Positions 1 through 64,000 of a stretch of DNA of 64,000 nucleotides are shown one piece after another. Position 1 is the first letter of the stretch. Every line of letters starts with the position of its first letter. The translations under genes were made by a program, and so were the position numbers. The stretch is from Lutibacter sp. (GTDB taxonomy: Bacteria > Bacteroidota > Bacteroidia > Flavobacteriales > Flavobacteriaceae): assembly GCA_030694935.1 (NCBI GenBank), contig JAUYUA010000021.1, positions 1-64,000 on the forward strand, read 5' to 3'. The notes beneath the pieces are model-generated. The model was not told where the DNA came from, did no database searches, and saw nothing but the letters and a program-made list of their open reading frames with translations.

Positions 1-241
1 CATTGTTGTCCGGTAAAAATTCATTGCAATTTAACAATCCCAATCTTAATCGGCCTTAACAAACAGGTCGCCCCGATGGGGCTTGTTTTTTTGAAAATCT
101 ATTTTCTACAGACAGGTCGTCCCTCTGGGACTAAAAAAGCTCCATAGGAGCGAAATGTTTGTAAAAAAATGGAAAAATTCAGTATTTAAAGCCCCATCGG
201 GGCGACCTGTTTGTTTTGAAAAATTTAACCGGACAATAATG
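1..241. repeat. Nested inverted-repeat element
   Basis: The first 241 bases form a symmetrical nest. The outer arms at 2-14 and 228-240 (around TTGTCCGGT and ACCGGACAA) are inverted copies with one mismatch. Inside them 58-82 and 191-215 are a perfect 25-bp inverted repeat containing GGTCGCCCCGATGGGGC. At the centre are two degenerate versions of the same unit, 112-132 (GTCGTCCCTCTGGGACT) and 139-160 (AGCTCCATAGGAGCG). The short palindromic GGGGC units resemble REP-like intergenic repeats common in Bacteroidota; that family link is from memory. No coding potential is seen. The left end may continue outside the window. Confidence 0.75.
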
Positions 242-354
242 ATAATTAAACAATTTTTTTAAGTTTTGTTTAACGAAAACTTAAAGGAAAGGCGGGAATG
301 TTAACATAATCGCGATTGCAATTTTTGTATAGACGGCAAGCTGCGTTAGGAGTT

Positions 355-374
355 GCCCTTCGACTCCGCTCAGG
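355..374. repeat. Short imperfect palindrome (CCTTCGACTCCGCTCAGG)
   Basis: A 20-bp imperfect palindrome with CCTTCGA and GCTCAGG cores. The same word is frequent in intergenic regions of many Bacteroidota genomes (recollection, not searched). It sits between the nested element at 1-241 and the GC-rich palindromes at 428-531. Confidence 0.4.
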
Positions 375-427
375 GGAAAACCTTTTTGACCATTTTCAGT
401 GAAAAAAGTTTGGAACAAAAAACCCGA

Positions 428-531
428 CCTGCCTGCCGGCAGGCAGGCCTGCCTGCCGGCAGGCAGGCCTGCCTGCTGGCGGGAAACGCCATCGAAAAAA
501 GGCAGGCAGGCCAACCAAAAAGGCAGGCAGG
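428..531. repeat. Tandem GC-rich 20-bp palindromes
   Basis: Two perfect head-to-tail copies of the self-complementary 20-mer CCTGCCTGCCGGCAGGCAGG lie at 428-447 and 448-467, followed by a decayed third copy (468-483) and two isolated GGCAGGCAGG words at 501-510 and 522-531. The stretch is far richer in G+C than its surroundings. Related words recur at 40539-40575 and about 54109-54119, so this is a dispersed family. Open frames across it are artefacts of the repeat. It lies just 3' of the ClC gene. Confidence 0.75.
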
Positions 532-566
532 TTCAAAATATTATTTTTAAAAGCTAAATCTGTTAA

Positions 567-2357
567 CTAAGAAGTTACATCAATCAATTTTCTTCGATAG
601 GCGGTAAGCAAACGCGATTTAGAGATAAATCCGAAGTATTTGCCGTCTTTAAACACCACCAAATTCCATGCCCCGCATCTTTTAAACTTGTTCAAAATAT
701 CTTCGGCTGAATCTTTTTCGTAATAAATAATATCGGAACCTGCGTGCATCAAACTCTCGACTTTTACCGTATCATATAAATCCTTATCGAACATAATACT
801 TCTGATGTCGTTGATGGTCAATATTCCCAAATAATCCATATCATTATTCACCACCGGAAAATGATTTCGGGATGATTTTGCAATTGCATTATTTACCACA
901 TCACCCAAAGTCATTTCAGGGTGAAGCAGCACAAAATTAGTTTCAATCAATTTATCTAAATCGAGCATCATCAACACGTTTTTATCTTTATCGTGGGTAA
1001 TGAGCTGCCCTTTTTTCGCCAATTCAGAAGCATAAATATTATAGGGCACAAATTTTTGTGTGATAACAAAAGAAATCAGTGCCACAATCATTAGCGGCAC
1101 AAAAAGTTCATAGCCACCGGTAATTTCAGCAATTAAAAATATCGCCGTTAAAGGTGCCTGTAAAATACCAGCCATTAAACCGGCCATACCAACCATGGCA
1201 AAATTGGTTAAAGAAAGTTGGTGGCTGAACAAGTTGCTGGCATTCACCATCATAGCAAATACATAACCTGTAACACTTCCCGTAAATAGTGTTGGCGCAA
1301 ATATGCCACCAACGCCGCCAGCGCCAAAAGTAAGTGAAGTCGCAATTACTTTAAATGCAATTAAACCTATCAAAAACAGGATGATTACGTACGTGTTATC
1401 AGACAGAATCTGCAATATATTATTTCTCACAATTCCATTAACATTTCCCCTCAAAATATTGTTGATGGTTTCATAACCTTCCCCAAAAAGCGTTGGAATA
1501 AAATAAACAATAACGCCTAGAGACAATCCGCCAATGAGCAATCGCACATAAATATTTTCGAATTTTTTAAAAAAATTGCCAATTCCAAAATACATTTTAC
1601 TGAAATAAATAGAAGCCATTGCAGAAGCAACACCTAGAAAAACATAAAATAAAACATCATCTAACTCAAATTTATCCTGTATGTTAAAATGCAGTAAAAC
1701 ATCATCACCAAAAAAGAAATAGGAAGTTAGCACTGCGGTAATTGACGCCAGCAACAAAGGAATCATAGAAGCCAAAGTAAGCTCCAAACTAAATATTTCA
1801 ACCGCAAAAACTATGGCGGCAATTGGCGCTTTAAAAATAGAAGACATAGCGCCAGCAGCGGCAGCACCAATTAGTAAGGTTCTTGTTGTTTGATTAAAGT
1901 GAAAAAAACGCGCAAAATTAGAACCAATGGCAGCGCCAGTGGCAACGGTTGGGCCTTCCAATCCGACAGATCCTCCAAAACCAACCGTAAGCGGCGCCGT
2001 AATTAAAGATGCCCACATTTGGTGTTTCGGCATAATTCCCTTTAATTTAGAGATGGCGTATAAGGTGGATGGAATTCCGTGCCCCACTTTTTTTCGTACC
2101 ACATATTTTATGATCAGCAATACAATTAAAAAGCCTATAATTGGGAAAATAAAGTAAAATGCCTGGTGCACTTGCTTTATAACGCCGCCTTCCAATAATT
2201 TTTGAATGAAATGGGTCAAGTTTTTTAAAGCTACCGCGGCCAAACCTGCCAACAACCCTATAACGGCGCTCGCTATATTGGTGAATTGCTTGTTGGAAAT
2301 ATGATGATATCTCCACTTTAAAAATTTAAGAAATAATTTTTTTGAAAATGTTGACAT
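567..2357 (-). CDS. ClC-family chloride channel/antiporter with C-terminal CBS pair
   Basis: A 596-residue inner-membrane protein of the ClC family that moves chloride or related anions, often in exchange for protons. Multiple membrane segments cover about residues 25-440. The selectivity motifs are visible: GHGIP at 92-96, GSVGLEGP at 129-136 with the gating glutamate at E134, and GGVGGIFAP further on, the usual GxFxP region. The last ~140 residues form two CBS domains, which in this family bind nucleotides and regulate transport. The retained E134 favours a proton-coupled antiporter over a passive channel (inference). The first GSGIP-type motif has His where the E. coli protein has Ser. A small Cys-rich gene starts 203 bases upstream on the same strand. 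Confidence 0.93.
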   Translation of the reverse strand: MSTFSKKLFLKFLKWRYHHISNKQFTNIASAVIGLLAGLAAVALKNLTHFIQKLLEGGVIKQVHQAFYFIFPIIGFLIVLLIIKYVVRKKVGHGIPSTLYAISKLKGIMPKHQMWASLITAPLTVGFGGSVGLEGPTVATGAAIGSNFARFFHFNQTTRTLLIGAAAAGAMSSIFKAPIAAIVFAVEIFSLELTLASMIPLLLASITAVLTSYFFFGDDVLLHFNIQDKFELDDVLFYVFLGVASAMASIYFSKMYFGIGNFFKKFENIYVRLLIGGLSLGVIVYFIPTLFGEGYETINNILRGNVNGIVRNNILQILSDNTYVIILFLIGLIAFKVIATSLTFGAGGVGGIFAPTLFTGSVTGYVFAMMVNASNLFSHQLSLTNFAMVGMAGLMAGILQAPLTAIFLIAEITGGYELFVPLMIVALISFVITQKFVPYNIYASELAKKGQLITHDKDKNVLMMLDLDKLIETNFVLLHPEMTLGDVVNNAIAKSSRNHFPVVNNDMDYLGILTINDIRSIMFDKDLYDTVKVESLMHAGSDIIYYEKDSAEDILNKFKRCGAWNLVVFKDGKYFGFISKSRLLTAYRRKLIDVTS

Positions 2358-2398
2358 TTTATCTTTCTGAAAGGAGGTACAAAACTATTAAAATATAG

Positions 2399-2560
2399 CT
2401 ATTCGGCCACGCGATTTGGGCATTTTTTACAAGTCTTGTTGCTTTTATTCTTGAATTTTTCACAGCATTTATCATTTATCTTAATGTGTGTCTTCTTTTT
2501 GGCTGAAGCGCTCCAATCAAAATCGTAATTAAAAATACCTGAAATATCTGTAGTTCCCAA
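2399..2560 (-). CDS. Small Cys-rich protein (53 aa, TTG start)
   Basis: An open frame of 53 codons plus stop, too short for usual ORF calling. It starts at a TTG (2558-2560) just after an in-frame stop and ends at 2399. The product is very lysine-rich and carries two Cys pairs, a KCCEKFK motif and a CKKCP motif, separated by a basic stretch. That spacing looks like a small metal-binding knuckle and is unlikely to arise by chance in AT-rich DNA. Similar tiny CCxKF...CKxCP proteins occur in flavobacteria (recollection). It is co-directional with the ClC gene and 41 bases from it, so co-transcription is likely. Function is unknown; the exact start is uncertain. Confidence 0.5.
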   Translation of the reverse strand: MGTTDISGIFNYDFDWSASAKKKTHIKINDKCCEKFKNKSNKTCKKCPNRVAE

Positions 2561-2766
2561 AATGCTTATTTAGAATGATTTTAAACAAATGTACAAATAC
2601 TTTAAAAACCAACATCAATATCTTTATTAAACTTTATCGAAAAAATATGATTTCAATGTAAATTTTATGTTAAGAAAAGTTATTTTATTAAAAACCTAAT
2701 TTAAATTAGAAATTACGATGTTTCTAATATATTGATTTTAAGCCATTTGTAAAATTTTAAAAAAAC

Positions 2767-2798
2767 TTAATGTAAACTTAACGTTAACTTAAAGTAAA
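2767..2798 (+). promoter_or_regulatory. 11-bp-phased TTAA direct repeats upstream of the MORN-like gene
   Basis: TTAAT, TTAAC and TTAAA start at 2767, 2778 and 2789, exactly 11 bp apart, with a similarly phased GTAAA/GTTAA/GTAAA at 2772, 2783 and 2794. The array ends about 60 bp before the ATG at 2857. Direct half-sites with 11-bp spacing are the binding geometry of OmpR/PhoB-type regulators. Related arrays lie at 7492-7552 and 7985-8033. Operator function is inferred. Confidence 0.45.
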
Positions 2799-2856
2799 TA
2801 AAAAGCAAATGACATACTTTTATAATATTAATAATGGAACTAAACATAAATATATC

Positions 2857-3204
2857 ATGAAAACATTAATAACCCTCGTTGCAATGTTGTTTTGCATAAC
2901 AGCATTTTCTCAAGAACAAAAAATAACTTATCAAAAAATGGAGAATGATTTGGTAAAAGCAACCTATTATTTTGCCGATAACAGTGCCATTGTTGAACGA
3001 GAGGGTTACTTTAATAAAGAAGGCAAACTGCATGACACTTGGATCAGTTATGATTTACAAGGAAATAAAACCGCCATTGCCACCTATAATAATGGTGTAA
3101 AAGAGGGTGTTTGGACTTACATTAAAACCGATAAAATTACTGTTGTAACTTATAAAGAAAATAAATTAATTGCTGTTGAAGAAAAAGCTTTGGTAGTTAA
3201 TTAA
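2857..3204 (+). CDS. Secreted MORN-repeat-like protein (YwqK-type)
   Basis: 115 residues from the ATG at 2857. An in-frame ATG 16 codons earlier is rejected because starting at MKTLITLVAMLF gives a clean Sec signal peptide ending ITAFSQ. The mature part has short beta-hairpin repeats such as GYFNKEGKLHDTW and ATYNNGVKEGVWTY, typical of MORN-variant proteins that databases often label YwqK-family antitoxins; that label does not prove a toxin partner and none is seen nearby. It probably acts in the periplasm or at the surface. It stands alone, with a phased TTAA array in its leader and a strong shared terminator downstream. Molecular role unknown. Confidence 0.75.
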   Translation: MKTLITLVAMLFCITAFSQEQKITYQKMENDLVKATYYFADNSAIVEREGYFNKEGKLHDTWISYDLQGNKTAIATYNNGVKEGVWTYIKTDKITVVTYKENKLIAVEEKALVVN

Positions 3205-3229
3205 CGAAAAAATAAATGTAATTTTTTTT

Positions 3230-3271
3230 AAACCAAAAAGGCTGAAATTTAAATTTCAGCCTTTTTGGTTT
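3230..3271. terminator. Bidirectional terminator
   Basis: A perfect 42-bp palindrome with 21-bp arms: 3230-3250 containing CCAAAAAGGCTGAAATTT, and 3251-3271 containing its complement. A-runs on one side and T-runs on the other give a U-tract in both directions. It lies between two convergent genes, the MORN-like gene and the TonB-dependent receptor. Confidence 0.85.
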
Positions 3272-3285
3272 TATGCATCAAATTT

Positions 3286-6105
3286 TTATAGGCTAATACT
3301 GTATCCCAATGAAAACGAGGTTCCCGGTTGCCTTAAAGAGAAAGACCGTCCGGCCGCACCAAAAGAATCATACAAACTTTGACGTTTTTCAGCCAAAATA
3401 TTATCCACTTTTAAACTTATGGATGAATTGTTGTTCTTCCCCATCGTTTTTGAAAAGTTAAAATTTAAACTGTTGAAAGGTTGCACGTAAACATCGGGGT
3501 TTTGGCCAAAACCAACAACTTCCAGTGTTTTTCCCTGTACATTGTAAAACAATCCTGTTTCCAATCCAAAGGTTGTATTGTTGTAATTCAATCCGGCATT
3601 GATAAGAAATGGCGATTGCCCTTGTAATTCTCTGGTGTCTTTAATGACTTCTCCGTCTCTGGCGAAAGTTTTTCTTGAATCAAACTCTTCATTTATCCCT
3701 TGATTCATTTTTATTTTAGAGCCAATGACAGAAACATTTACATTTAAACTTAAGTCTTTTAAGCTTTCAGCCATAAAACCAAAATTCTTTCTGCCTTCAA
3801 ACTCAAAACCAAGCACTTCAGCAGATGGCGAATTTCTGGGCGTAAATTGGTTTGGCGCAATTACAGAAAATGCAACCAATTCAATAGGGTCTTTAAAATT
3901 TTTATAAAAACCGCTCAATGCAAGCATTTGATTCTGATTGCCATAAACTTCATATCTAAAATCAAGATTGTCAATATAAGAAGGTCTTAAATTAATATTT
4001 CCAAGAAAAATCACCCCTGTAAGTAAATCAGGAATTTGAACCACCGAAAGTTCTTTAAAACTTGGCCTTGCTGTTGTTTTAGAATAGGAAAACCTAATGT
4101 TTGTATTTTCGTTGTATTCATATATGATGTTTGCCGACGGGAAAAAATCCATTTCTTCAAGCGTATTTTCATTGTCATATATTTGGCTGCCTAAATTATT
4201 TTGGCCCGTAAAGAAAGTGGTGAAATACTCTGCTCTTAGCCCTAAAATAGTTCTTAATTTTTCTCCCATTTTAAATTCATTGGAAACATAGGCCGCCGCA
4301 GTGTTTTGATTGGCATCGAAAGAGTTTGCAGGTTCAAAATTACCGCGAATATAGGAACCTGAATTGGTGGATGGCGTCCATATATTTTCATTGGCCAATA
4401 TGGCGTTTGGGTCTCCGCCAAAAACGGTCGGACTTATGTTTCTAAAAGCAATTTCGTAATTGTAAACCGAATAATCACGCTGTTTATAGCTGTATAAACC
4501 GCCAAATTTAAATACCGCCTTGTTCGTAAACAGCTCATATTTTTTAGTAAAATCTATTTTTCCAACCGCATTTATTTCTTCCAAATTCCGCCAAATTCTG
4601 TTGGGAAAACCGGCATCTGAACTGATGGTAAATCCGTCAGGCAATTTTATGAACGTTGTCAATCTAACATCTTTATCATAAACTCTGGAATAGGTTGGCG
4701 ATATTTTCCATTCTGTAATAAACGAAGCGTCTTCACTGGTGTTTTTACCCGATAAAAGCACGTTGGTAATTGCGCGTTCTGTATATTCAAGATTGTCTTT
4801 TACAACATCTATCGCGTTTGAGATTTCCGTTTTTTGATCAAATAATGCAGCCCTGCTTTCACCATTTTGAATATGCAAAAAGTTAAGATTGTATTTTGAT
4901 TTCAAAGTTTTGTAAGACAAGCCAGTTAAAACCGAGGCCAAAACATTGTTTGTGCCAATATCTCCTCTTTGTCTTCTGTCAAATCGCAACTCAAATTCGT
5001 CTCTTTCTTCCGGCTTTTGGTAAATTCCGTTTTCAAAACCTTCATAAAAAGTGGTGGTGTTTTTGTAATCAACAGAAGCAATAAAGCCAAGTTTATTGCC
5101 ATTCACATCAAACTGGTTTCCATAATTAAAGCCAATGCCAAAATCGGGCAAACTAGTTTTATTTTCTGTGGCCATCGTAGGATTAAAAGCGCGGGTTATT
5201 GGCTCTAAAGTTCTATTGCTAGCCGATGCAGGATTTGGGATAATTTGCGCGGTTGAAATTGGAATATCTCTGGTGCCATCATCAAAACCCAAAAAATCTG
5301 TTGCGCCGCCTTTGTAGGTTAAATAATTGTCTTTGAAATGCATATTGGGATTAAAACCTCCTGAAACCGAAAATTCCATTTGCTTTTGTGTTGGAAAATC
5401 TTTGGTCACAATATCAATAACGCCACCCGTAAAATCGGCTGGCAAATCGGCAGAAGCAGACTTAATAACGAGAATATTTTCTAAAATATTGGTAGGGAAA
5501 ATATTCATTTGAATGGTATTCTTATCGGGATCCAGCCCTGGAATATCCATCCCATTTAATATGGATTTTGTGTATCTGTCGCCCAAACCCCTAACATAAA
5601 CAAACTTTCCGTCCTGAACAGAAACGCCGGGAACGCTTTTTATTGCCGAAGCGATATTGCTGGCACCGGTTTTATTGATGCTTGCAATAGACAAACCATC
5701 TATTAAAGTTGCAGATTTCTTCTGATAAAATAAGATGGATGCTTCCGTATTTTGTCTTGCTGATGACGTTACCATTACTTCCTTCAACAAAACCGAAGAA
5801 TTTAAGGTCACATTTATGGTAATCACTTCATTGGCTTTAACCTTAATTTCTGTTATTTCTTTTGATTCATAGCCAATAAATGAAAAAACGAAGGAGTAAA
5901 CGCCTTCTTTAAGTTCCAAAGCGTAAACACCCTCAAAATCTGATGTTGTTCCTTTTTCAGTATTTTTTACCGAAACATTGGCGAATGCCAGCACATCATT
6001 ATAATCTCCATCCAAAATTTTTCCCGTCACTTTTCCTGTTTGTGCATTTACCACTTGCATAGCCATCATTAAACACACAATGATAAGAATTCCCTTTTTT
6101 AACAT
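3286..6105 (-). CDS. TonB-dependent outer-membrane receptor with CarboxypepD_reg-like N-terminus
   Basis: 939 residues. A Sec signal (cleavage near VVNAQ, residue 21-22) is followed by a CarboxypepD_reg-like beta-sandwich (about 24-110), a plug domain (about 125-235) with the conserved YVRGLGDRY and LNGMDIPG segments, and a 22-stranded-barrel-type C-terminal region to the end. Such receptors import a bound substrate through the outer membrane using TonB energy. It is not a classical SusC: no SusD partner is present. Instead the upstream co-directional gene encodes a beta-helix surface lipoprotein, and upstream of that a second CarboxypepD_reg-like protein. Substrate cannot be read from sequence; the operator-like arrays upstream would fit nutrient-limitation control (inference). 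Start chosen at the ATG giving the signal peptide. Confidence 0.92.
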   Translation of the reverse strand: MLKKGILIIVCLMMAMQVVNAQTGKVTGKILDGDYNDVLAFANVSVKNTEKGTTSDFEGVYALELKEGVYSFVFSFIGYESKEITEIKVKANEVITINVTLNSSVLLKEVMVTSSARQNTEASILFYQKKSATLIDGLSIASINKTGASNIASAIKSVPGVSVQDGKFVYVRGLGDRYTKSILNGMDIPGLDPDKNTIQMNIFPTNILENILVIKSASADLPADFTGGVIDIVTKDFPTQKQMEFSVSGGFNPNMHFKDNYLTYKGGATDFLGFDDGTRDIPISTAQIIPNPASASNRTLEPITRAFNPTMATENKTSLPDFGIGFNYGNQFDVNGNKLGFIASVDYKNTTTFYEGFENGIYQKPEERDEFELRFDRRQRGDIGTNNVLASVLTGLSYKTLKSKYNLNFLHIQNGESRAALFDQKTEISNAIDVVKDNLEYTERAITNVLLSGKNTSEDASFITEWKISPTYSRVYDKDVRLTTFIKLPDGFTISSDAGFPNRIWRNLEEINAVGKIDFTKKYELFTNKAVFKFGGLYSYKQRDYSVYNYEIAFRNISPTVFGGDPNAILANENIWTPSTNSGSYIRGNFEPANSFDANQNTAAAYVSNEFKMGEKLRTILGLRAEYFTTFFTGQNNLGSQIYDNENTLEEMDFFPSANIIYEYNENTNIRFSYSKTTARPSFKELSVVQIPDLLTGVIFLGNINLRPSYIDNLDFRYEVYGNQNQMLALSGFYKNFKDPIELVAFSVIAPNQFTPRNSPSAEVLGFEFEGRKNFGFMAESLKDLSLNVNVSVIGSKIKMNQGINEEFDSRKTFARDGEVIKDTRELQGQSPFLINAGLNYNNTTFGLETGLFYNVQGKTLEVVGFGQNPDVYVQPFNSLNFNFSKTMGKNNNSSISLKVDNILAEKRQSLYDSFGAAGRSFSLRQPGTSFSLGYSISL

Positions 6106-6141
6106 TTTGTTTATTTTAATTAAAATATTAGTTGAATGAAC

Positions 6142-6178
6142 AAAATGCCCACAGCCTAAACAGGCGTATGGACATTTT
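6142..6178 (-). terminator. Intercistronic hairpin between lipoprotein and receptor genes
   Basis: On the minus strand AAAATGTCCATACGCCT pairs with AGGCTGTGGGCATTTT across a GTTT loop, with one bulged C and two G-U wobbles. The wobbles make the helix complete only in the minus-strand RNA, which supports an RNA-level role: partial terminator or mRNA-end protector between the two genes. Confidence 0.5.
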
Positions 6179-6200
6179 ATTTTAAAGTTTTAAAATTATA

Positions 6201-7433
6201 TTAGTAGGCACTTTTTGAAGCTGCATAAGTCCAAGAAAATACAGAGGTGTTTGCTCCAACTGTTGCAGCACCAGACGAAGCAATAGCAGTTACATTGTTT
6301 GTGAATTTTGTTATATCAGCAGGATTTGCGCCAGTAATTAAATCGGCTACCGTAACGCCAACCGGCAAAACAACTTGCCAATTAGAAAAAGTAATTCTGC
6401 CGTTTGCCAGTTCAGTTACTGAGTCAACGCCATTCACTTTTACTTTAGAATCAACTGAAAAACCGTAAGCCAATACATTTTTCATGTTAGCGATCAATCC
6501 GTCTCTTAGATCGGCATATTTACTTGAAGTTCCAACGCCTTTCAATGTTACGTTTTCAATGGTATAGCCAGCTTCTGTAGCAGCAGAACCTGCAGGGCCG
6601 TCTAATTCCATCGCACTGTCTGATCCAACTCCCATAACAACCAAAGCATTTTTTATAGATCCAGACCAAGCTTCGTCAAAATCCAAAGCGTCATCACCTT
6701 GAGCCCAAGTAAGGATATTGGTTACATTTACCGAACCTCCAAATATTTCAATGGCATCATCTTGGTTGGCAACAATTTCAATATGGTCAACAACAGTTCC
6801 AGATCCAACACCGCCAAGCGTTAAACCGTTAATTTCATTATCAGCACCAATGGTGATTCCTCCGTGTCTTATAGAAAGGTATTTATAAACACCTGAATTA
6901 TCGTTGGCAATATTGCCTCCATATTGGCCAAAAGTATCTGTAGCAGGTATACCTTCAATTTGTTTTGTGGCAACATTACCACTTACAGAAATTGGAGCTC
7001 TGCCAAGAACAATTACACCACCCCACAAACCGTTGTCGGCTATAGTTAAATTGGTTCCCGCTTTTTGTCCGATTTGGATATTGTCCAATACCGATGTAAA
7101 TATAATTGGTTTGGCATCGGTTCCTGCAGCGTTTAATTTTCCGCCTTGGTCAATAATTAAAGCAGAAGCCAATGAGCCTTGGCCTTCAGCGCCTTTTATA
7201 ATTGTTCCGGCTTCAATGGTTAGTGTTACGCCATCATCAACAACAACTTTTCCTCCTAAAATATATATTTTATCAGCAGTCCAAGTTTCATTCGCTTTAA
7301 TAATTCCGGCTTTTGTGACCACTGTTACTGGCACCTCCTCATCAATGATTAAAGGTGAATCATTGTCGCTTCCGCAACTAACGGCAAAATTTGAAATAAA
7401 AATCAATACAATTAAGTAATAAAAAGTTTTCAT
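6201..7433 (-). CDS. Outer-membrane lipoprotein with parallel beta-helix repeats
   Basis: 410 residues with a lipoprotein signal: hydrophobic stretch, then lipobox AVSC with the acylated Cys at 20, followed by GSDNDS, a polar spacer. The body is repetitive and rich in G, N, V and I, with segments such as GGKVVVDDGVTLTIEAGTII, typical of a right-handed beta-helix. No catalytic motif is recognised. It precedes the TonB-dependent receptor on the same strand with only a hairpin between, so it is likely a surface component of the same uptake or binding system, in the place that SusD occupies in other loci. Its leader (7434-7563) contains a phased TTAAC array, so it may also have its own promoter. 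Confidence 0.75.
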   Translation of the reverse strand: MKTFYYLIVLIFISNFAVSCGSDNDSPLIIDEEVPVTVVTKAGIIKANETWTADKIYILGGKVVVDDGVTLTIEAGTIIKGAEGQGSLASALIIDQGGKLNAAGTDAKPIIFTSVLDNIQIGQKAGTNLTIADNGLWGGVIVLGRAPISVSGNVATKQIEGIPATDTFGQYGGNIANDNSGVYKYLSIRHGGITIGADNEINGLTLGGVGSGTVVDHIEIVANQDDAIEIFGGSVNVTNILTWAQGDDALDFDEAWSGSIKNALVVMGVGSDSAMELDGPAGSAATEAGYTIENVTLKGVGTSSKYADLRDGLIANMKNVLAYGFSVDSKVKVNGVDSVTELANGRITFSNWQVVLPVGVTVADLITGANPADITKFTNNVTAIASSGAATVGANTSVFSWTYAASKSAY

Positions 7434-7491
7434 AAGTAAAATTTTAGTTTAATTTATTTGTTTAATGTTTGATGCAAAGAACTTGCTATAA

Positions 7492-7552
7492 GTTAAACAA
7501 AAGGTTACTTAGAAGTTATAAAAAGGTGATAAAAGGGTAAATTTAATGTTAA
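7492..7552 (-). promoter_or_regulatory. Phased TTAAC-like direct repeats upstream of the beta-helix lipoprotein gene
   Basis: Read on the plus strand, GTTAA, GTTAC, GTTAT, GTGAT, GTAAA and GTTAA begin at 7492, 7504, 7515, 7526, 7537 and 7548: spacings 12, 11, 11, 11, 11. On the coding strand these are TTAAC-like half-sites ending about 59 bp before the start codon. The geometry matches OmpR/PhoB-family operators; the regulator is unknown. Confidence 0.45.
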
Positions 7553-7563
7553 GCGGAATTTGA

Positions 7564-7941
7564 TTAATTCCCCAAAGAAATATCAGTATTCAACTTTAAG
7601 GCTTTTAATTTTTGGGTAATGGAAAGTGTATTTCCGGCAACAACGGCAACATCACGCAATTCAATGGTTGCATAGCCCAAAAACGCAACTTCCAACGTGT
7701 AATTACCCGGTTTTAAGTTGAAGGAAAAAGAACCTGTTAAATCTGAATTTGTTTCAAAATTGGTATTTTTAACAGTAATTGTAGCAAACGCCAACGGTTC
7801 ATGATCAACTTCATTATCCAATACAACGCCTTCAATTTTTCCGTTTTTAGGAGCATCAGCAAAGAAAGAGCTTACTTCAAAAGACTGGCTGTATAAAAAA
7901 GTGCTGGTAAAAATCAAAAAAGCTGTAACCAATAATCGCAT
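7564..7941 (-). CDS. Small secreted CarboxypepD_reg-like protein
   Basis: 125 residues: a signal peptide (hydrophobic LLVTAFLIFTSTFLYSQ) and one CarboxypepD_reg-like beta-sandwich (about 35-115) with the family pattern PLAFATITVKNT...GSFSFNLKPGNYTLEVAFLGY. This domain is normally fused to the N-terminus of TonB-dependent receptors; here it stands alone, two genes upstream of a receptor that has its own copy. It may be an accessory periplasmic or outer-membrane component of that system. First gene of the leftward unit, with a phased TTAAC array 44 bp upstream of its start. Confidence 0.75.
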   Translation of the reverse strand: MRLLVTAFLIFTSTFLYSQSFEVSSFFADAPKNGKIEGVVLDNEVDHEPLAFATITVKNTNFETNSDLTGSFSFNLKPGNYTLEVAFLGYATIELRDVAVVAGNTLSITQKLKALKLNTDISLGN

Positions 7942-7984
7942 AATGCTTTTAATTATTTATGAATAACAAATTAAGTTCGGCTAT

Positions 7985-8033
7985 GTTAATTAATGGTTAA
8001 TCAAACTTTAATGTTTTATAAATTCAATGTTAA
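7985..8033 (-). promoter_or_regulatory. Phased TTAAC direct repeats in the divergent region
   Basis: GTTAA at 7985, GTTAA at 7996, TTTAA at 8007, ATAAA at 8018 and GTTAA at 8029 on the plus strand keep an exact 11-bp period over five turns. The array lies 44 bp upstream of the leftward CarboxypepD_reg gene and 68 bp upstream of dgt. The best of the three arrays in this window. Confidence 0.5.
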
Positions 8034-8100
8034 GAAAGGTAAAAACAAAGGGGTCAAAGAAAAATATAAATTATTAAGTATATTCGTAAAAAAATTTATA

Positions 8101-9432
8101 ATGGGAATGAACTGGAGCCAACTATTGTCGCTAAAAAGATTTGGAGACACACAAATACGACCGCGCAAAGACCAAGACGAAACCCGTTTGGGTTTTGAAG
8201 TGGATTATGACCGAATTATTTTTTCCGATTCCTTCAGAAGTTTGCAGGATAAAACACAAGTTGTCCCGCTTTCAAAAACCGATTTTGTGCATACGCGACT
8301 TACCCACAGTTTGGAAGTAAGCGTTGTGGCGCGTTCTTTAGGCAGAAGAGTTGGCGAACAAGTGCTTAAAAATCATCCCGATTTGGTGGAACAAGGTTTT
8401 ACCATGAACGATTTTGGTGCCATTGTGGCCACCGCAGCTTTGGCGCACGATATTGGAAATCCGCCCTTTGGCCATAGCGGCGAAAAAGCCATAGGTGAAT
8501 ATTTTAAACACGGAAGCGGACAACAATATGAATCACATCTTACCAAAAAACAATGGCAAGATTTGGTCGATTTTGAAGGAAACGCCAACGGATTCAGAAT
8601 TTTAACCGAAAGCAAAGCCGGCATGGAAGGTGGTTTGCGACTGTCTTATGCCACTTTGGGCACTTTTATAAAATATCCAAAAGAGTCGCTGCCAAAAAAA
8701 CCAACAACGCATGTAGCCGATAAAAAATATGGAATTTTTCAAGCTGAAGTTCCTTGTTTTGAAGATGTTGCCCAAGAATTGGGATTGGCTTCAAAAAGCG
8801 GAAATTCAACCTATCACCGACATCCTTTGGCTTATTTGGTTGAAGCTGCCGATGATATTTGCTATACCATCATCGATTTTGAAGACGGCATCAATCTTGG
8901 ATTGATTGAAGAAGATTTTGCGCTTGAATATTTGATAAAACTGGTAAAAGACACCATCGACACCAAAAAATACCATCAATTACAATTTAAAAAAGACCGA
9001 TTAAGTTACCTCCGTGCATTGGCAATCGGAAATCTGATCAATGAAGCCGCCAACGTTTTTTTAAAGCAGGAAGAAGCTATTTTAAAGGGCGTATACCAAC
9101 ACTCTTTATTGGATAAATGTATTTATGAAGCGCAAATAAATGACATCATCAAACTGAGCGTCGAAAAAATTTACAAAAGCAGGGAAGTCATTGAAAAAGA
9201 ATTGGTTGGTTATAACGTAATTGCCACTTTATTGGATGTTTTTGTTTCCGCAAGCAACCGGAAGTATGAAAATTCATTGACCAATTACGATAAATTAATT
9301 TTGAACTTGTTGCCCGAAAGTCTGCAGGAACCAAAAGAAAACCTGTATTTAAGGATTTTATCCATTTGCGGTTATGTGGCAAGTTTAACCGATGGTTACG
9401 CGTTGGAATTGTTCAAAAAATTAAAGGGTTGA
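8101..9432 (+). CDS. dgt: Deoxyguanosinetriphosphate triphosphohydrolase-like protein
   Basis: 443 residues from the ATG at 8101. A 36-codon in-frame upstream extension is rejected because it is basic, unlike the family and overlaps the phased operator region; an ATG two codons later (8107) is an alternative. HD-domain dNTPase: RLTHSLEV with H69, and LAHDIGNPPFGHSGE with H116-D117, form the metal site. The N-terminal IRPRKDQDETRLGFEVDYDR and FSDSFRSLQDKTQV segments are characteristic of Dgt. The enzyme releases triphosphate from dGTP (and often other dNTPs), controlling nucleotide pools; some family members defend against phage. Single gene, followed by 200 bases of repeats. Confidence 0.92.
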   Translation: MGMNWSQLLSLKRFGDTQIRPRKDQDETRLGFEVDYDRIIFSDSFRSLQDKTQVVPLSKTDFVHTRLTHSLEVSVVARSLGRRVGEQVLKNHPDLVEQGFTMNDFGAIVATAALAHDIGNPPFGHSGEKAIGEYFKHGSGQQYESHLTKKQWQDLVDFEGNANGFRILTESKAGMEGGLRLSYATLGTFIKYPKESLPKKPTTHVADKKYGIFQAEVPCFEDVAQELGLASKSGNSTYHRHPLAYLVEAADDICYTIIDFEDGINLGLIEEDFALEYLIKLVKDTIDTKKYHQLQFKKDRLSYLRALAIGNLINEAANVFLKQEEAILKGVYQHSLLDKCIYEAQINDIIKLSVEKIYKSREVIEKELVGYNVIATLLDVFVSASNRKYENSLTNYDKLILNLLPESLQEPKENLYLRILSICGYVASLTDGYALELFKKLKG

Positions 9433-9442
9433 TAAAATTAGC

Positions 9443-9612
9443 GCCTAAAGTTTGGAGTGCCTTGAGTGCCTTAAGTAAATTAGTTTTATACTTAGCAACT
9501 CATTCAAAATGATACATTTTTTTTAATTTTTTTTGAAAAAAAATTATTAATCTATTTGAGACGTTTTTATATCGTAAAAAAGCATTTTTTTAACTTTAGG
9601 CACTCTAAGTAC
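9443..9612. repeat. GAGTGCCTT tandem words and inverted counterpart
   Basis: GAGTGCCTT occurs twice in tandem (9455-9463 and 9464-9472), next to GCCTAAAG, and is answered by the inverted word AGGCACTC at 9598-9605. Long A/T runs lie between. No gene is seen in 9433-9633. The arrangement could fold as a large hairpin behind the convergent dgt and AlbA_2 genes. Confidence 0.4.
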
Positions 9613-9633
9613 TTATTAGTTATAGAAAAACTT

Positions 9634-10773
9634 CTAGCTATACTTCACTTTTCTGAGAACTCTAACCGCTTCTTTGTATTTGATGTATCCTGTTTTGTCA
9701 TCCAAATTTTTAAGCAAAAGTTCCGATTCCTTCAGCTTTACATAAGCATTCGGAATTTTATTTAAAACACAAATTAAATAATAAGTGGGAATTTCATTTA
9801 CATCTGCCAATTCAATTTCCGTTAGCGGCAAGTTCTTTTTTAATTTCTCCAAAATGGCATTGCAACTGTTAAATACGTGGTGCAATAATTTTTTGTCAAA
9901 CTGCGGCGGCTCAAACAACAACTCGCTCACAATATTATATTTTCCGTTTTCCTTGAAATGAATCACTGTTTTTTCCAAGGAATAATATTCGAAGGATTTT
10001 TTCAGCCCCAAATAAACAAACTCCGTTATTCTAAAGGAATTTTTATCAAATTCAATTTTTACCTCATCCAAAGCCGAATAAAACAAACGAACTTGCTCGT
10101 TAATCAGCTCAATATCAACGCGGGAGTAAAAATTTTCGCCTTTTACCACTCTTTTTTCGCCGGCCCAACACAGCACAATTTGCTCATTAAAAACTTTATA
10201 GGTTGGGTGATACGCTTTTTTGTGACGGTTTATAAAATCAAAAACACCGTCTAAAGTGAGCTGAATATTGTTGCTGGCGTTTTTTTCTATGGCTTCAACA
10301 ATTGTTTTGTTGGATTCTGTGATGTCAAAAGTGGATAAAGTAGATAAGGAGTTGCTGCCCCTTCTGTAAAAAATGGTTCCGTTAACATATTTCCAAATAT
10401 TTTTATTCAGTGAGGCAATTTTCTTTGAAGGATGAATGGTGACCAAACCAACAACTTTGTGTTTTGGCAATCGCGGAAATGGAATATTTTCATATTGAAT
10501 TTTTGGCGGATTGTTAAAATAGGAATTCATAAGATTTTGAATCTTGCTGTCGTCAAAAAAATCGACTCCCTCAATTTTATTGAACTGATCATCAACACCA
10601 ATAACTATATACGAATTATTTTCCGGATTTGAATTTGCCAGTGCGCAAACAATTTTCAGAAACTTTGCTTTTCCCTCTTTATGTTCCAATGAAATTTTCA
10701 GCTTCTTGTCGTAAAAGCTATTTTCATCGTTGTGGGCCAACAAATTTTTTATTAAAAGTCGCTTGTTAATCAT
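9634..10773 (-). CDS. AlbA_2 (Schlafen-type) putative DNA/RNA- or ATP-binding protein
   Basis: 379 residues. The first ~150 match the Schlafen AlbA_2 domain: ENSFYDKKLKISLEH replaces the usual E-x-LEFK start, then FLKIVCALANSNPENNSYIVIGVDD is the family core and YRRGSNS the end motif. The remaining ~200 residues are not recognised. In other bacteria this family is annotated as ATP-binding or transcriptional regulator; some members act in defence or RNA cleavage. No signal peptide, so cytoplasmic. It ends 10 bases from... the next upstream gene on the same strand (SDR at 10784), so the two are probably one operon. Exact function unknown. Confidence 0.7.
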   Translation of the reverse strand: MINKRLLIKNLLAHNDENSFYDKKLKISLEHKEGKAKFLKIVCALANSNPENNSYIVIGVDDQFNKIEGVDFFDDSKIQNLMNSYFNNPPKIQYENIPFPRLPKHKVVGLVTIHPSKKIASLNKNIWKYVNGTIFYRRGSNSLSTLSTFDITESNKTIVEAIEKNASNNIQLTLDGVFDFINRHKKAYHPTYKVFNEQIVLCWAGEKRVVKGENFYSRVDIELINEQVRLFYSALDEVKIEFDKNSFRITEFVYLGLKKSFEYYSLEKTVIHFKENGKYNIVSELLFEPPQFDKKLLHHVFNSCNAILEKLKKNLPLTEIELADVNEIPTYYLICVLNKIPNAYVKLKESELLLKNLDDKTGYIKYKEAVRVLRKVKYS

Positions 10774-10783
10774 TGCTTTTACC

Positions 10784-11539
10784 TCATTCTCGGTTCAAAA
10801 TAGTGGCACTTGCCTGCGCCGTTGGATAGACTATTAAATCTTCAATGTTAACGTGGTAAGGCCGCGTTACCACAAAGTAAATAATATCGGCAATGTCTTC
10901 TGGCTGCAAAGCCTTAAATCCTTTGTAAACATTTTTTGCCTTTTCTTTATCGCCCTTGAATCGAACTTCCGAAAACTCGGTTTCCACAGCGCCTGGATGG
11001 ATTGCGGAAACACGAATATTGTGTTTGTTTAAATCGATCCGCATCGCTTTATTTAAAGCATTTACGGCATATTTTGAAGCACAATACACATTTCCGTTAG
11101 GATAAACTTCTTTGCCTGCAATAGAGCCTATATTTACCACAAAGCCCTCATTTCGTTCCACCATTTGGGGAAGAATTGCTCTAGACACATATAGTAAACC
11201 TTTCACGTTGATATCGATCATCGCATCCCAGTCATCCATATTTCCATCCTGAACGGTACTTAAACCATGTGCATTTCCTGCGTTATTTATGAGGATGTCA
11301 ATTTTTTTAAATTCATTTGGCAATGATTCAATGGCATTGAAAACTTCTTCTCTGTTGCTAACATCATATTGAAGCGTTGTAACCTCGGTTAATTGGCTAA
11401 GTGATGCTTTTAACTCAGCAAGTCGATCTCCGCGTCGGCCGCAAAGAATTAAACGTATGTTGTTTTGTGCAAAAAGTTGCGCGGTTGCTTTTCCTATTCC
11501 TGAAGTTGCTCCGGTAATAAATGCTGTTTTAAGATTCAT
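10784..11539 (-). CDS. SDR-family NAD(P)-dependent oxidoreductase (YdfG-like)
   Basis: 251 residues from the ATG at 11537-11539. An upstream in-frame ATG is rejected because it overlaps the preceding gene's terminator. Classical short-chain dehydrogenase: TGATSGIG (10-17 region) binds the nucleotide, NNAG at 85-88, and the catalytic S139, Y152 and K156 (YCASK) are all present. The segment CGRRGDRL suggests NADP preference. The best family match from memory is the YdfG / serine 3-dehydrogenase group, which oxidises 3-hydroxy acids and related alcohols. Its substrate here is not decidable. Ten bases separate it from the AlbA_2 gene downstream. Confidence 0.88.
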   Translation of the reverse strand: MNLKTAFITGATSGIGKATAQLFAQNNIRLILCGRRGDRLAELKASLSQLTEVTTLQYDVSNREEVFNAIESLPNEFKKIDILINNAGNAHGLSTVQDGNMDDWDAMIDINVKGLLYVSRAILPQMVERNEGFVVNIGSIAGKEVYPNGNVYCASKYAVNALNKAMRIDLNKHNIRVSAIHPGAVETEFSEVRFKGDKEKAKNVYKGFKALQPEDIADIIYFVVTRPYHVNIEDLIVYPTAQASATILNRE

Positions 11540-11570
11540 TTGTAATGTTTTTTTTAAACCATAAAGGTAC

Positions 11571-11601
11571 AAAAAAAAGCCGCCCCGATGAGGGAGCGGC
11601 T
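11571..11601 (-). terminator. Intrinsic terminator of the lipoprotein gene
   Basis: On the minus strand AGCCGCTCC and GGGGCGGCT form a 9-bp stem (one G-U) with a 6-base loop, followed by eight T. It ends transcription from the lipoprotein gene at 11652-12578 before the SDR gene. A second AT-rich perfect palindrome, TTGGTTATT-ATA-AATAACCAA, lies just before it at 11609-11629. Confidence 0.85.
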
Positions 11602-11651
11602 AACTCAATTGGTTATTATAAATAACCAACCAAAAATCAACTAACCAAACT

Positions 11652-12578
11652 TTATTTTAAATTTCTTCTAATTTCTGTTTCTCTAAATACTTTTGTTCTC
11701 GCTCTGCCTACATCGCTTGTCGCGCTTTTTGCCAAACTTGAACTTGGTTTTAAGTATTGAATGTAACCTCTTCCGGTAAACTCGTAGGTTGTGCCAGAAG
11801 CTATGTGATACAAACTTATCTTTCCATCATTAATAACGGTTAACTCAAACTTTTCATTGTCCAGATTATCATAATCTAATGTTAAAATTTTTAGATTGTC
11901 ATACCCTTCTACATTGGCCACCACATAATCTCCTACATAATCCCAAAATATATTAGCAATAGGTGTGCCAACATTATCTTTGGAAGAATAAAATGTTGTT
12001 AAAATTTCTGGAGTGAATTTCAAAAAATTCTCATAATCAAAAGCGTTTACATCTCCGGCGGTGCTTGTATAGGTTTTTTCCCAAGCACTATATTCTTGTA
12101 AAAAATATTCAATGTTGTCATAAAAAACTTGGTCATAATCAAAAGTGGATTTTTGGTATCCCAATAAATTATAGGTAACATTGTTATAATTGTCCCTTAA
12201 TTTTATGTTGTTAACCGACAATTGAATGACATCAAAATTGTAATATCCATCTAAATTATGACTTATTTTTAACCGGCCGTCAAAAGTGTCGTAAAAACCA
12301 ATCTGAATACCGTAACCATTTCCAACTGTTCCAATTCCCACCAAATTATTATTGGCAAACACTTTTCCGTTTATAAATGATATGGTGAAGGCTTTAGATA
12401 AAAATGGGACATCTCCTGCGCCAGTCGTATTATTGTAATCTATGTACCACAAATCATTTGCCGTAACAACTTCTTCAAGTGAAACATCATAAGGTTCATC
12501 AATGCTGTTGTCAACAATACAGGAAGCGAACGACATTCCGATAACCAGCGTTCCTAAAAGTAATTTTATAGCCTTCAT
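11652..12578 (-). CDS. Lipoprotein of unknown function
   Basis: 308 residues from the second ATG, which puts the lipobox FASC with Cys at position 20; the ATG two codons upstream is equally possible. The mature protein has LEEVVTANDLWYIDYNNTTG and VPFLSKAFTISFINGKVFANNNLVGIG, a pattern I recall from a Bacteroidota lipoprotein family often mislabelled nicotinic acid mononucleotide adenylyltransferase; no nucleotidyltransferase motif (HxGH) is present, so that label should not be used. Probably exported and membrane-anchored. Monocistronic, with its own terminator, divergent from the Gfo/Idh/MocA gene. Confidence 0.75.
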   Translation of the reverse strand: MKAIKLLLGTLVIGMSFASCIVDNSIDEPYDVSLEEVVTANDLWYIDYNNTTGAGDVPFLSKAFTISFINGKVFANNNLVGIGTVGNGYGIQIGFYDTFDGRLKISHNLDGYYNFDVIQLSVNNIKLRDNYNNVTYNLLGYQKSTFDYDQVFYDNIEYFLQEYSAWEKTYTSTAGDVNAFDYENFLKFTPEILTTFYSSKDNVGTPIANIFWDYVGDYVVANVEGYDNLKILTLDYDNLDNEKFELTVINDGKISLYHIASGTTYEFTGRGYIQYLKPSSSLAKSATSDVGRARTKVFRETEIRRNLK

Positions 12579-12680
12579 AATCATTTTGTTTTTAACGTTA
12601 TTTTACTTGAATTTCAAATTCTGTGCCAAATAAAATTTAACTACATTTATATCGATTTTAATCGTCTAAATTTTAATACT

Positions 12681-13658
12681 TTGAGCACAAAAATTAAATG
12701 GGGAATTATTGGATTGGGCAAAATCGCCCAAAAATTTGCGAACAATTTATTGTTATTGGAGACTACTGAATTAGAGGCTGTTGCATCAAGAGATTTGGCT
12801 AAAGCCGAAGTGTTTGCCACAACTTACCGTTCAAAAAAGTTTTATGGTTCTTATGAAGCATTGTTGCAGGATAAATTTATTGATATTGTGTATATCGCAA
12901 CACCACATAACAGTCACGCACAAATTGCCATTTTAGCTTTGGAACATAAAAAAGCGGTGTTGTGCGAAAAGCCTTTTGCCATAAACAAACAACAAGTTTT
13001 TAAGATGATTGAAGCCTCCAAAAAGCACAATATGTTTTTAATGGAAGCACTTTGGACACGGTTTTTACCGGCCATAAAAAAAATAAAAAGCATTGTTGAG
13101 AATGGCGAAATTGGCGAAATAAAGTATCTCAATGCCGATTTTTCCTTCAAGGCTCATCCTTCAATTCAACGCATTTACGATAAAGAATTGGGAGGAGGAT
13201 CAATACTTGATATTGGTATTTATCCTATATTTTTGGCGTATTTGATCTTAGGAATGCCCGACAAGATTATGGCCAAGGCCCATTTTTTTGAATCGGGTGC
13301 CGATTCGCAAGTGTCTATTATTTTTGATTATAAAAATGCGCAGGCGGTACTTTTTAGCAGCTTTAACTCAAGCTCAAAAAGAGAGGCTAAAATAAGCGGC
13401 ACTTTAGGAGAAATTATGATTGACAATCCATGGAACGAAGCAAGTTCTTTTTCCTTGGTTAATGGCAAAGAGGAAGAGAAATTTTTATTGCCGATTATGG
13501 GAACTGGCTTTGTCCATCAGATTATTGAATGCAATGAATCTTTGCAAAAGAATCTCACTGAAAGCCCTTTATGGTCACATCAAAACAGTCTGGAACTCAT
13601 TACTTTATTAGATGCTGTAAGAAAAGAGATTGGTTTGGTTTATGCTGAAGATTTATAG
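12681..13658 (+). CDS. Gfo/Idh/MocA-family oxidoreductase
   Basis: 325 residues, read from a TTG start at 12681. The N-terminal Rossmann fold shows GLGKIA at 11-16 and the hallmark EKP at 96-98 (LCEKPFA), the lysine being catalytic. The C-terminal half has the family beta-sheet domain with GGGSILDIGIYPI. The MEALWTRFLP segment and overall layout resemble trans-1,2-dihydrobenzene-1,2-diol dehydrogenase / glucose-fructose oxidoreductase-like members. It probably oxidises a sugar or cyclic diol with NAD(P); substrate unknown. Cytoplasmic, single gene, divergent from the lipoprotein gene with a 102-base shared promoter region. Confidence 0.87.
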   Translation: MSTKIKWGIIGLGKIAQKFANNLLLLETTELEAVASRDLAKAEVFATTYRSKKFYGSYEALLQDKFIDIVYIATPHNSHAQIAILALEHKKAVLCEKPFAINKQQVFKMIEASKKHNMFLMEALWTRFLPAIKKIKSIVENGEIGEIKYLNADFSFKAHPSIQRIYDKELGGGSILDIGIYPIFLAYLILGMPDKIMAKAHFFESGADSQVSIIFDYKNAQAVLFSSFNSSSKREAKISGTLGEIMIDNPWNEASSFSLVNGKEEEKFLLPIMGTGFVHQIIECNESLQKNLTESPLWSHQNSLELITLLDAVRKEIGLVYAEDL

Positions 13659-13663
13659 ATTTT

Positions 13664-13784
13664 AGTCGCGCAGTCAAGTGGGTCTTGCGGTCAAAAAGGT
13701 CGTGCAGTCGTGCAGTCAAAAGGGTCGTACAGCTGAAAATTTCCGTCCCGATAGCTATCGGGATCGGTCTTCGGACTTCCGACT
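13664..13784. repeat. Composite short-repeat stretch
   Basis: Three kinds of repeat in 120 bases between convergent genes: an 8-bp tandem (GTCGTGCA twice near 13697-13712), a perfect 18-bp palindrome TCCCGATAGCTATCGGGA (13746-13763), and a degenerate 7-bp tandem TCGGTCT-TCGGACT-TCCGACT (13764-13784) that runs into the stop codon of the next gene. The palindrome may act as terminator for both genes. Confidence 0.6.
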
Positions 13785-14242
13785 TATTCCTCCTTCACTT
13801 CAGAAATCTTGTAATAATTGATTTTGTTCTTATAAAAATAACTCACAACAGCTTCATTATTGGCAAGTTCAAAAGGCAATTTTGAAACTGTTACTGGTGG
13901 TTTATTTCCAAATTCCTGTTTTGGATCGCTATGTAAAATAAAGTCGTGCAGTATTGTTGAAGTTATAAAACTTCCTGAAAAAATGGAGTTTTTAGTGCTA
14001 TCCATAAGTTTTAATGGTGCTTTATGATTTCTGAAATACACAGTGTCTAATTGAATTTCCTTATTGTCGATTGAGATTTTAACAGTAGTTTCAACCAAAT
14101 CAGGTTGCTCACCAACCCTGTTTGCATAAGTCGCTTCCAAAACCTTAAAAGGATGTTCCTGCGCTTTTGCTTTTGAAGCGCCACAACTAAAAAGCGCAAT
14201 ACTTAATGCCGCGATTAATCCAATACCGACAAATTTTTTCAT
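13784..14242 (-). CDS. Hypothetical lipoprotein
   Basis: 152 residues with lipobox LFSC, Cys at position 20, followed by GASKAKAQEHPFKVLEATYANRV. The mature part is predicted mostly beta and has no recognised domain. It lies downstream of the ATP synthase terminator on the same strand and has its own leader, so it is probably a separate unit. The last codons overlap the 7-bp tandem repeat TCGGTCT-type, so the C-terminus (KISEVKEE) may have been shaped by that repeat. Function not recognised. Confidence 0.65.
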   Translation of the reverse strand: MKKFVGIGLIAALSIALFSCGASKAKAQEHPFKVLEATYANRVGEQPDLVETTVKISIDNKEIQLDTVYFRNHKAPLKLMDSTKNSIFSGSFITSTILHDFILHSDPKQEFGNKPPVTVSKLPFELANNEAVVSYFYKNKINYYKISEVKEE

Positions 14243-14287
14243 AATTGGTTTGTTTATAATTGCTTTTGCAAATTATATACCAAACTA

Positions 14288-14321
14288 AAAAAGAGTTTAT
14301 CGAAGTGGATAAACTCTTTTT
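14288..14321 (-). terminator. Terminator of the ATP synthase operon
   Basis: AAAAAGAGTTTATC (14288-14301) and GATAAACTCTTTTT (14308-14321) form a perfect 14-bp stem with a 6-base loop. It lies 38 bases beyond the atpG stop codon and gives a U-rich end on the minus strand. Confidence 0.85.
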
Positions 14322-14358
14322 AAATTTTTTTTATTTATTAACTTTTATAGTAATAACC

Positions 14359-15225
14359 CTAATTATTTAAAGCTTCCGCGCCTCCAACAATTTCTAATAT
14401 CTCGTTGGTGATGGCGGCTTGACGCGCTTTGTTGTACATCAATTTTAAATCATCACGCAATTCTGTAGCGTTGTCGGTTGCTTTATGCATCGCTGTCATT
14501 CGAGCTCCGTGTTCTGAAGCGTAAGAATCTCTGATGGCTTTATACAACTGCGTTTTTAACGATTTCGGAATTAATTGCAATATGATTTCAGCCTTGTTTG
14601 GTTCAAAAATATAATCGGTGCTTACATTCATTTTGCCTTCAACTTCAACAAGTTCAACGGGCAAAAATTGCTCAAAAGTTAATATTTGGGTAGCTGCATT
14701 TTTAAAACGGTTGTAAACCAATTCAATTTTATCGTATTTCCCTTTGGCAAACAAATCCATAATGCTCTCTGCAATTACAGCAACATTGTTAAAGGTTAAA
14801 TCGTCGTATATTTCGTTATGTTTTTCAATAACATTAAAATTCTTCGACAAAATATCATATCCTTTCTTTCCAATTGATAAAATATCAACTTGTTTTCCTT
14901 GGTAATGGTCTTCAATATGTTTTACAGAGCCTTTAATCACAGAAGAATTAAATCCGCCACACAAACCTCTGTTTGAGGTAATCGCAACAATCAACACTTT
15001 TGAAACGATTCTTTGTTCGGCATAAACATTTTCAATATCATCTTCCAAAGTAGCGCTTAAACTTTGTAAAAGTTCCGTCAACTTATTGGCATACGGACGC
15101 ATTTGTGTAATTGCATCTTGTGCTTTTTTCAACTTTGCAGCCGATACCATTTTCATGGCACTGGTAATTTGCATGGTTGAACCAATGGATGTAATTCTGT
15201 TTCGTATTTCTTTTAAGTTTGCCAT
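14359..15225 (-). CDS. atpG: F1 ATP synthase subunit gamma
   Basis: 288 residues, the usual length. It forms the central rotating shaft that couples c-ring rotation to catalysis in the alpha3-beta3 head. The N-terminal coil shows the classical LKEIRNRITSIGSTMQITSAMKMVSAAKL pattern and the C-terminus ends ARQAAITNEILEIVGGAEAL, both diagnostic. TSNRGLCGGFNS is the conserved middle motif. Last gene of the atp cluster; between it and atpA lies a hairpin (15248-15292), and the operon terminator follows it. Confidence 0.97.
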   Translation of the reverse strand: MANLKEIRNRITSIGSTMQITSAMKMVSAAKLKKAQDAITQMRPYANKLTELLQSLSATLEDDIENVYAEQRIVSKVLIVAITSNRGLCGGFNSSVIKGSVKHIEDHYQGKQVDILSIGKKGYDILSKNFNVIEKHNEIYDDLTFNNVAVIAESIMDLFAKGKYDKIELVYNRFKNAATQILTFEQFLPVELVEVEGKMNVSTDYIFEPNKAEIILQLIPKSLKTQLYKAIRDSYASEHGARMTAMHKATDNATELRDDLKLMYNKARQAAITNEILEIVGGAEALNN

Positions 15226-15247
15226 TTATTTTTGGTTTTTAGTACTG

Positions 15248-15292
15248 AGTATTCAGTATTGAGAGAACACTATCATCTCAATACTCAATACT
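15248..15292 (-). repeat. Hairpin between atpA and atpG
   Basis: 15248-15264 and 15276-15292 are 17-bp inverted arms (AGTATTGAGTATTGAGA with one mismatch) around an 11-base loop. Each arm is itself a 7-bp tandem (AGTACTG-AGTATTC-AGTATTG from 15241). No U-run follows on the coding strand, so RNA processing or stability is likelier than termination. Confidence 0.6.
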
Positions 15293-15300
15293 AAAATCAT

Positions 15301-16878
15301 TTAAACGTATTTAGCTGAAATTTCTTTTGCGGCTATTGTTAAGGTATCAATAACCTCATCCGTTAATTTACCTGCTTTTAACAAATCCAAAGCATCTCTG
15401 TGTTTTGCATTCAAGTAAGCAAGATAATCGCGCTCAAATTCCTTTACTTTTTCAACAGGAACCGCTCTCAACAAGTTTTTGGAACCTGCGTAAATAATGG
15501 CGATTTGGTCTTCAACTTTAAAAGGGTCACTCTGATTTTGTTTTAAGATTTCCACATTGCGTTTCCCTTTTTCAATAACGTTTAGGGTTGCAGCATCTAA
15601 ATCAGATCCAAACTTTGCAAACGCTTCCAATTCACGGTATTGTGCCTGGTCTAATTTTAAAGTTCCCGCTACCTTTTTCATCGATTTAATTTGGGCATTT
15701 CCTCCAACACGTGATACCGAAATACCTACGTTGATGGCCGGACGGACACCTGAGTTAAACAAATCGGACTCCAAGAAAATTTGTCCGTCGGTAATAGAAA
15801 TCACATTTGTTGGGATATATGCCGATACGTCACCTGCTTGTGTTTCAATAATTGGTAACGCCGTTAAAGATCCGCCACCTTTTATTTTTCCAACCAATGA
15901 AGGCGGCACATCATTCATTTGCGCTGCAATCGTGTCGTTATTAATCACTTTTGCGGCACGTTCCAACAAACGGGAGTGTAAGTAAAATACGTCTCCAGGA
16001 TATGCTTCACGTCCCGGTGGGCGACGTAACAATAAAGAAATTTCTCGGTAAGCAACTGCTTGTTTAGACAAATCATCATAAACAATTAACGCAGGGCGGC
16101 CGGTATCTCTAAAATACTCTCCAATTGCAGCACCTGCCATTGGGGCGTATACCTGCATAGAAGCAGGGTCGGAAGCGTTGGCGGCCACAATTGTGGTGTA
16201 GGCCATTGCGCCTTTTTCTTCAAATAAACTATGAATATTTGCCACTGTTGATCCTTTTTGGCCAATAGCAACATAAATACAATACACGGGAACGCCGGCA
16301 TCGTAAAATTCTTTCTGATTGATAATGGTATCAATAGCCACGGTTGATTTTCCGGTTTGACGGTCACCAATAATAAGCTCACGTTGTCCTCTGCCAACCG
16401 GAATCATAGCGTCAACCGCTTTTAAACCTGTTTGTAATGGTTCGGTTACCGGTTCACGATAAATAACACCAGGAGCTTTACGCTCTAAAGGCATTTCAAA
16501 AGTTTCGCCCTGAATTGGACCTTTTCCGTCGATTGGATTTCCAAGTGTATTTACAACACGGCCAACAATGCCTTCACCAACTTTTAATGAAGCAATTCTT
16601 TCGGTGCGTTTTACAATTGATCCTTCTTTAATTGCTCTTGAATGACCCAATAATACCACCCCAACATTGTCTTCTTCAAGGTTAAGTACCATTCCTTCCA
16701 TTCCATCTTCAAATTCAACTAGCTCGCCATATTGTACATTTGCCAAACCGTAAACACGTGCGATTCCATCACCCACTTGCAATACGGTTCCAACTTCGTC
16801 CAATGAAGCTGATGCTTCAAATCCCGCCAATTGTTGTTTTAAAATTGCTGATACTTCAGCTGGTTTTATTGATGCCAT
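15301..16878 (-). CDS. atpA: F1 ATP synthase subunit alpha
   Basis: 525 residues, typical length. It forms, with beta, the catalytic hexamer of the F1 head. The P-loop GDRQTGKST and the region [34 protein letters not shown], including the conserved arginine of the alpha subunit, are visible. Lies between atpH and atpG in the usual order; beta (atpD) and epsilon (atpC) are not in this window, as in other Bacteroidota, where they form a separate locus. Downstream hairpin may stabilise its mRNA relative to atpG. Confidence 0.98.
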
Positions 16879-16918
16879 TATTTATATTTTTTAAAACTTA
16901 ATTCTTTTTATTTTGTAA

Positions 16919-17470
16919 TTATGAGCTAAAACTTTCGCTTTCAAACTGTCTTTTCAGTACCTGTAATTTATTGGCAACGCTTGCATCATATTGAATATCT
17001 CCAACACGAAGAATAAATCCGCCAATAATATCAGGATTTATGATGCTTTCAATAGTTGCTTGTTTCCCAGTAATTTCAATTACCTTTTGTAAAACCTGTT
17101 GATTCAATTCATCGGTTAATGGAATTGCAGTAGTCACTTTTGCTACTTCTATCCCTTTCAAGGAATCATAAATCACATTATATTTTTTTGCAACCTCGCC
17201 TAAAATTGGCAAACGCTTGTTGTCAATTAAAAGATTGATTAAACCAATGGTTAAAGCACTTGTTTTGCTCTCAAAAATTTCTTTTAAAGCTGATTTTTTT
17301 AATTCGGTTTTCAACACTGGACTGTTAAGCAACAACTGTAACTCTTTACTGTCTTGAATTGTGTTTGCAACAAGCAACATATCATCGTTCACTTCAACTT
17401 CTTTTTGTTGTTCAAGTGCAAAACTCAGTATTGCTTTTGCATATCTTATTGCCGCTCTGGATCCGTTCAT
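16919..17470 (-). CDS. atpH: F1 ATP synthase subunit delta
   Basis: 183 residues. Peripheral stalk protein linking the F1 head to subunit b. N-terminal RAAIRYAKAILSFALEQ matches the family's helical domain and the C-terminal PDIIGGFILRVGDIQYDASVANKLQVLKRQF is the conserved OSCP/delta end motif. It follows atpF by 13 bases and precedes atpA by 40 bases. Confidence 0.95.
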   Translation of the reverse strand: MNGSRAAIRYAKAILSFALEQQKEVEVNDDMLLVANTIQDSKELQLLLNSPVLKTELKKSALKEIFESKTSALTIGLINLLIDNKRLPILGEVAKKYNVIYDSLKGIEVAKVTTAIPLTDELNQQVLQKVIEITGKQATIESIINPDIIGGFILRVGDIQYDASVANKLQVLKRQFESESFSS

Positions 17471-17483
17471 TTGAAATTAATTC

Positions 17484-17981
17484 TTATAGCTTTACTTCTT
17501 TTAACATGTCTTCAACAAGCTTAATTTGCTTGTTTTTGTCAGATAATTCACTTCTCATCACTTTTTCAGCGATTTCCAATGACAACTCGGCTACCTGATT
17601 TTTTATTTCCGCAATTGCCGCGTGCTTTTCAGACTCAATCGTTGCTTTTGCCTGCTCAATTACTTTGGTGGCTTGTGCGTGCGCTTCGCCTTTTGCCTCA
17701 GTAATTATGCTGTCTTTCATTTCACGCGCTTCTTTTAACATGGCATCGCGTTCAATGCGTGCTTCCTTTAAAATACGCTCATTATCCGCAGTCAGATTTT
17801 GCATTTCCTTGCGGGCATTTTCAGCAGATTCCAAAGCTTTTAAAATACCTTCTTCTCTGTCGTTTACGGCATTCAAAATTGGTTTCCAGGCAAATTTCTT
17901 TAACAAAAGCACCAAGGCAACAAATAAAATTAATTGCCAGAAAAACAACCCTAAAGAAAACTGTTCTATTAACTTATCCAT
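17484..17981 (-). CDS. atpF: F0 ATP synthase subunit b
   Basis: 165 residues: one N-terminal membrane helix (about 9-28, FFWQLILFVALVLLLKKFAW, with the conserved W and P nearby) and a long charged coiled coil (about 40-150) rich in E, K and A, which forms the peripheral stalk. Sits between atpE and atpH. A hairpin with a U-tract lies 49 bases upstream of its start codon, in the atpE-atpF gap. Confidence 0.96.
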   Translation of the reverse strand: MDKLIEQFSLGLFFWQLILFVALVLLLKKFAWKPILNAVNDREEGILKALESAENARKEMQNLTADNERILKEARIERDAMLKEAREMKDSIITEAKGEAHAQATKVIEQAKATIESEKHAAIAEIKNQVAELSLEIAEKVMRSELSDKNKQIKLVEDMLKEVKL

Positions 17982-18029
17982 GGTATATTTTTAATATTTT
18001 TTGTGTTTAATTATAGTTTAAAAAAATTG

Positions 18030-18050
18030 GCCGCAACCAACCGTTGCGGC
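18030..18050 (-). terminator. Terminator-like hairpin between atpE and atpF
   Basis: GCCGCAAC (18030-18037) and GTTGCGGC (18043-18050) form a perfect 8-bp GC-rich stem, extendable by flanking pairs, with a 5-base loop. On the minus strand it starts 13 bases after the atpE stop codon and is followed by CCAATTTTTTT. This is a full intrinsic-terminator signature inside an operon, so it is probably a partial terminator. Confidence 0.7.
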
Positions 18051-18063
18051 TAATTGTTTCTTT

Positions 18064-18255
18064 TTATGCTGCAAATAAAGCAGCAAATCCAATACCTTCA
18101 ATAAGCGCTGCTGCAATTAGCATTGCTGTTTGAATTTTCCCGGAAGCTTCTGGCTGACGAGCAATAGCGTCCATTGCTGAACCACCAATTCTACCGATAC
18201 CTAAACCAGCACCGATTACGATTAAACCTGCTCCTACAATAGTTGGAATTTCCAT
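18064..18255 (-). CDS. atpE: F0 ATP synthase subunit c
   Basis: 63 residues: two membrane helices joined by the RQP loop (33-35), with the ion-carrying glutamate at E53 in AALIEGIGF. The residue after E53 is Gly, and the Ser/Thr partner of sodium-type rings is absent, so proton coupling is expected. It forms the rotating ring of about 8-15 copies. It is the shortest practical length for the family. Located between atpB and atpF, with a terminator-like hairpin after it that could raise its transcript level over downstream genes. Confidence 0.96.
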   Translation of the reverse strand: MEIPTIVGAGLIVIGAGLGIGRIGGSAMDAIARQPEASGKIQTAMLIAAALIEGIGFAALFAA

Positions 18256-18288
18256 AATATATATAATTAATTAATTAAACATTCAATT

Positions 18289-19392
18289 TTAATGATGATC
18301 GTGTTCTTCCACCGCTGAACCGAAGTAAAGCGCAGATAACATGGTAAAAATATAAGCTTGCAGCGCTGCCACCAACAATTCAAGCAATGATAAGGCAAAC
18401 GCCAAACCAAATGACAACGGACTTCCGATCCAGTTTTTGAAAATAAACATCAAACCGATAATGCTCATCAACACAATATGTCCGGCAGTAATGTTCGCAT
18501 ACAAACGTATCATTAATGAAAATGGCTTGATCACAGTTCCCAGCAATTCAATAGGCGCCAAAATAATTTTCATTGGCCACGGCACACCAGGCATCCAAAA
18601 AATGTGTTTCCAGTAATTTTTGTTTCCTGAAAATGTGGTGATGAAATAAGTTACCAATGCCAAAGCCAAGGTTACGGCAATATTGTTTGTGACATTCACC
18701 CCAAGCGGCGTTAAACCCAATAGGTTTATGATCCAAATGAAGAAAAATACGGTTAACAGGTAACTCATGTATTTTCTGTAATGTTTTTCACCAATATTTG
18801 GAATGGCAATGTCATTTCTGATGAATAAAATAAGCGGTTCCAACATACGTCCAACTCCTCTAGGCATTGGATTATTATTATAAGAATTAGCCATTCGGCT
18901 AAAAATTAAAAGCATAAACAAACCAACAAGAATAATGAATACCACGTTTTTGGTGATTGAAAAATCCAATGGCTTTTCGTTTGTTGCGTGGTGCTCTTCG
19001 TTATAATTAATGGTTCCGAGCGCATCGGTTTTATAAATTTTGTTGTGATATACTGCATAAAATTGTCCATCCGCTTCAGCAACTGCTTCTCCGTGGTGAA
19101 ATTTTGAAGATGAAAACACTTTTAACCCGTTATCTATCAAAATTACAGGCAACGGAAATCCAACATATTTATGCTCCCCTGCATCATTTGTATACGAATA
19201 CAACGTAAAATCATAAGAATCCAACAAGTGATGCTTGATATATTCTTTAATTTCGGTTTTTAAATTTTTAACGGGAGATTCTTGTTCGGCAGAACTTACT
19301 TCATCAGGAATGTTGGCTGCGTTTACAGAAACTGTAATTGCAAAAATCAGGAATGTTAGCGTTTTTAATACGTTAATTCTATACATATACAT
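18289..19392 (-). CDS. atpB: F0 ATP synthase subunit a with periplasmic N-terminal extension
   Basis: 367 residues, over 100 longer than the E. coli protein. Residues 1-25 form a signal-peptide-like segment and about 26-145 a soluble extension before the first regular membrane helix (about 148-165), a layout typical of Bacteroidota. The essential half-channel arginine is R296 in MIRLYANITAGH, the family signature. The C-terminus ends in an acidic/His-rich EEHDHH. Its partner ring gene atpE follows by 33 bases. A start two codons later (second Met) is equally possible. Confidence 0.95.
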   Translation of the reverse strand: MYMYRINVLKTLTFLIFAITVSVNAANIPDEVSSAEQESPVKNLKTEIKEYIKHHLLDSYDFTLYSYTNDAGEHKYVGFPLPVILIDNGLKVFSSSKFHHGEAVAEADGQFYAVYHNKIYKTDALGTINYNEEHHATNEKPLDFSITKNVVFIILVGLFMLLIFSRMANSYNNNPMPRGVGRMLEPLILFIRNDIAIPNIGEKHYRKYMSYLLTVFFFIWIINLLGLTPLGVNVTNNIAVTLALALVTYFITTFSGNKNYWKHIFWMPGVPWPMKIILAPIELLGTVIKPFSLMIRLYANITAGHIVLMSIIGLMFIFKNWIGSPLSFGLAFALSLLELLVAALQAYIFTMLSALYFGSAVEEHDHH

Positions 19393-19501
19393 TATTAATA
19401 GAGGTGCCTAAAAATATTTTGCAAATGTACATTTTTATATTAAAAACCTAAAACTATTTTATTTGTTTTTTTTGGAGGTTTATTTATTAATTTTTAAGCC
19501 A

Positions 19502-19888
19502 TTACATCTTGTTATTCAACAGTTTTATCAAATAAAATGTTTCAACAATTAAACACAAAAGATAGGGTGTTAAAAAGGCAGTTGCTTCTTGCGGACTTAC
19601 AGTTCCGTCTTGTTTAAAAACTGGATTGAAAAAAATAAAATAAACACCGAATTTAACGAAACTGCCGCCCATAAACACAAAACCCAGCAAATCGAGGTAT
19701 TTTTTTTTCAGTTTCACCAAAATAAAAAAAATCAAAATTGCCAAAAAATAATTTGTAAAATAGCTTGGAATAAGCAGGTTTTGAAATAACGAAATGTCTA
19801 AATAATATAAAATAACGCTATGGATACCAAAAACAACACTAAGGGAAATCAATGATTTTATGCCAAAAATCGTTATTTGTTTAGTCAT
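19502..19888 (-). CDS. Small membrane protein in the atp cluster (DUF6168-like)
   Basis: 128 residues with four hydrophobic segments (about 9-28, 37-58, 66-85 and 108-125). It lies between the atpI-like gene, which it overlaps by 8 bases, and atpB. I recall a small family in this exact place in flavobacteria (DUF6168); the assignment is by position and look, not by motif. A role in F0 assembly is plausible because AtpI/AtpZ neighbours have such roles, but nothing in the sequence proves it. Confidence 0.7.
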   Translation of the reverse strand: MTKQITIFGIKSLISLSVVFGIHSVILYYLDISLFQNLLIPSYFTNYFLAILIFFILVKLKKKYLDLLGFVFMGGSFVKFGVYFIFFNPVFKQDGTVSPQEATAFLTPYLLCLIVETFYLIKLLNNKM

Positions 19889-20111
19889 CTTTTTTATTGA
19901 TATTTTTTAACTGTACCAAAACGCTCCAAAGTGAAATGAGCATCGCCACCAAAGTCAAAATAATGGTATACGTTTTTTTTTCAGTCATAAAGTGTGCGTC
20001 GAGTTTTTTCCCAAAATAGGCGCCTAAGTATATGGTAATGCCCATTTGAAAAGCAATACTTGTTAACTGAAGGTATTTATTAAGCTGTTTTTTCTTGTTG
20101 GGATTCTCCAT
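19881..20111 (-). CDS. AtpZ/AtpI-family protein
   Basis: 76 residues, two membrane helices (about 16-35 and 48-68) with GxYFGKKLDA between them, the pattern of the AtpZ/AtpI family that assists c-ring assembly and Mg/Ca supply. It overlaps the bactofilin gene by 32 bases and the next gene by 8, so translation of the three is probably coupled. First ATP-synthase-related gene of the cluster. Confidence 0.85.
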   Translation of the reverse strand: MENPNKKKQLNKYLQLTSIAFQMGITIYLGAYFGKKLDAHFMTEKKTYTIILTLVAMLISLWSVLVQLKNINKKDD

Positions 20112-20481
20112 TTTGTAGCTCCATCACGGATCCTTTCATTGTGCAGGTTGCGTTAAATTCGGCGCCCGGCTCCACCAATAATTTGCTGATGGCCACTTCT
20201 CCCGAAATTTTTGCGGTGGCTTTTAAGGTTAATAAATTGTTCACTAACAATTCTCCTGAAAATGTTCCTTCAATATCGGCATTGTCGCAAATAATTTTGC
20301 CTGTAACGCTTCCCAAAGCGCCAATAACCACGCGGCCAGCTGTTTTTATGGTTCCTTCTAGGCTTCCGTCAATTCTAAAATCTCCTTCTGATTTAATATC
20401 ACCAACGATGGAGGTGTTTTTTCCCACCACATTTCGTTCTGATGATAAGGGCGGAATTACTTTCTTTTCTAAAAACATCAT
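20080..20481 (-). CDS. Bactofilin-family cytoskeletal protein
   Basis: 133 residues. A short N-terminal tail is followed by a beta-helical DUF583 core (about 18-115) with repeated motifs such as IVGDIKSEGDFRIDGSLEG and GRVVIGALGSVTGKI. Bactofilins polymerise without nucleotides into membrane-associated filaments. It lies 22 bases after porW and overlaps the atpI-like gene, an arrangement conserved in flavobacteria (recollection). A link with the T9SS or gliding machinery is suggested only by this neighbourhood. Confidence 0.92.
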   Translation of the reverse strand: MMFLEKKVIPPLSSERNVVGKNTSIVGDIKSEGDFRIDGSLEGTIKTAGRVVIGALGSVTGKIICDNADIEGTFSGELLVNNLLTLKATAKISGEVAISKLLVEPGAEFNATCTMKGSVMELQNGESQQEKTA

Positions 20482-20503
20482 CTTTTACTTTTTGAGTATT
20501 ATT

Positions 20504-22678
20504 TTATAGTTTTAGTTTTATGGTTTCTATCACTTCCAACGCTTTTTTCGCCTCTTCAGTATTCGGATAATTTAATGCGACCAATTCCAAAGCTTCTTTA
20601 AAAGCAACCAAACCTTCTGTTTTTCCAATAGAATATGCTTTTAACAATTCCAGTTTTACAACAATTGGTTCGCCCATATATTTGGCTATCGCAAGGTTGG
20701 TTTTTTCTATGACGATTTCAAATTTTTCTGCTTCATAGTCGTGATATATTGCCGCGTACTCCGTTTCTGCAGCATTTTTTTCATCTTCTTCAAGCGCCTG
20801 GTTCGGATTTAAAATAATCTTGGCGAATTTTGAAGTCGGATAATTGACAGTAATATCGTTTTTTAGGGCGATTGCTTTTTCGTTGCCCTGACTTTCGTAA
20901 ATTTTGTACAAATGATATTTGGCCGGAATCAACAATGTCAAATCTGGATCAAAAGTGATTAATTTTTCGAATTTATCTTTTGCCAAATCCAATTCGTTAA
21001 ATTGATCTTTGTAAATAATTCCCAATTTAAAATAAGCGGTGTTGCGTTCATTTGCAATACTGTCTATTTTTACTTTTTCTGAAGGAATTTTATCTAAATA
21101 ATAAGAAAGTTCCAGCATTTCCTGATCGATATTTGCCAAATTTTGGTCAAGACCTTGATCGTTCCCCATACTTAATGGAGATTTGTCGCCCAAGCGCCAA
21201 TTGTCCGATAAAGGACGGTTTCCCCAAATTTTTCTGAATTCAATTTCACCAAAACCAAGCGCCTGAACATTGTAAAAATACCATTTTCCCGACTTTTCGC
21301 CAACATCCGATTTGCCTAAATTTGGATTGAACAAACCGCTTTTAACGGTTGATTTGTTTGCCTGTTTTTCTTCAATGGCTTTTAATTTTTCAATATGGGC
21401 GTTAAAAAAAGCGATTTGCGCTGCTTCACCCATGGCAACAACTTTTAAAATGCTGTCGTTGGTTTTTGAAATGTTTTCATATAAAATAACCTCATTTAAA
21501 TTATTTCGGTTTCGCAACAAACGACGCACGCGTTTTGTGTTTTCACTTTTTGTGATGTTTAAAATACTGTCGTAATAAGCTCCAGCAACCATAAATTGCG
21601 CCTTGTCGAAATATAAATTCCCTAAAGCTTCATAAGAAAGTTCTCTTTGAAGGCTGTTTTTTGAGTTCGATTTCAGCGATTTTTTAAAATTGGCAATGGC
21701 ATTTTCCGTGTTGCTTTCTTGCTCAATCATGCCAATTCTGTAATACAATTCATCTAAAAAAGGCCTATTATCTCGGTCTTTTGTCAGTTTTTTTAGAATC
21801 GCCAATGTTTCTTCAGCATCCAATTTATTGGTTGAATTTTTGGCTTTTTCCAACTGTGCATGAATTTTGTATTTGTACGGCGCTTTTTTAAAATCGATTA
21901 CTTTTTGAAAAGCGATGTTTGATGAATCCTTCAATCCTTTTTCACCATAAAGTTGCCCCAATATAAACAAATTTCTGGCAGTTTGCTCTTTATTATTGCT
22001 AGAAACCACCGCTTTATTAAGATGGTTAATCCCAAGCTGCAAACTGTTTAAATTTAAGTAAGCCATCGCAAGAACGGTATGCGCGTCTTCTTTAATATTG
22101 CTTTTTAACGATTTGTCTTTTAGCAAATTACTTAAACTTCTAATCGCCTGTTCTTCATTTTGCAACCGAACCTGCGTTTTTGCCTGCCAAATAATGGTTT
22201 CGTTAATTAAATTTGCTTTTGGATAATTAAGTATCACATAATTAAATGCTTCCAGCGCGGGCACAAATCTTTTGGAATAATAGCGCGATTTTCCCAACAG
22301 CAAATAAGCATCATCAATTTCTTTGTTGCGTTCTTCACGGGCAATTAACATGGAATGTTTTTGCACTGCTTTTACCGATTTTTCTTCGGCTTTTTCAAAT
22401 TCTTGTGGAGAACTATCGAGATCTGCTTGCATTCCCGGCATCGCCAATTCATCAACTTTTAAAGGCTCAATAGCCAAACGTTCCCAATAATTGTCTTCAT
22501 AATTGGCATTTAATTGCTCCAAACCGATGCGAAAAGCTTCATGGCCGTTATAAAGTACGTTGTACTTTGTGGATACCGAGTGGTAGCTTCTGTTTAAAAA
22601 CGCATCTTTTTTTGTGGAACAATTAGCCACAAAAAGCGCCAATAAAAAGCCTGCAATGATTTTAAAACTATTTTTCAA
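20504..22678 (-). CDS. porW: PorW/SprE-type type IX secretion and gliding lipoprotein
   Basis: 724 residues from a TTG at 22676-22678. That start gives a perfect lipoprotein signal (KNSFKIIAGFLLALFVANC, Cys20). The frame stays open for 48 codons more, but that part is non-signal-like and overlaps a repeat, so it is rejected. Mature protein: STKKDAFLNRSYHSVSTKYNVLYNG start, then many TPR-like helical repeats (about 100-340), a GKWYFYN...FRKIWGNRPLSDNWR segment and more repeats. In F. johnsoniae SprE and in P. gingivalis PorW are needed for T9SS function. Location next to bactofilin and atp genes supports the call. Confidence 0.85.
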   Translation of the reverse strand: MKNSFKIIAGFLLALFVANCSTKKDAFLNRSYHSVSTKYNVLYNGHEAFRIGLEQLNANYEDNYWERLAIEPLKVDELAMPGMQADLDSSPQEFEKAEEKSVKAVQKHSMLIAREERNKEIDDAYLLLGKSRYYSKRFVPALEAFNYVILNYPKANLINETIIWQAKTQVRLQNEEQAIRSLSNLLKDKSLKSNIKEDAHTVLAMAYLNLNSLQLGINHLNKAVVSSNNKEQTARNLFILGQLYGEKGLKDSSNIAFQKVIDFKKAPYKYKIHAQLEKAKNSTNKLDAEETLAILKKLTKDRDNRPFLDELYYRIGMIEQESNTENAIANFKKSLKSNSKNSLQRELSYEALGNLYFDKAQFMVAGAYYDSILNITKSENTKRVRRLLRNRNNLNEVILYENISKTNDSILKVVAMGEAAQIAFFNAHIEKLKAIEEKQANKSTVKSGLFNPNLGKSDVGEKSGKWYFYNVQALGFGEIEFRKIWGNRPLSDNWRLGDKSPLSMGNDQGLDQNLANIDQEMLELSYYLDKIPSEKVKIDSIANERNTAYFKLGIIYKDQFNELDLAKDKFEKLITFDPDLTLLIPAKYHLYKIYESQGNEKAIALKNDITVNYPTSKFAKIILNPNQALEEDEKNAAETEYAAIYHDYEAEKFEIVIEKTNLAIAKYMGEPIVVKLELLKAYSIGKTEGLVAFKEALELVALNYPNTEEAKKALEVIETIKLKL

Positions 22679-22740
22679 AAGAAATTGTTTTTTACTTCTA
22701 AACTTAAATTTAAACCGCAAAATAAAATAATCACTGTTTT

Positions 22741-22790
22741 TGGCGTTACCACAAGGGTCAGGCTTTCCGTTGCAATCTTTTTTTGGAAAA
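22741..22790. repeat. Possible dispersed repeat fragment upstream of porW
   Basis: The stretch with GCGTTACCACAAGGGTCAGG and CTTTCCGTTGCAATC is more GC-rich than its flanks and reads like a word I recall repeated between genes in many flavobacteria. It accounts for the non-lipoprotein upstream extension of the porW frame. No second copy exists in this window. Confidence 0.3.
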
Positions 22791-22990
22791 AAAACCAAAA
22801 AAAGGATTTTCACTTCAAACAAGGTTCACTGAACACCAATTCAAAATAATGAAAAGGTGAAGTAATCCTTAACGCAAAAAGTGGTGCCAATTAAAATTCA
22901 GCCTTTTTTACTAATCCTTTAACTTATTACACTGGTTACTTATTGCAATAAGGAATGTAAAAATACAAAAATCTATGCATTTAATTTAAG

Positions 22991-23686
22991 TTACACCGAA
23001 AAATACGTTTCCAGCTCCTGCAATGTTTCGGCCGATGTAATTAAGTCTTTCACTATTTCCCCTTTTTCAAGCACCACAATCCGATCACAAACTTCGGTAA
23101 CATGACCCAAATCGTGGCTCGAAATTAAGAGTGTTGCATTGGTGGAAATGGTTAAATCCCTCAATAATTTCTTCAATCTTATTTGCGTTGTGGGATCCAG
23201 ATTCGCAAAAGGCTCGTCTAAAACAATCACTTCCGGATTTCCGATCAACGCCGCAATAATGCCCACTTTTTTCTGATTTCCTTTGGATAAATCTCTTAAA
23301 TATTTCTTTTTTTTCAAAATTTCCTCGTTGAAAATTTCATCAAACTGACTTAAAAATACATCGATATCGGCTTTGTTCATTCCCCGAAGTTCCCCAATAA
23401 AGTAAAAATATTCTTCAGGCGTTAAATAGCCTATCAAAAAACTTTCATCAATAAAAGAAGCCGTAAAAGGTTTCCAGTCTTCGCTAATATTGACTTGAAT
23501 TTTATGGTTAACCACATTTCCTGTGGTTGGATTGATAAGATCGAGCACCAAATTAAAAAAGGTGGTTTTTCCCGCGCCGTTATTACCCACCAATCCAAAA
23601 GATTGGCCTTTAGGGATTTCTAAAGTTGCTATATTTAAAACGGTTACCCCGCCGTATTTTTTTGAAAGTTCTGTTGCTTTTATCAT
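22991..23686 (-). CDS. ABC transporter ATP-binding protein
   Basis: 231 residues. Walker A GNNGAGKTT (34-42), signature LSKGNQ (133-138, a variant of LSGGQ), Walker B VIVLDEP (153-159) and the switch histidine H191 (SSHD) are all present, so the ATPase should be active. It belongs with the DUF5687 membrane protein encoded just upstream on the same strand, 91 bases away; together they form an export-type transporter of unknown substrate. The gap contains a 7-bp tandem repeat (23744-23772). Confidence 0.93.
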   Translation of the reverse strand: MIKATELSKKYGGVTVLNIATLEIPKGQSFGLVGNNGAGKTTFFNLVLDLINPTTGNVVNHKIQVNISEDWKPFTASFIDESFLIGYLTPEEYFYFIGELRGMNKADIDVFLSQFDEIFNEEILKKKKYLRDLSKGNQKKVGIIAALIGNPEVIVLDEPFANLDPTTQIRLKKLLRDLTISTNATLLISSHDLGHVTEVCDRIVVLEKGEIVKDLITSAETLQELETYFSV

Positions 23687-23743
23687 TTTTATATGTTTAA
23701 TCTTTATTTTATAAGTTTAATCGTTGAGTTGTTTTTTTATTTA

Positions 23744-23772
23744 AACTGCCTACTGAAACTGCAAACTGCCAA
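23744..23772. repeat. Degenerate 7-bp tandem repeat
   Basis: AACTGCC-TACTGAA-ACTGCAA-ACTGCCA-ACT keeps a strict 7-bp period over four units. It lies between the two ABC transporter genes. Same style as the repeats at 13764, 15241 and 54285. Confidence 0.6.
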
Positions 23773-23777
23773 CTAAA

Positions 23778-25256
23778 TTAATTGTCTTGTTCAAAAGCAC
23801 TGATCATTTTGTATTTTGAATTTAGATACTTCGTCACAATAAATCGCATAATTTTTTGATGGAATACAATGCCAATTGCGCCTAAAATAATCAGGAAAGC
23901 CACACCGGCTTCAAAACCAATAAATTTGTAAGGCGCAAAAAAGAGTCCAACAGGCACAAACAACAAGGGAAAACCCACCAACCATTGAACGGCGCCGGTT
24001 CCCTGATAATTAAAAGCAGCGCGTTGGGTTAAATCAATTTTTTTTCTGTTAAAAGAACCTGCCAAAAGTATGATGTATGTATTTACGCCCACATTGTAAA
24101 CCATCGCCGCAAAGTGCACCAGCAAAATTTTCCATCCAAAATAAACATAAGGAATACTGAGCACAAACATAATGATAGAGCTCATCACCATCAGCGTATA
24201 TTTTGAATTCAGGTATTCTTTGTACTTAATATTTTGGCTCATCAACAATTTATAGTAACCGCTGTCCCAAGCCGGAATAAACTGTCCGAAGTTGATAATA
24301 AATATTCCCGTAACAAAAATTCCCACAAAAACATAAAGCCATTCTAAACCGTTGTATACCGGATTTGGGTAAAAAAACAAACCGTAGGCCAAACCGATAA
24401 TCAAAATAAAAACAGAAGATCGCGGCCTTTTGTTGCGCCATAATAATTTTAAATCGAGTTGTAAAAACGGCGCAATGGTTCCAAACCTTCTCGTCCAGGT
24501 CATATCGCTTGTTGAAGCGGTTTGTGTTTTTGCTTTTAAAGATCCGTCAACATACAGTTTTTTCATTAAAAATGTGTAGTTGAGATAATAAACAAAGCCT
24601 AAAATGGCCAGCGGAATTAAAATGAATACCGGATTTGCATCGATGGCGTTAATGCCATCTGCCAACAAGGTTGAAAAAGAAACAATTTCAAAATAGTTTA
24701 ATGCGAATAAACCGGAAGCGATCAACACTATGGGCAAAAAAGAAAATTCTGTTTCCGCCGATCTTGATTCGATAATAATATTTAAAAAATTGATGATTAA
24801 GGTAAAAATAACCATGGTAACCATCCAAATCATTGCGGTTGTTGTGCCATATTCTTCAAGCATTAGCATAATGCCAAATGGAATAACGGCAAACAGCGGC
24901 AAAAAATTAAAGAATGAAACGGCAGATTTTCCCAACACATAATGCAAAATTTTACTTCTTTTTACGGGTAAAACCAACAGCGGTTTTATGTTCATCACCG
25001 GCAATTTTTGCAGAAAAAACCGCATCAGCAAATCGGCCAAAAACCAGTAGAACAGAAATCCGTTGAGAATTAATAATGGATCAGAATCCGGAAATTGTTT
25101 GTCAAGAATGGGAAACAAACTTATGCCCAATGCCAAAAAAGTTAACATAAAATACAGCGCCAAAAACGCCATTAATATATTTAAGCCAATGCTTTTTTGC
25201 CAATAGGAGGAACGAAAAAATTGTTTCCATTCAAATTGTATAAAGTGTTTGATCAT
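23778..25256 (-). CDS. DUF5687-type ABC transporter membrane protein
   Basis: 492 residues with about ten to twelve hydrophobic helices. The start MIKHFIQFEWKQFFRSSYWQKSIGLN, internal LLVLPVKRSKILHYVLGKSAVSFFN and a central WTRRFGTIAPFLQLDLKLLWRNKRPR match a Bacteroidota permease family annotated DUF5687 (recollection). No sequence motif identifies a substrate. The following ATPase gene makes it the membrane half of an ABC exporter. Promoter must lie in the divergent 116-base gap shared with the PaaE-like gene. Confidence 0.8.
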   Translation of the reverse strand: MIKHFIQFEWKQFFRSSYWQKSIGLNILMAFLALYFMLTFLALGISLFPILDKQFPDSDPLLILNGFLFYWFLADLLMRFFLQKLPVMNIKPLLVLPVKRSKILHYVLGKSAVSFFNFLPLFAVIPFGIMLMLEEYGTTTAMIWMVTMVIFTLIINFLNIIIESRSAETEFSFLPIVLIASGLFALNYFEIVSFSTLLADGINAIDANPVFILIPLAILGFVYYLNYTFLMKKLYVDGSLKAKTQTASTSDMTWTRRFGTIAPFLQLDLKLLWRNKRPRSSVFILIIGLAYGLFFYPNPVYNGLEWLYVFVGIFVTGIFIINFGQFIPAWDSGYYKLLMSQNIKYKEYLNSKYTLMVMSSIIMFVLSIPYVYFGWKILLVHFAAMVYNVGVNTYIILLAGSFNRKKIDLTQRAAFNYQGTGAVQWLVGFPLLFVPVGLFFAPYKFIGFEAGVAFLIILGAIGIVFHQKIMRFIVTKYLNSKYKMISAFEQDN

Positions 25257-25346
25257 TAGGTTGGTTGTTGTTAATGATTGTAATTTATAAATATTTTGAA
25301 AGAGGTAAATGTAACGTTTTTAAAAAAATATTATCTAAAGTTTAGC

Positions 25347-25354
25347 TATTTTTG
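25347..25354 (+). promoter_or_regulatory. Bacteroidota -7 promoter box
   Basis: TATTTTTG exactly fits the Bacteroidota -7 consensus TAnnTTTG, 18 bases before the ATG of the PaaE-like gene. No clear -33 TTG is seen at the usual distance. Confidence 0.45.
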
Positions 25355-25372
25355 TATTCTTAAAAATTATAC

Positions 25373-26428
25373 ATGTTTAAATTTCACGCACTCACTATAA
25401 AAGAACTTAAAAAAGAAACTTCTGATGCGGTTTCCATACTATTTGACATTCCTGCCGATTTAAAAGAGGAGTTCAAATTTATTGCCGGACAATATATCAA
25501 CATCAAAAAAAGCATTGCAGGCGTAGAATTGCGCAGGGCATATTCCATTTGTTCCTCGCCAAACAGCGGCGAGTTGCGCATTGCCGTAAAAGCAGTTGAC
25601 AACGGAACATTTTCTGTTTTTGCCACCACCATTTTAAAAGAAGGCGATGTTTTGGAAGTGGCTAAACCCTTGGGGAAATTTATGTTGGAAACGGGTTCAG
25701 AAAACGCTAAAAAATATCTTGGCGTTGCCGCGGGAAGCGGAATTACCCCAATAATGGCAATGATTAAAGCGGTATTGACGGAAGAACCAAACGGCACTTT
25801 TACGCTTATTTATGGAAACAAAACGGAAGCCGACACTATTTTTTATGCTGAAATAAATAAGTTGCAAAATGCGTATCCAACGCAATTTAAAGTGCAATAC
25901 GTATTTAGCAGAGAACCGAAAGATGGCGCTTTATTCGGACGAATTGACAAAGGAAACCTCAACTTTATGCTTAAAAATAAGTTTAAAGACATTTCTTTTG
26001 ACGCTGCATTTTTATGTGGTCCTGAAATGATGATAGACATCTTAAAAGAAACGCTTGCAGAAAATGGTTTGGACAAAAACAACATTCATTTTGAATTGTT
26101 TACGCCGCCTCTTGTTCCTGAAAATGAAATACACATTGCTTTTGAAGGTACTTGTGAAATTACGGTATTGGTTGACGATGAGGAAACTACCTTTGAAATG
26201 GATTCAAAATTAACTATTTTAACTGCCGCATTAAAAGCAGGTTTGGATGCGCCATATTCTTGCCAAGGCGGAATTTGCAGCAGCTGCTTGGCAAAAGTAA
26301 CCGAAGGAAAAGCATTGATGGAAAAAAATTCCATTTTAAGTGAAGCAGAAATAAAAGAAGGGTTCATTTTAACTTGTCAAGCGCATCCAATCACGCAAAA
26401 AATAACCATCGATTACGACAATGTTTAA
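25373..26428 (+). CDS. PaaE-like ferredoxin/flavin oxidoreductase with C-terminal 2Fe-2S domain
   Basis: 351 residues in three domains: FAD-binding (about 1-105, RRAYSICS at 54-61), NAD(P)-binding (about 110-235, GVAAGSGITP at 117-126 and LCGPEMM), and a plant-type 2Fe-2S ferredoxin (about 258-351) with ligands C297, C302, C305 and C335. This is the layout of the reductase subunit PaaE of phenylacetyl-CoA epoxidase, but no other paa gene is present, so a general role in passing electrons from NAD(P)H to an oxygenase or desaturase is more likely. Followed 38 bases later by a LysE gene on the same strand. Confidence 0.9.
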   Translation: MFKFHALTIKELKKETSDAVSILFDIPADLKEEFKFIAGQYINIKKSIAGVELRRAYSICSSPNSGELRIAVKAVDNGTFSVFATTILKEGDVLEVAKPLGKFMLETGSENAKKYLGVAAGSGITPIMAMIKAVLTEEPNGTFTLIYGNKTEADTIFYAEINKLQNAYPTQFKVQYVFSREPKDGALFGRIDKGNLNFMLKNKFKDISFDAAFLCGPEMMIDILKETLAENGLDKNNIHFELFTPPLVPENEIHIAFEGTCEITVLVDDEETTFEMDSKLTILTAALKAGLDAPYSCQGGICSSCLAKVTEGKALMEKNSILSEAEIKEGFILTCQAHPITQKITIDYDNV

Positions 26429-26466
26429 TAATTTATAGTATTTTCACATTTTAGTAAACCAAATTT

Positions 26467-27147
26467 ATGACCTTTTTCGAACTTAAAGAAGCGATACTGA
26501 TTGGATTTTTTCTGTCCTTTATGATTGGTCCCGTGTTTTTTATGTTAATACAAACCAGTATCATTAAAGGTGCGCGCGCCGCATTGTCATTTGATTTGGG
26601 CGTGGTTTTAGGCGATATTATTTTTATTTTAATTGCCTATTATGGCAGTAAAAGCCTTTTGGAAGAAATAAAAGACGATCCGCGCTTATTTTGGATTGGA
26701 GGTTTTATTTTATTGGTTTATGGTCTGGTTACTTATTTGGATAAAAGTCAAAAAAGAATTATTCAGGACGAAACTTTGGTGCTTCCCGAAAAAACAAATT
26801 ATAAAAAACTTTTTTTTAAAGGTTTTTTTCTCAATTTTATCAATGTTGGGGTTTTGGCTTTTTGGCTGGGACTTATTGTTGTTGTAGGCTCAAACCTTCA
26901 AATGAATCCCACCAAAATTTTTAACTATTTCACCGTGATTATTGTCAGCTATTTTATTACCGATATAGGCAAAATTTTACTGGCCAAACAATTGATCAAG
27001 AAATTAACGCCGGCAGTAACCTATAAAGTAAAACGGGCAATGGGCATTATGTTGATGATTTTTGGCTTTGTTTTAATTTTGAAAGGATTTATTCCAAATG
27101 AAAAACTGCAATTTAAAAATAGTGTTGAAAAGGCCGCGAAAATTTAA
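26467..27147 (+). CDS. LysE-family exporter
   Basis: 226 residues with about six membrane helices. The N-terminus EAILIGFFLSFMIGPVFFMLIQTSIIKGARAAL carries the family signature (G...GPxFF...G). LysE proteins export basic amino acids or other small metabolites across the inner membrane. Preceded by the PaaE-like gene and followed after 32 bases by a PepSY-TM gene; the three may be one transcript. Substrate not decidable. Confidence 0.88.
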   Translation: MTFFELKEAILIGFFLSFMIGPVFFMLIQTSIIKGARAALSFDLGVVLGDIIFILIAYYGSKSLLEEIKDDPRLFWIGGFILLVYGLVTYLDKSQKRIIQDETLVLPEKTNYKKLFFKGFFLNFINVGVLAFWLGLIVVVGSNLQMNPTKIFNYFTVIIVSYFITDIGKILLAKQLIKKLTPAVTYKVKRAMGIMLMIFGFVLILKGFIPNEKLQFKNSVEKAAKI

Positions 27148-27179
27148 TTATAGGCATAAACAAATCGAGGACTTATTGT

Positions 27180-27752
27180 ATGGTAAAAATTAACTCCAAA
27201 AAACAACAAGCAAAAACCATACGAAAATTCAGAAAAGTTCATAGAACAACAGGGGCTTTGCTTTTTATTTTCTTTTTTATTATCTCAATTTCAGGCATTG
27301 TATTGGGATGGAAAAACCACAGCAACGGACTTATTATACCCAAGTCATTTGAAGGAACCTCTGCCGATTTAAAAGACTGGCTGCCCTTAGACAGTTTGAA
27401 CAAAAAAGCAAATTTTATTCTACAAGATTCTATTTCACCAGATTTATCGTTAGAACTTGATCGCATTGACATCAGAAAAAATAAAGGAATCTTAAAGTTT
27501 GTGTTTAAAAATCATTATTGGGAAATTCAATTGGATGGCGCAACAGGAGAATTACTTAGCATTGGCAAAAGACATTCCGATTTTTTTGAAAATATCCACG
27601 ACGGCTCCATTCTAGACCGTTACTTTGCAACTTCTGATGGTCAAATTAAAGTAATTTACACAACCATTATGGGTTTGGCGTTATTTCTTTTTACAGTAAC
27701 GGGATTTTGGCTTTGGTTCGGACCCAAAAGAATGAAGCGCATTAAAGATTAA
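27180..27752 (+). CDS. PepSY-associated transmembrane protein
   Basis: 190 residues: a cytoplasmic basic start with RKFRKVHRTTGALLFIFFFIISISGIVLGWK (first helix about 25-45), a periplasmic PepSY-like part with VFKNHYWEIQLDGATGELLSIGKRHSDFFENIHDGS, and a second helix (about 160-180) ending FWLWFGPKR. The HR...TG and H-containing segments match PepSY_TM proteins, often linked to iron or siderophore reduction at the membrane. No iron gene is adjacent here. Confidence 0.8.
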   Translation: MVKINSKKQQAKTIRKFRKVHRTTGALLFIFFFIISISGIVLGWKNHSNGLIIPKSFEGTSADLKDWLPLDSLNKKANFILQDSISPDLSLELDRIDIRKNKGILKFVFKNHYWEIQLDGATGELLSIGKRHSDFFENIHDGSILDRYFATSDGQIKVIYTTIMGLALFLFTVTGFWLWFGPKRMKRIKD

Positions 27753-27837
27753 TTTTTTTCTTTCTTCCTTTTAAATATACCTAAATTTTCAATTGGTTTT
27801 TCTTCTTTAAACCCAAGAAAAAACGCCACATGTTTTG

Positions 27838-27845
27838 TATATTTG
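27838..27845 (+). promoter_or_regulatory. Bacteroidota -7 promoter box
   Basis: TATATTTG fits TAnnTTTG exactly, 32 bases before the ATG of the P-type ATPase gene. The -33 element is unclear. Confidence 0.4.
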
Positions 27846-27877
27846 AATACCTTTTTTTCTGTAAAAAAACCTAATTT

Positions 27878-30382
27878 ATGTCAGTAACCAACTTCAACAT
27901 AAAAGGATTAACCCAAAAAGAAGTGCTGATTTCAAGAGAAAAATTTGGCGCAAACAAACTGGAATATAAAAAGGAAAATCCGTTTTTAAATGCCTTGTTA
28001 AGTCTGGTGAAGGAACCTATGGTTATTTTGCTTTTAATAACTTCTTCCATTTATTTTATAAGCGGAAATAGTGGTGACGGTACTTTTTTGGCTTGTGCTA
28101 TTGTGCTTATTTCAGCAATTTCTTTGTATCAGGATTCAAGGAGCAGAAATGCCTTGGAGAAATTAAAAACTTTTACGCAGCCAAATTGCAATGTGGTTAG
28201 AGACGGAAAAACGGTTGAAATAAAAACCGAAGATTTGGTGGTGGGAGATTCCTTAATTGTTGAAGAAGGCCTTATAATTGCCGCCGACGGCAGCATTGTG
28301 CATTCCAATGATTTCTCGGTAAACGAGTCCATTTTAACAGGGGAATCTTTGGCTGTTTACAAAGATGCCAAAAAACCAGACCGATTCATTTATCAAGGTA
28401 CAACAGTTGCCAGCGGATTGGCGATTGCAACGGTAACCAACATAGGCAATGAAACCAAATTGGGAAAAATTGGCGGAAGTTTGGAAAAAATAAAAGAAGA
28501 GAAAACTCCGTTGGAGCTGCAAATTGGCAATTTTGTAAAAAAAATGGTGGGCATAGGAACCGTCATTTTTATCATTGTTTGGGGAATAAACTATTTTCAA
28601 TCCTACAATATTATTGCCAGTTTACTTATTGCGCTTACCCTGGCAATGAGTATTTTACCCGAAGAAATTCCCGTGGCTTTTACCACATTTATGGCGCTTG
28701 GATCTTGGCGATTGATGAAATTGGGAATTATTGTAAAACAAATGAAAACGGTGGAAACTTTGGGAAGCGCTTCAGTAATTTGTATTGATAAAACAGGAAC
28801 CATCACAGAAAACAAAATGAAGTTGGCCAAACTGTTTGTGCCTTCCTTACAAAAAATATCCACCATTGAAAACAGTTTAGCTTCAGAAGAAAAAGAACTT
28901 ATAAATTTGGCCATGTGGTCAAGTGAACCCATTGCTTTTGATGCGATGGAAATTGCGTTGCACAAGGCTTATGCAACCACCGTTTTAACCGATGAAAGAC
29001 CAACTTATAAAATGATTCACGAATATCCGTTGGAAGGAATTCCGCCAATGATGACGCATATTTTTGAAAATGAATTGGGACAGCGAATCATTGCCGCAAA
29101 AGGCGCTCCGGAAGCGATTATGAATGTTTGCGAGCTTACGAAAACCGAAAAACAATATATAGAAACCGCATATAATGCTTTGGCAACCGATGGTTATCGT
29201 GTTTTGGGTGTGGGTGCTGCCACTTTTGAAGGAAATAATTTTCCCAAAACCCAGCAAGAGTTTAAGTTTCATTTTAAAGGACTGGTCGCTTTTCACGATC
29301 CGCCAAAGAAAAATATTGAAGCTGTTTTTGAAGACTTTTACACCGCCGGAATTTCAGTAAAAATTATTACCGGCGATAATGCAGCAACCACCGCCGCCAT
29401 TGCCAAACAAGTCGGATTTAAAGGCTACGAAAAAAGTGTTACGGGTGATGAATTGATGAAATTAGCGGATGCCGAATTGCAAAAAATAGTGTTAAAAACC
29501 AACGTTTTTACACGTATGTTTCCTGAAGCTAAATTAAAAATCATCAACGCCTTAAAAGCCGAAAACCAAATTGTGGCAATGACCGGAGACGGCGTAAATG
29601 ACGGTCCGGCTTTAAAAGCGGCGCATATTGGCATTGCCATGGGAAAAAGAGGAACCGAAATCGCCAAACAGGCAGCTTCATTGATATTATTGGAAGACGA
29701 TTTGTCTAAAATGGTTGATGCTGTTGCAATGGGCAGAAAAATTTATGCCAATCTTAAAAAAGCCATTCAGTATATCATTTCCATTCATATTCCCATCATT
29801 TTAACTGTGTTTATTCCGTTGGCTTTGGGTTGGATTTATCCTGTAATTTTTTCGCCTGTCCATATCATATTTTTAGAATTAATTATGGGGTCAACTTGTT
29901 CCATCATTTATGAAAATGAACCAATGGAAAAAAATGCGATGCAAAAAAAACCACGCCCTTTTTCGCTTACTTTCTTTAACGGAAAAGAATTAATGACCAG
30001 CATTATACAAGGTTTGGCAATTACAGTTGGCGTATTATTTATTTACCAATACGCAGTAAATCAAGGATTTAATATAGCAATTGTGAGAACCATGGTTTTC
30101 ACGGCCTTAATCGCCTCAAATATATTTTTAACCTTGGTGAACCGCTCATTTTACTATTCCATTTTTACGGTAATGAAATACAAAAACAACCTGGTTTTGC
30201 TTATTATCGGCATCACTGTTTTTACATCCGGGCTTCTGGTTTATGTTACGCCATTGGCAAATTTCTTCAAGTTTGAATCCTTAAATACCATGCAATTACT
30301 GATAAGCATTGCCATCGGATTTTTGGCTGTTATTTGGTATGAAGCAGTAAAATGGGCGAAACGCAGAAAAACAGTCTTTTAA
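27878..30382 (+). CDS. Cation-translocating P-type ATPase
   Basis: 834 residues with the P2-type layout: N-terminal cation ATPase domain, TGES at 154-157, phosphorylated D304 in DKTGTIT, and the hinge MTGDGVNDGPALKAAHIGIAMG. Membrane helix 4 has PEEIP (261-265) instead of the PEGLP of calcium pumps, and helix 6 has LELIMGSTCSIIYENEP in place of the NxxTDxxP calcium motif. It therefore belongs to a bacterial branch whose ion is uncertain (Ca, Mg or other). Eight to ten membrane helices. Single gene; 219 non-coding bases follow. Confidence 0.9.
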   Translation: MSVTNFNIKGLTQKEVLISREKFGANKLEYKKENPFLNALLSLVKEPMVILLLITSSIYFISGNSGDGTFLACAIVLISAISLYQDSRSRNALEKLKTFTQPNCNVVRDGKTVEIKTEDLVVGDSLIVEEGLIIAADGSIVHSNDFSVNESILTGESLAVYKDAKKPDRFIYQGTTVASGLAIATVTNIGNETKLGKIGGSLEKIKEEKTPLELQIGNFVKKMVGIGTVIFIIVWGINYFQSYNIIASLLIALTLAMSILPEEIPVAFTTFMALGSWRLMKLGIIVKQMKTVETLGSASVICIDKTGTITENKMKLAKLFVPSLQKISTIENSLASEEKELINLAMWSSEPIAFDAMEIALHKAYATTVLTDERPTYKMIHEYPLEGIPPMMTHIFENELGQRIIAAKGAPEAIMNVCELTKTEKQYIETAYNALATDGYRVLGVGAATFEGNNFPKTQQEFKFHFKGLVAFHDPPKKNIEAVFEDFYTAGISVKIITGDNAATTAAIAKQVGFKGYEKSVTGDELMKLADAELQKIVLKTNVFTRMFPEAKLKIINALKAENQIVAMTGDGVNDGPALKAAHIGIAMGKRGTEIAKQAASLILLEDDLSKMVDAVAMGRKIYANLKKAIQYIISIHIPIILTVFIPLALGWIYPVIFSPVHIIFLELIMGSTCSIIYENEPMEKNAMQKKPRPFSLTFFNGKELMTSIIQGLAITVGVLFIYQYAVNQGFNIAIVRTMVFTALIASNIFLTLVNRSFYYSIFTVMKYKNNLVLLIIGITVFTSGLLVYVTPLANFFKFESLNTMQLLISIAIGFLAVIWYEAVKWAKRRKTVF

Positions 30383-30601
30383 ATTTAACAATTTAAATAG
30401 ATTGTGTAATTTTAGTATATTTGGTCATCTAAATTGTTTAAAATTGCTAAAAAAACAGTTTTAATTTTAACGAAGAGTAGAAGAATTTATTTATCCTTAA
30501 GCAATTTAGGATAAATGCATATTTTTTATTGAATATGGCAACTTAAACAAACGGAATAGCTGAAAATCCGAATTAACAGTAGGCAAAATTAAATCAATTA
30601 C

Positions 30602-31198
30602 ATGAAATTATTTTTAACAATTCTTGCGGTTTCTTTTTATTTAAATCTATTCGCACAAACATCAATAACAAATGATTTGGCAAGGGTAAATAAGGTTAAT
30701 GGTGTTGAAGTTTATGTTATGAGCGAACCTTTACGAGATTATGAAACTGTTTCAGATGTTGGCACTGGATTAAAAGCTGAAAGTTTATTAACGGGCGGAA
30801 TCATAAATAAAAGCATTTCTGAACGAATTAGTCAATTTGTTCATAAAGCAAAAAAAGAGAATGAAGATATTGACGCTGTTATTTATTCAAACGGAAAAAG
30901 AGTAATTGGCATAAAATTCAAAACAGAAGGGACTATGGAAAATATTGGTATCGCAAGAGTTACCAAAATAAAAGGTTTCAATACATTTGTAATGTGTGAA
31001 CCATTGAATGATTATAAAGTTTTGGAGACAAAAGGTGGGGGCGTAAAATGGAAAAGTGCTATCACAGGAGGAGTCGTTAACAACAGTATCGAAGATGATG
31101 TAAGAAAAGTTGTTGATAAATTAGATAATGTTAAAGAAGCTGACGCTTTTATTTTTGATGGAAGCAAAGAAGGAAGCGCTATTGGTTTTAAGAAATAA
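30602..31198 (+). CDS. Secreted protein with duplicated domain, unknown function
   Basis: 198 residues: a signal peptide (about 1-19, ending NLFAQ) and two copies of one ~85-residue domain, about 27-110 and 116-198. Both read AR(V)xK(V/I)xGxxxxVM(S/C)EPLxDY, then G...TGG(I/V)xNxSI...R..V, and end with a predicted strand G(K/S)..GIKFK / GSAIGFKK. The two copies are clearly homologous but diverged, so the duplication is old. No known domain is recognised. Preceded by 219 and followed by 192 bases without a gene, so probably monocistronic. Confidence 0.75.
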   Translation: MKLFLTILAVSFYLNLFAQTSITNDLARVNKVNGVEVYVMSEPLRDYETVSDVGTGLKAESLLTGGIINKSISERISQFVHKAKKENEDIDAVIYSNGKRVIGIKFKTEGTMENIGIARVTKIKGFNTFVMCEPLNDYKVLETKGGGVKWKSAITGGVVNNSIEDDVRKVVDKLDNVKEADAFIFDGSKEGSAIGFKK

Positions 31199-31324
31199 AA
31201 CAAATAACAATTCTTATTAATATGTCATCAAAAACCTCTCTTAATTCATTTTAAGCGGGGTTTTTCCCATTTGAAATATGAAATGAAACGTCAAAAAAAG
31301 GTTCCTTTCAATTCAAAAAAGCCA

Positions 31325-31332
31325 TACTTTTG
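31325..31332 (+). promoter_or_regulatory. Bacteroidota -7 promoter box
   Basis: TACTTTTG fits TAnnTTTG exactly, 58 bases before the ATG of the SIMPL gene. It would drive SIMPL and mtgA. Confidence 0.45.
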
Positions 31333-31390
31333 TATATAGATGTTTGATTAAACAATGGGCATCTTTGAAAATTCATAAAAAATTTAGAAA

Positions 31391-32101
31391 ATGGAAAAAA
31401 ACGGATGGATTCAAACAATTGTCATAGCCATTTCAATTGTGGCTGCGGGTTATTTTATTGGGAATACTTATAAAAACGGAAAAGCATTTGAGCGCTCTGT
31501 TCAGGTAAAAGGATTGTCGGAAAAGCAAGTGAAGGCCGATTTGGCTGTTTGGCCAATTAGCATCACCATTGCGGGAAACGATTTAAATATGCTGAAAACC
31601 GATCTGGAAAAACAAAACAATGAGATCAAAAACTTTTTTTTGAAGGAAGGTTTTACGGAAAAAGAATTAAATAGCGGCACCACAAACATTAACGATTCAA
31701 AAGCTGCTTTATATGGTGGAAATGAACAAAACCGGGAATTCAGATATATTGCAAGTTCAGATTTCACAGTGAGAACCAGCGATATTGAAAAACTTCAAAA
31801 AGCGCTTACAAATTCTTTGGAACTTATTTCAAAAGGAATTTTAATCAGCTCAAAAAATACCTGGCAACCTATTCAGTACAGTTTTTCGGGATTGAATAAA
31901 TTGAAACCTGAAATGATTGAAGAAGCTACTAAAAATGCCAGAGAAGTTGCCGAAAAATTTGCGCTCGATTCCAATTCTAAAGTCAGTAAAATTAAAAGTG
32001 CGCAACAAGGATTATTTTCTATCACAGATTTGGATCAAAATACTTCCGACATTAAAATTGTAAGAGTTGTTTCCACCATTGAATATCAATTAGAAGATTA
32101 A
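31391..32101 (+). CDS. SIMPL-domain (DUF541) protein
   Basis: 236 residues: an N-terminal signal anchor (about 8-25) and a SIMPL domain (about 32-235) beginning RSVQVKGLSEKQVKADLAVWPISI, with the family's long helices (LEKQNNEIKNFFLKEG) and the DFTVRTSDIEKLQKAL segment. E. coli YggE belongs here and is linked to oxidative stress, without known activity. It lies six bases before mtgA, so the two are co-transcribed. Confidence 0.88.
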   Translation: MEKNGWIQTIVIAISIVAAGYFIGNTYKNGKAFERSVQVKGLSEKQVKADLAVWPISITIAGNDLNMLKTDLEKQNNEIKNFFLKEGFTEKELNSGTTNINDSKAALYGGNEQNREFRYIASSDFTVRTSDIEKLQKALTNSLELISKGILISSKNTWQPIQYSFSGLNKLKPEMIEEATKNAREVAEKFALDSNSKVSKIKSAQQGLFSITDLDQNTSDIKIVRVVSTIEYQLED

Positions 32102-32107
32102 AAAAAT

Positions 32108-32800
32108 ATGAAGGGATTTTTTACGAAACTTTTTAAATGGATTTTTAAAGCCGTCATTTTTTTTATCGCGCTTTCGGTTTTTTCGGTGATTGTTTTTCGC
32201 TGGGTTCCCGTTCCTTTTACGCCGTTGATGATTATTCGCAATATGGAGCAATGGGGCAAAGGCGAAAAAGCGCCATTTGAGCACGATTGGGTTTCGATGA
32301 AAAAAATTTCACCGAATTTGGGCAAAGCCGTTATTGTGAGCGAAGACCAAAAATTTATGGAACATTCAGGTTTTGATTTTGAAGCCATTGAAAAAGCATT
32401 TGAAAAAAACAAGAAAAGAAAACGCATCAAAGGCGGAAGCACCATATCGCAACAAACGGCAAAAAATGTATTTCTTTGGCCTCAACGAAGCTATGTTCGC
32501 AAAGGATTTGAGGTGTATTTTACTTTTTTAATTGAAGTTTTTTGGGGCAAGGAACGCATTTTAGAAGTGTATTTAAACAGCATTGAAATGGGAAATGGCA
32601 TTTACGGTGCAGAAGCGGCGGCACAACATTGGTTTAGAAAACCGGCGGCCAAACTTAACGTATACGAAGCGGCTTCCATTGCCGCCATTTTACCGAATCC
32701 AAGAAAATTTAGAGCCACTAGATCTTCGGGTTTTATTGAAAACAGAAAGAACTGGATTTTAAGACAAATGAATTATTTTGGTCCTTTAAATTTTGATTAA
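32108..32800 (+). CDS. mtgA: Monofunctional biosynthetic peptidoglycan transglycosylase
   Basis: 230 residues, one N-terminal membrane anchor (about 12-32) and a GT51 domain. Catalytic E79 lies in VSEDQKFMEHSGFD, the second glutamate E153 in RILEVYLN, and the conserved GGSTISQQTAKN (109-120) follows. It polymerises lipid II into glycan strands and lacks a transpeptidase domain. Six bases after the SIMPL gene; terminator downstream. Confidence 0.95.
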   Translation: MKGFFTKLFKWIFKAVIFFIALSVFSVIVFRWVPVPFTPLMIIRNMEQWGKGEKAPFEHDWVSMKKISPNLGKAVIVSEDQKFMEHSGFDFEAIEKAFEKNKKRKRIKGGSTISQQTAKNVFLWPQRSYVRKGFEVYFTFLIEVFWGKERILEVYLNSIEMGNGIYGAEAAAQHWFRKPAAKLNVYEAASIAAILPNPRKFRATRSSGFIENRKNWILRQMNYFGPLNFD

Positions 32801-32832
32801 AACAACCTCGTTTTTTATAATTTTATAAAATC

Positions 32833-32860
32833 AAAGAGCCATCAAAATAGATGGCTCTTT
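32833..32860. terminator. Terminator between convergent mtgA and M14 peptidase genes
   Basis: AAAGAGCCATC (32833-32843) and GATGGCTCTTT (32850-32860) form a perfect 11-bp stem with a 6-base loop, A-rich on one side and T-rich on the other, so it can serve both strands. Confidence 0.85.
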
Positions 32861-32900
32861 GCTATAAAACGATTAATAATGCGTTCTTTTTTAAGATTAA

Positions 32901-35423
32901 TTACATAAAATCACCAAAGAAAACAGCATTCATCAATAATTTGTTGGTGCCAAACCAAAATGCCCGTAGGTTTGTGTTTTCAGCAAACAATAAAACTTTG
33001 CCGCTTCCAAAATTGGCCGATTTAAAAGCGCTGGTGTTTGCCAATTTTTTTAAATTGTCTTTAGAAATATAACCGCTTAACAAAGGTTTTTCCGAAAACA
33101 GTATTGGGTTGTTAAAACTCTGTTCATCTGCCTTTAAAAACAATGTTGAGCTTTTAAATAATGGAAGCGTGTTGTTTTTATAGCCAAAATTTACGGGATG
33201 TGATCGATCTAATTTTGCTTCAAAAATAGCGCCGCCAATTTCTTTAGCGCCTTGGTAATCCATACGGTTTTCAAAAGAAATATTTCTGGCTGTATCCTTT
33301 TTTTCCTCAATTTTAAGTTTGATTATTTCGTTGGCATTGGCCCAATTTGCAGCATTGTTATAGCCAATTAAAATACCGCCGTCATTTATCCATGTTTTAA
33401 TTTTTTCGGAATTATTTTTATCCAAGGTATTCTCTCGGCTTTTTGGCAAAATAATGTGGGTATAACTGCTTAATTTTTTTCGGCCAAATCCTTGAAGATC
33501 CAGTTTGGTAATTAACATGGCGTAACGTTGGTCAAACAAATGCCAAATTTCGCCGGCATCTAAAGAAGTAATGCCGTCACCAACAAGCAAGGCCACTTTT
33601 GGTTTTTTAATGGTTTTAAAATTACTGCTCCCCAAATCAATTCCTTTTGCCAAACCTGTTGAAACCGGCATTATCGTAATATTTGATTCTTGCGCGACTT
33701 TATTAAGCAATTGCATTAATTCTTGTGCTGACAATTTTTGATTTTGAACAGGAATAAGAATGGTTCCATAATCGAAATCAACGCCATCCATAGAAAACTG
33801 TTTGAGCGAAACTTTCGCCATAATTCCGGCTTCTAAAATTTGATTTAAGGCTTTTGGGGAATAATATTCGTGCCATTCCATTAAATAGGCATAATTAGAA
33901 ATTGCCATATCCTGAATAGCGCGTGGTTTTAACGCTAAAATTTCTTTTCCCATTTGAGAAATTGGCGCATTCTCATTATAATCTAAATTAAAAGCCAGCG
34001 GAAATGACCAAGCAGAAATATCATAAAATAAACTATCCTGAAAAGAGGTTCTTTTTTCAAAAATAGCCTCAATTAAACGCGATTGCTTTTGATTTTTAGG
34101 CAGAATATAACTGTATCCTTTTTTATAATTTCTGCCATTTTGGGTGAAATCATTTTTGATTTCGTGAATTTTAATTTGGTGCTGTTGCAGAATTTCGGCT
34201 AAATGATAGGCCTTTGCCGCATCCTTTTCGTCGCCAAAAACAATGGCGGTGACTTTTGCTTCTTTTCTGGCATCCTGAAAAAATTCTCGTTGGAAATTAA
34301 GTAGTTTTTCTCTCAACTTAACGCCCGCTTCCAAGGTAGATAATGCCGTAACAAACTGGTTTCTTATGGTAAAAGGAAAAGTGAGCAATCCATTATCGCT
34401 TTCTTGCGCATGGCCGCGTGATGATGCCTGTTCAAAAAGAATTCCTATACTTCCTTGAATATCAGTAAAAGTGGACCCTTTTCCATAATAAAAATCATCA
34501 AAATTTTCTTCAGCAAAATAGAAACTTCCAATTTTATCTAAAGCTTTGGCGTGAAATTCTGCAATTTCTTCAGTTAATTTTTGGTTGCTTTTAGGTGTTA
34601 AAGGGTGTGATCTTGACGGAACTCCCGGTTGAAAGAAGAAAGTGGAATTGGTTCCCATTTCGTGGTGATCAGTAAGAATATTTGGATACCACTGGTGATA
34701 TGTTTTAATTCTCGCCCTGCTTTCCGGCAATTGAGAAGGCAACCAATCGCGATTCATATCAAACCAGTAGTGATTTGTTCTTGCTCCGGGCCAAGCTTCC
34801 GAAAATTCCCGGTCGTTTGGATCGGGATTTATATGTTGGCTTTTATGCATATTTACCCAAGAAGAAAATCGTTGCAATCCGTCGGGATTAAAAGACGGAT
34901 CGAAAAGAATAATGGTATTGTTAAGCAATTCATCAATTTTTGGGCCTTGTGCTGCAGCCAAATAATAAGCTACTGCAAGCGCCGCATTGCTTCCGCTGGG
35001 TTCGTTGCCGTGTATGGAAAAACCTTGATTTACCACAAGCGGCATCGACGACAAGTCCAAACCAGATGAATTTGGATCAGTGATGCTTAAATGCTTCAAC
35101 CTGATGTTTTCTAAATTTTTATGGTTGTTTGGCGATGTAATGGTAAGCAAAATTAAGGGTCTTCCTTCAACCGTGGTTCCCCTGTTTTCAAAAGTGATTC
35201 TGTCGCTGCTGTTTGCCAAAACCTGCATATAATTCACCAATTTATCATGGGTTACGTGCCATTCTCCAACTTCGTGGCCAATAATGCTTTTTGGCGTTGG
35301 AATATCAACGTTGTAAGTCACATCATCAGGGAGATAATAAGATAAGTTTAACTGATTGGTTTGGGCGTTGGCAACAAAGGCTAGGGATAAGAAAAAGAAA
35401 ATAATAAATTTATTCATTGTCAT
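32901..35423 (-). CDS. Secreted M14-family zinc carboxypeptidase
   Basis: 840 residues with a signal peptide (cleavage near VANAQ). The M14 domain covers about 50-400: zinc ligands H138 and E141 in SIHGNEPSG, a third histidine in TDHHEMG (253-254), and the catalytic glutamate E331 in GILFEQASSRG. The long C-terminal half (about 420-840) contains a flavodoxin-like or glutamine-amidotransferase-like fold (KVALLVGDGITSLDAGEIWHLFDQRY) common in this group. It trims peptides in the periplasm or outside. No T9SS sorting domain is seen at the C-terminus. Confidence 0.9.
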   Translation of the reverse strand: MTMNKFIIFFFLSLAFVANAQTNQLNLSYYLPDDVTYNVDIPTPKSIIGHEVGEWHVTHDKLVNYMQVLANSSDRITFENRGTTVEGRPLILLTITSPNNHKNLENIRLKHLSITDPNSSGLDLSSMPLVVNQGFSIHGNEPSGSNAALAVAYYLAAAQGPKIDELLNNTIILFDPSFNPDGLQRFSSWVNMHKSQHINPDPNDREFSEAWPGARTNHYWFDMNRDWLPSQLPESRARIKTYHQWYPNILTDHHEMGTNSTFFFQPGVPSRSHPLTPKSNQKLTEEIAEFHAKALDKIGSFYFAEENFDDFYYGKGSTFTDIQGSIGILFEQASSRGHAQESDNGLLTFPFTIRNQFVTALSTLEAGVKLREKLLNFQREFFQDARKEAKVTAIVFGDEKDAAKAYHLAEILQQHQIKIHEIKNDFTQNGRNYKKGYSYILPKNQKQSRLIEAIFEKRTSFQDSLFYDISAWSFPLAFNLDYNENAPISQMGKEILALKPRAIQDMAISNYAYLMEWHEYYSPKALNQILEAGIMAKVSLKQFSMDGVDFDYGTILIPVQNQKLSAQELMQLLNKVAQESNITIMPVSTGLAKGIDLGSSNFKTIKKPKVALLVGDGITSLDAGEIWHLFDQRYAMLITKLDLQGFGRKKLSSYTHIILPKSRENTLDKNNSEKIKTWINDGGILIGYNNAANWANANEIIKLKIEEKKDTARNISFENRMDYQGAKEIGGAIFEAKLDRSHPVNFGYKNNTLPLFKSSTLFLKADEQSFNNPILFSEKPLLSGYISKDNLKKLANTSAFKSANFGSGKVLLFAENTNLRAFWFGTNKLLMNAVFFGDFM

Positions 35424-35690
35424 TAAATTAGTTATGCCGCTAAAGATAAATAAAGCTAGGAAATAAATAGAAAAGTTTTTATCGTTAAAAAATTTTAGAA
35501 AATGAAGATAAAACTTACAAGATCAAGGTCTTTTCAAATCTCTATAACCTAAATAAGTTTCTGGGGGTGCAATTAATAATGCCGCATCAACAATAAAATT
35601 CAATATGGTGCTTATTACTAAAACTCGCGTATTTTGAACTTCCTTGATTGATGCAGCATTGTTATTAAAGTGCTATTGTGTATTTAAAAC

Positions 35691-38114
35691 TCATTTCCCT
35701 TTATTCTTTACAAATTTTTCCAACCAAGTATCTTGTTCCCAAAGCATATGCATAATGCTTTCTCTTCCTGCATAACCATGGCTTTCCTTTGGAAGCATAA
35801 CCAATCTAACCGGAGCGCCAAGTCCTTTCAGCGCATTGAAGTAACGCTCGCTTTGCAAAGGAAATGTTCCTGAGTTGTTATCAGCCTCTCCATGAATTAA
35901 AAGCATTGGTGTTTTCATTTTATTGGCATGCATAAAAGGCGACATTGCATTGTAAATTTCTGGAGCTTCCCAATAATTGCGTTCTTCTCCCTGAAATCCG
36001 AATGGCGTCAACGTTCTATTGTAAGCGCCGCTTCTGGCGATACCTGCGGCAAAAAGATTGGAATGTGAAAGCAAGTTCGCAGTCATAAATGCGCCATAAC
36101 TATGTCCGCCAACAGCAACACGATCCCTGTCAATATATCCCAAAGCATCTACGGCATCAATACCTGCTTTTGCGTTAGCAACCAATTGCGTTAAAAAAGT
36201 GTCGTTAGGTTCTTCTTTATTTACGCCAACTATAGGAAAAGAAGCATCGTCTAACACCACATAGCCACGATTTACCCAATATACAGGCGAACCATAACTT
36301 GGATAGGTAAATTGGTTACTGCTGCTGGTAACTTGGGAGGCGCTTGCGGCATCAACAAATTCTCTTGGGTACGCCCACATAATCATAGGCATTTTTTCTT
36401 TTTTGGTTTTGTCATAACCCACCGGCAAATACAATGTGGCTGAAAGTTCTAAACCATCGTCTCTTTTGTAAGTGATAACTTCCTTATGAACATCCTGAAT
36501 GGCTTTAAACGGATTTTCAAATGATGACAATTGGTTTAATTCTCCGGTAAAAATATTTCTAAGATAAAAATTTGGGAATATGTTGTTGCTTTCTAAACGG
36601 GTAAGAACAATACCTTTGTCCAAATCAATCATTCTGCTGATGCTCTCCAACATTTCTCCTTTTTCAGCCTGAAATAATCGCTGCGTTTTATTTTCGCTTA
36701 AACTGTATTTATCCACAAAAGGCAACTTTCCTTCTGCTGAAAAACCATCTCCAACAAGATAAAGTGCTTGGTCTTTTACCGCTAAAACATTTCTTCCGAA
36801 TTGATTTCTGACAGTCACAAAATTTCCCGGATCGCCATAGCTGTCTTGGGAGTTTCGTTCGCTAAAAAGAATTGGCTCTTTAGCAGGATTGGAAGGATCA
36901 AAAAATTCAGTGCGTGACGTTCTGGTATTTCTCCAATAACTGTTTATGATGGCCAAATTGCTGTTACCCCATTCAATGCCTCCATAGCGCATTTTGGTTT
37001 TTATCAAAGGTTTAGGACTTCCAGTAAACGGAGCTTCAAGCAACATAATTTGATCTCTGAAATCGACCTTTTTTTCCGGATCACCGCCATCCAATGCTTC
37101 AGCCCAAGAAAGTGTTGCAGGTTGGTCATCGCGCCATGAAATATTTCTGGGGCCGGTTTGCACCGCCATAAATCCTTGCGGAAGTTCCTCAATTAAAGGA
37201 ACATCAACAATGGTTTTTACCAAACTTCCTTTACTGTCGTAAATGTTATAGGAAGTTGGAAACCTTGAAAACGGAACGATATAAGAAAAAGGTCTTTTCA
37301 TTTCTGTAATCAAGAAATATTTTCCGTCGGGTGAAGTTGAAATGCTTCTGTAAAGTGAAACTTCTTTCCACTTAGATTTTTTTCCGTCCAACGATACTTT
37401 CCAAAGTTCAGAACGCACCAAAGTTTCAAAATTAGCTTCATCATTGGTGTTTTTCAACAAATCTTGATAGGTTCTGTTTTGCGCTTTTTGGCCTTCTTCA
37501 TTTACAGAAATAATTGGCCCGGCTGGAACAGCATTTTCCGTATTGATTAATGGCTTTCTGTTTGCCGGCAAAAATTTCACCAATAAACCCGAATCATCTT
37601 TCAGCCAAGTAAACGGATTTCCGATATTGGCATTCAAATTTGCATCTGTCAGTTTGGTTGCTTTTCGCTTGTTGTAATCAATTACCCAAAGTGAGACACC
37701 AGTTTCTGTAGTGTTCAAAAATGCTATTTTATCCTGGGCATTTGACCAGCTGATGTCAGTGATTTTTGGATTTACAGGCATTCCGGAAATAGGAATTTCC
37801 TTTTTTGTATTTACCTCAAAAACACTGATTTTGTTAAAATTTCTGGCCCTGCTTGCGCTATTTATTTTTGGGTTGATACGCAATCCCGCCAAACGCAATT
37901 CAGTTTCCGAAAGCTCTTCAATAGATGAATATTGATTTCTATATATTAAAATGGCTTTTGTGCCATCAAAATTGATGTTCATTGAAGGCGGCATCGGCGC
38001 ATCCGCCAAGGATAATATATCGGGATGCGGTGTTTGATAGTTTAAATCAATTTGGGCAAAAGTTACTGCTGATGTAAAAAATGCAATAAATAAAAATAAT
38101 TTTTTAAACGCCAT
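35691..38114 (-). CDS. Secreted prolyl-oligopeptidase-family serine peptidase (glutamyl-endopeptidase-like)
   Basis: 807 residues with a signal peptide (FFTSAVTFAQ). A beta-propeller covers about 30-540 and an alpha/beta-hydrolase about 545-807. The triad is visible: S672 in GGHSYGAF, D745 in GEADNNSG, and H779 in KESHGYAGRES. The start DLNYQTPHPDILSLADAP is typical of the S9 subgroup that includes plant chloroplast glutamyl endopeptidase. Probably periplasmic, cutting short peptides. The 267-base gap to the M14 gene holds only an imperfect inverted repeat (ATGCCGCATCAA near 35580 against TTGATGCAGCAT near 35650). Confidence 0.88.
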   Translation of the reverse strand: MAFKKLFLFIAFFTSAVTFAQIDLNYQTPHPDILSLADAPMPPSMNINFDGTKAILIYRNQYSSIEELSETELRLAGLRINPKINSASRARNFNKISVFEVNTKKEIPISGMPVNPKITDISWSNAQDKIAFLNTTETGVSLWVIDYNKRKATKLTDANLNANIGNPFTWLKDDSGLLVKFLPANRKPLINTENAVPAGPIISVNEEGQKAQNRTYQDLLKNTNDEANFETLVRSELWKVSLDGKKSKWKEVSLYRSISTSPDGKYFLITEMKRPFSYIVPFSRFPTSYNIYDSKGSLVKTIVDVPLIEELPQGFMAVQTGPRNISWRDDQPATLSWAEALDGGDPEKKVDFRDQIMLLEAPFTGSPKPLIKTKMRYGGIEWGNSNLAIINSYWRNTRTSRTEFFDPSNPAKEPILFSERNSQDSYGDPGNFVTVRNQFGRNVLAVKDQALYLVGDGFSAEGKLPFVDKYSLSENKTQRLFQAEKGEMLESISRMIDLDKGIVLTRLESNNIFPNFYLRNIFTGELNQLSSFENPFKAIQDVHKEVITYKRDDGLELSATLYLPVGYDKTKKEKMPMIMWAYPREFVDAASASQVTSSSNQFTYPSYGSPVYWVNRGYVVLDDASFPIVGVNKEEPNDTFLTQLVANAKAGIDAVDALGYIDRDRVAVGGHSYGAFMTANLLSHSNLFAAGIARSGAYNRTLTPFGFQGEERNYWEAPEIYNAMSPFMHANKMKTPMLLIHGEADNNSGTFPLQSERYFNALKGLGAPVRLVMLPKESHGYAGRESIMHMLWEQDTWLEKFVKNKGK

Positions 38115-38191
38115 AAGTTTATGTTTTAAAGGTGAATTCGTTGATTTTCAAAAATAAGAAAATTTGCGCAAAGTATCTTAAAATTAAAAAA

Positions 38192-38217
38192 CCGAGACAA
38201 AATTAATTCTGTCCCGG
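38192..38217 (-). terminator. Terminator of the SOD gene
   Basis: On the minus strand CCGGGACAGAATT pairs with AATTTTGTCTCGG over 13 bp, complete only with two G-U wobbles, followed by TTTTTTAATTTT. The strand-specific wobbles assign it to the SOD transcript. Confidence 0.8.
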
Positions 38218-38288
38218 CGTGGTTTAAAATTTGACTGCTAAATATCGTTAAACTTCTGGGAATAACTCATTTTAGCAAGCAGTAATCA

Positions 38289-38897
38289 TTATTTATTTTC
38301 AGCATAAAGTTTTGAAACATAATCCCAGTTAATCACATTGAAAAAATTCTCAACATATTCAGGTCTTCTGTTTTGGTAATGCAAATAATAGGCATGTTCC
38401 CAAACATCCAATCCCAAAACAGGGAAACCTCCGCAACCAATGCCCGGCATTAAGGTATTGTCCTGATTTGCAGTAGAGCAAACCTCCACTTTTCCGCCAG
38501 GGTGAACGCACAACCAAGCCCAGCCCGATCCAAAACGGGTAACTGCAGCTTTAGAAAGCGCATCTTTAAAAGCTTCAAATGAGCCAAAAGCAGCGTCAAT
38601 GGCCGCAGCCAATTCGCCCTTTGGCTTTCCGCCGCCGTTTGGTGACATTACATTCCAAAAAAGTTCGTGGTTGTAAAAACCGCCTCCATTATTTCTGACT
38701 GCGGCATTGTTCATATCTAATCCGGATAAAATTGCTTCAATAGATTTTCCGTCTAAAGCGGTACCGGCGATTGCATTGTTTAAATTATTGGTGTAAGCTG
38801 CATGATGTTTTCCGTGGTGAATTTCCATGGTTCTTGCATCAATATTTGGTTCTAACGCATCAAAAGCGTACGGTAATTTCGGTAATTCAAAGGCCAT
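38289..38897 (-). CDS. sodA: Superoxide dismutase (Mn-type by residues)
   Basis: 202 residues from the second ATG (38895-38897), which gives the standard [17 protein letters not shown] start. Metal ligands are H27, H77, D164 and H168 (DVWEHAYY). The Gly in NNGGGFYNH and Q145 in STANQDNTL are the Mn-type arrangement rather than the Fe-type, though metal choice cannot be certain. It converts superoxide to oxygen and peroxide in the cytoplasm (no signal peptide). Monocistronic with its own promoter box and terminator. Confidence 0.93.
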
Positions 38898-38929
38898 AAT
38901 CATGTGTTTTAGTTAAACTTAAATATCTT

Positions 38930-38937
38930 CAAAGGTA
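38930..38937 (-). promoter_or_regulatory. Bacteroidota -7 promoter box of the SOD gene
   Basis: On the minus strand TACCTTTG fits TAnnTTTG, 33 bases before the start codon. A TTTG lies about 25 bases further upstream, slightly beyond the usual spacing. Confidence 0.45.
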
Positions 38938-38999
38938 CCAAACCCTTTTCGTTTTATAAAATCAAATGTGTTTATAGTTGTATTGATTAATATTATAAA

Positions 39000-39335
39000 G
39001 CCCCCTAGCCCCCGAAGGGGGAACAAAGCGTATATAATGTTCCGCAAACATTTTCAGTGCAATATAGCGAGAAACTGTGAGGGATTAATGCGATGATAAG
39101 CAGAAGCGTTGAGTAAATCTATTCCATAGACTCACAAACTACTTCAGTGAACTTTTAACTTTTGTAAATTCCCCCTTCGGGGCAATGTCATTAAGTTAAG
39201 GATATTTGTCATTCCGACATAGGAGGAATCACATCAAACTAGCTAAACATTATGAGATTCCTCGTGCCTCGGAAGGACAAAAAAAGGGCGTCAAAGTCTT
39301 AACTTAATGACATTGCCCTTCGGGGGTTAGGGGGC
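39000..39335. mobile_element. REP/MITE-like element with CCCCCTAGCCCCC arms, interrupted by a second element
   Basis: The left arm (39000-39023) is GCCCCCTAGCCCCCGAAGGG followed by GGAA. Its inverted partner is split: TTCCCCCTTCGGG at 39169-39181 and the rest, GGTTAGGGGGC, ending at 39335. Removing 39182-39324 restores a 24-bp inverted arm with one mismatch. So a ~193-bp element was hit by the insertion listed separately. No coding potential. It fills the gap between the SOD and fbp genes, which contains no other gene. Confidence 0.7.
39182..39316. mobile_element. 135-bp MITE-like insertion with 8-bp target duplication
   Basis: Ends carry a perfect terminal inverted repeat (GCAATGTCATTAAGTTAAG and complement; 21 bp if 39180-39200 and 39298-39318 are counted). 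Flanks at 39174-39181 and 39317-39324 are both CCTTCGGG, an apparent 8-bp target-site duplication. Inside lies a third imperfect palindrome, GTCATTCCGAC...GGAATC against GATTCCTCG...CGGAAGGAC. Too short to encode a transposase, so it would move in trans. Confidence 0.7.
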
Positions 39336-39339
39336 TGCC

Positions 39340-40362
39340 TTAATAATTCTTGTCTTTAGGATACTTTGCCATAAATTCTTCGGCTTTCTCTACCATTTTG
39401 ATACTTCCGCAGAAAAACGGTACACGTTGGTGCAATTCGGTTGGTTTTATGTCTAATATTCTGGTGTAACCATCGCTTGCTTTTCCATTTGCTTGTTCCG
39501 CCAAAAAAGCCATCGGATTGCATTCGTACAACAATCGCAATTTTCCCTTTGGCCCGATGGAGCTTGTTGGGTAAATATAAATGCCGCCTTTTATCATATT
39601 TCTGTGAAAATCAGAAACCAACGAACCAATATAACGTGATGTGTATGGCCTGTCATCTTTTTCTTCCTGGCAATATTTTAAGTAATCTTTAACGCCTTGG
39701 GGAAAGTGTACGTAATTTCCTTCATTGATGGAGTAAATTTTTCCAATATCGGGGAATTTCATATTTGGGTGCGATAAATAAAAGGAACCAATAGCCGGAT
39801 TTAACGTAAACCCGTTAACGCCGTGTCCCGATGTATAAACCAACATGGTTGAGGTTCCGTAAACAACATAACCGGCGGCAACCTGCTGATTTCCACGTTG
39901 CAAAAAATCGATCTTTTCAACGGGCGTTCCAATAGGCGTAACACGACGATAAATTGAAAAAATAGTTCCTACAGACACGTTTACGTCAATGTTGGAAGAG
40001 CCGTCCAGCGGATCCATCAATACAATATATTTATTTTCGTTGGTGCCGTGTTTTCCTTTTACGGTCACAAAATCATCTTCTTCTTCACTGGCAATTCCAC
40101 AAACAATTTCTCTGTTGATGAGTGTTTGCATAAACACCTGATTCGCAAAAACATCTAATTTTTGTTGGTCTTCACCCTGAATATTGGTGTCTCCCGCATT
40201 CCCTAAAATATCAACCAAACCTGCTTTATTTACCTTATAATTCACTACTTTCGCCGCCAAACGAATGGAGCTTAACAAGCGTGTAAATTCTCCGGAAGTT
40301 GATTTGTAATGTTTCTGGTTTTCAATAATAAACTCTCCTAAGGTAAGGTTGTTATTTTTCAT
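39340..40362 (-). CDS. fbp: Fructose-1,6-bisphosphatase, class 1
   Basis: 340 residues from the ATG at 40360-40362; an in-frame ATG nine codons upstream is rejected because the family starts near [11 protein letters not shown]. Metal-site motifs are visible: GIASEEED, then [24 protein letters not shown], the class 1 signature. Substrate-binding [22 protein letters not shown] and [21 protein letters not shown] follow. It dephosphorylates fructose-1,6-bisphosphate in gluconeogenesis. Monocistronic; divergent from the GNAT gene. Confidence 0.96.
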
Positions 40363-40484
40363 TGGCGCGAGCTTTGTTTGTTTGCACAAATATCGAAAAA
40401 ATTATTTTTAAAAAGACCTTTGTTTTGAGATACTTTGGATAAAGATTTTTTACTTTAGCCATTACCATTAAAATAAAAATGAAA

Positions 40485-40613
40485 GATGAAACGAGCATAT
40501 CAAATTTTGATACACAAGGAAATGATTAATGGCGAACTTGCCTGCGGCAAGCAGGCCTGCCAGCCGGCAGGCAGCAGCTGTTACCACTAAAAAATAAAGT
40601 TTAAACAGATGAA
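40485..40613 (+). repeat. Duplicated leader, copy 1, interrupted by a GC-rich palindrome
   Basis: GATGAAACGAGC, CAAATTTTGAT, AATGATTAATGGCGAACT and AAACAGATGAA occur here in the same order as in copy 2 (41175-41268). Between GGCGAACT and CTGTTACCA this copy holds ~35 extra bases of CCTGCC/GGCAGG-type palindrome, where copy 2 has only four bases. The copy ends on the start codon of the GNAT gene. Confidence 0.75.
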
Positions 40614-41088
40614 TTTTAGCATTAGGGAAGGAATAATAGAAGATATGCCTTCGGTATTAAACTTGATAAAAGAATTGGCACATTTTGAAAAAGAGGCTGA
40701 TGCCGTGGTAATTTCAGTGGCCGACCTAGAAAAAGACGGATTTGGAAATTCCCCGTTATTTAAAACTTTTGTCGCTGAAGTTGATGAAGAAATTGTTGGA
40801 ATGGCCTTGTTTTATCCAAGATATTCCACTTGGAAAGGACCAACAATTCATTTGGAAGATTTAATTGTCAAAAAAAGCAAAAGAGGGCTGAATATAGGAA
40901 GCGCCTTGTATAAAAAAGTGATAGAATATGGCTATAATTTAGGCGTAAAAAGAATAGAATGGGTGGTGTTGGGCTGGAATACGCCAGCAATTGAATTTTA
41001 TAAAAAAACCGGAGGGCATATTTTAGAAGATTGGAAAACGGTTCAAATGAATGAACAAGCCATAAAAAACTATTTGGAAACTTTATGA
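40609..41088 (+). CDS. GNAT-family N-acetyltransferase
   Basis: 159 residues covering one GNAT fold. The acetyl-CoA loop region is HLEDLIVKKSKRGLNIGSALYKKV (R/K-x-x-G-x-G/A pattern) and the C-terminal VLGWNTPAIEFYKKTGG is the typical closing strand-helix. It resembles diamine/thialysine N-acetyltransferases (SAT-like) of Bacteroidota. Followed after 175 bases by aspartate kinase with a duplicated leader, so the two have separate but related promoters. Confidence 0.88.
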   Translation: MNFSIREGIIEDMPSVLNLIKELAHFEKEADAVVISVADLEKDGFGNSPLFKTFVAEVDEEIVGMALFYPRYSTWKGPTIHLEDLIVKKSKRGLNIGSALYKKVIEYGYNLGVKRIEWVVLGWNTPAIEFYKKTGGHILEDWKTVQMNEQAIKNYLETL

Positions 41089-41174
41089 AAGCCCATAATG
41101 GGCATTTATAAAAGAATGGCCAATACCTACCAATATAAACAAAACCAAATTAATGGTTTATTAATTTTTGTATA

Positions 41175-41268
41175 GATGAAACGAGCCATAACAAATTTTG
41201 ATGCAAAGTAGAATGATTAATGGCGAACTGCATCTGTACCAATAAAAAATAAAATATAAACAGATGAA
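41175..41268 (+). repeat. Duplicated leader, copy 2
   Basis: Uninterrupted version of the leader in front of the GNAT gene, again ending on a start codon (aspartate kinase at 41264). It contains GATGAAACGAGC, CAAATTTTGAT, AATGATTAATGGCGAACT and ATAAACAGATGAA. A TTTTTGTA promoter-like box lies just upstream (41165-41172). Confidence 0.75.
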
Positions 41269-42511
41269 AATTTACAAATTTGGAGGCGCTTCGGTAAAAG
41301 ATGCTGAAGGCATAAAAAATGTGGTGCGTGTTTTAAGAAACGAAGGATTCAAAAACACGCTTATTGTTATTTCCGCAATGGGAAAAATGACCAATGCTTT
41401 TGAAAAAATCATCAATTCTTATCATCATAAAACCGATGATTTGCAGCAACATATTGACTTCGTAAGGGATTATCATTCAACCATAATGGCTGATTTGTTT
41501 GCAAATAAATCAAACCTTGTTTTTAAGGAAGTTGAGACGCTTTTTGAAGAATTAAACAAGTTTTTAAACGCGAACAAATCAAAAGATTATAATTTTATTT
41601 ACGACCAGATTGTTGGATTTGGCGAATTGCTTTCAACCAAAATTGTGAGCGCTTACTTAAATGAAATTGGGATTGAAAACCAATGGATTGATGTGCGAAA
41701 ATACCTAAAAACCGATGACAGTTACCGTGATGCTTATGTAAATTGGGAACTGACTTCCAAAAATATTTCAAGCTTAAATCCAAATAAATTATACATTACC
41801 CAAGGATTTTTGGGCGAAGATGCGCAGGGAAATACCACAACGTTGGGAAGAGAAGGCTCTGATTATACTGCTGCCATATTTGCACATTGCCTAAACGCCA
41901 AAAGTTTGACCATTTGGAAAGATGTTGACGGCGTGCTTAATGCCGATCCGCGTTATTTTGAAAATGCACAATTGCTGCATCAAATATCTTACAGCGAAGC
42001 CATTGAAATGGCTTTTTACGGCGCTTCGGTTATTCATCCAAAAACATTGAAACCGCTTGAAAACAAAATCATTCCTCTTTATGTTCGCTCCTTTTATAAC
42101 TTGGAAATAAAAGGAACAACCGTTGGAAAAGGGATTGATTTAATTCCCGAAGTGCCCTGTTTTATTTTAAAACAAGATCAAATACTGGTGTCCATTTCCG
42201 CCTTGGATTTTTCCTTTATGGTTGAATCTAACCTCAGCGACATTTTCAGTATTTTACACGACAACAAATTGAAAGTGAATTTAATTCAAAATTCAGCCAT
42301 CAGTTTTTCGGTATGCATTGAAGATAAATTCAGCAATTTTGAACATTTTTTAGCAGCACTCAAATCAAAATATAAAGTGACTTATGTTGAAAATGTTTCG
42401 TTATACACCATAAGACACGCAACCGAAAACGCCATCAATGAAATTGAACAAAAAGGTGAAGTGCTTTTAAAACAGGCAACAAAAGGAACTGTTCAGCTGG
42501 TTATGAAATAA
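41264..42511 (+). CDS. Aspartate kinase (monofunctional)
   Basis: 415 residues. N-terminal amino-acid kinase domain with KIYKFGGASVKDAEGI (KFGGxS) and QGFLGEDAQGNTTTLGREGSDYTAAIFA, which binds ATP and aspartate; C-terminal ACT-like region (about 300-415). It makes aspartyl phosphate, the first step to lysine, threonine and methionine. No homoserine dehydrogenase domain is fused. The leader copy upstream is shared with the GNAT gene. Symbol left open because lysC, thrA-type and ask names are all used. Confidence 0.93.
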   Translation: MKIYKFGGASVKDAEGIKNVVRVLRNEGFKNTLIVISAMGKMTNAFEKIINSYHHKTDDLQQHIDFVRDYHSTIMADLFANKSNLVFKEVETLFEELNKFLNANKSKDYNFIYDQIVGFGELLSTKIVSAYLNEIGIENQWIDVRKYLKTDDSYRDAYVNWELTSKNISSLNPNKLYITQGFLGEDAQGNTTTLGREGSDYTAAIFAHCLNAKSLTIWKDVDGVLNADPRYFENAQLLHQISYSEAIEMAFYGASVIHPKTLKPLENKIIPLYVRSFYNLEIKGTTVGKGIDLIPEVPCFILKQDQILVSISALDFSFMVESNLSDIFSILHDNKLKVNLIQNSAISFSVCIEDKFSNFEHFLAALKSKYKVTYVENVSLYTIRHATENAINEIEQKGEVLLKQATKGTVQLVMK

Positions 42512-42605
42512 GCTGAACGGTTTAAGACCAATAAATTGATTGTTAACACCAAGAAATACCAGCTAGAGACTGTTAATATAAGTCGGCTCATGAGAAAAAA
42601 TTGCG

Positions 42606-42613
42606 TATTTTTG
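42606..42613 (+). promoter_or_regulatory. Bacteroidota -7 promoter box
   Basis: TATTTTTG fits TAnnTTTG exactly, 29 bases before the ATG of the acyltransferase gene. Confidence 0.45.
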
Positions 42614-42642
42614 TAGCTTCTAATTTAACTAATGATACTTGA

Positions 42643-44472
42643 ATGAGTTTAGTAACGGCTAAAGAAGTTGCAAAAGTAATAAACCTAGGTAAATACGGAT
42701 TTATAGGCACTTTTTTTGGCTGGACTTTAATGAAAGTGCTGCGTATTTCCACCATCAACAAAATTTACAATAAGCACAAGGAATTAAAAAATCTTGAATT
42801 TTTTTCGGCATTGCTGGATGATTTGGAAATTAAATTTGACATTCCTGAAGAAGATTTAAGGCGAATCCCAAAAACAGGCGCTTTTATCACGGTATCCAAC
42901 CACCCGCTGGGAGGTATTGATGGTATTCTACTGCTAAAATTATTGATTGAAAAACGCCCTGACTATAAAATTATAGCAAATTTTTTACTGCAAAGAATTG
43001 AGCCTATGAAGCCTTTTATTATGCCAGTAAATCCGTTTGAGGACCGAAAAGACAAAAAATCAAGCATCACAGGTTTAAAAAATGCTTTGGAACATTTAAA
43101 AGATGGCAATTCGTTGGGCGTTTTTCCGGCAGGTGAAGTTTCAACGTATAAAGACGGAAGGTTAATTGTGGACAAACCCTGGGAAGAAAGCGCCATTAAA
43201 TTAATTCAGAAGGCGCAAGTACCCGTAATTCCTATATATTTTCACGCCAAAAACAGCAAGTTCTTTTATCTTCTTTCTAAACTGAATTCAAAATTGCGCA
43301 CTGCCAAATTACCTTCTGAAGTATTGTCGCAAAAAGGCCGCTTGATTAAAGTGAGGATTGGAAATCCAATTTCGGTAAAAGATCAAGAAGATTACGATAA
43401 TACCCAAGATTTTTGCGATTTCATTCGTAAAAAAACATATATGCTGGCAAATCCTTTTGCGAAAGAGCCCATAAAATTAAAGGCTCCATCGTTAAAAATG
43501 CCAAAGCCTCCAAAAAAAATTGTGAGCCAAAAAAATATTGACAAAATGATTTTGGAAGTGGAAGCCCTAAGAAATGGGGACGGACGTTTGCTTAAAAGCA
43601 AAAATTATGAAGTGTTTTTTACGCCAAGCAAACAGATTCCAAACATTATGTTTGAAATTGGGCGCTTGCGCGAAATTACTTTTAGGGAAGTGGGCGAAGG
43701 CACCAATGAATCGATAGATTTAGACTCCTTTGACGGGTATTACCACCATTTATTTTTGTGGGATTGTGAAGCCAATGTGGTAGCGGGAGCTTACCGAATG
43801 GGATTGGGAAAAAATATTTATAAAAAGCATGGCATTGAAGGTTTTTATGTGCATACTTTGTTCAAATTTGAACCAGAGTTGTACCCAATGATGGAAAATT
43901 CCATTGAAATGGGTCGTGCTTTTGTAATTAAAGAATACCAGCAAAAACCAATGCCGTTATTTTTGCTTTGGAAAGGAATTGTTCATATTACCCTAAGATA
44001 TCCGGAATATAAATATTTAATTGGCGGCGTAAGCATCAGCAATAAGTTTTCAAATTTCTCAAAATCGTTAATGATTGAGTTTATGAAATCTCATTATTAC
44101 GATCCTTATGTTGCACAGTATATTCATCCTAAAAAAGAATATAAAGTAAAATTAAAAGATGCTGATAAAGATTTTGTTTTTGATGCCACTCAGGCCGATA
44201 TGAACAAATTTGACAAGATCATTGATGAAATTGAACCGGGTTCATTGCGTATTCCTGTTTTAATTAAAAAATACGTGAAGCAAAATGCCCGATTGGTGGC
44301 TTTTAATGTGGATCCGAAATTTAACAATGCCATTGACGGCTTGATGTACATTAGGATCGCTGACATCCCTGAAAGCACCGTAAAACCGGTGATGGAAGAA
44401 CTTCAGGCTGAACTGGAAAAATCGCTTGAAAACGAAAATAAAGAAAATGAAATTTCTTTAGATTCTCTATAA
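42643..44472 (+). CDS. Two-domain lipid acyltransferase (PlsC + GNAT; OlsF/GlsF-like)
   Basis: 609 residues. N-terminal PlsC-type acyltransferase (about 40-280) with NHPLGGIDG at 86-94 (H87 and D93, an H-x5-D spacing) and FPAGEVST; C-terminal GNAT/OlsB-like domain (about 310-530) with EVFFTPSKQIPNIMFEIGRLREITFR and YPMMENSIEMGRAFVIKEYQ. This fusion is known for OlsF-type enzymes that N-acylate ornithine and O-acylate the product, and relatives make glycine lipids in Bacteroidota. Which amino acid is used here cannot be told. Inner-membrane associated; single gene with its own promoter box. Confidence 0.85.
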   Translation: MSLVTAKEVAKVINLGKYGFIGTFFGWTLMKVLRISTINKIYNKHKELKNLEFFSALLDDLEIKFDIPEEDLRRIPKTGAFITVSNHPLGGIDGILLLKLLIEKRPDYKIIANFLLQRIEPMKPFIMPVNPFEDRKDKKSSITGLKNALEHLKDGNSLGVFPAGEVSTYKDGRLIVDKPWEESAIKLIQKAQVPVIPIYFHAKNSKFFYLLSKLNSKLRTAKLPSEVLSQKGRLIKVRIGNPISVKDQEDYDNTQDFCDFIRKKTYMLANPFAKEPIKLKAPSLKMPKPPKKIVSQKNIDKMILEVEALRNGDGRLLKSKNYEVFFTPSKQIPNIMFEIGRLREITFREVGEGTNESIDLDSFDGYYHHLFLWDCEANVVAGAYRMGLGKNIYKKHGIEGFYVHTLFKFEPELYPMMENSIEMGRAFVIKEYQQKPMPLFLLWKGIVHITLRYPEYKYLIGGVSISNKFSNFSKSLMIEFMKSHYYDPYVAQYIHPKKEYKVKLKDADKDFVFDATQADMNKFDKIIDEIEPGSLRIPVLIKKYVKQNARLVAFNVDPKFNNAIDGLMYIRIADIPESTVKPVMEELQAELEKSLENENKENEISLDSL

Positions 44473-44474
44473 AA

Positions 44475-44762
44475 TTAAAACCACCCTTTTTTATTGATTT
44501 GGTACATATAAACAAATTCTTCGTCAGATTTTGTGAGGTAAATAATGCCTTCCACCAATCCTATAATACTGGTTACCGCACCGCCAATTCCGCAAGTTAC
44601 AATGGTTATTGACAGCAAAATAATACCTTCATTGGTGTAGCCCAACACAAATTTATGGATGCCGAAAACGCCCAATAAAATTCCCAACACACCTGCCAAA
44701 ACTCTTTTGCTTTCTTGGCTGCTTTTTGGGATTACATTCCCATTATCATCTAATACGTCCAT
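44475..44762 (-). CDS. TM2-domain protein
   Basis: 95 residues. After a polar start, two membrane helices (about 20-38 and 45-75) in KRVLAGVLGILLGVFGIHKFVLGYTNEGIILL and CGIGGAVTSIIGLVEGIIYL, the TM2 pattern with GxxGxHxFYxG replaced by GVFGIHKFVLG. Function of TM2 proteins is unknown. It ends two bases from the acyltransferase gene on the other strand. Confidence 0.88.
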   Translation of the reverse strand: MDVLDDNGNVIPKSSQESKRVLAGVLGILLGVFGIHKFVLGYTNEGIILLSITIVTCGIGGAVTSIIGLVEGIIYLTKSDEEFVYMYQINKKGWF

Positions 44763-44798
44763 ATTTTAATTTTTTATAACTATAAAATTACAAAATTT

Positions 44799-46151
44799 TT
44801 AGGACAAAAAAGCAACATCTTTTGGCTCCCAAAGTTCAATTTTATTTCCTTCGGGATCTAAAATCCAACCAAATTTTCCATAGTCATATTCTTCAATATT
44901 GCCAATAACGGGAACGCCTTCTTCTTTTAATTTATTTAAAAGTCCGCTTAAATCTTCAACCCTGTAATTAAACATAAAATCTTTTGTTGAAGGAGAAAAA
45001 TAAACCGTGTCGCTTTTAAACGGACTCCATTGTGTACAGGCCGGATTTCCGTTTTTGTCTTTCCACCAAAAAGTGGCGCCCCAATCATCGGTGTTAAAAT
45101 CCAAATGTTTTTTATACCATTCTTTCAGTTTAACAGGATTGTCCGATTTAAAAAAAAGTCCTCCAATGCCTGTAACTCTTTTTATTTCATCTTCAATTTG
45201 AACCGATTCTTTTGAAAAAAACAAAGCATCAACCTTATCAACAATTGTTTGCGCCAGTTTCACTTTAGATTCAACAGTCCAGCCTGCAATATGAGGCGAT
45301 AGCAATACATTTTCTGCGTGAATTAAATAGTCAAATGCTTTGGGAAAAGAATCGTTTTCAAACAGATTTTCAAAAGATAATTTTTCATATTCCAGCACAT
45401 CCAAACAAGCTCCCAATATTTTTTTACTAATTAGCGCTTCAACCAAATCATCGGTAACAACGGCAGAACCCCGTGCCGTATTTATAAGATAAAAAGGTTT
45501 ATTAAAATTACTGATAAACTGTGAATTTATCATATTGTGAGACAGTTTGTTGAAGGGCGTATGCAAACTCAACACATCGGTTTTTTCCTGCAATTCTTCT
45601 AGAGAAACCTGCTTGCAATTTTCATCGCCAACACCTTCTTTTATGTCGTAACAAATCACTTCAACCTCAAAGCCCTTTAATTTTTTAGCAAAGGCTTTTC
45701 CCATATTTCCGTAACCGATAATGCCCACTGTTTTGCCTTCCAGCTCAATGCCTCTGTTGGCTTCCCGCAACCATTTTCCCGCTCTGATTTCGAGATCGGC
45801 TTTTTTTAGGTTGTTGAACAAGGCCAAAATCATTCCCAGCGCGTGCTCACCAACGGCATTTCTGTTGCCTTCGGGCGCTGAAATTAACTGAATTCCCATT
45901 TTTTCGGCAAAATCAACATCAATACTTTCCAATCCGGCGCCAACGCGGGCAATAAATTTTAAGTTTGTGGCTTTTTCTAAAAATTGCTGATCTATGTTGA
46001 ACCTGCTTCTGATCACAATGCCATCATAACCAGCAATCTTTTCTTCAATTTGCTGTTTGGTTGAAAAATAATCTTCCTCGCAAACGCACCCCATTTTTTC
46101 CAAACCAGCTTGCAGAATTGGGTGATTGCTGTCTATCAGAAGGACTCTCAT
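44799..46151 (-). CDS. Fusion: 2-hydroxyacid dehydrogenase + VOC/glyoxalase domain
   Basis: 450 residues in one uninterrupted frame. Residues 1 to about 315 are a D-2-hydroxyacid (phosphoglycerate-type) dehydrogenase: VGAGLESIDVDFAEKMGI, EGNRNAVGEHALGMIL, Rossmann GIIGYGNMGKAF, NTARGSAV with the catalytic Arg, and LLSPHIAGWT with the catalytic His. Residues about 325-450 are a VOC domain, GIGGLFFKSDNPVKLKEWYK to WILDPEGNKIELWEP. Both halves look intact and are normally separate proteins. The linker (SKESVQIEDEIKRV) is short. The enzyme may oxidise a 2-hydroxyacid and isomerise or sense a related compound, but no substrate can be named. Confidence 0.88.
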   Translation of the reverse strand: MRVLLIDSNHPILQAGLEKMGCVCEEDYFSTKQQIEEKIAGYDGIVIRSRFNIDQQFLEKATNLKFIARVGAGLESIDVDFAEKMGIQLISAPEGNRNAVGEHALGMILALFNNLKKADLEIRAGKWLREANRGIELEGKTVGIIGYGNMGKAFAKKLKGFEVEVICYDIKEGVGDENCKQVSLEELQEKTDVLSLHTPFNKLSHNMINSQFISNFNKPFYLINTARGSAVVTDDLVEALISKKILGACLDVLEYEKLSFENLFENDSFPKAFDYLIHAENVLLSPHIAGWTVESKVKLAQTIVDKVDALFFSKESVQIEDEIKRVTGIGGLFFKSDNPVKLKEWYKKHLDFNTDDWGATFWWKDKNGNPACTQWSPFKSDTVYFSPSTKDFMFNYRVEDLSGLLNKLKEEGVPVIGNIEEYDYGKFGWILDPEGNKIELWEPKDVAFLS

Positions 46152-46161
46152 TTGTTGATAA

Positions 46162-46230
46162 ATTAGTATTTTAGATTATTAGTATTTTGGATTATTAGTA
46201 ATTGGATTATTGGTATTATGGATTCAAAAA
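46162..46230 (+). repeat. Left ~16-bp tandem array beside the four-helix-bundle gene
   Basis: ATTATTAGTATTTTGG (46175), ATTATTAGTAATTGG (46191) and ATTATTGGTATTATGG (46206) are three tandem units ending in GGATTCAAAAA. The same series stands in the same orientation at 46633-46689 on the other side of the gene. Confidence 0.7.
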
Positions 46231-46269
46231 AAATTACCGGCTAAAAGTCTAAAATACAAACAATCCCTT

Positions 46270-46626
46270 TTACTGTTCTTTTAAAGTTGATTTAAATTTA
46301 GACATCATTTTTATAATTATTTCTAAATTTTCTTGTAATTCCTTACAATGATTGTCAGACATAAAATTTAGATCATTAGAAATCAATAATTGTGTTTCAA
46401 CTTCATAACAAGAACCTAGAGCAATTTCTATAAATCTTGAAAAATCCTTATTTGATTTTCTGGAAGCTCCTTCTGCAATATTGGAAGGAATTGAAATAGA
46501 AGCTCTTCTTAATTGAGAAACCAATCCAAATTTTTCTTCTTCTGGAAATATCGCCGTGAAAGTGTAAATACTCTTACAAAATTCCCTGCTTAATTGCCAA
46601 AATTTTAAATCTTTATATCTATGCAC
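46270..46626 (-). CDS. Four-helix-bundle protein (S23/IVP family)
   Basis: 118 residues, all helical. It starts HRYKDLKFWQLSREFCKSIY and has the family hallmarks FGLVSQLRRASISIPSNIAEG and ALGSCYEVETQLLIS. The fold is that of the protein encoded in 23S rRNA intervening sequences of Leptospira and others, and is related to the Avd protein of diversity-generating retroelements. Here it is not in an rRNA gene. It is flanked by two directly repeated tandem arrays and has no partner gene, which makes it look like a cassette. Biochemical role unknown. Confidence 0.9.
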   Translation of the reverse strand: MHRYKDLKFWQLSREFCKSIYTFTAIFPEEEKFGLVSQLRRASISIPSNIAEGASRKSNKDFSRFIEIALGSCYEVETQLLISNDLNFMSDNHCKELQENLEIIIKMMSKFKSTLKEQ

Positions 46627-46632
46627 AATAGT

Positions 46633-46689
46633 ATTTTAGTATTTTGGATTTATAGTATTATTGGATTGTTGGTATATTGGATTCAAAAA
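46633..46689 (+). repeat. Right ~16-bp tandem array beside the four-helix-bundle gene
   Basis: ATTTTAGTATTTTGG (46633), ATTTATAGTATTATTGG (46648) and ATTGTTGGTATATTGG (46665), then ATTCAAAAA. This reproduces the left array (46175-46230) as a direct repeat of about 50 bp. Further related words (CAATCCATCAATCTAAAATACC) follow to 46724. Confidence 0.7.
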
Positions 46690-46728
46690 TCTAGAAATCT
46701 AACAATCCATCAATCTAAAATACCAGAA

Positions 46729-47547
46729 TTAATATTGCTCTTCATCGCTAGGGAAATCCCTGCTTTTTACATCGGCAATATAGCTTTCAAAAGCCGTGGT
46801 CATTTCGGTATATAAATCCATATAACGACGCAAAAATCGCGGATGAAATTCGTGGGTCATTCCTAGCATATCGTGCGTTACTAATACTTGTCCGTCCACA
46901 CCATTTCCGGCACCGATTCCAATAACCGGAATAGATATGCTTTCGGCAATTTTTTGTGCCAATTTTGCGGGAACTTTTTCTAAAACCAAGGCAAAACAAC
47001 CCAATTTTTCGAGCAATAAAGCATCTTCCATTAATTTTTCGGCTTCTTCCTCTTCCTTCGCCCTAACCGTGTAAGTGCCAAATTTATAAATAGATTGCGG
47101 GGTCAATCCCAAATGCCCCATCACCGGAATTCCAGCTGTTAAAATTCTGATGATGGACTCGCTAATTTCACTTCCGCCTTCTAATTTCACCGCGTGGCCG
47201 CCAGATTCTTTCATAATTCGGATGGAGGAATCCAACGCGTTTCTTGAATTTCCCTGATAACTTCCAAAGGGTAAATCTACCACCACCAAACTTCTGTGAA
47301 TCGCCCGTACTACAGAACTTGCATGGTAAATCATTTGATCTAAAGTTATTGGCAAAGTAGTTTCGTGGCCAGCCATCACGTTAGAAGCTGAATCGCCCAC
47401 CAAAATAATATCAACTCCGGCATTGTCAATAATTTTTGCCATGGTGTAATCATAAGCGGTAAGCATAGCGATTTTTTCGCCATTTTTTTTCATTTCCACC
47501 ACACTTTTGGTGGTAATTCTCTTATAGTCTTTTTTAGCTGTAGACAT
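46729..47547 (-). CDS. panB: 3-methyl-2-oxobutanoate hydroxymethyltransferase
   Basis: 272 residues, a TIM barrel of standard length. Family motifs: [33 protein letters not shown] (metal and substrate site, D and S), [11 protein letters not shown], and [23 protein letters not shown]. It transfers a hydroxymethyl group from methylene-THF to 2-oxoisovalerate, the first step to pantothenate and coenzyme A. No other pan gene is in the window. The four-helix-bundle cassette lies directly downstream. Confidence 0.97.
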
Positions 47548-47745
47548 TTTCTTGTTGTTTAAACTTATGGAAGGTAAAAGTAATGAAAAAAGAACGTTAT
47601 TTTAAAAACTTTGCTTTTTATCGCCTAATAACGGCTGAAATATTTGGGTAAAAAACACAAACATTTATTGTTACTTAAAGGAAATTTAAAATATTTATTT
47701 GAACCTAACTATTTTAAAATTATATTTACTTAAAATTACTTCGAT

Positions 47746-48540
47746 TTGGCAAAAAAAGAGAAAAATACCGACAAATATATTCCAGAATTGGAAGAAAGAA
47801 TAATTGATCTTAGCCTTAGGCTCAAAAGTAAATCTAATGAGCTTAATGCTGCCATTGAAACCAATTCAAAAATTCTAGGCAAACTGACCCACAATTTGAA
47901 AAACCCTGTTGGAGTCATATTTTCGTTTTCGGAAATGATGCTGGAAGACCTTGAAGATTACTCAATTGAAAAATTGGGGAAACATATACAAATTATTAAA
48001 AATTCAGCGACATTTTCTTTGGCATTTCTTGATACTGTTTCAAAATACACAAGAGTTCAGTCGCCAAATTTCACCTTAAAAACCGAGCAAGTTAATTATG
48101 TTGAATTGGTAAAATCGCTTATAAACGATTTTAGAGCGAAAGCATCTGAAAAAAATATTGGTTTGGAAGTCAATGTTCCTGCAAAGGATATTTTTTTAAC
48201 ACTTGACAGGAATGAAATTTCCCAGGCTTTAAGCGCCGTTTTAAACAACGCAATACGATATTCCAATGAAAACTCAAATATGACAATTACAGTTGAAGAA
48301 CTTAAAAATACCGTTGAAACCACTATCACCGACCAAGGAATTGGAATTTCTGAAGAAGATTTACCCCATATTTTTGAAGAATTTTATGTGGTAAACACGT
48401 ATTCTGAAGACAAACAAAAATGCATTGGTTTGGAATTGGCCATTGCCAAGAAAATTGTGGAACTTCATAAAGGAAGAATTGCCGCCGAAAGCACTTTGGA
48501 TAAAGGCTCGAGTTTTAAAATTATCCTTCCCAACAATTAA
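47746..48540 (+). CDS. Small soluble histidine kinase without sensor domain
   Basis: 264 residues from a TTG start (47746). A short coiled coil (about 10-40) leads to a HisKA dimerisation domain with the phospho-acceptor H49 in LTHNLKNPVG, then a HATPase domain (about 145-264) with N box LNNAIRYS and G1 box DQGIGISEED; the G2 box reads GLELAI instead of GLGLAI, so activity may be weak. No membrane segment or PAS/GAF domain. It may take its signal from partner proteins. It lies 113 bases upstream of the large hybrid kinase, on the same strand. Confidence 0.85.
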   Translation: MAKKEKNTDKYIPELEERIIDLSLRLKSKSNELNAAIETNSKILGKLTHNLKNPVGVIFSFSEMMLEDLEDYSIEKLGKHIQIIKNSATFSLAFLDTVSKYTRVQSPNFTLKTEQVNYVELVKSLINDFRAKASEKNIGLEVNVPAKDIFLTLDRNEISQALSAVLNNAIRYSNENSNMTITVEELKNTVETTITDQGIGISEEDLPHIFEEFYVVNTYSEDKQKCIGLELAIAKKIVELHKGRIAAESTLDKGSSFKIILPNN

Positions 48541-48653
48541 AATTAATTCATCGGTTATTTTTTAAAGTTCCTTAATATTTAAAATCCAAAATGAACAACA
48601 ATTCAAAATAAATTGTATTTTACACGCCCAAACCCCAAATAAATTGCGAAAGA

Positions 48654-51600
48654 ATGAAACATAATCCCATAAAGACTATGAATGCAAATGCCGACAAAAA
48701 TGTCCCTAACGTAAAATCCCAAGAAGAAAATACTTTATTAGCCAACAATATGTATTTAACTTTTTTTGAGCAGGCGCCGGTAGCCTTATGGGTTGAGGAT
48801 TTCTCAAAAGCCAAACTTTTTCTTGAAAAAATTGCCAAAGAAAATAATACTGACATAAAATCATATATTGCCGAAAATCCAAAAATTATTAAAAAATTAA
48901 TTGATTTCATTGAGATTAAAGACATTAATGATGCTGCTTTAAAATTATACAAAGCCAATACCAAACAAGAATTATTGCAAAGTTTAAAGCTGGTTTTTGC
49001 AAAAAAATCCTATAAAGGTTTTTCAAAATTGGTTGTTGCTATTCTTCTTGGAGAAACTGTGACCAAAATTGAAACTATCAATAAAACGTTGCAAGGAGAA
49101 GAGTTTGATGCCTTGGTAAAATATAAAGTGAGTGCCGGAAGTGAAATATCGCTTGAAAATGTTATTGTGTCTGTAGAAAATATTACTGATAACGTAAAAG
49201 CCAGAAAAGCTGTCATTGAGAGTGAATACCGATACAAAGAAGCGCAATCGTTGGCAAAAATCGGAAGCTGGTTTCACAATTTTGAAACCGATGAATCGCA
49301 CTGGTCTGATGAAGCTTATAATATTTTGGGATTGGTTGCCGGAAAAGATTTTCTAAATTTCGCCTATTTTATATCGTGTGTGCATCCTGAAGACAGGGAA
49401 TTTACATTAGACTATACCATTGAATCTTTTCTGAAAAACCCCATCCAACATTTACAATACAGGATTATTACGCCAATTGGCGAACTTAAATATATCTCGG
49501 AAGTAAGAAGAGCCATCATTGAAAACCAGCAACTTGTTAAAATAATTGGGATTGGACAAGATATTACTGAGCGCGTTCTTAATGAGCAAAAATTTACGAT
49601 CACCAAAAGCTTTTTATCGGATACCCTTTCAAGCATTAAAGATGGTTTGGTGATACTCGACCGCGACTCAAAATACATTTATGTAAATGAAAAAGCAGCT
49701 GATTTATTAGGTAAAAATGCCCAGGATCTTATAGGAAAGCATCTTTGGACAGAATTTCCAGAAAAAGAGGGCGATTTATTTTATGACAATTACCAAAAAG
49801 CGATCACAAAAGGAAAACCCCTAAGTTTTGAAAATTATTTTGCGCCATGGGATAAGTGGTTTGAAAACAGAATAATTCCGTCGCAAGAGGGAGTTCTCAT
49901 GTTTTTTCATGAAACAACGGATAAAAAAGAAACAGAAAATAAAATAAAAGCGGCATATAATATTATCAATAAAAGTTCCTCAGTCGCTTTTTTATGTGAA
50001 AATAAACACGATTTTCCTATTGTGTTCACTTCCGAAAACTCACATCATTTATTTGGGTATACACACCATGAAATTCTGGCAGGAACCGTTAAATTGTACC
50101 AATTGATTTATAAAGAGGATTTAGAATGGGCGAGTAAGGAATTCATAAAATTTTTGAAAAACAAAAATTCAAATGAATTAAAACTTCAACCTCTCCGAAT
50201 TTTAACAAAAAATGGTGATGTAAAATGGATTCGCGCCAATTTAGATATTGTTAAAAACACCGCCAATGAAATTACCCATATTCAGGGGATTTCAGAAGAT
50301 ATTACAGAACGTAAAAAGGCCGAAGATTTGTTTTTTGAGAGCACTCAACGCCTAAAAGACCAATTTAACCACACGCCGTTAGCGTCCATCATTTGGGATG
50401 CTGATTTTAACGTGTTGGAATGGAACAGTTCTGCAGAACGTGTTTTTGGATATTCTGCTGAAGAAGCAAAAGAAAAACCTATAAAAGATTTAATCACGCC
50501 AACGAATTTAGCTCCCGAAATGAAAAAAGTTCAGGAGGAGATATTGAGTCAAAAATATGGGCATAGAAGCACCAATGAAAATGTAACCAAAAGCGGTAAA
50601 ATAATAATTTGTGATTGGTATAACGTAACCTTAAAAGACGCTTCCGGCAAAATCATTGGAGTCGCTTCATTGGCAGATGATATTACAGGGCGCATGAATT
50701 CAAAAAAATTACTTGAAAATTCCGAAAGAAAATACAGAGACATTTTTGAGAAAGCAATTGATGCGGTTTTGATATTAAAAAATGGATTATTTGTAGACTG
50801 CAATGAATCAGCGCTAAAAATGTTTGGTTTGGACAGGGAAACCCTCTTTAACATACATCCATCACAACTTTCGCCAGAAAAGCAACCCAACGGTGCCAGT
50901 TCTTATTTAAAAGCGGAAGAAATGATGAAAATTGCTTTGGAAAAAGGAAGCAATAGATATCGATGCAACCAACAACATATAAACGGACACATTTTCCCAA
51001 CTGAAGTTACGCTTACGAGAATTAATGAAGAAGATGATGGATTTACCATTCACGTGGTTATCTCAGATATTACGGAAAGAGTTAAGAAAGAGGTCTTGGA
51101 AGATGTGCTTTATAACATCTCTAAAGCGGCATTGACCATTGGTGATTTTCAGGAATTTAGTTTATTTGTCAGAAATGAATTGAACAAAATAATTGACACC
51201 CGCAATTTTTATATCGCTCTTCATAATGAAGAAACCGATATGATTACCACACCTGTTTTTGTGGATGACAAGGAAGTAGTTGAAGAATTTTCGGCAAAAA
51301 ACTCCTTGACGGGATATGTCATAAAATCAAGGCAGCCCTTAATCTTAAGCCAAGAGGAGCACCAGAAACTTATCAACAAAAATATCGTAACGTTGATTGG
51401 CGAATTTGCCAAAATATGGATAGGCGTACCGCTATTTACCCAAGAAAAATGTATTGGGGCAATTGTGGTGCAAAGCTATGAAGATGAAAATGCATACAAT
51501 GAAAATGATGTGCAATTGCTGGAGTTTGTGGCCGATCAAATTAGCACCACCATTCAGCGTAAAAAAGTTGAAGATGAGCTAAATAACGCCTTGCTTCAAG

Positions 51601-52724
51601 CTCAAGAATCGGATCGGCTAAAATCGGCTTTTTTGGCAAATATGAGCCACGAAATAAGAACGCCTATGAACGGCATTATTGGCTTTTCAGAACTATGTCT
51701 TGACCCAAATATCACCAAAGACAAACAAAGAGAATACGCTAACATTGTCATTAAAAGCAGCAAACGCTTACTGTCAATCGTAAATGACATATTAGATATT
51801 TCAAAAATAGAAGCCGGTTTAGAAACCCTAAAATTAGAAGGTGTCAATCTTAATAAATTGCTTGATGAGTTAATGACCTTTTACAAACCAATTGCAGAAG
51901 GAAGCAATTTAAAATTAATTTGCGAAAAAGGATTGGAAAATTTTAAGAGTTTTATTGAAACAGATAAAATTAAATTAAATCAGATGCTCACAAATCTTTT
52001 GTCCAATGCGTTTAAATTTACCGATACCGGAAGCATAACATTTGGGTACGAATTGGTTGAAAACAATTTGCAATTTTACGTAAAAGACACAGGAATTGGG
52101 GTTGAAGCAAATTTACGAAATAAAATTTTCGAGCGATTTTCACAAGGTGAATTAAATTTAAGCAAACAACATAAAGGAACAGGGCTAGGTTTGGCGATCA
52201 CCAAAAAAATTGTGGAATTGTTTGAAGGTGAAATTTGGTTAACCTCTAACAATCAAGGAACATCCATTTACTTTACAATTCCTTTTAAAAAGTCAAAAAC
52301 ACCTTTAATTTCTTCAGTAATTGAAGAACAAAAACCAACTATCGAAGTGAAAAATAAAGAGATAACAATTTTAGTGGCTGAAGACGAAGAATACAATATG
52401 ATGTATATCGCAGAGTTATTCTCCTCAACAAATTTTAAAATTATGGAAGCCGTTAACGGTAAAAAAGCCCTGGAATTGGCACAAAGCCATCCTGAAATTC
52501 AGTTGGTGCTCATGGATATAAAAATGCCGGTTATGGATGGCAACGAAGCCATGAAAGAAATTAAAAAGCTGAGGCCTTCACTGCCAATTATTGCTCTTTC
52601 GGCTTTCGCCATGGAATCTGATAAAACAATCGCATTGGCGCTTGGGTTTGACGCTTATTTGACAAAGCCTTTAGACCAGAAATTATTGTTCCAACTCATT
52701 GAAAAATTTTATAAAAAAGAATAA
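48654..52724 (+). CDS. Hybrid histidine kinase: PAS(x6)-GAF-HisKA-HATPase-REC
   Basis: 1356 residues, no membrane helix. PAS-like segments at about 30-182, 190-306, 315-425, 430-552, 560-680 and 690-808 (several ending in DITER), a GAF domain at about 815-968, HisKA with H999 in NMSHEIRTP, HATPase at about 1095-1210 with DTGIGVEANLRNKIFERF and GTGLGLAI, and a receiver at about 1232-1356 with phospho-acceptor D1288 (MDIKMPVMDG). A cytoplasmic multi-input sensor; its output would be phosphotransfer from its own receiver. No output regulator is encoded next to it. Follows the small kinase gene. Confidence 0.93.
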   Translation: MKHNPIKTMNANADKNVPNVKSQEENTLLANNMYLTFFEQAPVALWVEDFSKAKLFLEKIAKENNTDIKSYIAENPKIIKKLIDFIEIKDINDAALKLYKANTKQELLQSLKLVFAKKSYKGFSKLVVAILLGETVTKIETINKTLQGEEFDALVKYKVSAGSEISLENVIVSVENITDNVKARKAVIESEYRYKEAQSLAKIGSWFHNFETDESHWSDEAYNILGLVAGKDFLNFAYFISCVHPEDREFTLDYTIESFLKNPIQHLQYRIITPIGELKYISEVRRAIIENQQLVKIIGIGQDITERVLNEQKFTITKSFLSDTLSSIKDGLVILDRDSKYIYVNEKAADLLGKNAQDLIGKHLWTEFPEKEGDLFYDNYQKAITKGKPLSFENYFAPWDKWFENRIIPSQEGVLMFFHETTDKKETENKIKAAYNIINKSSSVAFLCENKHDFPIVFTSENSHHLFGYTHHEILAGTVKLYQLIYKEDLEWASKEFIKFLKNKNSNELKLQPLRILTKNGDVKWIRANLDIVKNTANEITHIQGISEDITERKKAEDLFFESTQRLKDQFNHTPLASIIWDADFNVLEWNSSAERVFGYSAEEAKEKPIKDLITPTNLAPEMKKVQEEILSQKYGHRSTNENVTKSGKIIICDWYNVTLKDASGKIIGVASLADDITGRMNSKKLLENSERKYRDIFEKAIDAVLILKNGLFVDCNESALKMFGLDRETLFNIHPSQLSPEKQPNGASSYLKAEEMMKIALEKGSNRYRCNQQHINGHIFPTEVTLTRINEEDDGFTIHVVISDITERVKKEVLEDVLYNISKAALTIGDFQEFSLFVRNELNKIIDTRNFYIALHNEETDMITTPVFVDDKEVVEEFSAKNSLTGYVIKSRQPLILSQEEHQKLINKNIVTLIGEFAKIWIGVPLFTQEKCIGAIVVQSYEDENAYNENDVQLLEFVADQISTTIQRKKVEDELNNALLQAQESDRLKSAFLANMSHEIRTPMNGIIGFSELCLDPNITKDKQREYANIVIKSSKRLLSIVNDILDISKIEAGLETLKLEGVNLNKLLDELMTFYKPIAEGSNLKLICEKGLENFKSFIETDKIKLNQMLTNLLSNAFKFTDTGSITFGYELVENNLQFYVKDTGIGVEANLRNKIFERFSQGELNLSKQHKGTGLGLAITKKIVELFEGEIWLTSNNQGTSIYFTIPFKKSKTPLISSVIEEQKPTIEVKNKEITILVAEDEEYNMMYIAELFSSTNFKIMEAVNGKKALELAQSHPEIQLVLMDIKMPVMDGNEAMKEIKKLRPSLPIIALSAFAMESDKTIALALGFDAYLTKPLDQKLLFQLIEKFYKKE

Positions 52725-52745
52725 AAACAAGTAAAAACCAATTCT

Positions 52746-52955
52746 TCAACTAAAAACATTTTTAACGCGTCCAATTTCTCCGGTTTCCAACTGAACTTTT
52801 ATGCCATGCGGATGCGTTGTGGCATTTGTGAGGATTCTTTTTACTGCACCTTCAGTTAATTCGCCAGTTCGTTGATGGTTTTTCTGCACAATTTCTACCT
52901 TTTTTCCTGCTTGTATGTTTTTTCTGATTGTTCCGCTTATGTTTTTGTTTTCCAT
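52746..52955 (-). CDS. YwbE-family protein
   Basis: 69 residues. The start GTIRKNIQAGKKVEIVQKNHQRTGELTEG and the end HPHGIKVQLETGEIGRVKNV fit the YwbE/DUF2196 family of small beta-barrel proteins of unknown function. It lies between the hybrid kinase and glutaminase genes; 206 bases to the latter hold only repeats. Confidence 0.9.
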   Translation of the reverse strand: MENKNISGTIRKNIQAGKKVEIVQKNHQRTGELTEGAVKRILTNATTHPHGIKVQLETGEIGRVKNVFS

Positions 52956-53030
52956 GTGTTTTTACTATTGCCACATTAAATTTTTTGATGTTGTTTTAAT
53001 TGATTTTATGGAGAATCTCTTAAATATAAA

Positions 53031-53127
53031 GTTTTTCTTTGTGTGTCTCAGTGGCTCTTTGTGGAACTTTGTGAAATAACTATGACACGGAGCTGCACAA
53101 AGAAAAACACACAAAGGTTCACAAAGT
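53031..53127. repeat. CTTTGTG-type inverted and tandem repeats
   Basis: GTTTTTCTTTGTG (53031-53043) and CACAAAGAAAAAC (53096-53108) are a 13-bp inverted pair. Between and beside them CTTTGTG recurs (TCTTTGTGGAACTTTGTG; CACAAAGGTTCACAAAG on the other strand). The stretch separates ywbE from glutaminase and could form a long hairpin. Confidence 0.5.
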
Positions 53128-53161
53128 TGAATGATTGATATGTTTTTTTCAATTGATTATT

Positions 53162-54076
53162 TTAAAAAATGGAAATCTCGGTTTCGGTGGTAAACAATTC
53201 CAAAAATTTTATTCCCTTGCTCGAATTTCCTTTTTTGTTCAGTTTCGGGCTCCAAACCGCGATGCTGTATTTATGAGGCAAAATGGCAACAATGCCGCCG
53301 CCAACGCCACTTTTTCCCGGCAAACCAACTTTAAAGGAAAATTCTCCGGCTTCATCATAAAATCCGCAGGTTTGCATAATGGCATTTACGCGTTTCGATT
53401 TGCTGATGCTTATCACCCGTTCTTTTGTGAACGGATTAACCCCATAAGCCGCCAAAAAAAGAAAAGTGCCCGAAAGCTCTTTGCAGGTCATTTCAATAGA
53501 ACATAAATTGAAATAAAAATCGAGCACCACGTCAATATCATTTTTAATGTTTCCGAAGGATTTCATCAAGTTAATTAAAGCCGCATTTCTGTGTCCGGTT
53601 AATTTCTCCGATTCTGCAATTCTCGAACAATAATCAATGTCTGGATTTCCTGAAATGCTCCTCACAAATGCAATAAAATCATCTTTCGGATTTTTAAGAT
53701 GGCTCACCAAAATATCCGAAATAACCAATGCGCCAGAATTTATGAGCGGATTTCGCGGAATTCCCTTATTAAATTCCAACTGAAACAGCGAATTGAAAGA
53801 AGTTCCTGAAGGTTCAACCCCAACCCTTTCCCACAATTTTTCACCTTCCTGTTTGTATGCCAACACCAGCGACAAAACTTTGGCAATACTTTGAATGGAA
53901 AACTTTTCCTCAGCGTCGCCAAACTGGTAATGCTGATGGTCTACAGTAGTTAAGTGAACACCAAATTTTGTAGAATCCACATTGCCCAGTTCAGGAATAT
54001 AGGTGGCAACCTCCCCTAAATCTTCCGTTTTGCTTAACTCCTTGTTTATTTTTGAAAATATTTTATTGTAATTCAT
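53162..54076 (-). CDS. glsA: Glutaminase
   Basis: 304 residues, the usual bacterial length. The serine-dependent beta-lactamase-like fold shows S63-I-A-K66 in FSIQSIAKVL, PRNPLINSGA, and the C-terminal GLPGKSGVGGGIVAILP. It hydrolyses glutamine to glutamate and ammonia in the cytoplasm. Monocistronic between repeat stretches. The 230 bases upstream to the next gene hold repeats and no gene. Confidence 0.95.
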   Translation of the reverse strand: MNYNKIFSKINKELSKTEDLGEVATYIPELGNVDSTKFGVHLTTVDHQHYQFGDAEEKFSIQSIAKVLSLVLAYKQEGEKLWERVGVEPSGTSFNSLFQLEFNKGIPRNPLINSGALVISDILVSHLKNPKDDFIAFVRSISGNPDIDYCSRIAESEKLTGHRNAALINLMKSFGNIKNDIDVVLDFYFNLCSIEMTCKELSGTFLFLAAYGVNPFTKERVISISKSKRVNAIMQTCGFYDEAGEFSFKVGLPGKSGVGGGIVAILPHKYSIAVWSPKLNKKGNSSKGIKFLELFTTETEISIF

Positions 54077-54284
54077 GTAAGTTTAAAAGTTGTAAAGTTG
54101 AAAAGCTTGCCTGCCATTGGTAGGTTAAAAAGCTGGAAGACCAAAGTCAAAACGCTAAATTTTTTAATTGGCATCAAAAGAGAAATTGAAAATGATAATT
54201 GCAAAAGACGCGAAAAATTCGCAAAGAATACAAAAATGTGACAGGCAACCTCAAAAGTAAAATCTTGATTTTCCAACTTCTGTC

Positions 54285-54305
54285 TTCCGCCTTCGGTCTT
54301 CGGTC
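54285..54305. repeat. Degenerate 7-bp tandem repeat (TTCGGTC)
   Basis: TTCCGCC-TTCGGTC-TTCGGTC, three units at 7-bp period just 3' of the hybrid kinase. It shares its word with the tandem at 13764-13784, 40 kb away. Confidence 0.6.
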
Positions 54306-54306
54306 T

Positions 54307-57300
54307 TTATTTCCCTTTCGCCAAAAACTCATTAATTTTAGCCATTAAATCCTTTTGGTTAAACGGTTTAATTAAAATATCATTACAGCCCGCCTCTTTT
54401 ATATGCTGTATATCAACAGCTGTAGAATAAGCTGTTTGCGCTATAATGGGCAAGTTGGCCGCAAATTTTCTAATCTCTTTTGTGGCTTCATAACCATTCA
54501 AAACAGGCATTTTTATATCCATTAACACCAAATCTATTTGCGGATTTGATTTAAATAAATCAATCGCTTCAACTCCCGTTTTGGCTCTAAGAATATTAAT
54601 GTTCAAATCTGACAAAAATTCTTCTATCAACATAAAATTTAAATCCTCATCTTCAGCCACCAATAATGTTTTGGTTTCTTCTAAAGTAAAGTCCTTGTTT
54701 TTATTGACCACTTCGCCTAAAAAATCTTCCTTTAAAACTTTTTTGTATGGAATTGAAACGTAGAATACGGAACCTTTACCAATTTCTGACTGCAACGATA
54801 TATTTCCGCCCATCAATTCGGCATATCCTTTTGAAATTGACAAACCCAACCCTGAACCGCCATAAAAACGTGTACTTGATTTTTCTACCTGGCTAAATCG
54901 GTCAAATATTTCTTCGTGCATATTGGCCGGAATTCCAATGCCTGTATCTTCAACATAAAATTCGAGCATTTTTTCTTTTACCGTATAGCCAAAATTTATG
55001 CTGCCTACAGTTGTAAATTTAATGGCATTTCCAACCAAATTGGTTATTATTTGCAGCAGTTTTGTTTCGTCCGAAATAATTTCATCTTCGCCTTCGGGTA
55101 AAAATAGGTTTAAATTTAAGTCTATATTTTTTGCTGAAACACCTTTTTTGAACTGTTCATATACCAATTTAAGGAGGGCGTTCAATTTGATGTCATTTTC
55201 CCTAATTATTTCCTGACCAGCTTCTAAACTGGCAATATTGATGATGTCGGTAATGATGGAAAGCAACTGATTGCTGCTTTTTATGACAATGTCGCTATAT
55301 TTGTTCTTTCTCTCAAAAGAAAGGTCAGGATCTTTAAGAAAACCTGAAAATCCTATAATTGCGTTCATTGGGGTACGAATTTCATGAGAAATATTGTGCA
55401 AAAATGCCGTTTTCAAACGATCGCTTTCTTGTGCCTTTTCCAAGGCATTAATCAATGCTGTTTCGTGCTTCTTTTTATCTGTAATGTCCTCTTTTACCGC
55501 CAAAAAGTTTGTGATTTTTCCCTTATCATTAATAATGGAAGAGATTGATGCCTGTTCCCAATAAATACTGCCGTCTTTCTTTTTGTTTAACAATTCTCCA
55601 AACCAGTCTTTTCCTGAAGTAATGGTTTTCCATAAATCTGAATAAAGCTCATTGCCTTGATGACCCGATTTAAGGATCCTTGGGTTTTTTCCAATGACTT
55701 CTTTTTGTGAATAACCCGTAACTTCCTCAAATTTTTTGTTTACATATTCAATATTGCCTTTTATGTCTGTTATAATAACCGTTGCCGGACTTTGTTCAAC
55801 TGCTTTTGAAAGTTTGCGCAATTCGTCCATTGCCTTTTTTCTGTTTGTCTCATCAAAAAGATATCCTTTTATTGTTTTTAAATTTCCTTTCGAATCAAAT
55901 CCCCCTCTAAGGTTCCCCACAACATTGATCACTTTGCCGTCCAATTTTTTAAGGTCTGCTTCAAAAAAAGTTAAAATTTTATTTTCCTTTATTTCTTTAA
56001 TCATTTCATTTCTGGCGCCTTTAATTGCAAATATTTTATTAATATCACTGGCTAAAGCTTCTTCTTTGGATGAAAATCCACAAATTTTAAGAAATGCCGG
56101 ATTGCAGTTTAAAAGCTTACCTTCAGCGGTGGAAATAAAATCGCCCGTTAAATCGTCTTCAAAAAAGCTTTTATATTCTTCCCTGCTTTTAAACAAATCT
56201 TCTTCTACAATTTTTCGTTTGGAAATATCCCTGCTTACGCCAAGAATCCAAGATGGGATGTTTTCATCATTTGCCAATAGGGAAATCCTTATTTCTGTCC
56301 ACACTTTGGTGCCGTCTTTTTTAATCACTTCCAACTCCAATAATTGAGGCTCTGGATTTACCTCCATTTTTTGATCCAAATCTGGATCGAAAAGCGCAAT
56401 TGATTTTAGGAGTTTTTTATAGGAATCCTTTGTTAAAACATTGGCAATTGGCTGATTGATTAGCTCTTCAACCTTATATCCCTTAAGCGTTTCAACAGAG
56501 GGACTCACATAAGTGAATTTTAAATTGATGTCGAGCGTAAAAATTACATCGCCGGCATTTTCTGCCAACAATTTGTATTTTTTTTCACTGGCGGTAATTT
56601 TTTTTTGCTGAATTTCCAATTGATGCTTTTGGTATGCATTCAAAAGCATTGAAGGAAGTCTTAATAAATAATTTTCTCGTTTCACCAAATATTCATCAAC
56701 ACCCAATTTTAAAGCCTGTACCGCAACTTCTTCGTTCCCCTGGCCGGTAACTATCAGAATTGGAATGGAAAGTTTTCGTTCCTGCCTTATCGTTTTAACA
56801 GCTTCCAAAGCATTAATTCCAGGTAAATGATAATCCATTAATAAAATATCGAAGTAACTTGTTTCTTCATCCGATTTAGGCAGTAATTTTAATGCCGAAA
56901 TGGCATCAGGCACTGCTTTAATTTGCAAATTAGGCGAATGTTGCCTAAAATGTCTTTTTGTGAAATCAATATCCGCTTCGTGCCATTCCACATATAAAAC
57001 ATTGATAATTTCCGATTTGTATTTTTGGGATTTGTTGAAATTTTTGATGGCTTGTTTTATGGCTTCGGGAAGTTTTTTAAGATATCCCCTAGTTTTTACC
57101 AAATAATCATCTGCACCTGCTTTTAATGCCGTAATGGCAATTTCTTCATCTCCTTCAATGGTTAAAATAATGATGGCTATGGGCAGGTTTTTTTGTCGAA
57201 TAACTGTAAGCAAGTCTATTCCGTTACCATCAGGCAAATTTAAATCGAGCAGCAACAAATCATATTTCTCTTCACTTTGAAGCAATTTATCGGCATCTGC

Positions 57301-57417
57301 AATTGTTTTTGCGCTTTGAAAAATGCATTCAGGAAATGCTTTGGAAACGGCACGTTCCGTTAATTCAATATCCGAGATATTGTCTTCAAGATAAAGGATT
57401 TTTATGGGATTTTTCAT
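54307..57417 (-). CDS. Hybrid histidine kinase: REC-REC-PAS(x3)-HisKA-HATPase-REC
   Basis: 1036 residues, cytoplasmic. Two receivers at the N-terminus (about 1-125 with D58 in LLLDLNLPDGNG, and 143-262 with LLMDYHLPGINA), three PAS domains (about 278-402, 408-528, 530-655), HisKA with H678 in NISHEIRTPM, HATPase (about 775-885, DTGIGIPANMHEEIFDRF, GSGLGLSI) and a third receiver (about 910-1036, D967 in MDIKMPVLNG). Receivers in front make it a kinase that can be switched by other kinases. It follows a stand-alone receiver by 12 bases and the giant kinase before that, so the three probably form one phosphorelay operon. Confidence 0.93.
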   Translation of the reverse strand: MKNPIKILYLEDNISDIELTERAVSKAFPECIFQSAKTIADADKLLQSEEKYDLLLLDLNLPDGNGIDLLTVIRQKNLPIAIIILTIEGDEEIAITALKAGADDYLVKTRGYLKKLPEAIKQAIKNFNKSQKYKSEIINVLYVEWHEADIDFTKRHFRQHSPNLQIKAVPDAISALKLLPKSDEETSYFDILLMDYHLPGINALEAVKTIRQERKLSIPILIVTGQGNEEVAVQALKLGVDEYLVKRENYLLRLPSMLLNAYQKHQLEIQQKKITASEKKYKLLAENAGDVIFTLDINLKFTYVSPSVETLKGYKVEELINQPIANVLTKDSYKKLLKSIALFDPDLDQKMEVNPEPQLLELEVIKKDGTKVWTEIRISLLANDENIPSWILGVSRDISKRKIVEEDLFKSREEYKSFFEDDLTGDFISTAEGKLLNCNPAFLKICGFSSKEEALASDINKIFAIKGARNEMIKEIKENKILTFFEADLKKLDGKVINVVGNLRGGFDSKGNLKTIKGYLFDETNRKKAMDELRKLSKAVEQSPATVIITDIKGNIEYVNKKFEEVTGYSQKEVIGKNPRILKSGHQGNELYSDLWKTITSGKDWFGELLNKKKDGSIYWEQASISSIINDKGKITNFLAVKEDITDKKKHETALINALEKAQESDRLKTAFLHNISHEIRTPMNAIIGFSGFLKDPDLSFERKNKYSDIVIKSSNQLLSIITDIINIASLEAGQEIIRENDIKLNALLKLVYEQFKKGVSAKNIDLNLNLFLPEGEDEIISDETKLLQIITNLVGNAIKFTTVGSINFGYTVKEKMLEFYVEDTGIGIPANMHEEIFDRFSQVEKSSTRFYGGSGLGLSISKGYAELMGGNISLQSEIGKGSVFYVSIPYKKVLKEDFLGEVVNKNKDFTLEETKTLLVAEDEDLNFMLIEEFLSDLNINILRAKTGVEAIDLFKSNPQIDLVLMDIKMPVLNGYEATKEIRKFAANLPIIAQTAYSTAVDIQHIKEAGCNDILIKPFNQKDLMAKINEFLAKGK

Positions 57418-57429
57418 TTCTTTGAGCCC

Positions 57430-57864
57430 TTAATTTATATTTGCTTTATTTAAACCTGTCCAATACAGTTCAATTTGCGCCGCCACTTCAATAAATTTAT
57501 CAAAACTGACTGGTTTTACAATATAAGAATTCGCGCCAAATTCATAAGCTTTAGAAATGTCCCGGTCGTCTCCGGAAGAAGTTAACACCACTACGGGAAT
57601 GGTTTTATAAACCGGATGCGATTTTAAAGTTTTCAGCACTTGATGTCCATCCACTTTCGGTAATTTTAAATCGAGTAAAATAACCATAGGAACTGGGGCT
57701 CCCTGATCCCACAATTCCATTTGTTCCAAAGCCTGTTCCCCATCTCGCGCCACAACAATTATTGTGTTACTTTTTTGTTTTTTTAGTGCGCGCAAAGTTA
57801 AATCGACATCTACCGGATTGTCTTCAACAAGCAAGATTGTTAAATTTCTGGTCTCATTGGTCAT
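57430..57864 (-). CDS. Single-domain response regulator (Rcp1-like)
   Basis: 144 residues, only a receiver: acidic pocket VEDNPVD, phospho-acceptor Asp in VILLDLKLPKVDG, Thr/Ser in VVLTSSGDDRD, and the conserved Lys in YIVKPV. The longer loop around LWDQGAPVPM is typical of Rcp1-type regulators that pair with PAS/GAF sensor kinases. With no DNA-binding domain it passes phosphate on, here most likely from the giant kinase upstream (8 bases away) to the hybrid kinase downstream (12 bases away). Confidence 0.95.
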   Translation of the reverse strand: MTNETRNLTILLVEDNPVDVDLTLRALKKQKSNTIIVVARDGEQALEQMELWDQGAPVPMVILLDLKLPKVDGHQVLKTLKSHPVYKTIPVVVLTSSGDDRDISKAYEFGANSYIVKPVSFDKFIEVAAQIELYWTGLNKANIN

Positions 57865-57872
57865 CGTATTTA

Positions 57873-60800
57873 TTATTTTATTTGTTTTGGAATTTCCAGA
57901 TAAAAAACGGCACCTTCCCCCAATTTGCTTTCAGCCCAAACTTTACCGCCCAATTTTTCCATAGATTTTTGCACCATAGCCAATCCAATGCCCGTTCCGG
58001 GGAAATCTTCAGGTAAGTTAAGTTGTTGAAATATCTCAAAGATACGGTCTTTATATTTCATATCAAATCCAATTCCATTATCTTTTATCGCTAAAAGCCA
58101 GTTAGTTGGTTTATTTTTAAGCGAAATTTCAACGACAGGTTTTTTATGTTCACCAGAAAATTTGATGGCATTGTCAATGAGGTTTCTTAATGCAATGGTC
58201 AATCCCTGAACATCGGCCACAATTTCAATATCGGGCACTTTTATGCTGAAAGCACATATTGTGGCAGAAATTTCCGATTCAAATTGCGTTTTCAGCATTT
58301 TTAGCAATTCCTTAATTTTTATGGGCTCTAATCTAAGTGTGGCTCTTTCCAATCGCGAATAGTCCAACAAATCATTGATTAACTTATTCATGTGTATCGT
58401 GCCTTTTCTGATGGAATGAATAAAATATTGCGCTTCTTCATTTAAACTGCCCGAATAAAGTTCCATCAACAAATTACTGTACCCGTCTATGCCACGCAAT
58501 GGCGCTTTTAAATCGTGTGAAACCGAATAGGTAAAAGTTTGCAATTCCTTGTTTGCTGATTCTAATTGTTGCGTTCGGAGCGCCACTATTTTTTCAAGAT
58601 TCACATTCTGGTTGTTAATCTCATCATACAGCCTTAAATTGTCTATGACTATAGAGGTTTGCAAAACAATGGTTTCCAATAATTTTAAGCTTCTTGGGGT
58701 GGGTTTTGTGTCCGTTCTGGTAAATACACAAAGCACCCCAATACTTTTTCCATCCGCAACAAAAGGAAATGCCGCGTGAAAACGAATACCATCACCCTGA
58801 AGCACTTCTCGTGTGGCATATTTTAAAACCTCGTCTTGCGAATCCAGAATTAAAGGATTACAGTCCAAAGCGCAATTTCCGCATAAACATTCTCCAATTT
58901 TAACTTTATTATTGGTAAAATCTTCAAGGATTTCTTGTGAAGCACCTCTTTCAACAACAAGGTTAAATGTATCGTCGGGATTAATTAAACAAATGGTTCC
59001 GCCCTCTAAACCAACCACTTCAATTGCTATTTCCAGTACTTTATTGAGGGTCAAATTCATATCTTGCGAGCTTACCAAATATAAAATGGCGTTGTTCAGT
59101 ATTTGCAATTCCCTGTTTGCATTATAAATTTCTTCTTCGGCATTTTTACGATTGGTGATGTCGGTAGAAATACCGCCAATGGCATATATTTCTCCTTTGG
59201 CGTCAAAAAGTGGAAATTTAGATGTCAGGTAAAAATGATTTCCGTCTGCTTCCATATTTTCTTCTTCAAAAAAGAGGGTTTGTTTTGAATTGATTACTTG
59301 TAAATCGTTATTTCTGTGTTGTTCGGCAATTTCCTTCGGAAAATATTTTTCACGTGTTTGCCCTAAAAGTTCCTCTTGGGAGGTTCCCAAAAGTTTTTCA
59401 AATTTTTTATTGACAAGCAAAAATTTGCCGTTTAAATTAAAAATATAAATAAATGCCGGACTAAAATCCAGAATATTCTTGATGGTTTGGTTGCTTAACC
59501 GCAAATTTTCCTCGGCTTGTTTGCGCTCGGTGATGTCTTGAAAGAAAATGGCTATCCCGTCTTCAGTTGGGTTTATTCTATTCTCAAACCATAAGTTATA
59601 GGGTTCATAATATTCTTCCAATTGAATGAATACTTTTTCACTCATTGCTTTTTCATAATTCTTTTGAAATGGCTGGCCTACACCTTCCGGGAATTCTGTC
59701 CAGATGTTTTTGCCTATCATTTCCTTCGGATCTCTGTTGAAAATCTTTCCGGCTTTTTCATTCATATATGTGTAACACCAATTTTTATCAAGCGAAACAA
59801 AGGCGTCACTCATACTTTCTAAGGTTTTTACCACAAGTTTGTGTTTGGCCTGTATTTCAATTTCCGCTTGTTTGCGTACCGTAATATCTTGAAAAGCCCC
59901 TTGTACTTTAACAATTTTTCCTTTATTATCCCTTACAGCTTCTCCTATAGTTCTAACCCAAACCCGGTTTCCTTTTGAAGTAATAATTTCCATTTCTTCA
60001 TCGTAAGAAATTCCGTTTTGCACGCAATTGGCAAAGACTTCTGTGATTTTATTTCGACATTCAGGTGCATAAAAAAGGATGCCTTCTTCCACCAATGGAG
60101 TATAACCGACTGGCATTTCGTGAATTGCGGCAACTTGGTCTGACCAATAAGTACGATTTTCCTTTAAATTCACATTCCACCCACCAAATTTTGCTGTTTC
60201 ACCGGCAATATGTAGCAGCGTAAAGGTTTCTTTCAGTTTTTCCTCGGCTTGTTTGCGATCGGTGACGTCGCTGGCGGCACCGAACCATTCAAAAATTTCG
60301 CCATTTGCATCCAACCGCGGTATTGCACGAGAAAAAGTCCAGCCAAAGGAGCCATCAATACGCCATACCCGATGCTCTAATTCAAATAAACTCTTAGTCC
60401 GGATAGCTTCCTGTATAACCGCCATAACATACACCTGATCATCTGGGGGGATGTATTCTTGAAACCAGGCAGCGTTTGGCTTAGCAGTGTTTACGATAAA
60501 ACCTCGTCCATCCAATTCGTACATCACACTCCAATCCGGGCTCATTCGATAAACGCTATCGGAACTGGCCATTATCAAGGTGCGGAATTTTTCTTCGCTT
60601 TCGTGTAACTCTTCTTCTGCCAGTTTTCGCTCGGTGATATCCTGAAAGAATCCAAAAATCCGCCGATGTTCCAAATCAGCCTCACCAATTGTTTTAACCG
60701 ATCGAAAATTGCCTTTTGCGGTGATGATTTCCAGCTCCAAATCGAATGGTTCGCCAAATTCAATGGCACGTTGTACGGCTTTTTCAATAACCGGCCTTGA

Positions 60801-63800
60801 TTCCGGAGTATAATAATTGAATCCCGTTTCAACGGTTGGCTTGTAATCATCTTCAACTTCATGAATGCGGTAAACCTCTTCAGTCCAGGTCTGTTTCATG
60901 GTATCAATATTGAATTCCCAGCCACCGACCTTCCCAATTCTTTGAGACTCTAACAACAATCTTTGGCTCTTTTCCAGCTCTTGTTCTTTCAGGTTACGCT
61001 CAATCGCAATTTTTGCAAGATGGGTTGCTCTTTCTAACAATACAAAATCTTCTTCCTTTGGGGTGCGCGGTTCTCGATAATACATGGCAAAAGTGCCAAG
61101 AACCTTTCCCTCGGAATTTATAATGGGTGTTGACCAGCAGGCGCGCAGACCGTATGCTCTTGCAAGTTCGCGATAATCGTCCCAAAGAGGATCAACTTCT
61201 ATGTCTGTGACGATGACTACTTCTTTGCGATAGGCGGCCGTACCACATGAACCGGCGTTTGGACCAATAGGAGCGCCTTCCAATGCGTTGTTGTAGGCTT
61301 CCGGCAGGTGCGGAGCAGCACCATAATGCACATGGATGCCGTCATCATCAAGCAAAAGAATGGATGCTATAGTTGTTTTTTCAGAAAGCGCCTCAACTGT
61401 TAGTACAATCTTTTCGAGTATTTTCGAAAACGGAGTATTTTGGGTGATTATTTCAAGCAGATACTTTTCTGAATTTCGTAATAGTTCTGAATGCTTTCGT
61501 TCGCTAATATCCTGAAATGCGCCCTGTACTTTAACAATTTTTCCTCTATTATCCCGTACAGCTTCTCCAATAGTTCTAACCCAAACCCGGTTTCCTTTTG
61601 AAGTAATAATTTCCATTTCTTCATCGTAAGAAATTCCGTTTTGCGCGCAATTGGTAAAGACTTCTGTGATTTTATTTCGCCATTCAGGTGCATAAAAAAG
61701 GATGCCTTCTTCCACCAAGGGGGTATAGCCAGCAGGCATTTCGTGAATTGCGGCAACTTGGTCTGACCAATAAGTGCGATTTTCCTTTAAATTCACATTC
61801 CATCCGCCTAATTTCGCTGTTTCACCGGCAATCCTTAAAAGCGCATAGTTTTCTTTAAGTGCTTCTTCTGCCTGTTTCCGCTCGGTAATAACTTCTGAAA
61901 AGAAAATTATGCCGCCTATTTTATCTAGTTGATCATACCAAGGGTGAATTTCCCAGCGCACCCAGTCTAATGTTCCGTCGGCACGCAGGAAAGAATCCTC
62001 CTCATTTTTTATAATTTCACCTGCTAAACAGCGTTGGTGTATTTCTTTATATTCGGCTGTCATTTCAGGGAAAATTTCATAATGTGACCGTCCTGTAATT
62101 GCTGTTTCTCCCAACCTGTAATCCAATTTAAATCGGTCGCTTGCAACAATATATTTCATTTCTTTGTCAAACATAGCAATGGCTGCCGGACTGTGTTTTA
62201 CAAAAAGTTGAAGTACTCTTTCATTGCGTTTAATGGCTTCCGTCAGATTTTTTCGTTCGGTAATATCCATCAAAGTTCCCCTCACAATAACACCTTCGCC
62301 TTTGGAATTTCGTTCTACAACTTGTCCAATCACATTAAGCCAATGGATTGTTTTATTTGGATAAACTACCCTAAAATCGAAAGAATATTTGTCTGGTCCG
62401 CCAGAAGCTACGGATTTTTGTATAAAACCCGATGATATTTCACGATCTAAAGGGTGTGTAGCGTCTAAAAAAGTGTCCATTTTCCATTTTTCCTGTAGTG
62501 GGAGTCCATACAATTGGTCGTGATTTTTAGAACGGGACATAGAATCGGTATTAAAATTATATTCCCAAACGGCAACATTTGCCAATTCAGTTGACAAGCG
62601 TAAATTTTCTTCACTTTTTTTAAGTGCTTCTTCAGTTTGTTTTCGCTCGGTGATGTCTCTCACAATTCCTTGAAAAACAACCTCAAATCCATACAGGTTT
62701 TTTAACATTGAAACGCTAATTTCCACAGGAATTAATTGCCCCTTTTTGGTTAATAAATGGGCTTCAAAAGAGGGAACTATTTCATCCCTTATCAAATCTT
62801 TAATTCTCTCTTTTGATTCCTCCAAGCTTGCTTCTTTAAAAATATCAGACAATTTCAAAGAAAGGAATTCTACTTTTGAATAACCGCTACGGTTAATAAG
62901 TTCTGCGTTTGCCAGAAGTAATTTTCTGTCTTTGGAAAAAATAACAATGCCGTCTCTGGCTTGTTCAAAAATAGACTGGAATTGAATTTCATTTTCTTTT
63001 AATTGTTCATAAAGCTGTACGTTTTTGCTTGAAACTTGTTGGTACTTTTGACGAAATGTCAGTTTATAAAATATATCTTTAAAGGAATCTACTTTGGATT
63101 CACTTCTTCTGATCAATTTTTCATAATGTTGAAGATAAAATGAAAAAATTAATGAAAAAACCAGGACAGATGAATATTTTGAGATGATACTGTCATAAAA
63201 AGTTTCCGGAAAGCTTCCCGTGCCAATAAAAATGCCAAAAGAAAAAAGTAGCGTGTCTAATGTTAGCACCAATAACATCGAAAAAAAGAATCGTAAAAAA
63301 AGCTGGGAAACATATTTAGAAACAGTCTCATACAGAAATACGATCACAAAAACATCTATTAAAAGCGCTAAAGTCCCAACAATGGTAATCATTGAATCCT
63401 GCGTGAAAAATTCTTTCGGAAAATTGTATATATTTTTTACGCCCTCAAGATCTATTCCCCAACTAATGACGATGAGCATAAATGACATTACCAAATTGGC
63501 TGCAAGTATGGCATAAATAACTTTTCGTGCTTCAAGAGCATCTTCTCTAACATAAATCAGCAGAATTGCAAATAAACCCCCGGTGAATATGATATTTCCT
63601 GGCGACACAAAAATGCCATTTGCAACTTCAAAGTAAAATGAACTCGTTAAAAATACTTGAATGAATTGGAAAACCCCTAAAGCTGTAAATAATGGACCCA
63701 AGCCAAAAATTGTTCTGATCCTAAAAAGTGTTAAGATTAAACCGGCTACTATTGCGGCTTGCAAAAGGAGAATAAATATTTGGTGGTAGTTTATGCTATC

Positions 63801-63803
63801 CAT
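57873..63803 (-). CDS. Giant membrane sensor kinase: 7TM-PAS(x4)-GAF-PAS(x5)-GAF-HisKA-HATPase
   Basis: 1976 residues. Seven membrane helices (about 9-28, 33-53, 67-84, 94-115, 137-158, 168-192, 207-225), a coiled coil, then PAS at about 270-388, 395-518, 525-645, 650-770; GAF 780-936; PAS 945-1060, 1065-1185, 1190-1310, 1315-1428, 1435-1553; GAF 1560-1728; HisKA with H1763 in SVSHDLKAPLRG; HATPase about 1865-1976 with DNGIGFDMKYKDRIFEIF. PAS units 653-772 and 1194-1313 are nearly identical, a recent internal duplication. The second GAF has a four-Cys cluster. No receiver; its partner is likely the single-domain regulator 8 bases downstream. Confidence 0.93.
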   Translation of the reverse strand: MDSINYHQIFILLLQAAIVAGLILTLFRIRTIFGLGPLFTALGVFQFIQVFLTSSFYFEVANGIFVSPGNIIFTGGLFAILLIYVREDALEARKVIYAILAANLVMSFMLIVISWGIDLEGVKNIYNFPKEFFTQDSMITIVGTLALLIDVFVIVFLYETVSKYVSQLFLRFFFSMLLVLTLDTLLFSFGIFIGTGSFPETFYDSIISKYSSVLVFSLIFSFYLQHYEKLIRRSESKVDSFKDIFYKLTFRQKYQQVSSKNVQLYEQLKENEIQFQSIFEQARDGIVIFSKDRKLLLANAELINRSGYSKVEFLSLKLSDIFKEASLEESKERIKDLIRDEIVPSFEAHLLTKKGQLIPVEISVSMLKNLYGFEVVFQGIVRDITERKQTEEALKKSEENLRLSTELANVAVWEYNFNTDSMSRSKNHDQLYGLPLQEKWKMDTFLDATHPLDREISSGFIQKSVASGGPDKYSFDFRVVYPNKTIHWLNVIGQVVERNSKGEGVIVRGTLMDITERKNLTEAIKRNERVLQLFVKHSPAAIAMFDKEMKYIVASDRFKLDYRLGETAITGRSHYEIFPEMTAEYKEIHQRCLAGEIIKNEEDSFLRADGTLDWVRWEIHPWYDQLDKIGGIIFFSEVITERKQAEEALKENYALLRIAGETAKLGGWNVNLKENRTYWSDQVAAIHEMPAGYTPLVEEGILFYAPEWRNKITEVFTNCAQNGISYDEEMEIITSKGNRVWVRTIGEAVRDNRGKIVKVQGAFQDISERKHSELLRNSEKYLLEIITQNTPFSKILEKIVLTVEALSEKTTIASILLLDDDGIHVHYGAAPHLPEAYNNALEGAPIGPNAGSCGTAAYRKEVVIVTDIEVDPLWDDYRELARAYGLRACWSTPIINSEGKVLGTFAMYYREPRTPKEEDFVLLERATHLAKIAIERNLKEQELEKSQRLLLESQRIGKVGGWEFNIDTMKQTWTEEVYRIHEVEDDYKPTVETGFNYYTPESRPVIEKAVQRAIEFGEPFDLELEIITAKGNFRSVKTIGEADLEHRRIFGFFQDITERKLAEEELHESEEKFRTLIMASSDSVYRMSPDWSVMYELDGRGFIVNTAKPNAAWFQEYIPPDDQVYVMAVIQEAIRTKSLFELEHRVWRIDGSFGWTFSRAIPRLDANGEIFEWFGAASDVTDRKQAEEKLKETFTLLHIAGETAKFGGWNVNLKENRTYWSDQVAAIHEMPVGYTPLVEEGILFYAPECRNKITEVFANCVQNGISYDEEMEIITSKGNRVWVRTIGEAVRDNKGKIVKVQGAFQDITVRKQAEIEIQAKHKLVVKTLESMSDAFVSLDKNWCYTYMNEKAGKIFNRDPKEMIGKNIWTEFPEGVGQPFQKNYEKAMSEKVFIQLEEYYEPYNLWFENRINPTEDGIAIFFQDITERKQAEENLRLSNQTIKNILDFSPAFIYIFNLNGKFLLVNKKFEKLLGTSQEELLGQTREKYFPKEIAEQHRNNDLQVINSKQTLFFEEENMEADGNHFYLTSKFPLFDAKGEIYAIGGISTDITNRKNAEEEIYNANRELQILNNAILYLVSSQDMNLTLNKVLEIAIEVVGLEGGTICLINPDDTFNLVVERGASQEILEDFTNNKVKIGECLCGNCALDCNPLILDSQDEVLKYATREVLQGDGIRFHAAFPFVADGKSIGVLCVFTRTDTKPTPRSLKLLETIVLQTSIVIDNLRLYDEINNQNVNLEKIVALRTQQLESANKELQTFTYSVSHDLKAPLRGIDGYSNLLMELYSGSLNEEAQYFIHSIRKGTIHMNKLINDLLDYSRLERATLRLEPIKIKELLKMLKTQFESEISATICAFSIKVPDIEIVADVQGLTIALRNLIDNAIKFSGEHKKPVVEISLKNKPTNWLLAIKDNGIGFDMKYKDRIFEIFQQLNLPEDFPGTGIGLAMVQKSMEKLGGKVWAESKLGEGAVFYLEIPKQIK
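59882..60209 (-). repeat. In-frame duplicated PAS segment, copy B
   Basis: 328 bp that match 61505-61832 with about 21 differences by eye (roughly 94% identity), same length, offset 1623 bp = 541 codons. Lies within the giant sensor kinase (residues about 1199-1307). Confidence 0.85.
61505..61832 (-). repeat. In-frame duplicated PAS segment, copy A
   Basis: Partner of 59882-60209, encoding residues about 658-766 of the giant kinase. Both copies encode GETAK-GGWNVNLKENRTYWS and EMEIITSKGNRVWVRTIGE. The rest of the gene shows no such nucleotide-level similarity. Confidence 0.85.
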
Positions 63804-64000
63804 TTATTACTATAATTTTTGCTGATTAAATGTTTTGTTTAAAAACTAAAATTACACAATTATTTATGTAATAATCTATTAAAGGTTTATATTTTAGAAA
63901 TAACCTAAAAATAAAGTGTTGGATTAAGATATGAAAATCTTCAAAATAAATTTTGAAAATCTAGTTTTTTTGCCGAAAAAGTGAGGAATTGTTTTTTATG

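Follow-up and report, generated by a model that had tools for sequence, protein, structure and literature searches.

Why should a gene of the IVP/S23 four-helix-bundle family, whose proteins have solved structures and, to our knowledge, a function still without explanation, lie between two protein-coding genes with arrays of short repeats on either side? We addressed this question for one locus in a 64,000-nucleotide stretch of DNA from Lutibacter sp. (hereafter the window), where a preliminary description had placed an S23/IVP-type gene at 46270-46626 between two series of direct repeats. Both profile families support that gene assignment well over their cut-offs, PF05635 with E 1.2e-39 (135.3 bits against a cut-off of 33.8) and TIGR02436 with E 2.1e-38 (130.9 bits against 24). 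The locus comprises the following features, with the halves of the arrays named in the sense of the gene:

44799-46151, minus strand: phosphoglycerate-dehydrogenase-like gene, the downstream neighbour (TIGR01327, E 4e-62; 210.7 bits, below the equivalog cut-off of 454)
46162-46231, plus strand: 3'-side array, a direct copy of 46629-46689; C-bearing outer half
46241-46260, minus strand: short 3'-side piece in the opposite orientation, 85% complementary to 46163-46182
46270-46626, minus strand: IVP/S23 four-helix-bundle gene, 118 aa, GTG start; PF05635 and TIGR02436; dN/dS 0.11 against its counterpart in G247
46629-46689, plus strand: 5'-side array with a unit of about 8 nt; C-bearing inner half; ends with GGATTCAAAAA on the plus strand
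46691-46723, minus strand: 5'-side array in the opposite orientation; G-bearing outer half; adjoins the panB stop and pairs with 46631-46655
46729-47547, minus strand: panB, the upstream neighbour in the same direction (TIGR00222, E 3.8e-98)

The three genes all lie on the minus strand, and the cassette (gene plus arrays) starts at the panB stop codon. The GTG start of the IVP gene corresponds to an ATG in its same-site relative in G247, another genome of the genus. When a 37-member family alignment including the window IVP was used as query, the structures matched were 2gsc (E 1e-35) and 2rld (E 3.6e-26); the S23p of X. campestris is a pentamer according to the excerpt of PMC4990558 consulted here. 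The window IVP gene is not inside a 23S rRNA gene, as its position between panB and the dehydrogenase-like gene shows. With gathering scores, Rfam yields one match in the whole window, a Flavo-1 RNA (RF01705) at 22752-22830 (59 bits).

The repeats on the two sides of the gene are related to each other. Tandem Repeats Finder (TRF) reported period 16 for both the left block (46162-46224, 4.0 copies, score 91) and the right block (46633-46683, 3.2 copies, score 61), and the basic unit at this locus is about 8 nt. The tandem score of 20 of the left block was reached by 0/1000 dinucleotide shuffles, and that of 9 of the right block by 27/1000. Compared in direct orientation, left and right scored 44 (0/1000 shuffles, best shuffle 26), and GGATTCAAAAA closes both plus-strand blocks, so that the blocks of the same order, orientation and ending described earlier were recovered, and the position of the gene between two related arrays beyond chance is confirmed. 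Absent from that description was a piece of opposite orientation on each side. On the 5' side, 46699-46723 is 76% complementary to 46631-46655; the self-hairpin score is 19 for the right (5') side (0/300 shuffles) and 15 for the left (3') side (7/300). In the sense of the gene each side thus reads as a G-bearing array, a short spacer and a C-bearing array, a hairpin-like pair that is clearer at the 5' end. The two sides are also complementary to each other, with an inverted score of 21 (11/1000 shuffles). The window locus is therefore an octamer variant with a hairpin-like pair of arrays on each side, which accounts for the direct repeat seen. Within the 3.2-Mb genome the exact unit, allowing at most one mismatch, is nearly confined to this locus (11 matches, 4 of them at the locus, against 7 for a reversed control pattern).

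For IVP loci in general, we compared the 150-nt flank before each gene with the reverse-complemented 150-nt flank after it, scoring own partners against partners from other loci, in three samples. Set A held 112 Bacteroidota genes (loci L001-L006 and L018-L116), made up of top-scoring matches and a hand-picked share of the other listed ones. Set B held 85 matches in 80 loci of other species (about 30 loci Bacteroidota by title), the best 80 of at least 582 confirmed stretches from a search with a 9-sequence alignment, and set C held 7 cyanobacterial plasmid genes from 38 records found. Short flanks removed 5 genes of A and 3 matches of B, leaving 107 and 82. In set A the inverted match averaged 17.62 for own partners and 11.16 for mismatched ones, the highest of 2000 permutation means being 12.18; the corresponding values in set B were 20.71, 10.15 and 11.62. 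The match held both for the 51 genes of set B without Bacteroidota titles (21.78 against 10.10, best permutation 12.33) and for the other 31 (18.94 against 11.06, best permutation 13.71). Set C, a small set (n=7), gave 19.86 against 12.19, which is within its permutation range. Inverted scores above the 99th percentile of mismatched pairs were found for 41/82 loci of B and for 22/107 of A, where many loci share similar units. In direct orientation own partners exceed mismatched ones only slightly (12.51 against 10.82 in A, 11.82 against 9.38 in B). Within one genus, the score was 18.65 for 57 own pairs and 12.74 for 148 pairs drawn from different loci of one genome (p 6e-11), which speaks against a common genome composition as the cause. 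The unit varies by locus, and at any one locus each end is the reverse complement of its partner; such element-specific inverted ends are a property of transposable elements with terminal inverted repeats.

Period and polarity are likewise regular. Among 132 arrays scoring at least 10 in the 392 flanks of 196 IVP genes, 105 have period 7, 23 have period 8 and 4 have other periods, the scan having covered periods 5 to 12. A period-7/8 array was found in 128/392 flanks at threshold 10, two thirds of the flanks being without one, and in 192/392 at threshold 8; in the non-Bacteroidota part of set B the count is 57/102 flanks. Where the score reached at least 14, the 5' arm read inward carries more G than C at 69/79 loci of set A and 61/68 of set B. 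The intergenic pieces of set A have G > C on the 5' side in 92/101 cases and C > G on the 3' side in 68/82. In 120 control gaps the first half is unbiased (G 56, C 52) and the second half C-biased (86 to 25), so the 3' C bias of IVP loci is only partly special. Array unit and copy number shift fast between same-site relatives, and at different sites the sharing of units follows protein kinship weakly (a score of 12.6 for proteins 55-70% identical and of 10.3 for those below 35%). These loci form a class defined by one IVP/S23 gene, arrays of a 7-nt (here 8-nt) unit, reverse-complement ends and mostly codirectional neighbours.

The class is widespread. PF05635 genes occur in 35/38 genus genomes, 74/100 family genomes and 116/148 phylum genomes, and in 0/14 named control genomes; a search of a phage collection with one IVP query at E 1e-5 gave no match. 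The genome that contains the window has six IVP genes (on contigs C87, C74, C80, C93, C33 and C35), and by eye five of the six loci have short arrays on both sides, L005 having them on at most one. The search for further copies with the same flanking arrays, proposed in the preliminary description, thus recovered five other IVP genes and arrays at most of them, each of the six loci having a unit of its own instead of the window unit. Gaps occupied by IVP genes, as judged by family search, include those between GroES and GroEL (L260), NuoC and NuoD (L206), SdhA and SdhB (L184), and a FadB-like dehydrogenase (under its cut-off) and the acetyl-CoA C-acyltransferase that follows it (L031). According to record annotation, a cassette on a Nostoc plasmid (L178) lies between ribonucleotide reductase genes, antisense to both, and one on another cyanobacterial plasmid (L179) between cas6 and cas4.

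Sites with and without the cassette exist side by side, as is typical of transposable elements. For the panB junction, 24 genus loci were fetched and 23 parsed; far from being carried by all relatives at this place, the IVP gene is found only in the window's own genome and in G247 (2/23), and in 11/23 loci, all cassette-free, the next gene overlaps panB or begins no more than 2 nt from its stop. The comparison of syntenic panB neighbourhoods suggested earlier therefore did reveal empty sites, in keeping with the view of gene and arrays as one cassette. The 5' side of the G247 locus scores 66 against the window arrays. Two further genomes, G249 and G258, have gene-less array hairpins at the junction (by eye); that of G258 resembles the window arrays (scores 27 and 26, 0/1000 shuffles each) and that of G249 does so weakly (21, 5/1000; 20, 35/1000). 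Among 68 parsed panB loci of the wider family, nearly all from one genome per genus, two more IVP genes were found (G097 and G019, two other genera), both directly 3' of panB with another downstream gene, and they group with the window IVP (support 98). In other genera, too, arrays of heptamers or octamers immediately follow the panB stop where no IVP gene is present (e.g., L378, L402, L413 and L420), so that this end of panB looks like a hot spot for arrays. Of 30 loci of the FadB-type/thiolase junction, 11 contain an IVP gene, in 7 only 1-14 nt separate the two genes, and 4 (L157, L161, L163 and L165) show, by eye, gene-less inverted arrays. The possibility raised earlier that the arrays occur independently of such genes holds in part: similar gene-less arrays exist elsewhere, some of them dispersed in close relatives, and the arrays are not exclusive to the gene.

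On balance, we think that the locus is probably an intercistronic relative of the rRNA intervening sequences, i.e., an insertion cassette bounded by inverted heptamer arrays. In the sections of PMC4990558 consulted, the intervening sequences in the 23S rRNA of Coxiella burnetii and others have a gene of the same protein family between complementary ends; the Coxiella element has a variable number of GACAGAT heptamers just before the S23 gene and a 28-bp terminal stem, is called selfish, and its stem is cut by RNase III. The same sections place that element inside rRNA helix 45, from which it is excised by RNase III, and describe its S23p as decaying, whereas cassettes of the window type lie between protein genes and encode a protein under purifying selection. 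IVP genes in rRNA insertions are also described for CPR bacteria in the part of PMC11270868 used here. In the favoured reading, the cassette would arrive as an insertion bounded by its own inverted arrays, and the IVP oligomer would act on these arrays, either by binding them or by helping to establish and keep them. Gene-less array hairpins might then be non-autonomous or decayed forms of the cassette, and a gap between genes would be, like an rRNA loop, the least harmful place for an insert. This cassette view offers an explanation for the locations of IVP genes in both rRNA loops and gaps between cistrons.

Signs of movement are few, and inheritance in place dominates. In sets A and B, 2/17766 compared pairs from different sites reach 70% identity, and among 58 genus genes no pair at different sites reaches at least 70% over more than 80 residues, although short pairs at different sites reach 86% and 81% over 64 residues. 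The best sign that a cassette may have moved with its arrays is a related cassette with similar arrays at two genus junctions, as judged by sequence comparison. The IVPs of G259 (L363) and G249 (L351) share 48/62 residues, and both genes lie before a 4-hydroxyphenylpyruvate dioxygenase gene and after a gene unnamed by NCBIfam. A 62-residue IVP piece behind a thiolase gene in G253 (L329, 1-240), cut off by the locus edge and seen on its 5' side only, shares 53/62 with G259 and 50/62 with G249. GAGAAAA-type arrays precede the IVP at both the thiolase and the dioxygenase junctions, and the complement lies behind the gene in L351 and L363. For the 29 set A IVPs assigned to the FadB-type/thiolase junction by neighbour clustering, which may include some from the following junction of that operon, a quick tree of 119 columns rejected a single clade (AU p 4e-5). 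This result is an argument for repeated arrival; many losses under descent can mimic repeated gain. The dN/dS ratio is at most 0.23 in 20/21 same-site pairs and 0.48 in the youngest pair, and such low values indicate purifying selection on an IVP protein that is kept for something. Some IVP matches in the family, phylum and genus are truncated or have internal stop codons, so decay occurs beside purifying selection. Points against the insertion reading are the lack of near-identical copies at different sites, the gene-less arrays at the same junctions and in dispersed positions, and a tandem signal in ordinary gaps.

Could the matching ends instead be maintained as RNA? The arrays would then pair in the polycistronic mRNA, with the IVP frame in a loop excised by RNase III, the protein would bind the stem, and the element as a whole would set mRNA processing or stability between the two cistrons. 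The precedent is the rRNA intervening sequence, with its gene between complementary ends and a stem cut by RNase III (PMC4990558, in part), and the orientation of the cassettes fits, since both neighbours are codirectional in 96/107 of set A; in set B the count is 56/76 of those with both neighbours called. Adjacent control pairs from the same loci are on the same strand in 118/141 cases, so that codirectionality is raised only moderately, and there are cassettes that run antisense to the genes on either side, such as that between the ribonucleotide reductase genes of the Nostoc plasmid. If the stem were maintained as RNA, G.U mismatches should be better tolerated than A.C ones. Counted on the sense strand, G.U and A.C mismatches number 124 vs 154 in set A, 120 vs 125 in set B and 6 vs 6 in set C; this lack of a G.U excess leaves selection at the RNA level unsupported, and the match between the ends seems to be maintained on DNA. 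We therefore consider the RNA element unlikely, and the earlier suggestion of a structured RNA recognised by the protein is unproven.

It is less likely still that the IVP gene is an ordinary operon gene and that its arrays are local simple repeats that expand by slippage in tolerant gaps, the link between them being a by-product. Such an account fits the purifying selection and inheritance in place, the gene-less arrays both at the same junctions and dispersed, and the fast change of unit and copy number between same-site relatives. It does not predict the locus-wise inverted match of the ends, which is not expected from independent slippage. The recurrence of this architecture in different phyla and on plasmids of cyanobacteria also speaks against it, as does the enrichment of arrays next to IVP genes, which we assessed in control stretches of 20 kb, all from Bacteroidota, 50 from 13 genomes without PF05635 and 50 from 13 genomes with 6-16 such genes. 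At threshold 10, 128/392 IVP flanks (fixed windows of 150 nt with some coding sequence) have an array, against 1/744 intergenic windows (gaps of 30-150 nt) in IVP-free genomes and 6/646 windows not next to an IVP gene in IVP genomes (p 0.054 between the latter two). At threshold 8 the two control groups gave 15/744 and 19/646 (p 0.30); a smaller sample of 30+30 stretches had given 2/456 and 12/381, a contrast that faded at 50+50. Period-7/8 arrays are thus rare, yet present, in other intergenic DNA. A tandem signal (p <=0.05 vs shuffles) was found in 20/120 codirectional control gaps, mostly of period 7 and including junctions with gene-less arrays, compared with 44/101 5' and 41/82 3' IVP gaps. 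In IVP-less copies of the panB and FadB-type/thiolase junctions (L379 and L382 skipped), arrays were found at threshold 8 in 0/17 IVP-free genomes and 15/68 others (p 0.034), and at threshold 10 in 0/17 and 8/68 (p 0.35). These counts are no more than suggestive of a dependence of arrays on IVP genes located elsewhere in the same genome.

The mechanism of the preliminary description, in which two direct blocks allow loss or amplification of the gene by homologous recombination, appears improbable. The blocks of the window are indeed direct copies beyond chance, and gene-less hairpins lie at the same place in G258 (similar) and G249 (weakly similar), the former being what a block-to-block loss would leave. 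Direct copies are however a minority among IVP loci: in direct orientation 9/107 of set A and 10/82 of set B exceed the 99th percentile of mismatched pairs. Neither an excision product nor an amplification was observed, and the mechanism would explain loss of the gene but not arrival of the cassette.

A retroelement accessory protein, acting as Avd does in diversity-generating retroelements (DGRs) with the arrays as priming or template sites, is hardly credible, because the single PF00078 reverse transcriptase of the genome lies on C14, a contig with no IVP gene, and no reverse transcriptase lies on any IVP contig, and the case for it consists of the kinship of the four-helix-bundle structures Avd 4DWL and 2GSC stated in the part of PMC10053308 used and a weak similarity to Avd models. 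The window IVP scores 20.3 against a cut-off of 40 with PF22296 (E 8e-4) and 16.6 against 80 with NF033474 (E 0.0074). The C14 enzyme (L442) is presumably of the group II intron type.

Returning to the insertion cassette, we put forward one extension of it as doubtful: IVPs might be the agents of a new type of insertion element, the ends of which are set by geometry instead of sequence, namely a 7- or 8-nt period, mirror placement and a G-strand that reads inward at both ends. The inward G-bearing polarity is what stepwise 3'-end extension at both sides of a DNA break would leave. If this were true, IVP elements would have produced, or left behind as relics, many of the unexplained heptameric repeats in bacterial intergenic DNA, with the rRNA intervening sequence as just one niche of the same element. 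Such repeats, 7 nt long and mainly intergenic, are described for Xanthomonas (GGGAATC), Nostoc (GGGGA(C/T)T) and Beggiatoaceae (TAACTGA) in the main texts of PMC4692102 and PMC4679880, the former without the terms 'S23' and 'helix bundle' and the latter without 'S23', 'four helix' and 'four-helix'. Among the open-access papers retrieved for the IVP/S23 family together with repeats or intervening sequences, none makes this connection in its title or abstract opening. A gene of this family within locus-specific, mirror-image heptamer cassettes joins two puzzles, an orphan protein family and intergenic heptamer arrays without an agent.

MITEs and REP-type intergenic palindromes are non-autonomous palindromic elements, and the gene-less inverted-array hairpins resemble them. 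The cassettes differ in having no common terminal sequence, a unit that varies by locus and no transposase gene. Away from the cassette, 5/49 intergenic windows of the window contain a period-7/8 array scoring at least 9, and 3 of them one scoring at least 10, so gene-less arrays are more frequent here than in the genomes sampled as controls. One gene-less array hairpin lies at 15237-15299 between two minus-strand genes (GTACTGAGTATTCAGTATTGAG / CTCAATACTCAATACT). The 701-base stretch around it has matches of equal length in G249, G254 and G265 (94-97%) and of 674-720 bases in six other genomes, with no match in G247 and with G258 and G259 left out of the comparison; these similar lengths in relatives suggest that the hairpin is probably old. 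At 54077-54307, a G-bearing array is followed about 170 nt on by a CTTCGGT-type array, the part at 54271-54307 being a dispersed repeat with at least 38 matches on 18 contigs of G267 and fewer in G247, G250, G249 and others. Further short-period arrays in gaps without an IVP gene are found at 2763-2798, 9455-9476, 13682-13732 and 23743-23774. Finally, a palindromic GC-rich repeat, CCTGCCTGCCGGCAGGCAGG, is located at 428-480, and similar pieces are present in the flanks of two IVP loci, L002 and L006.
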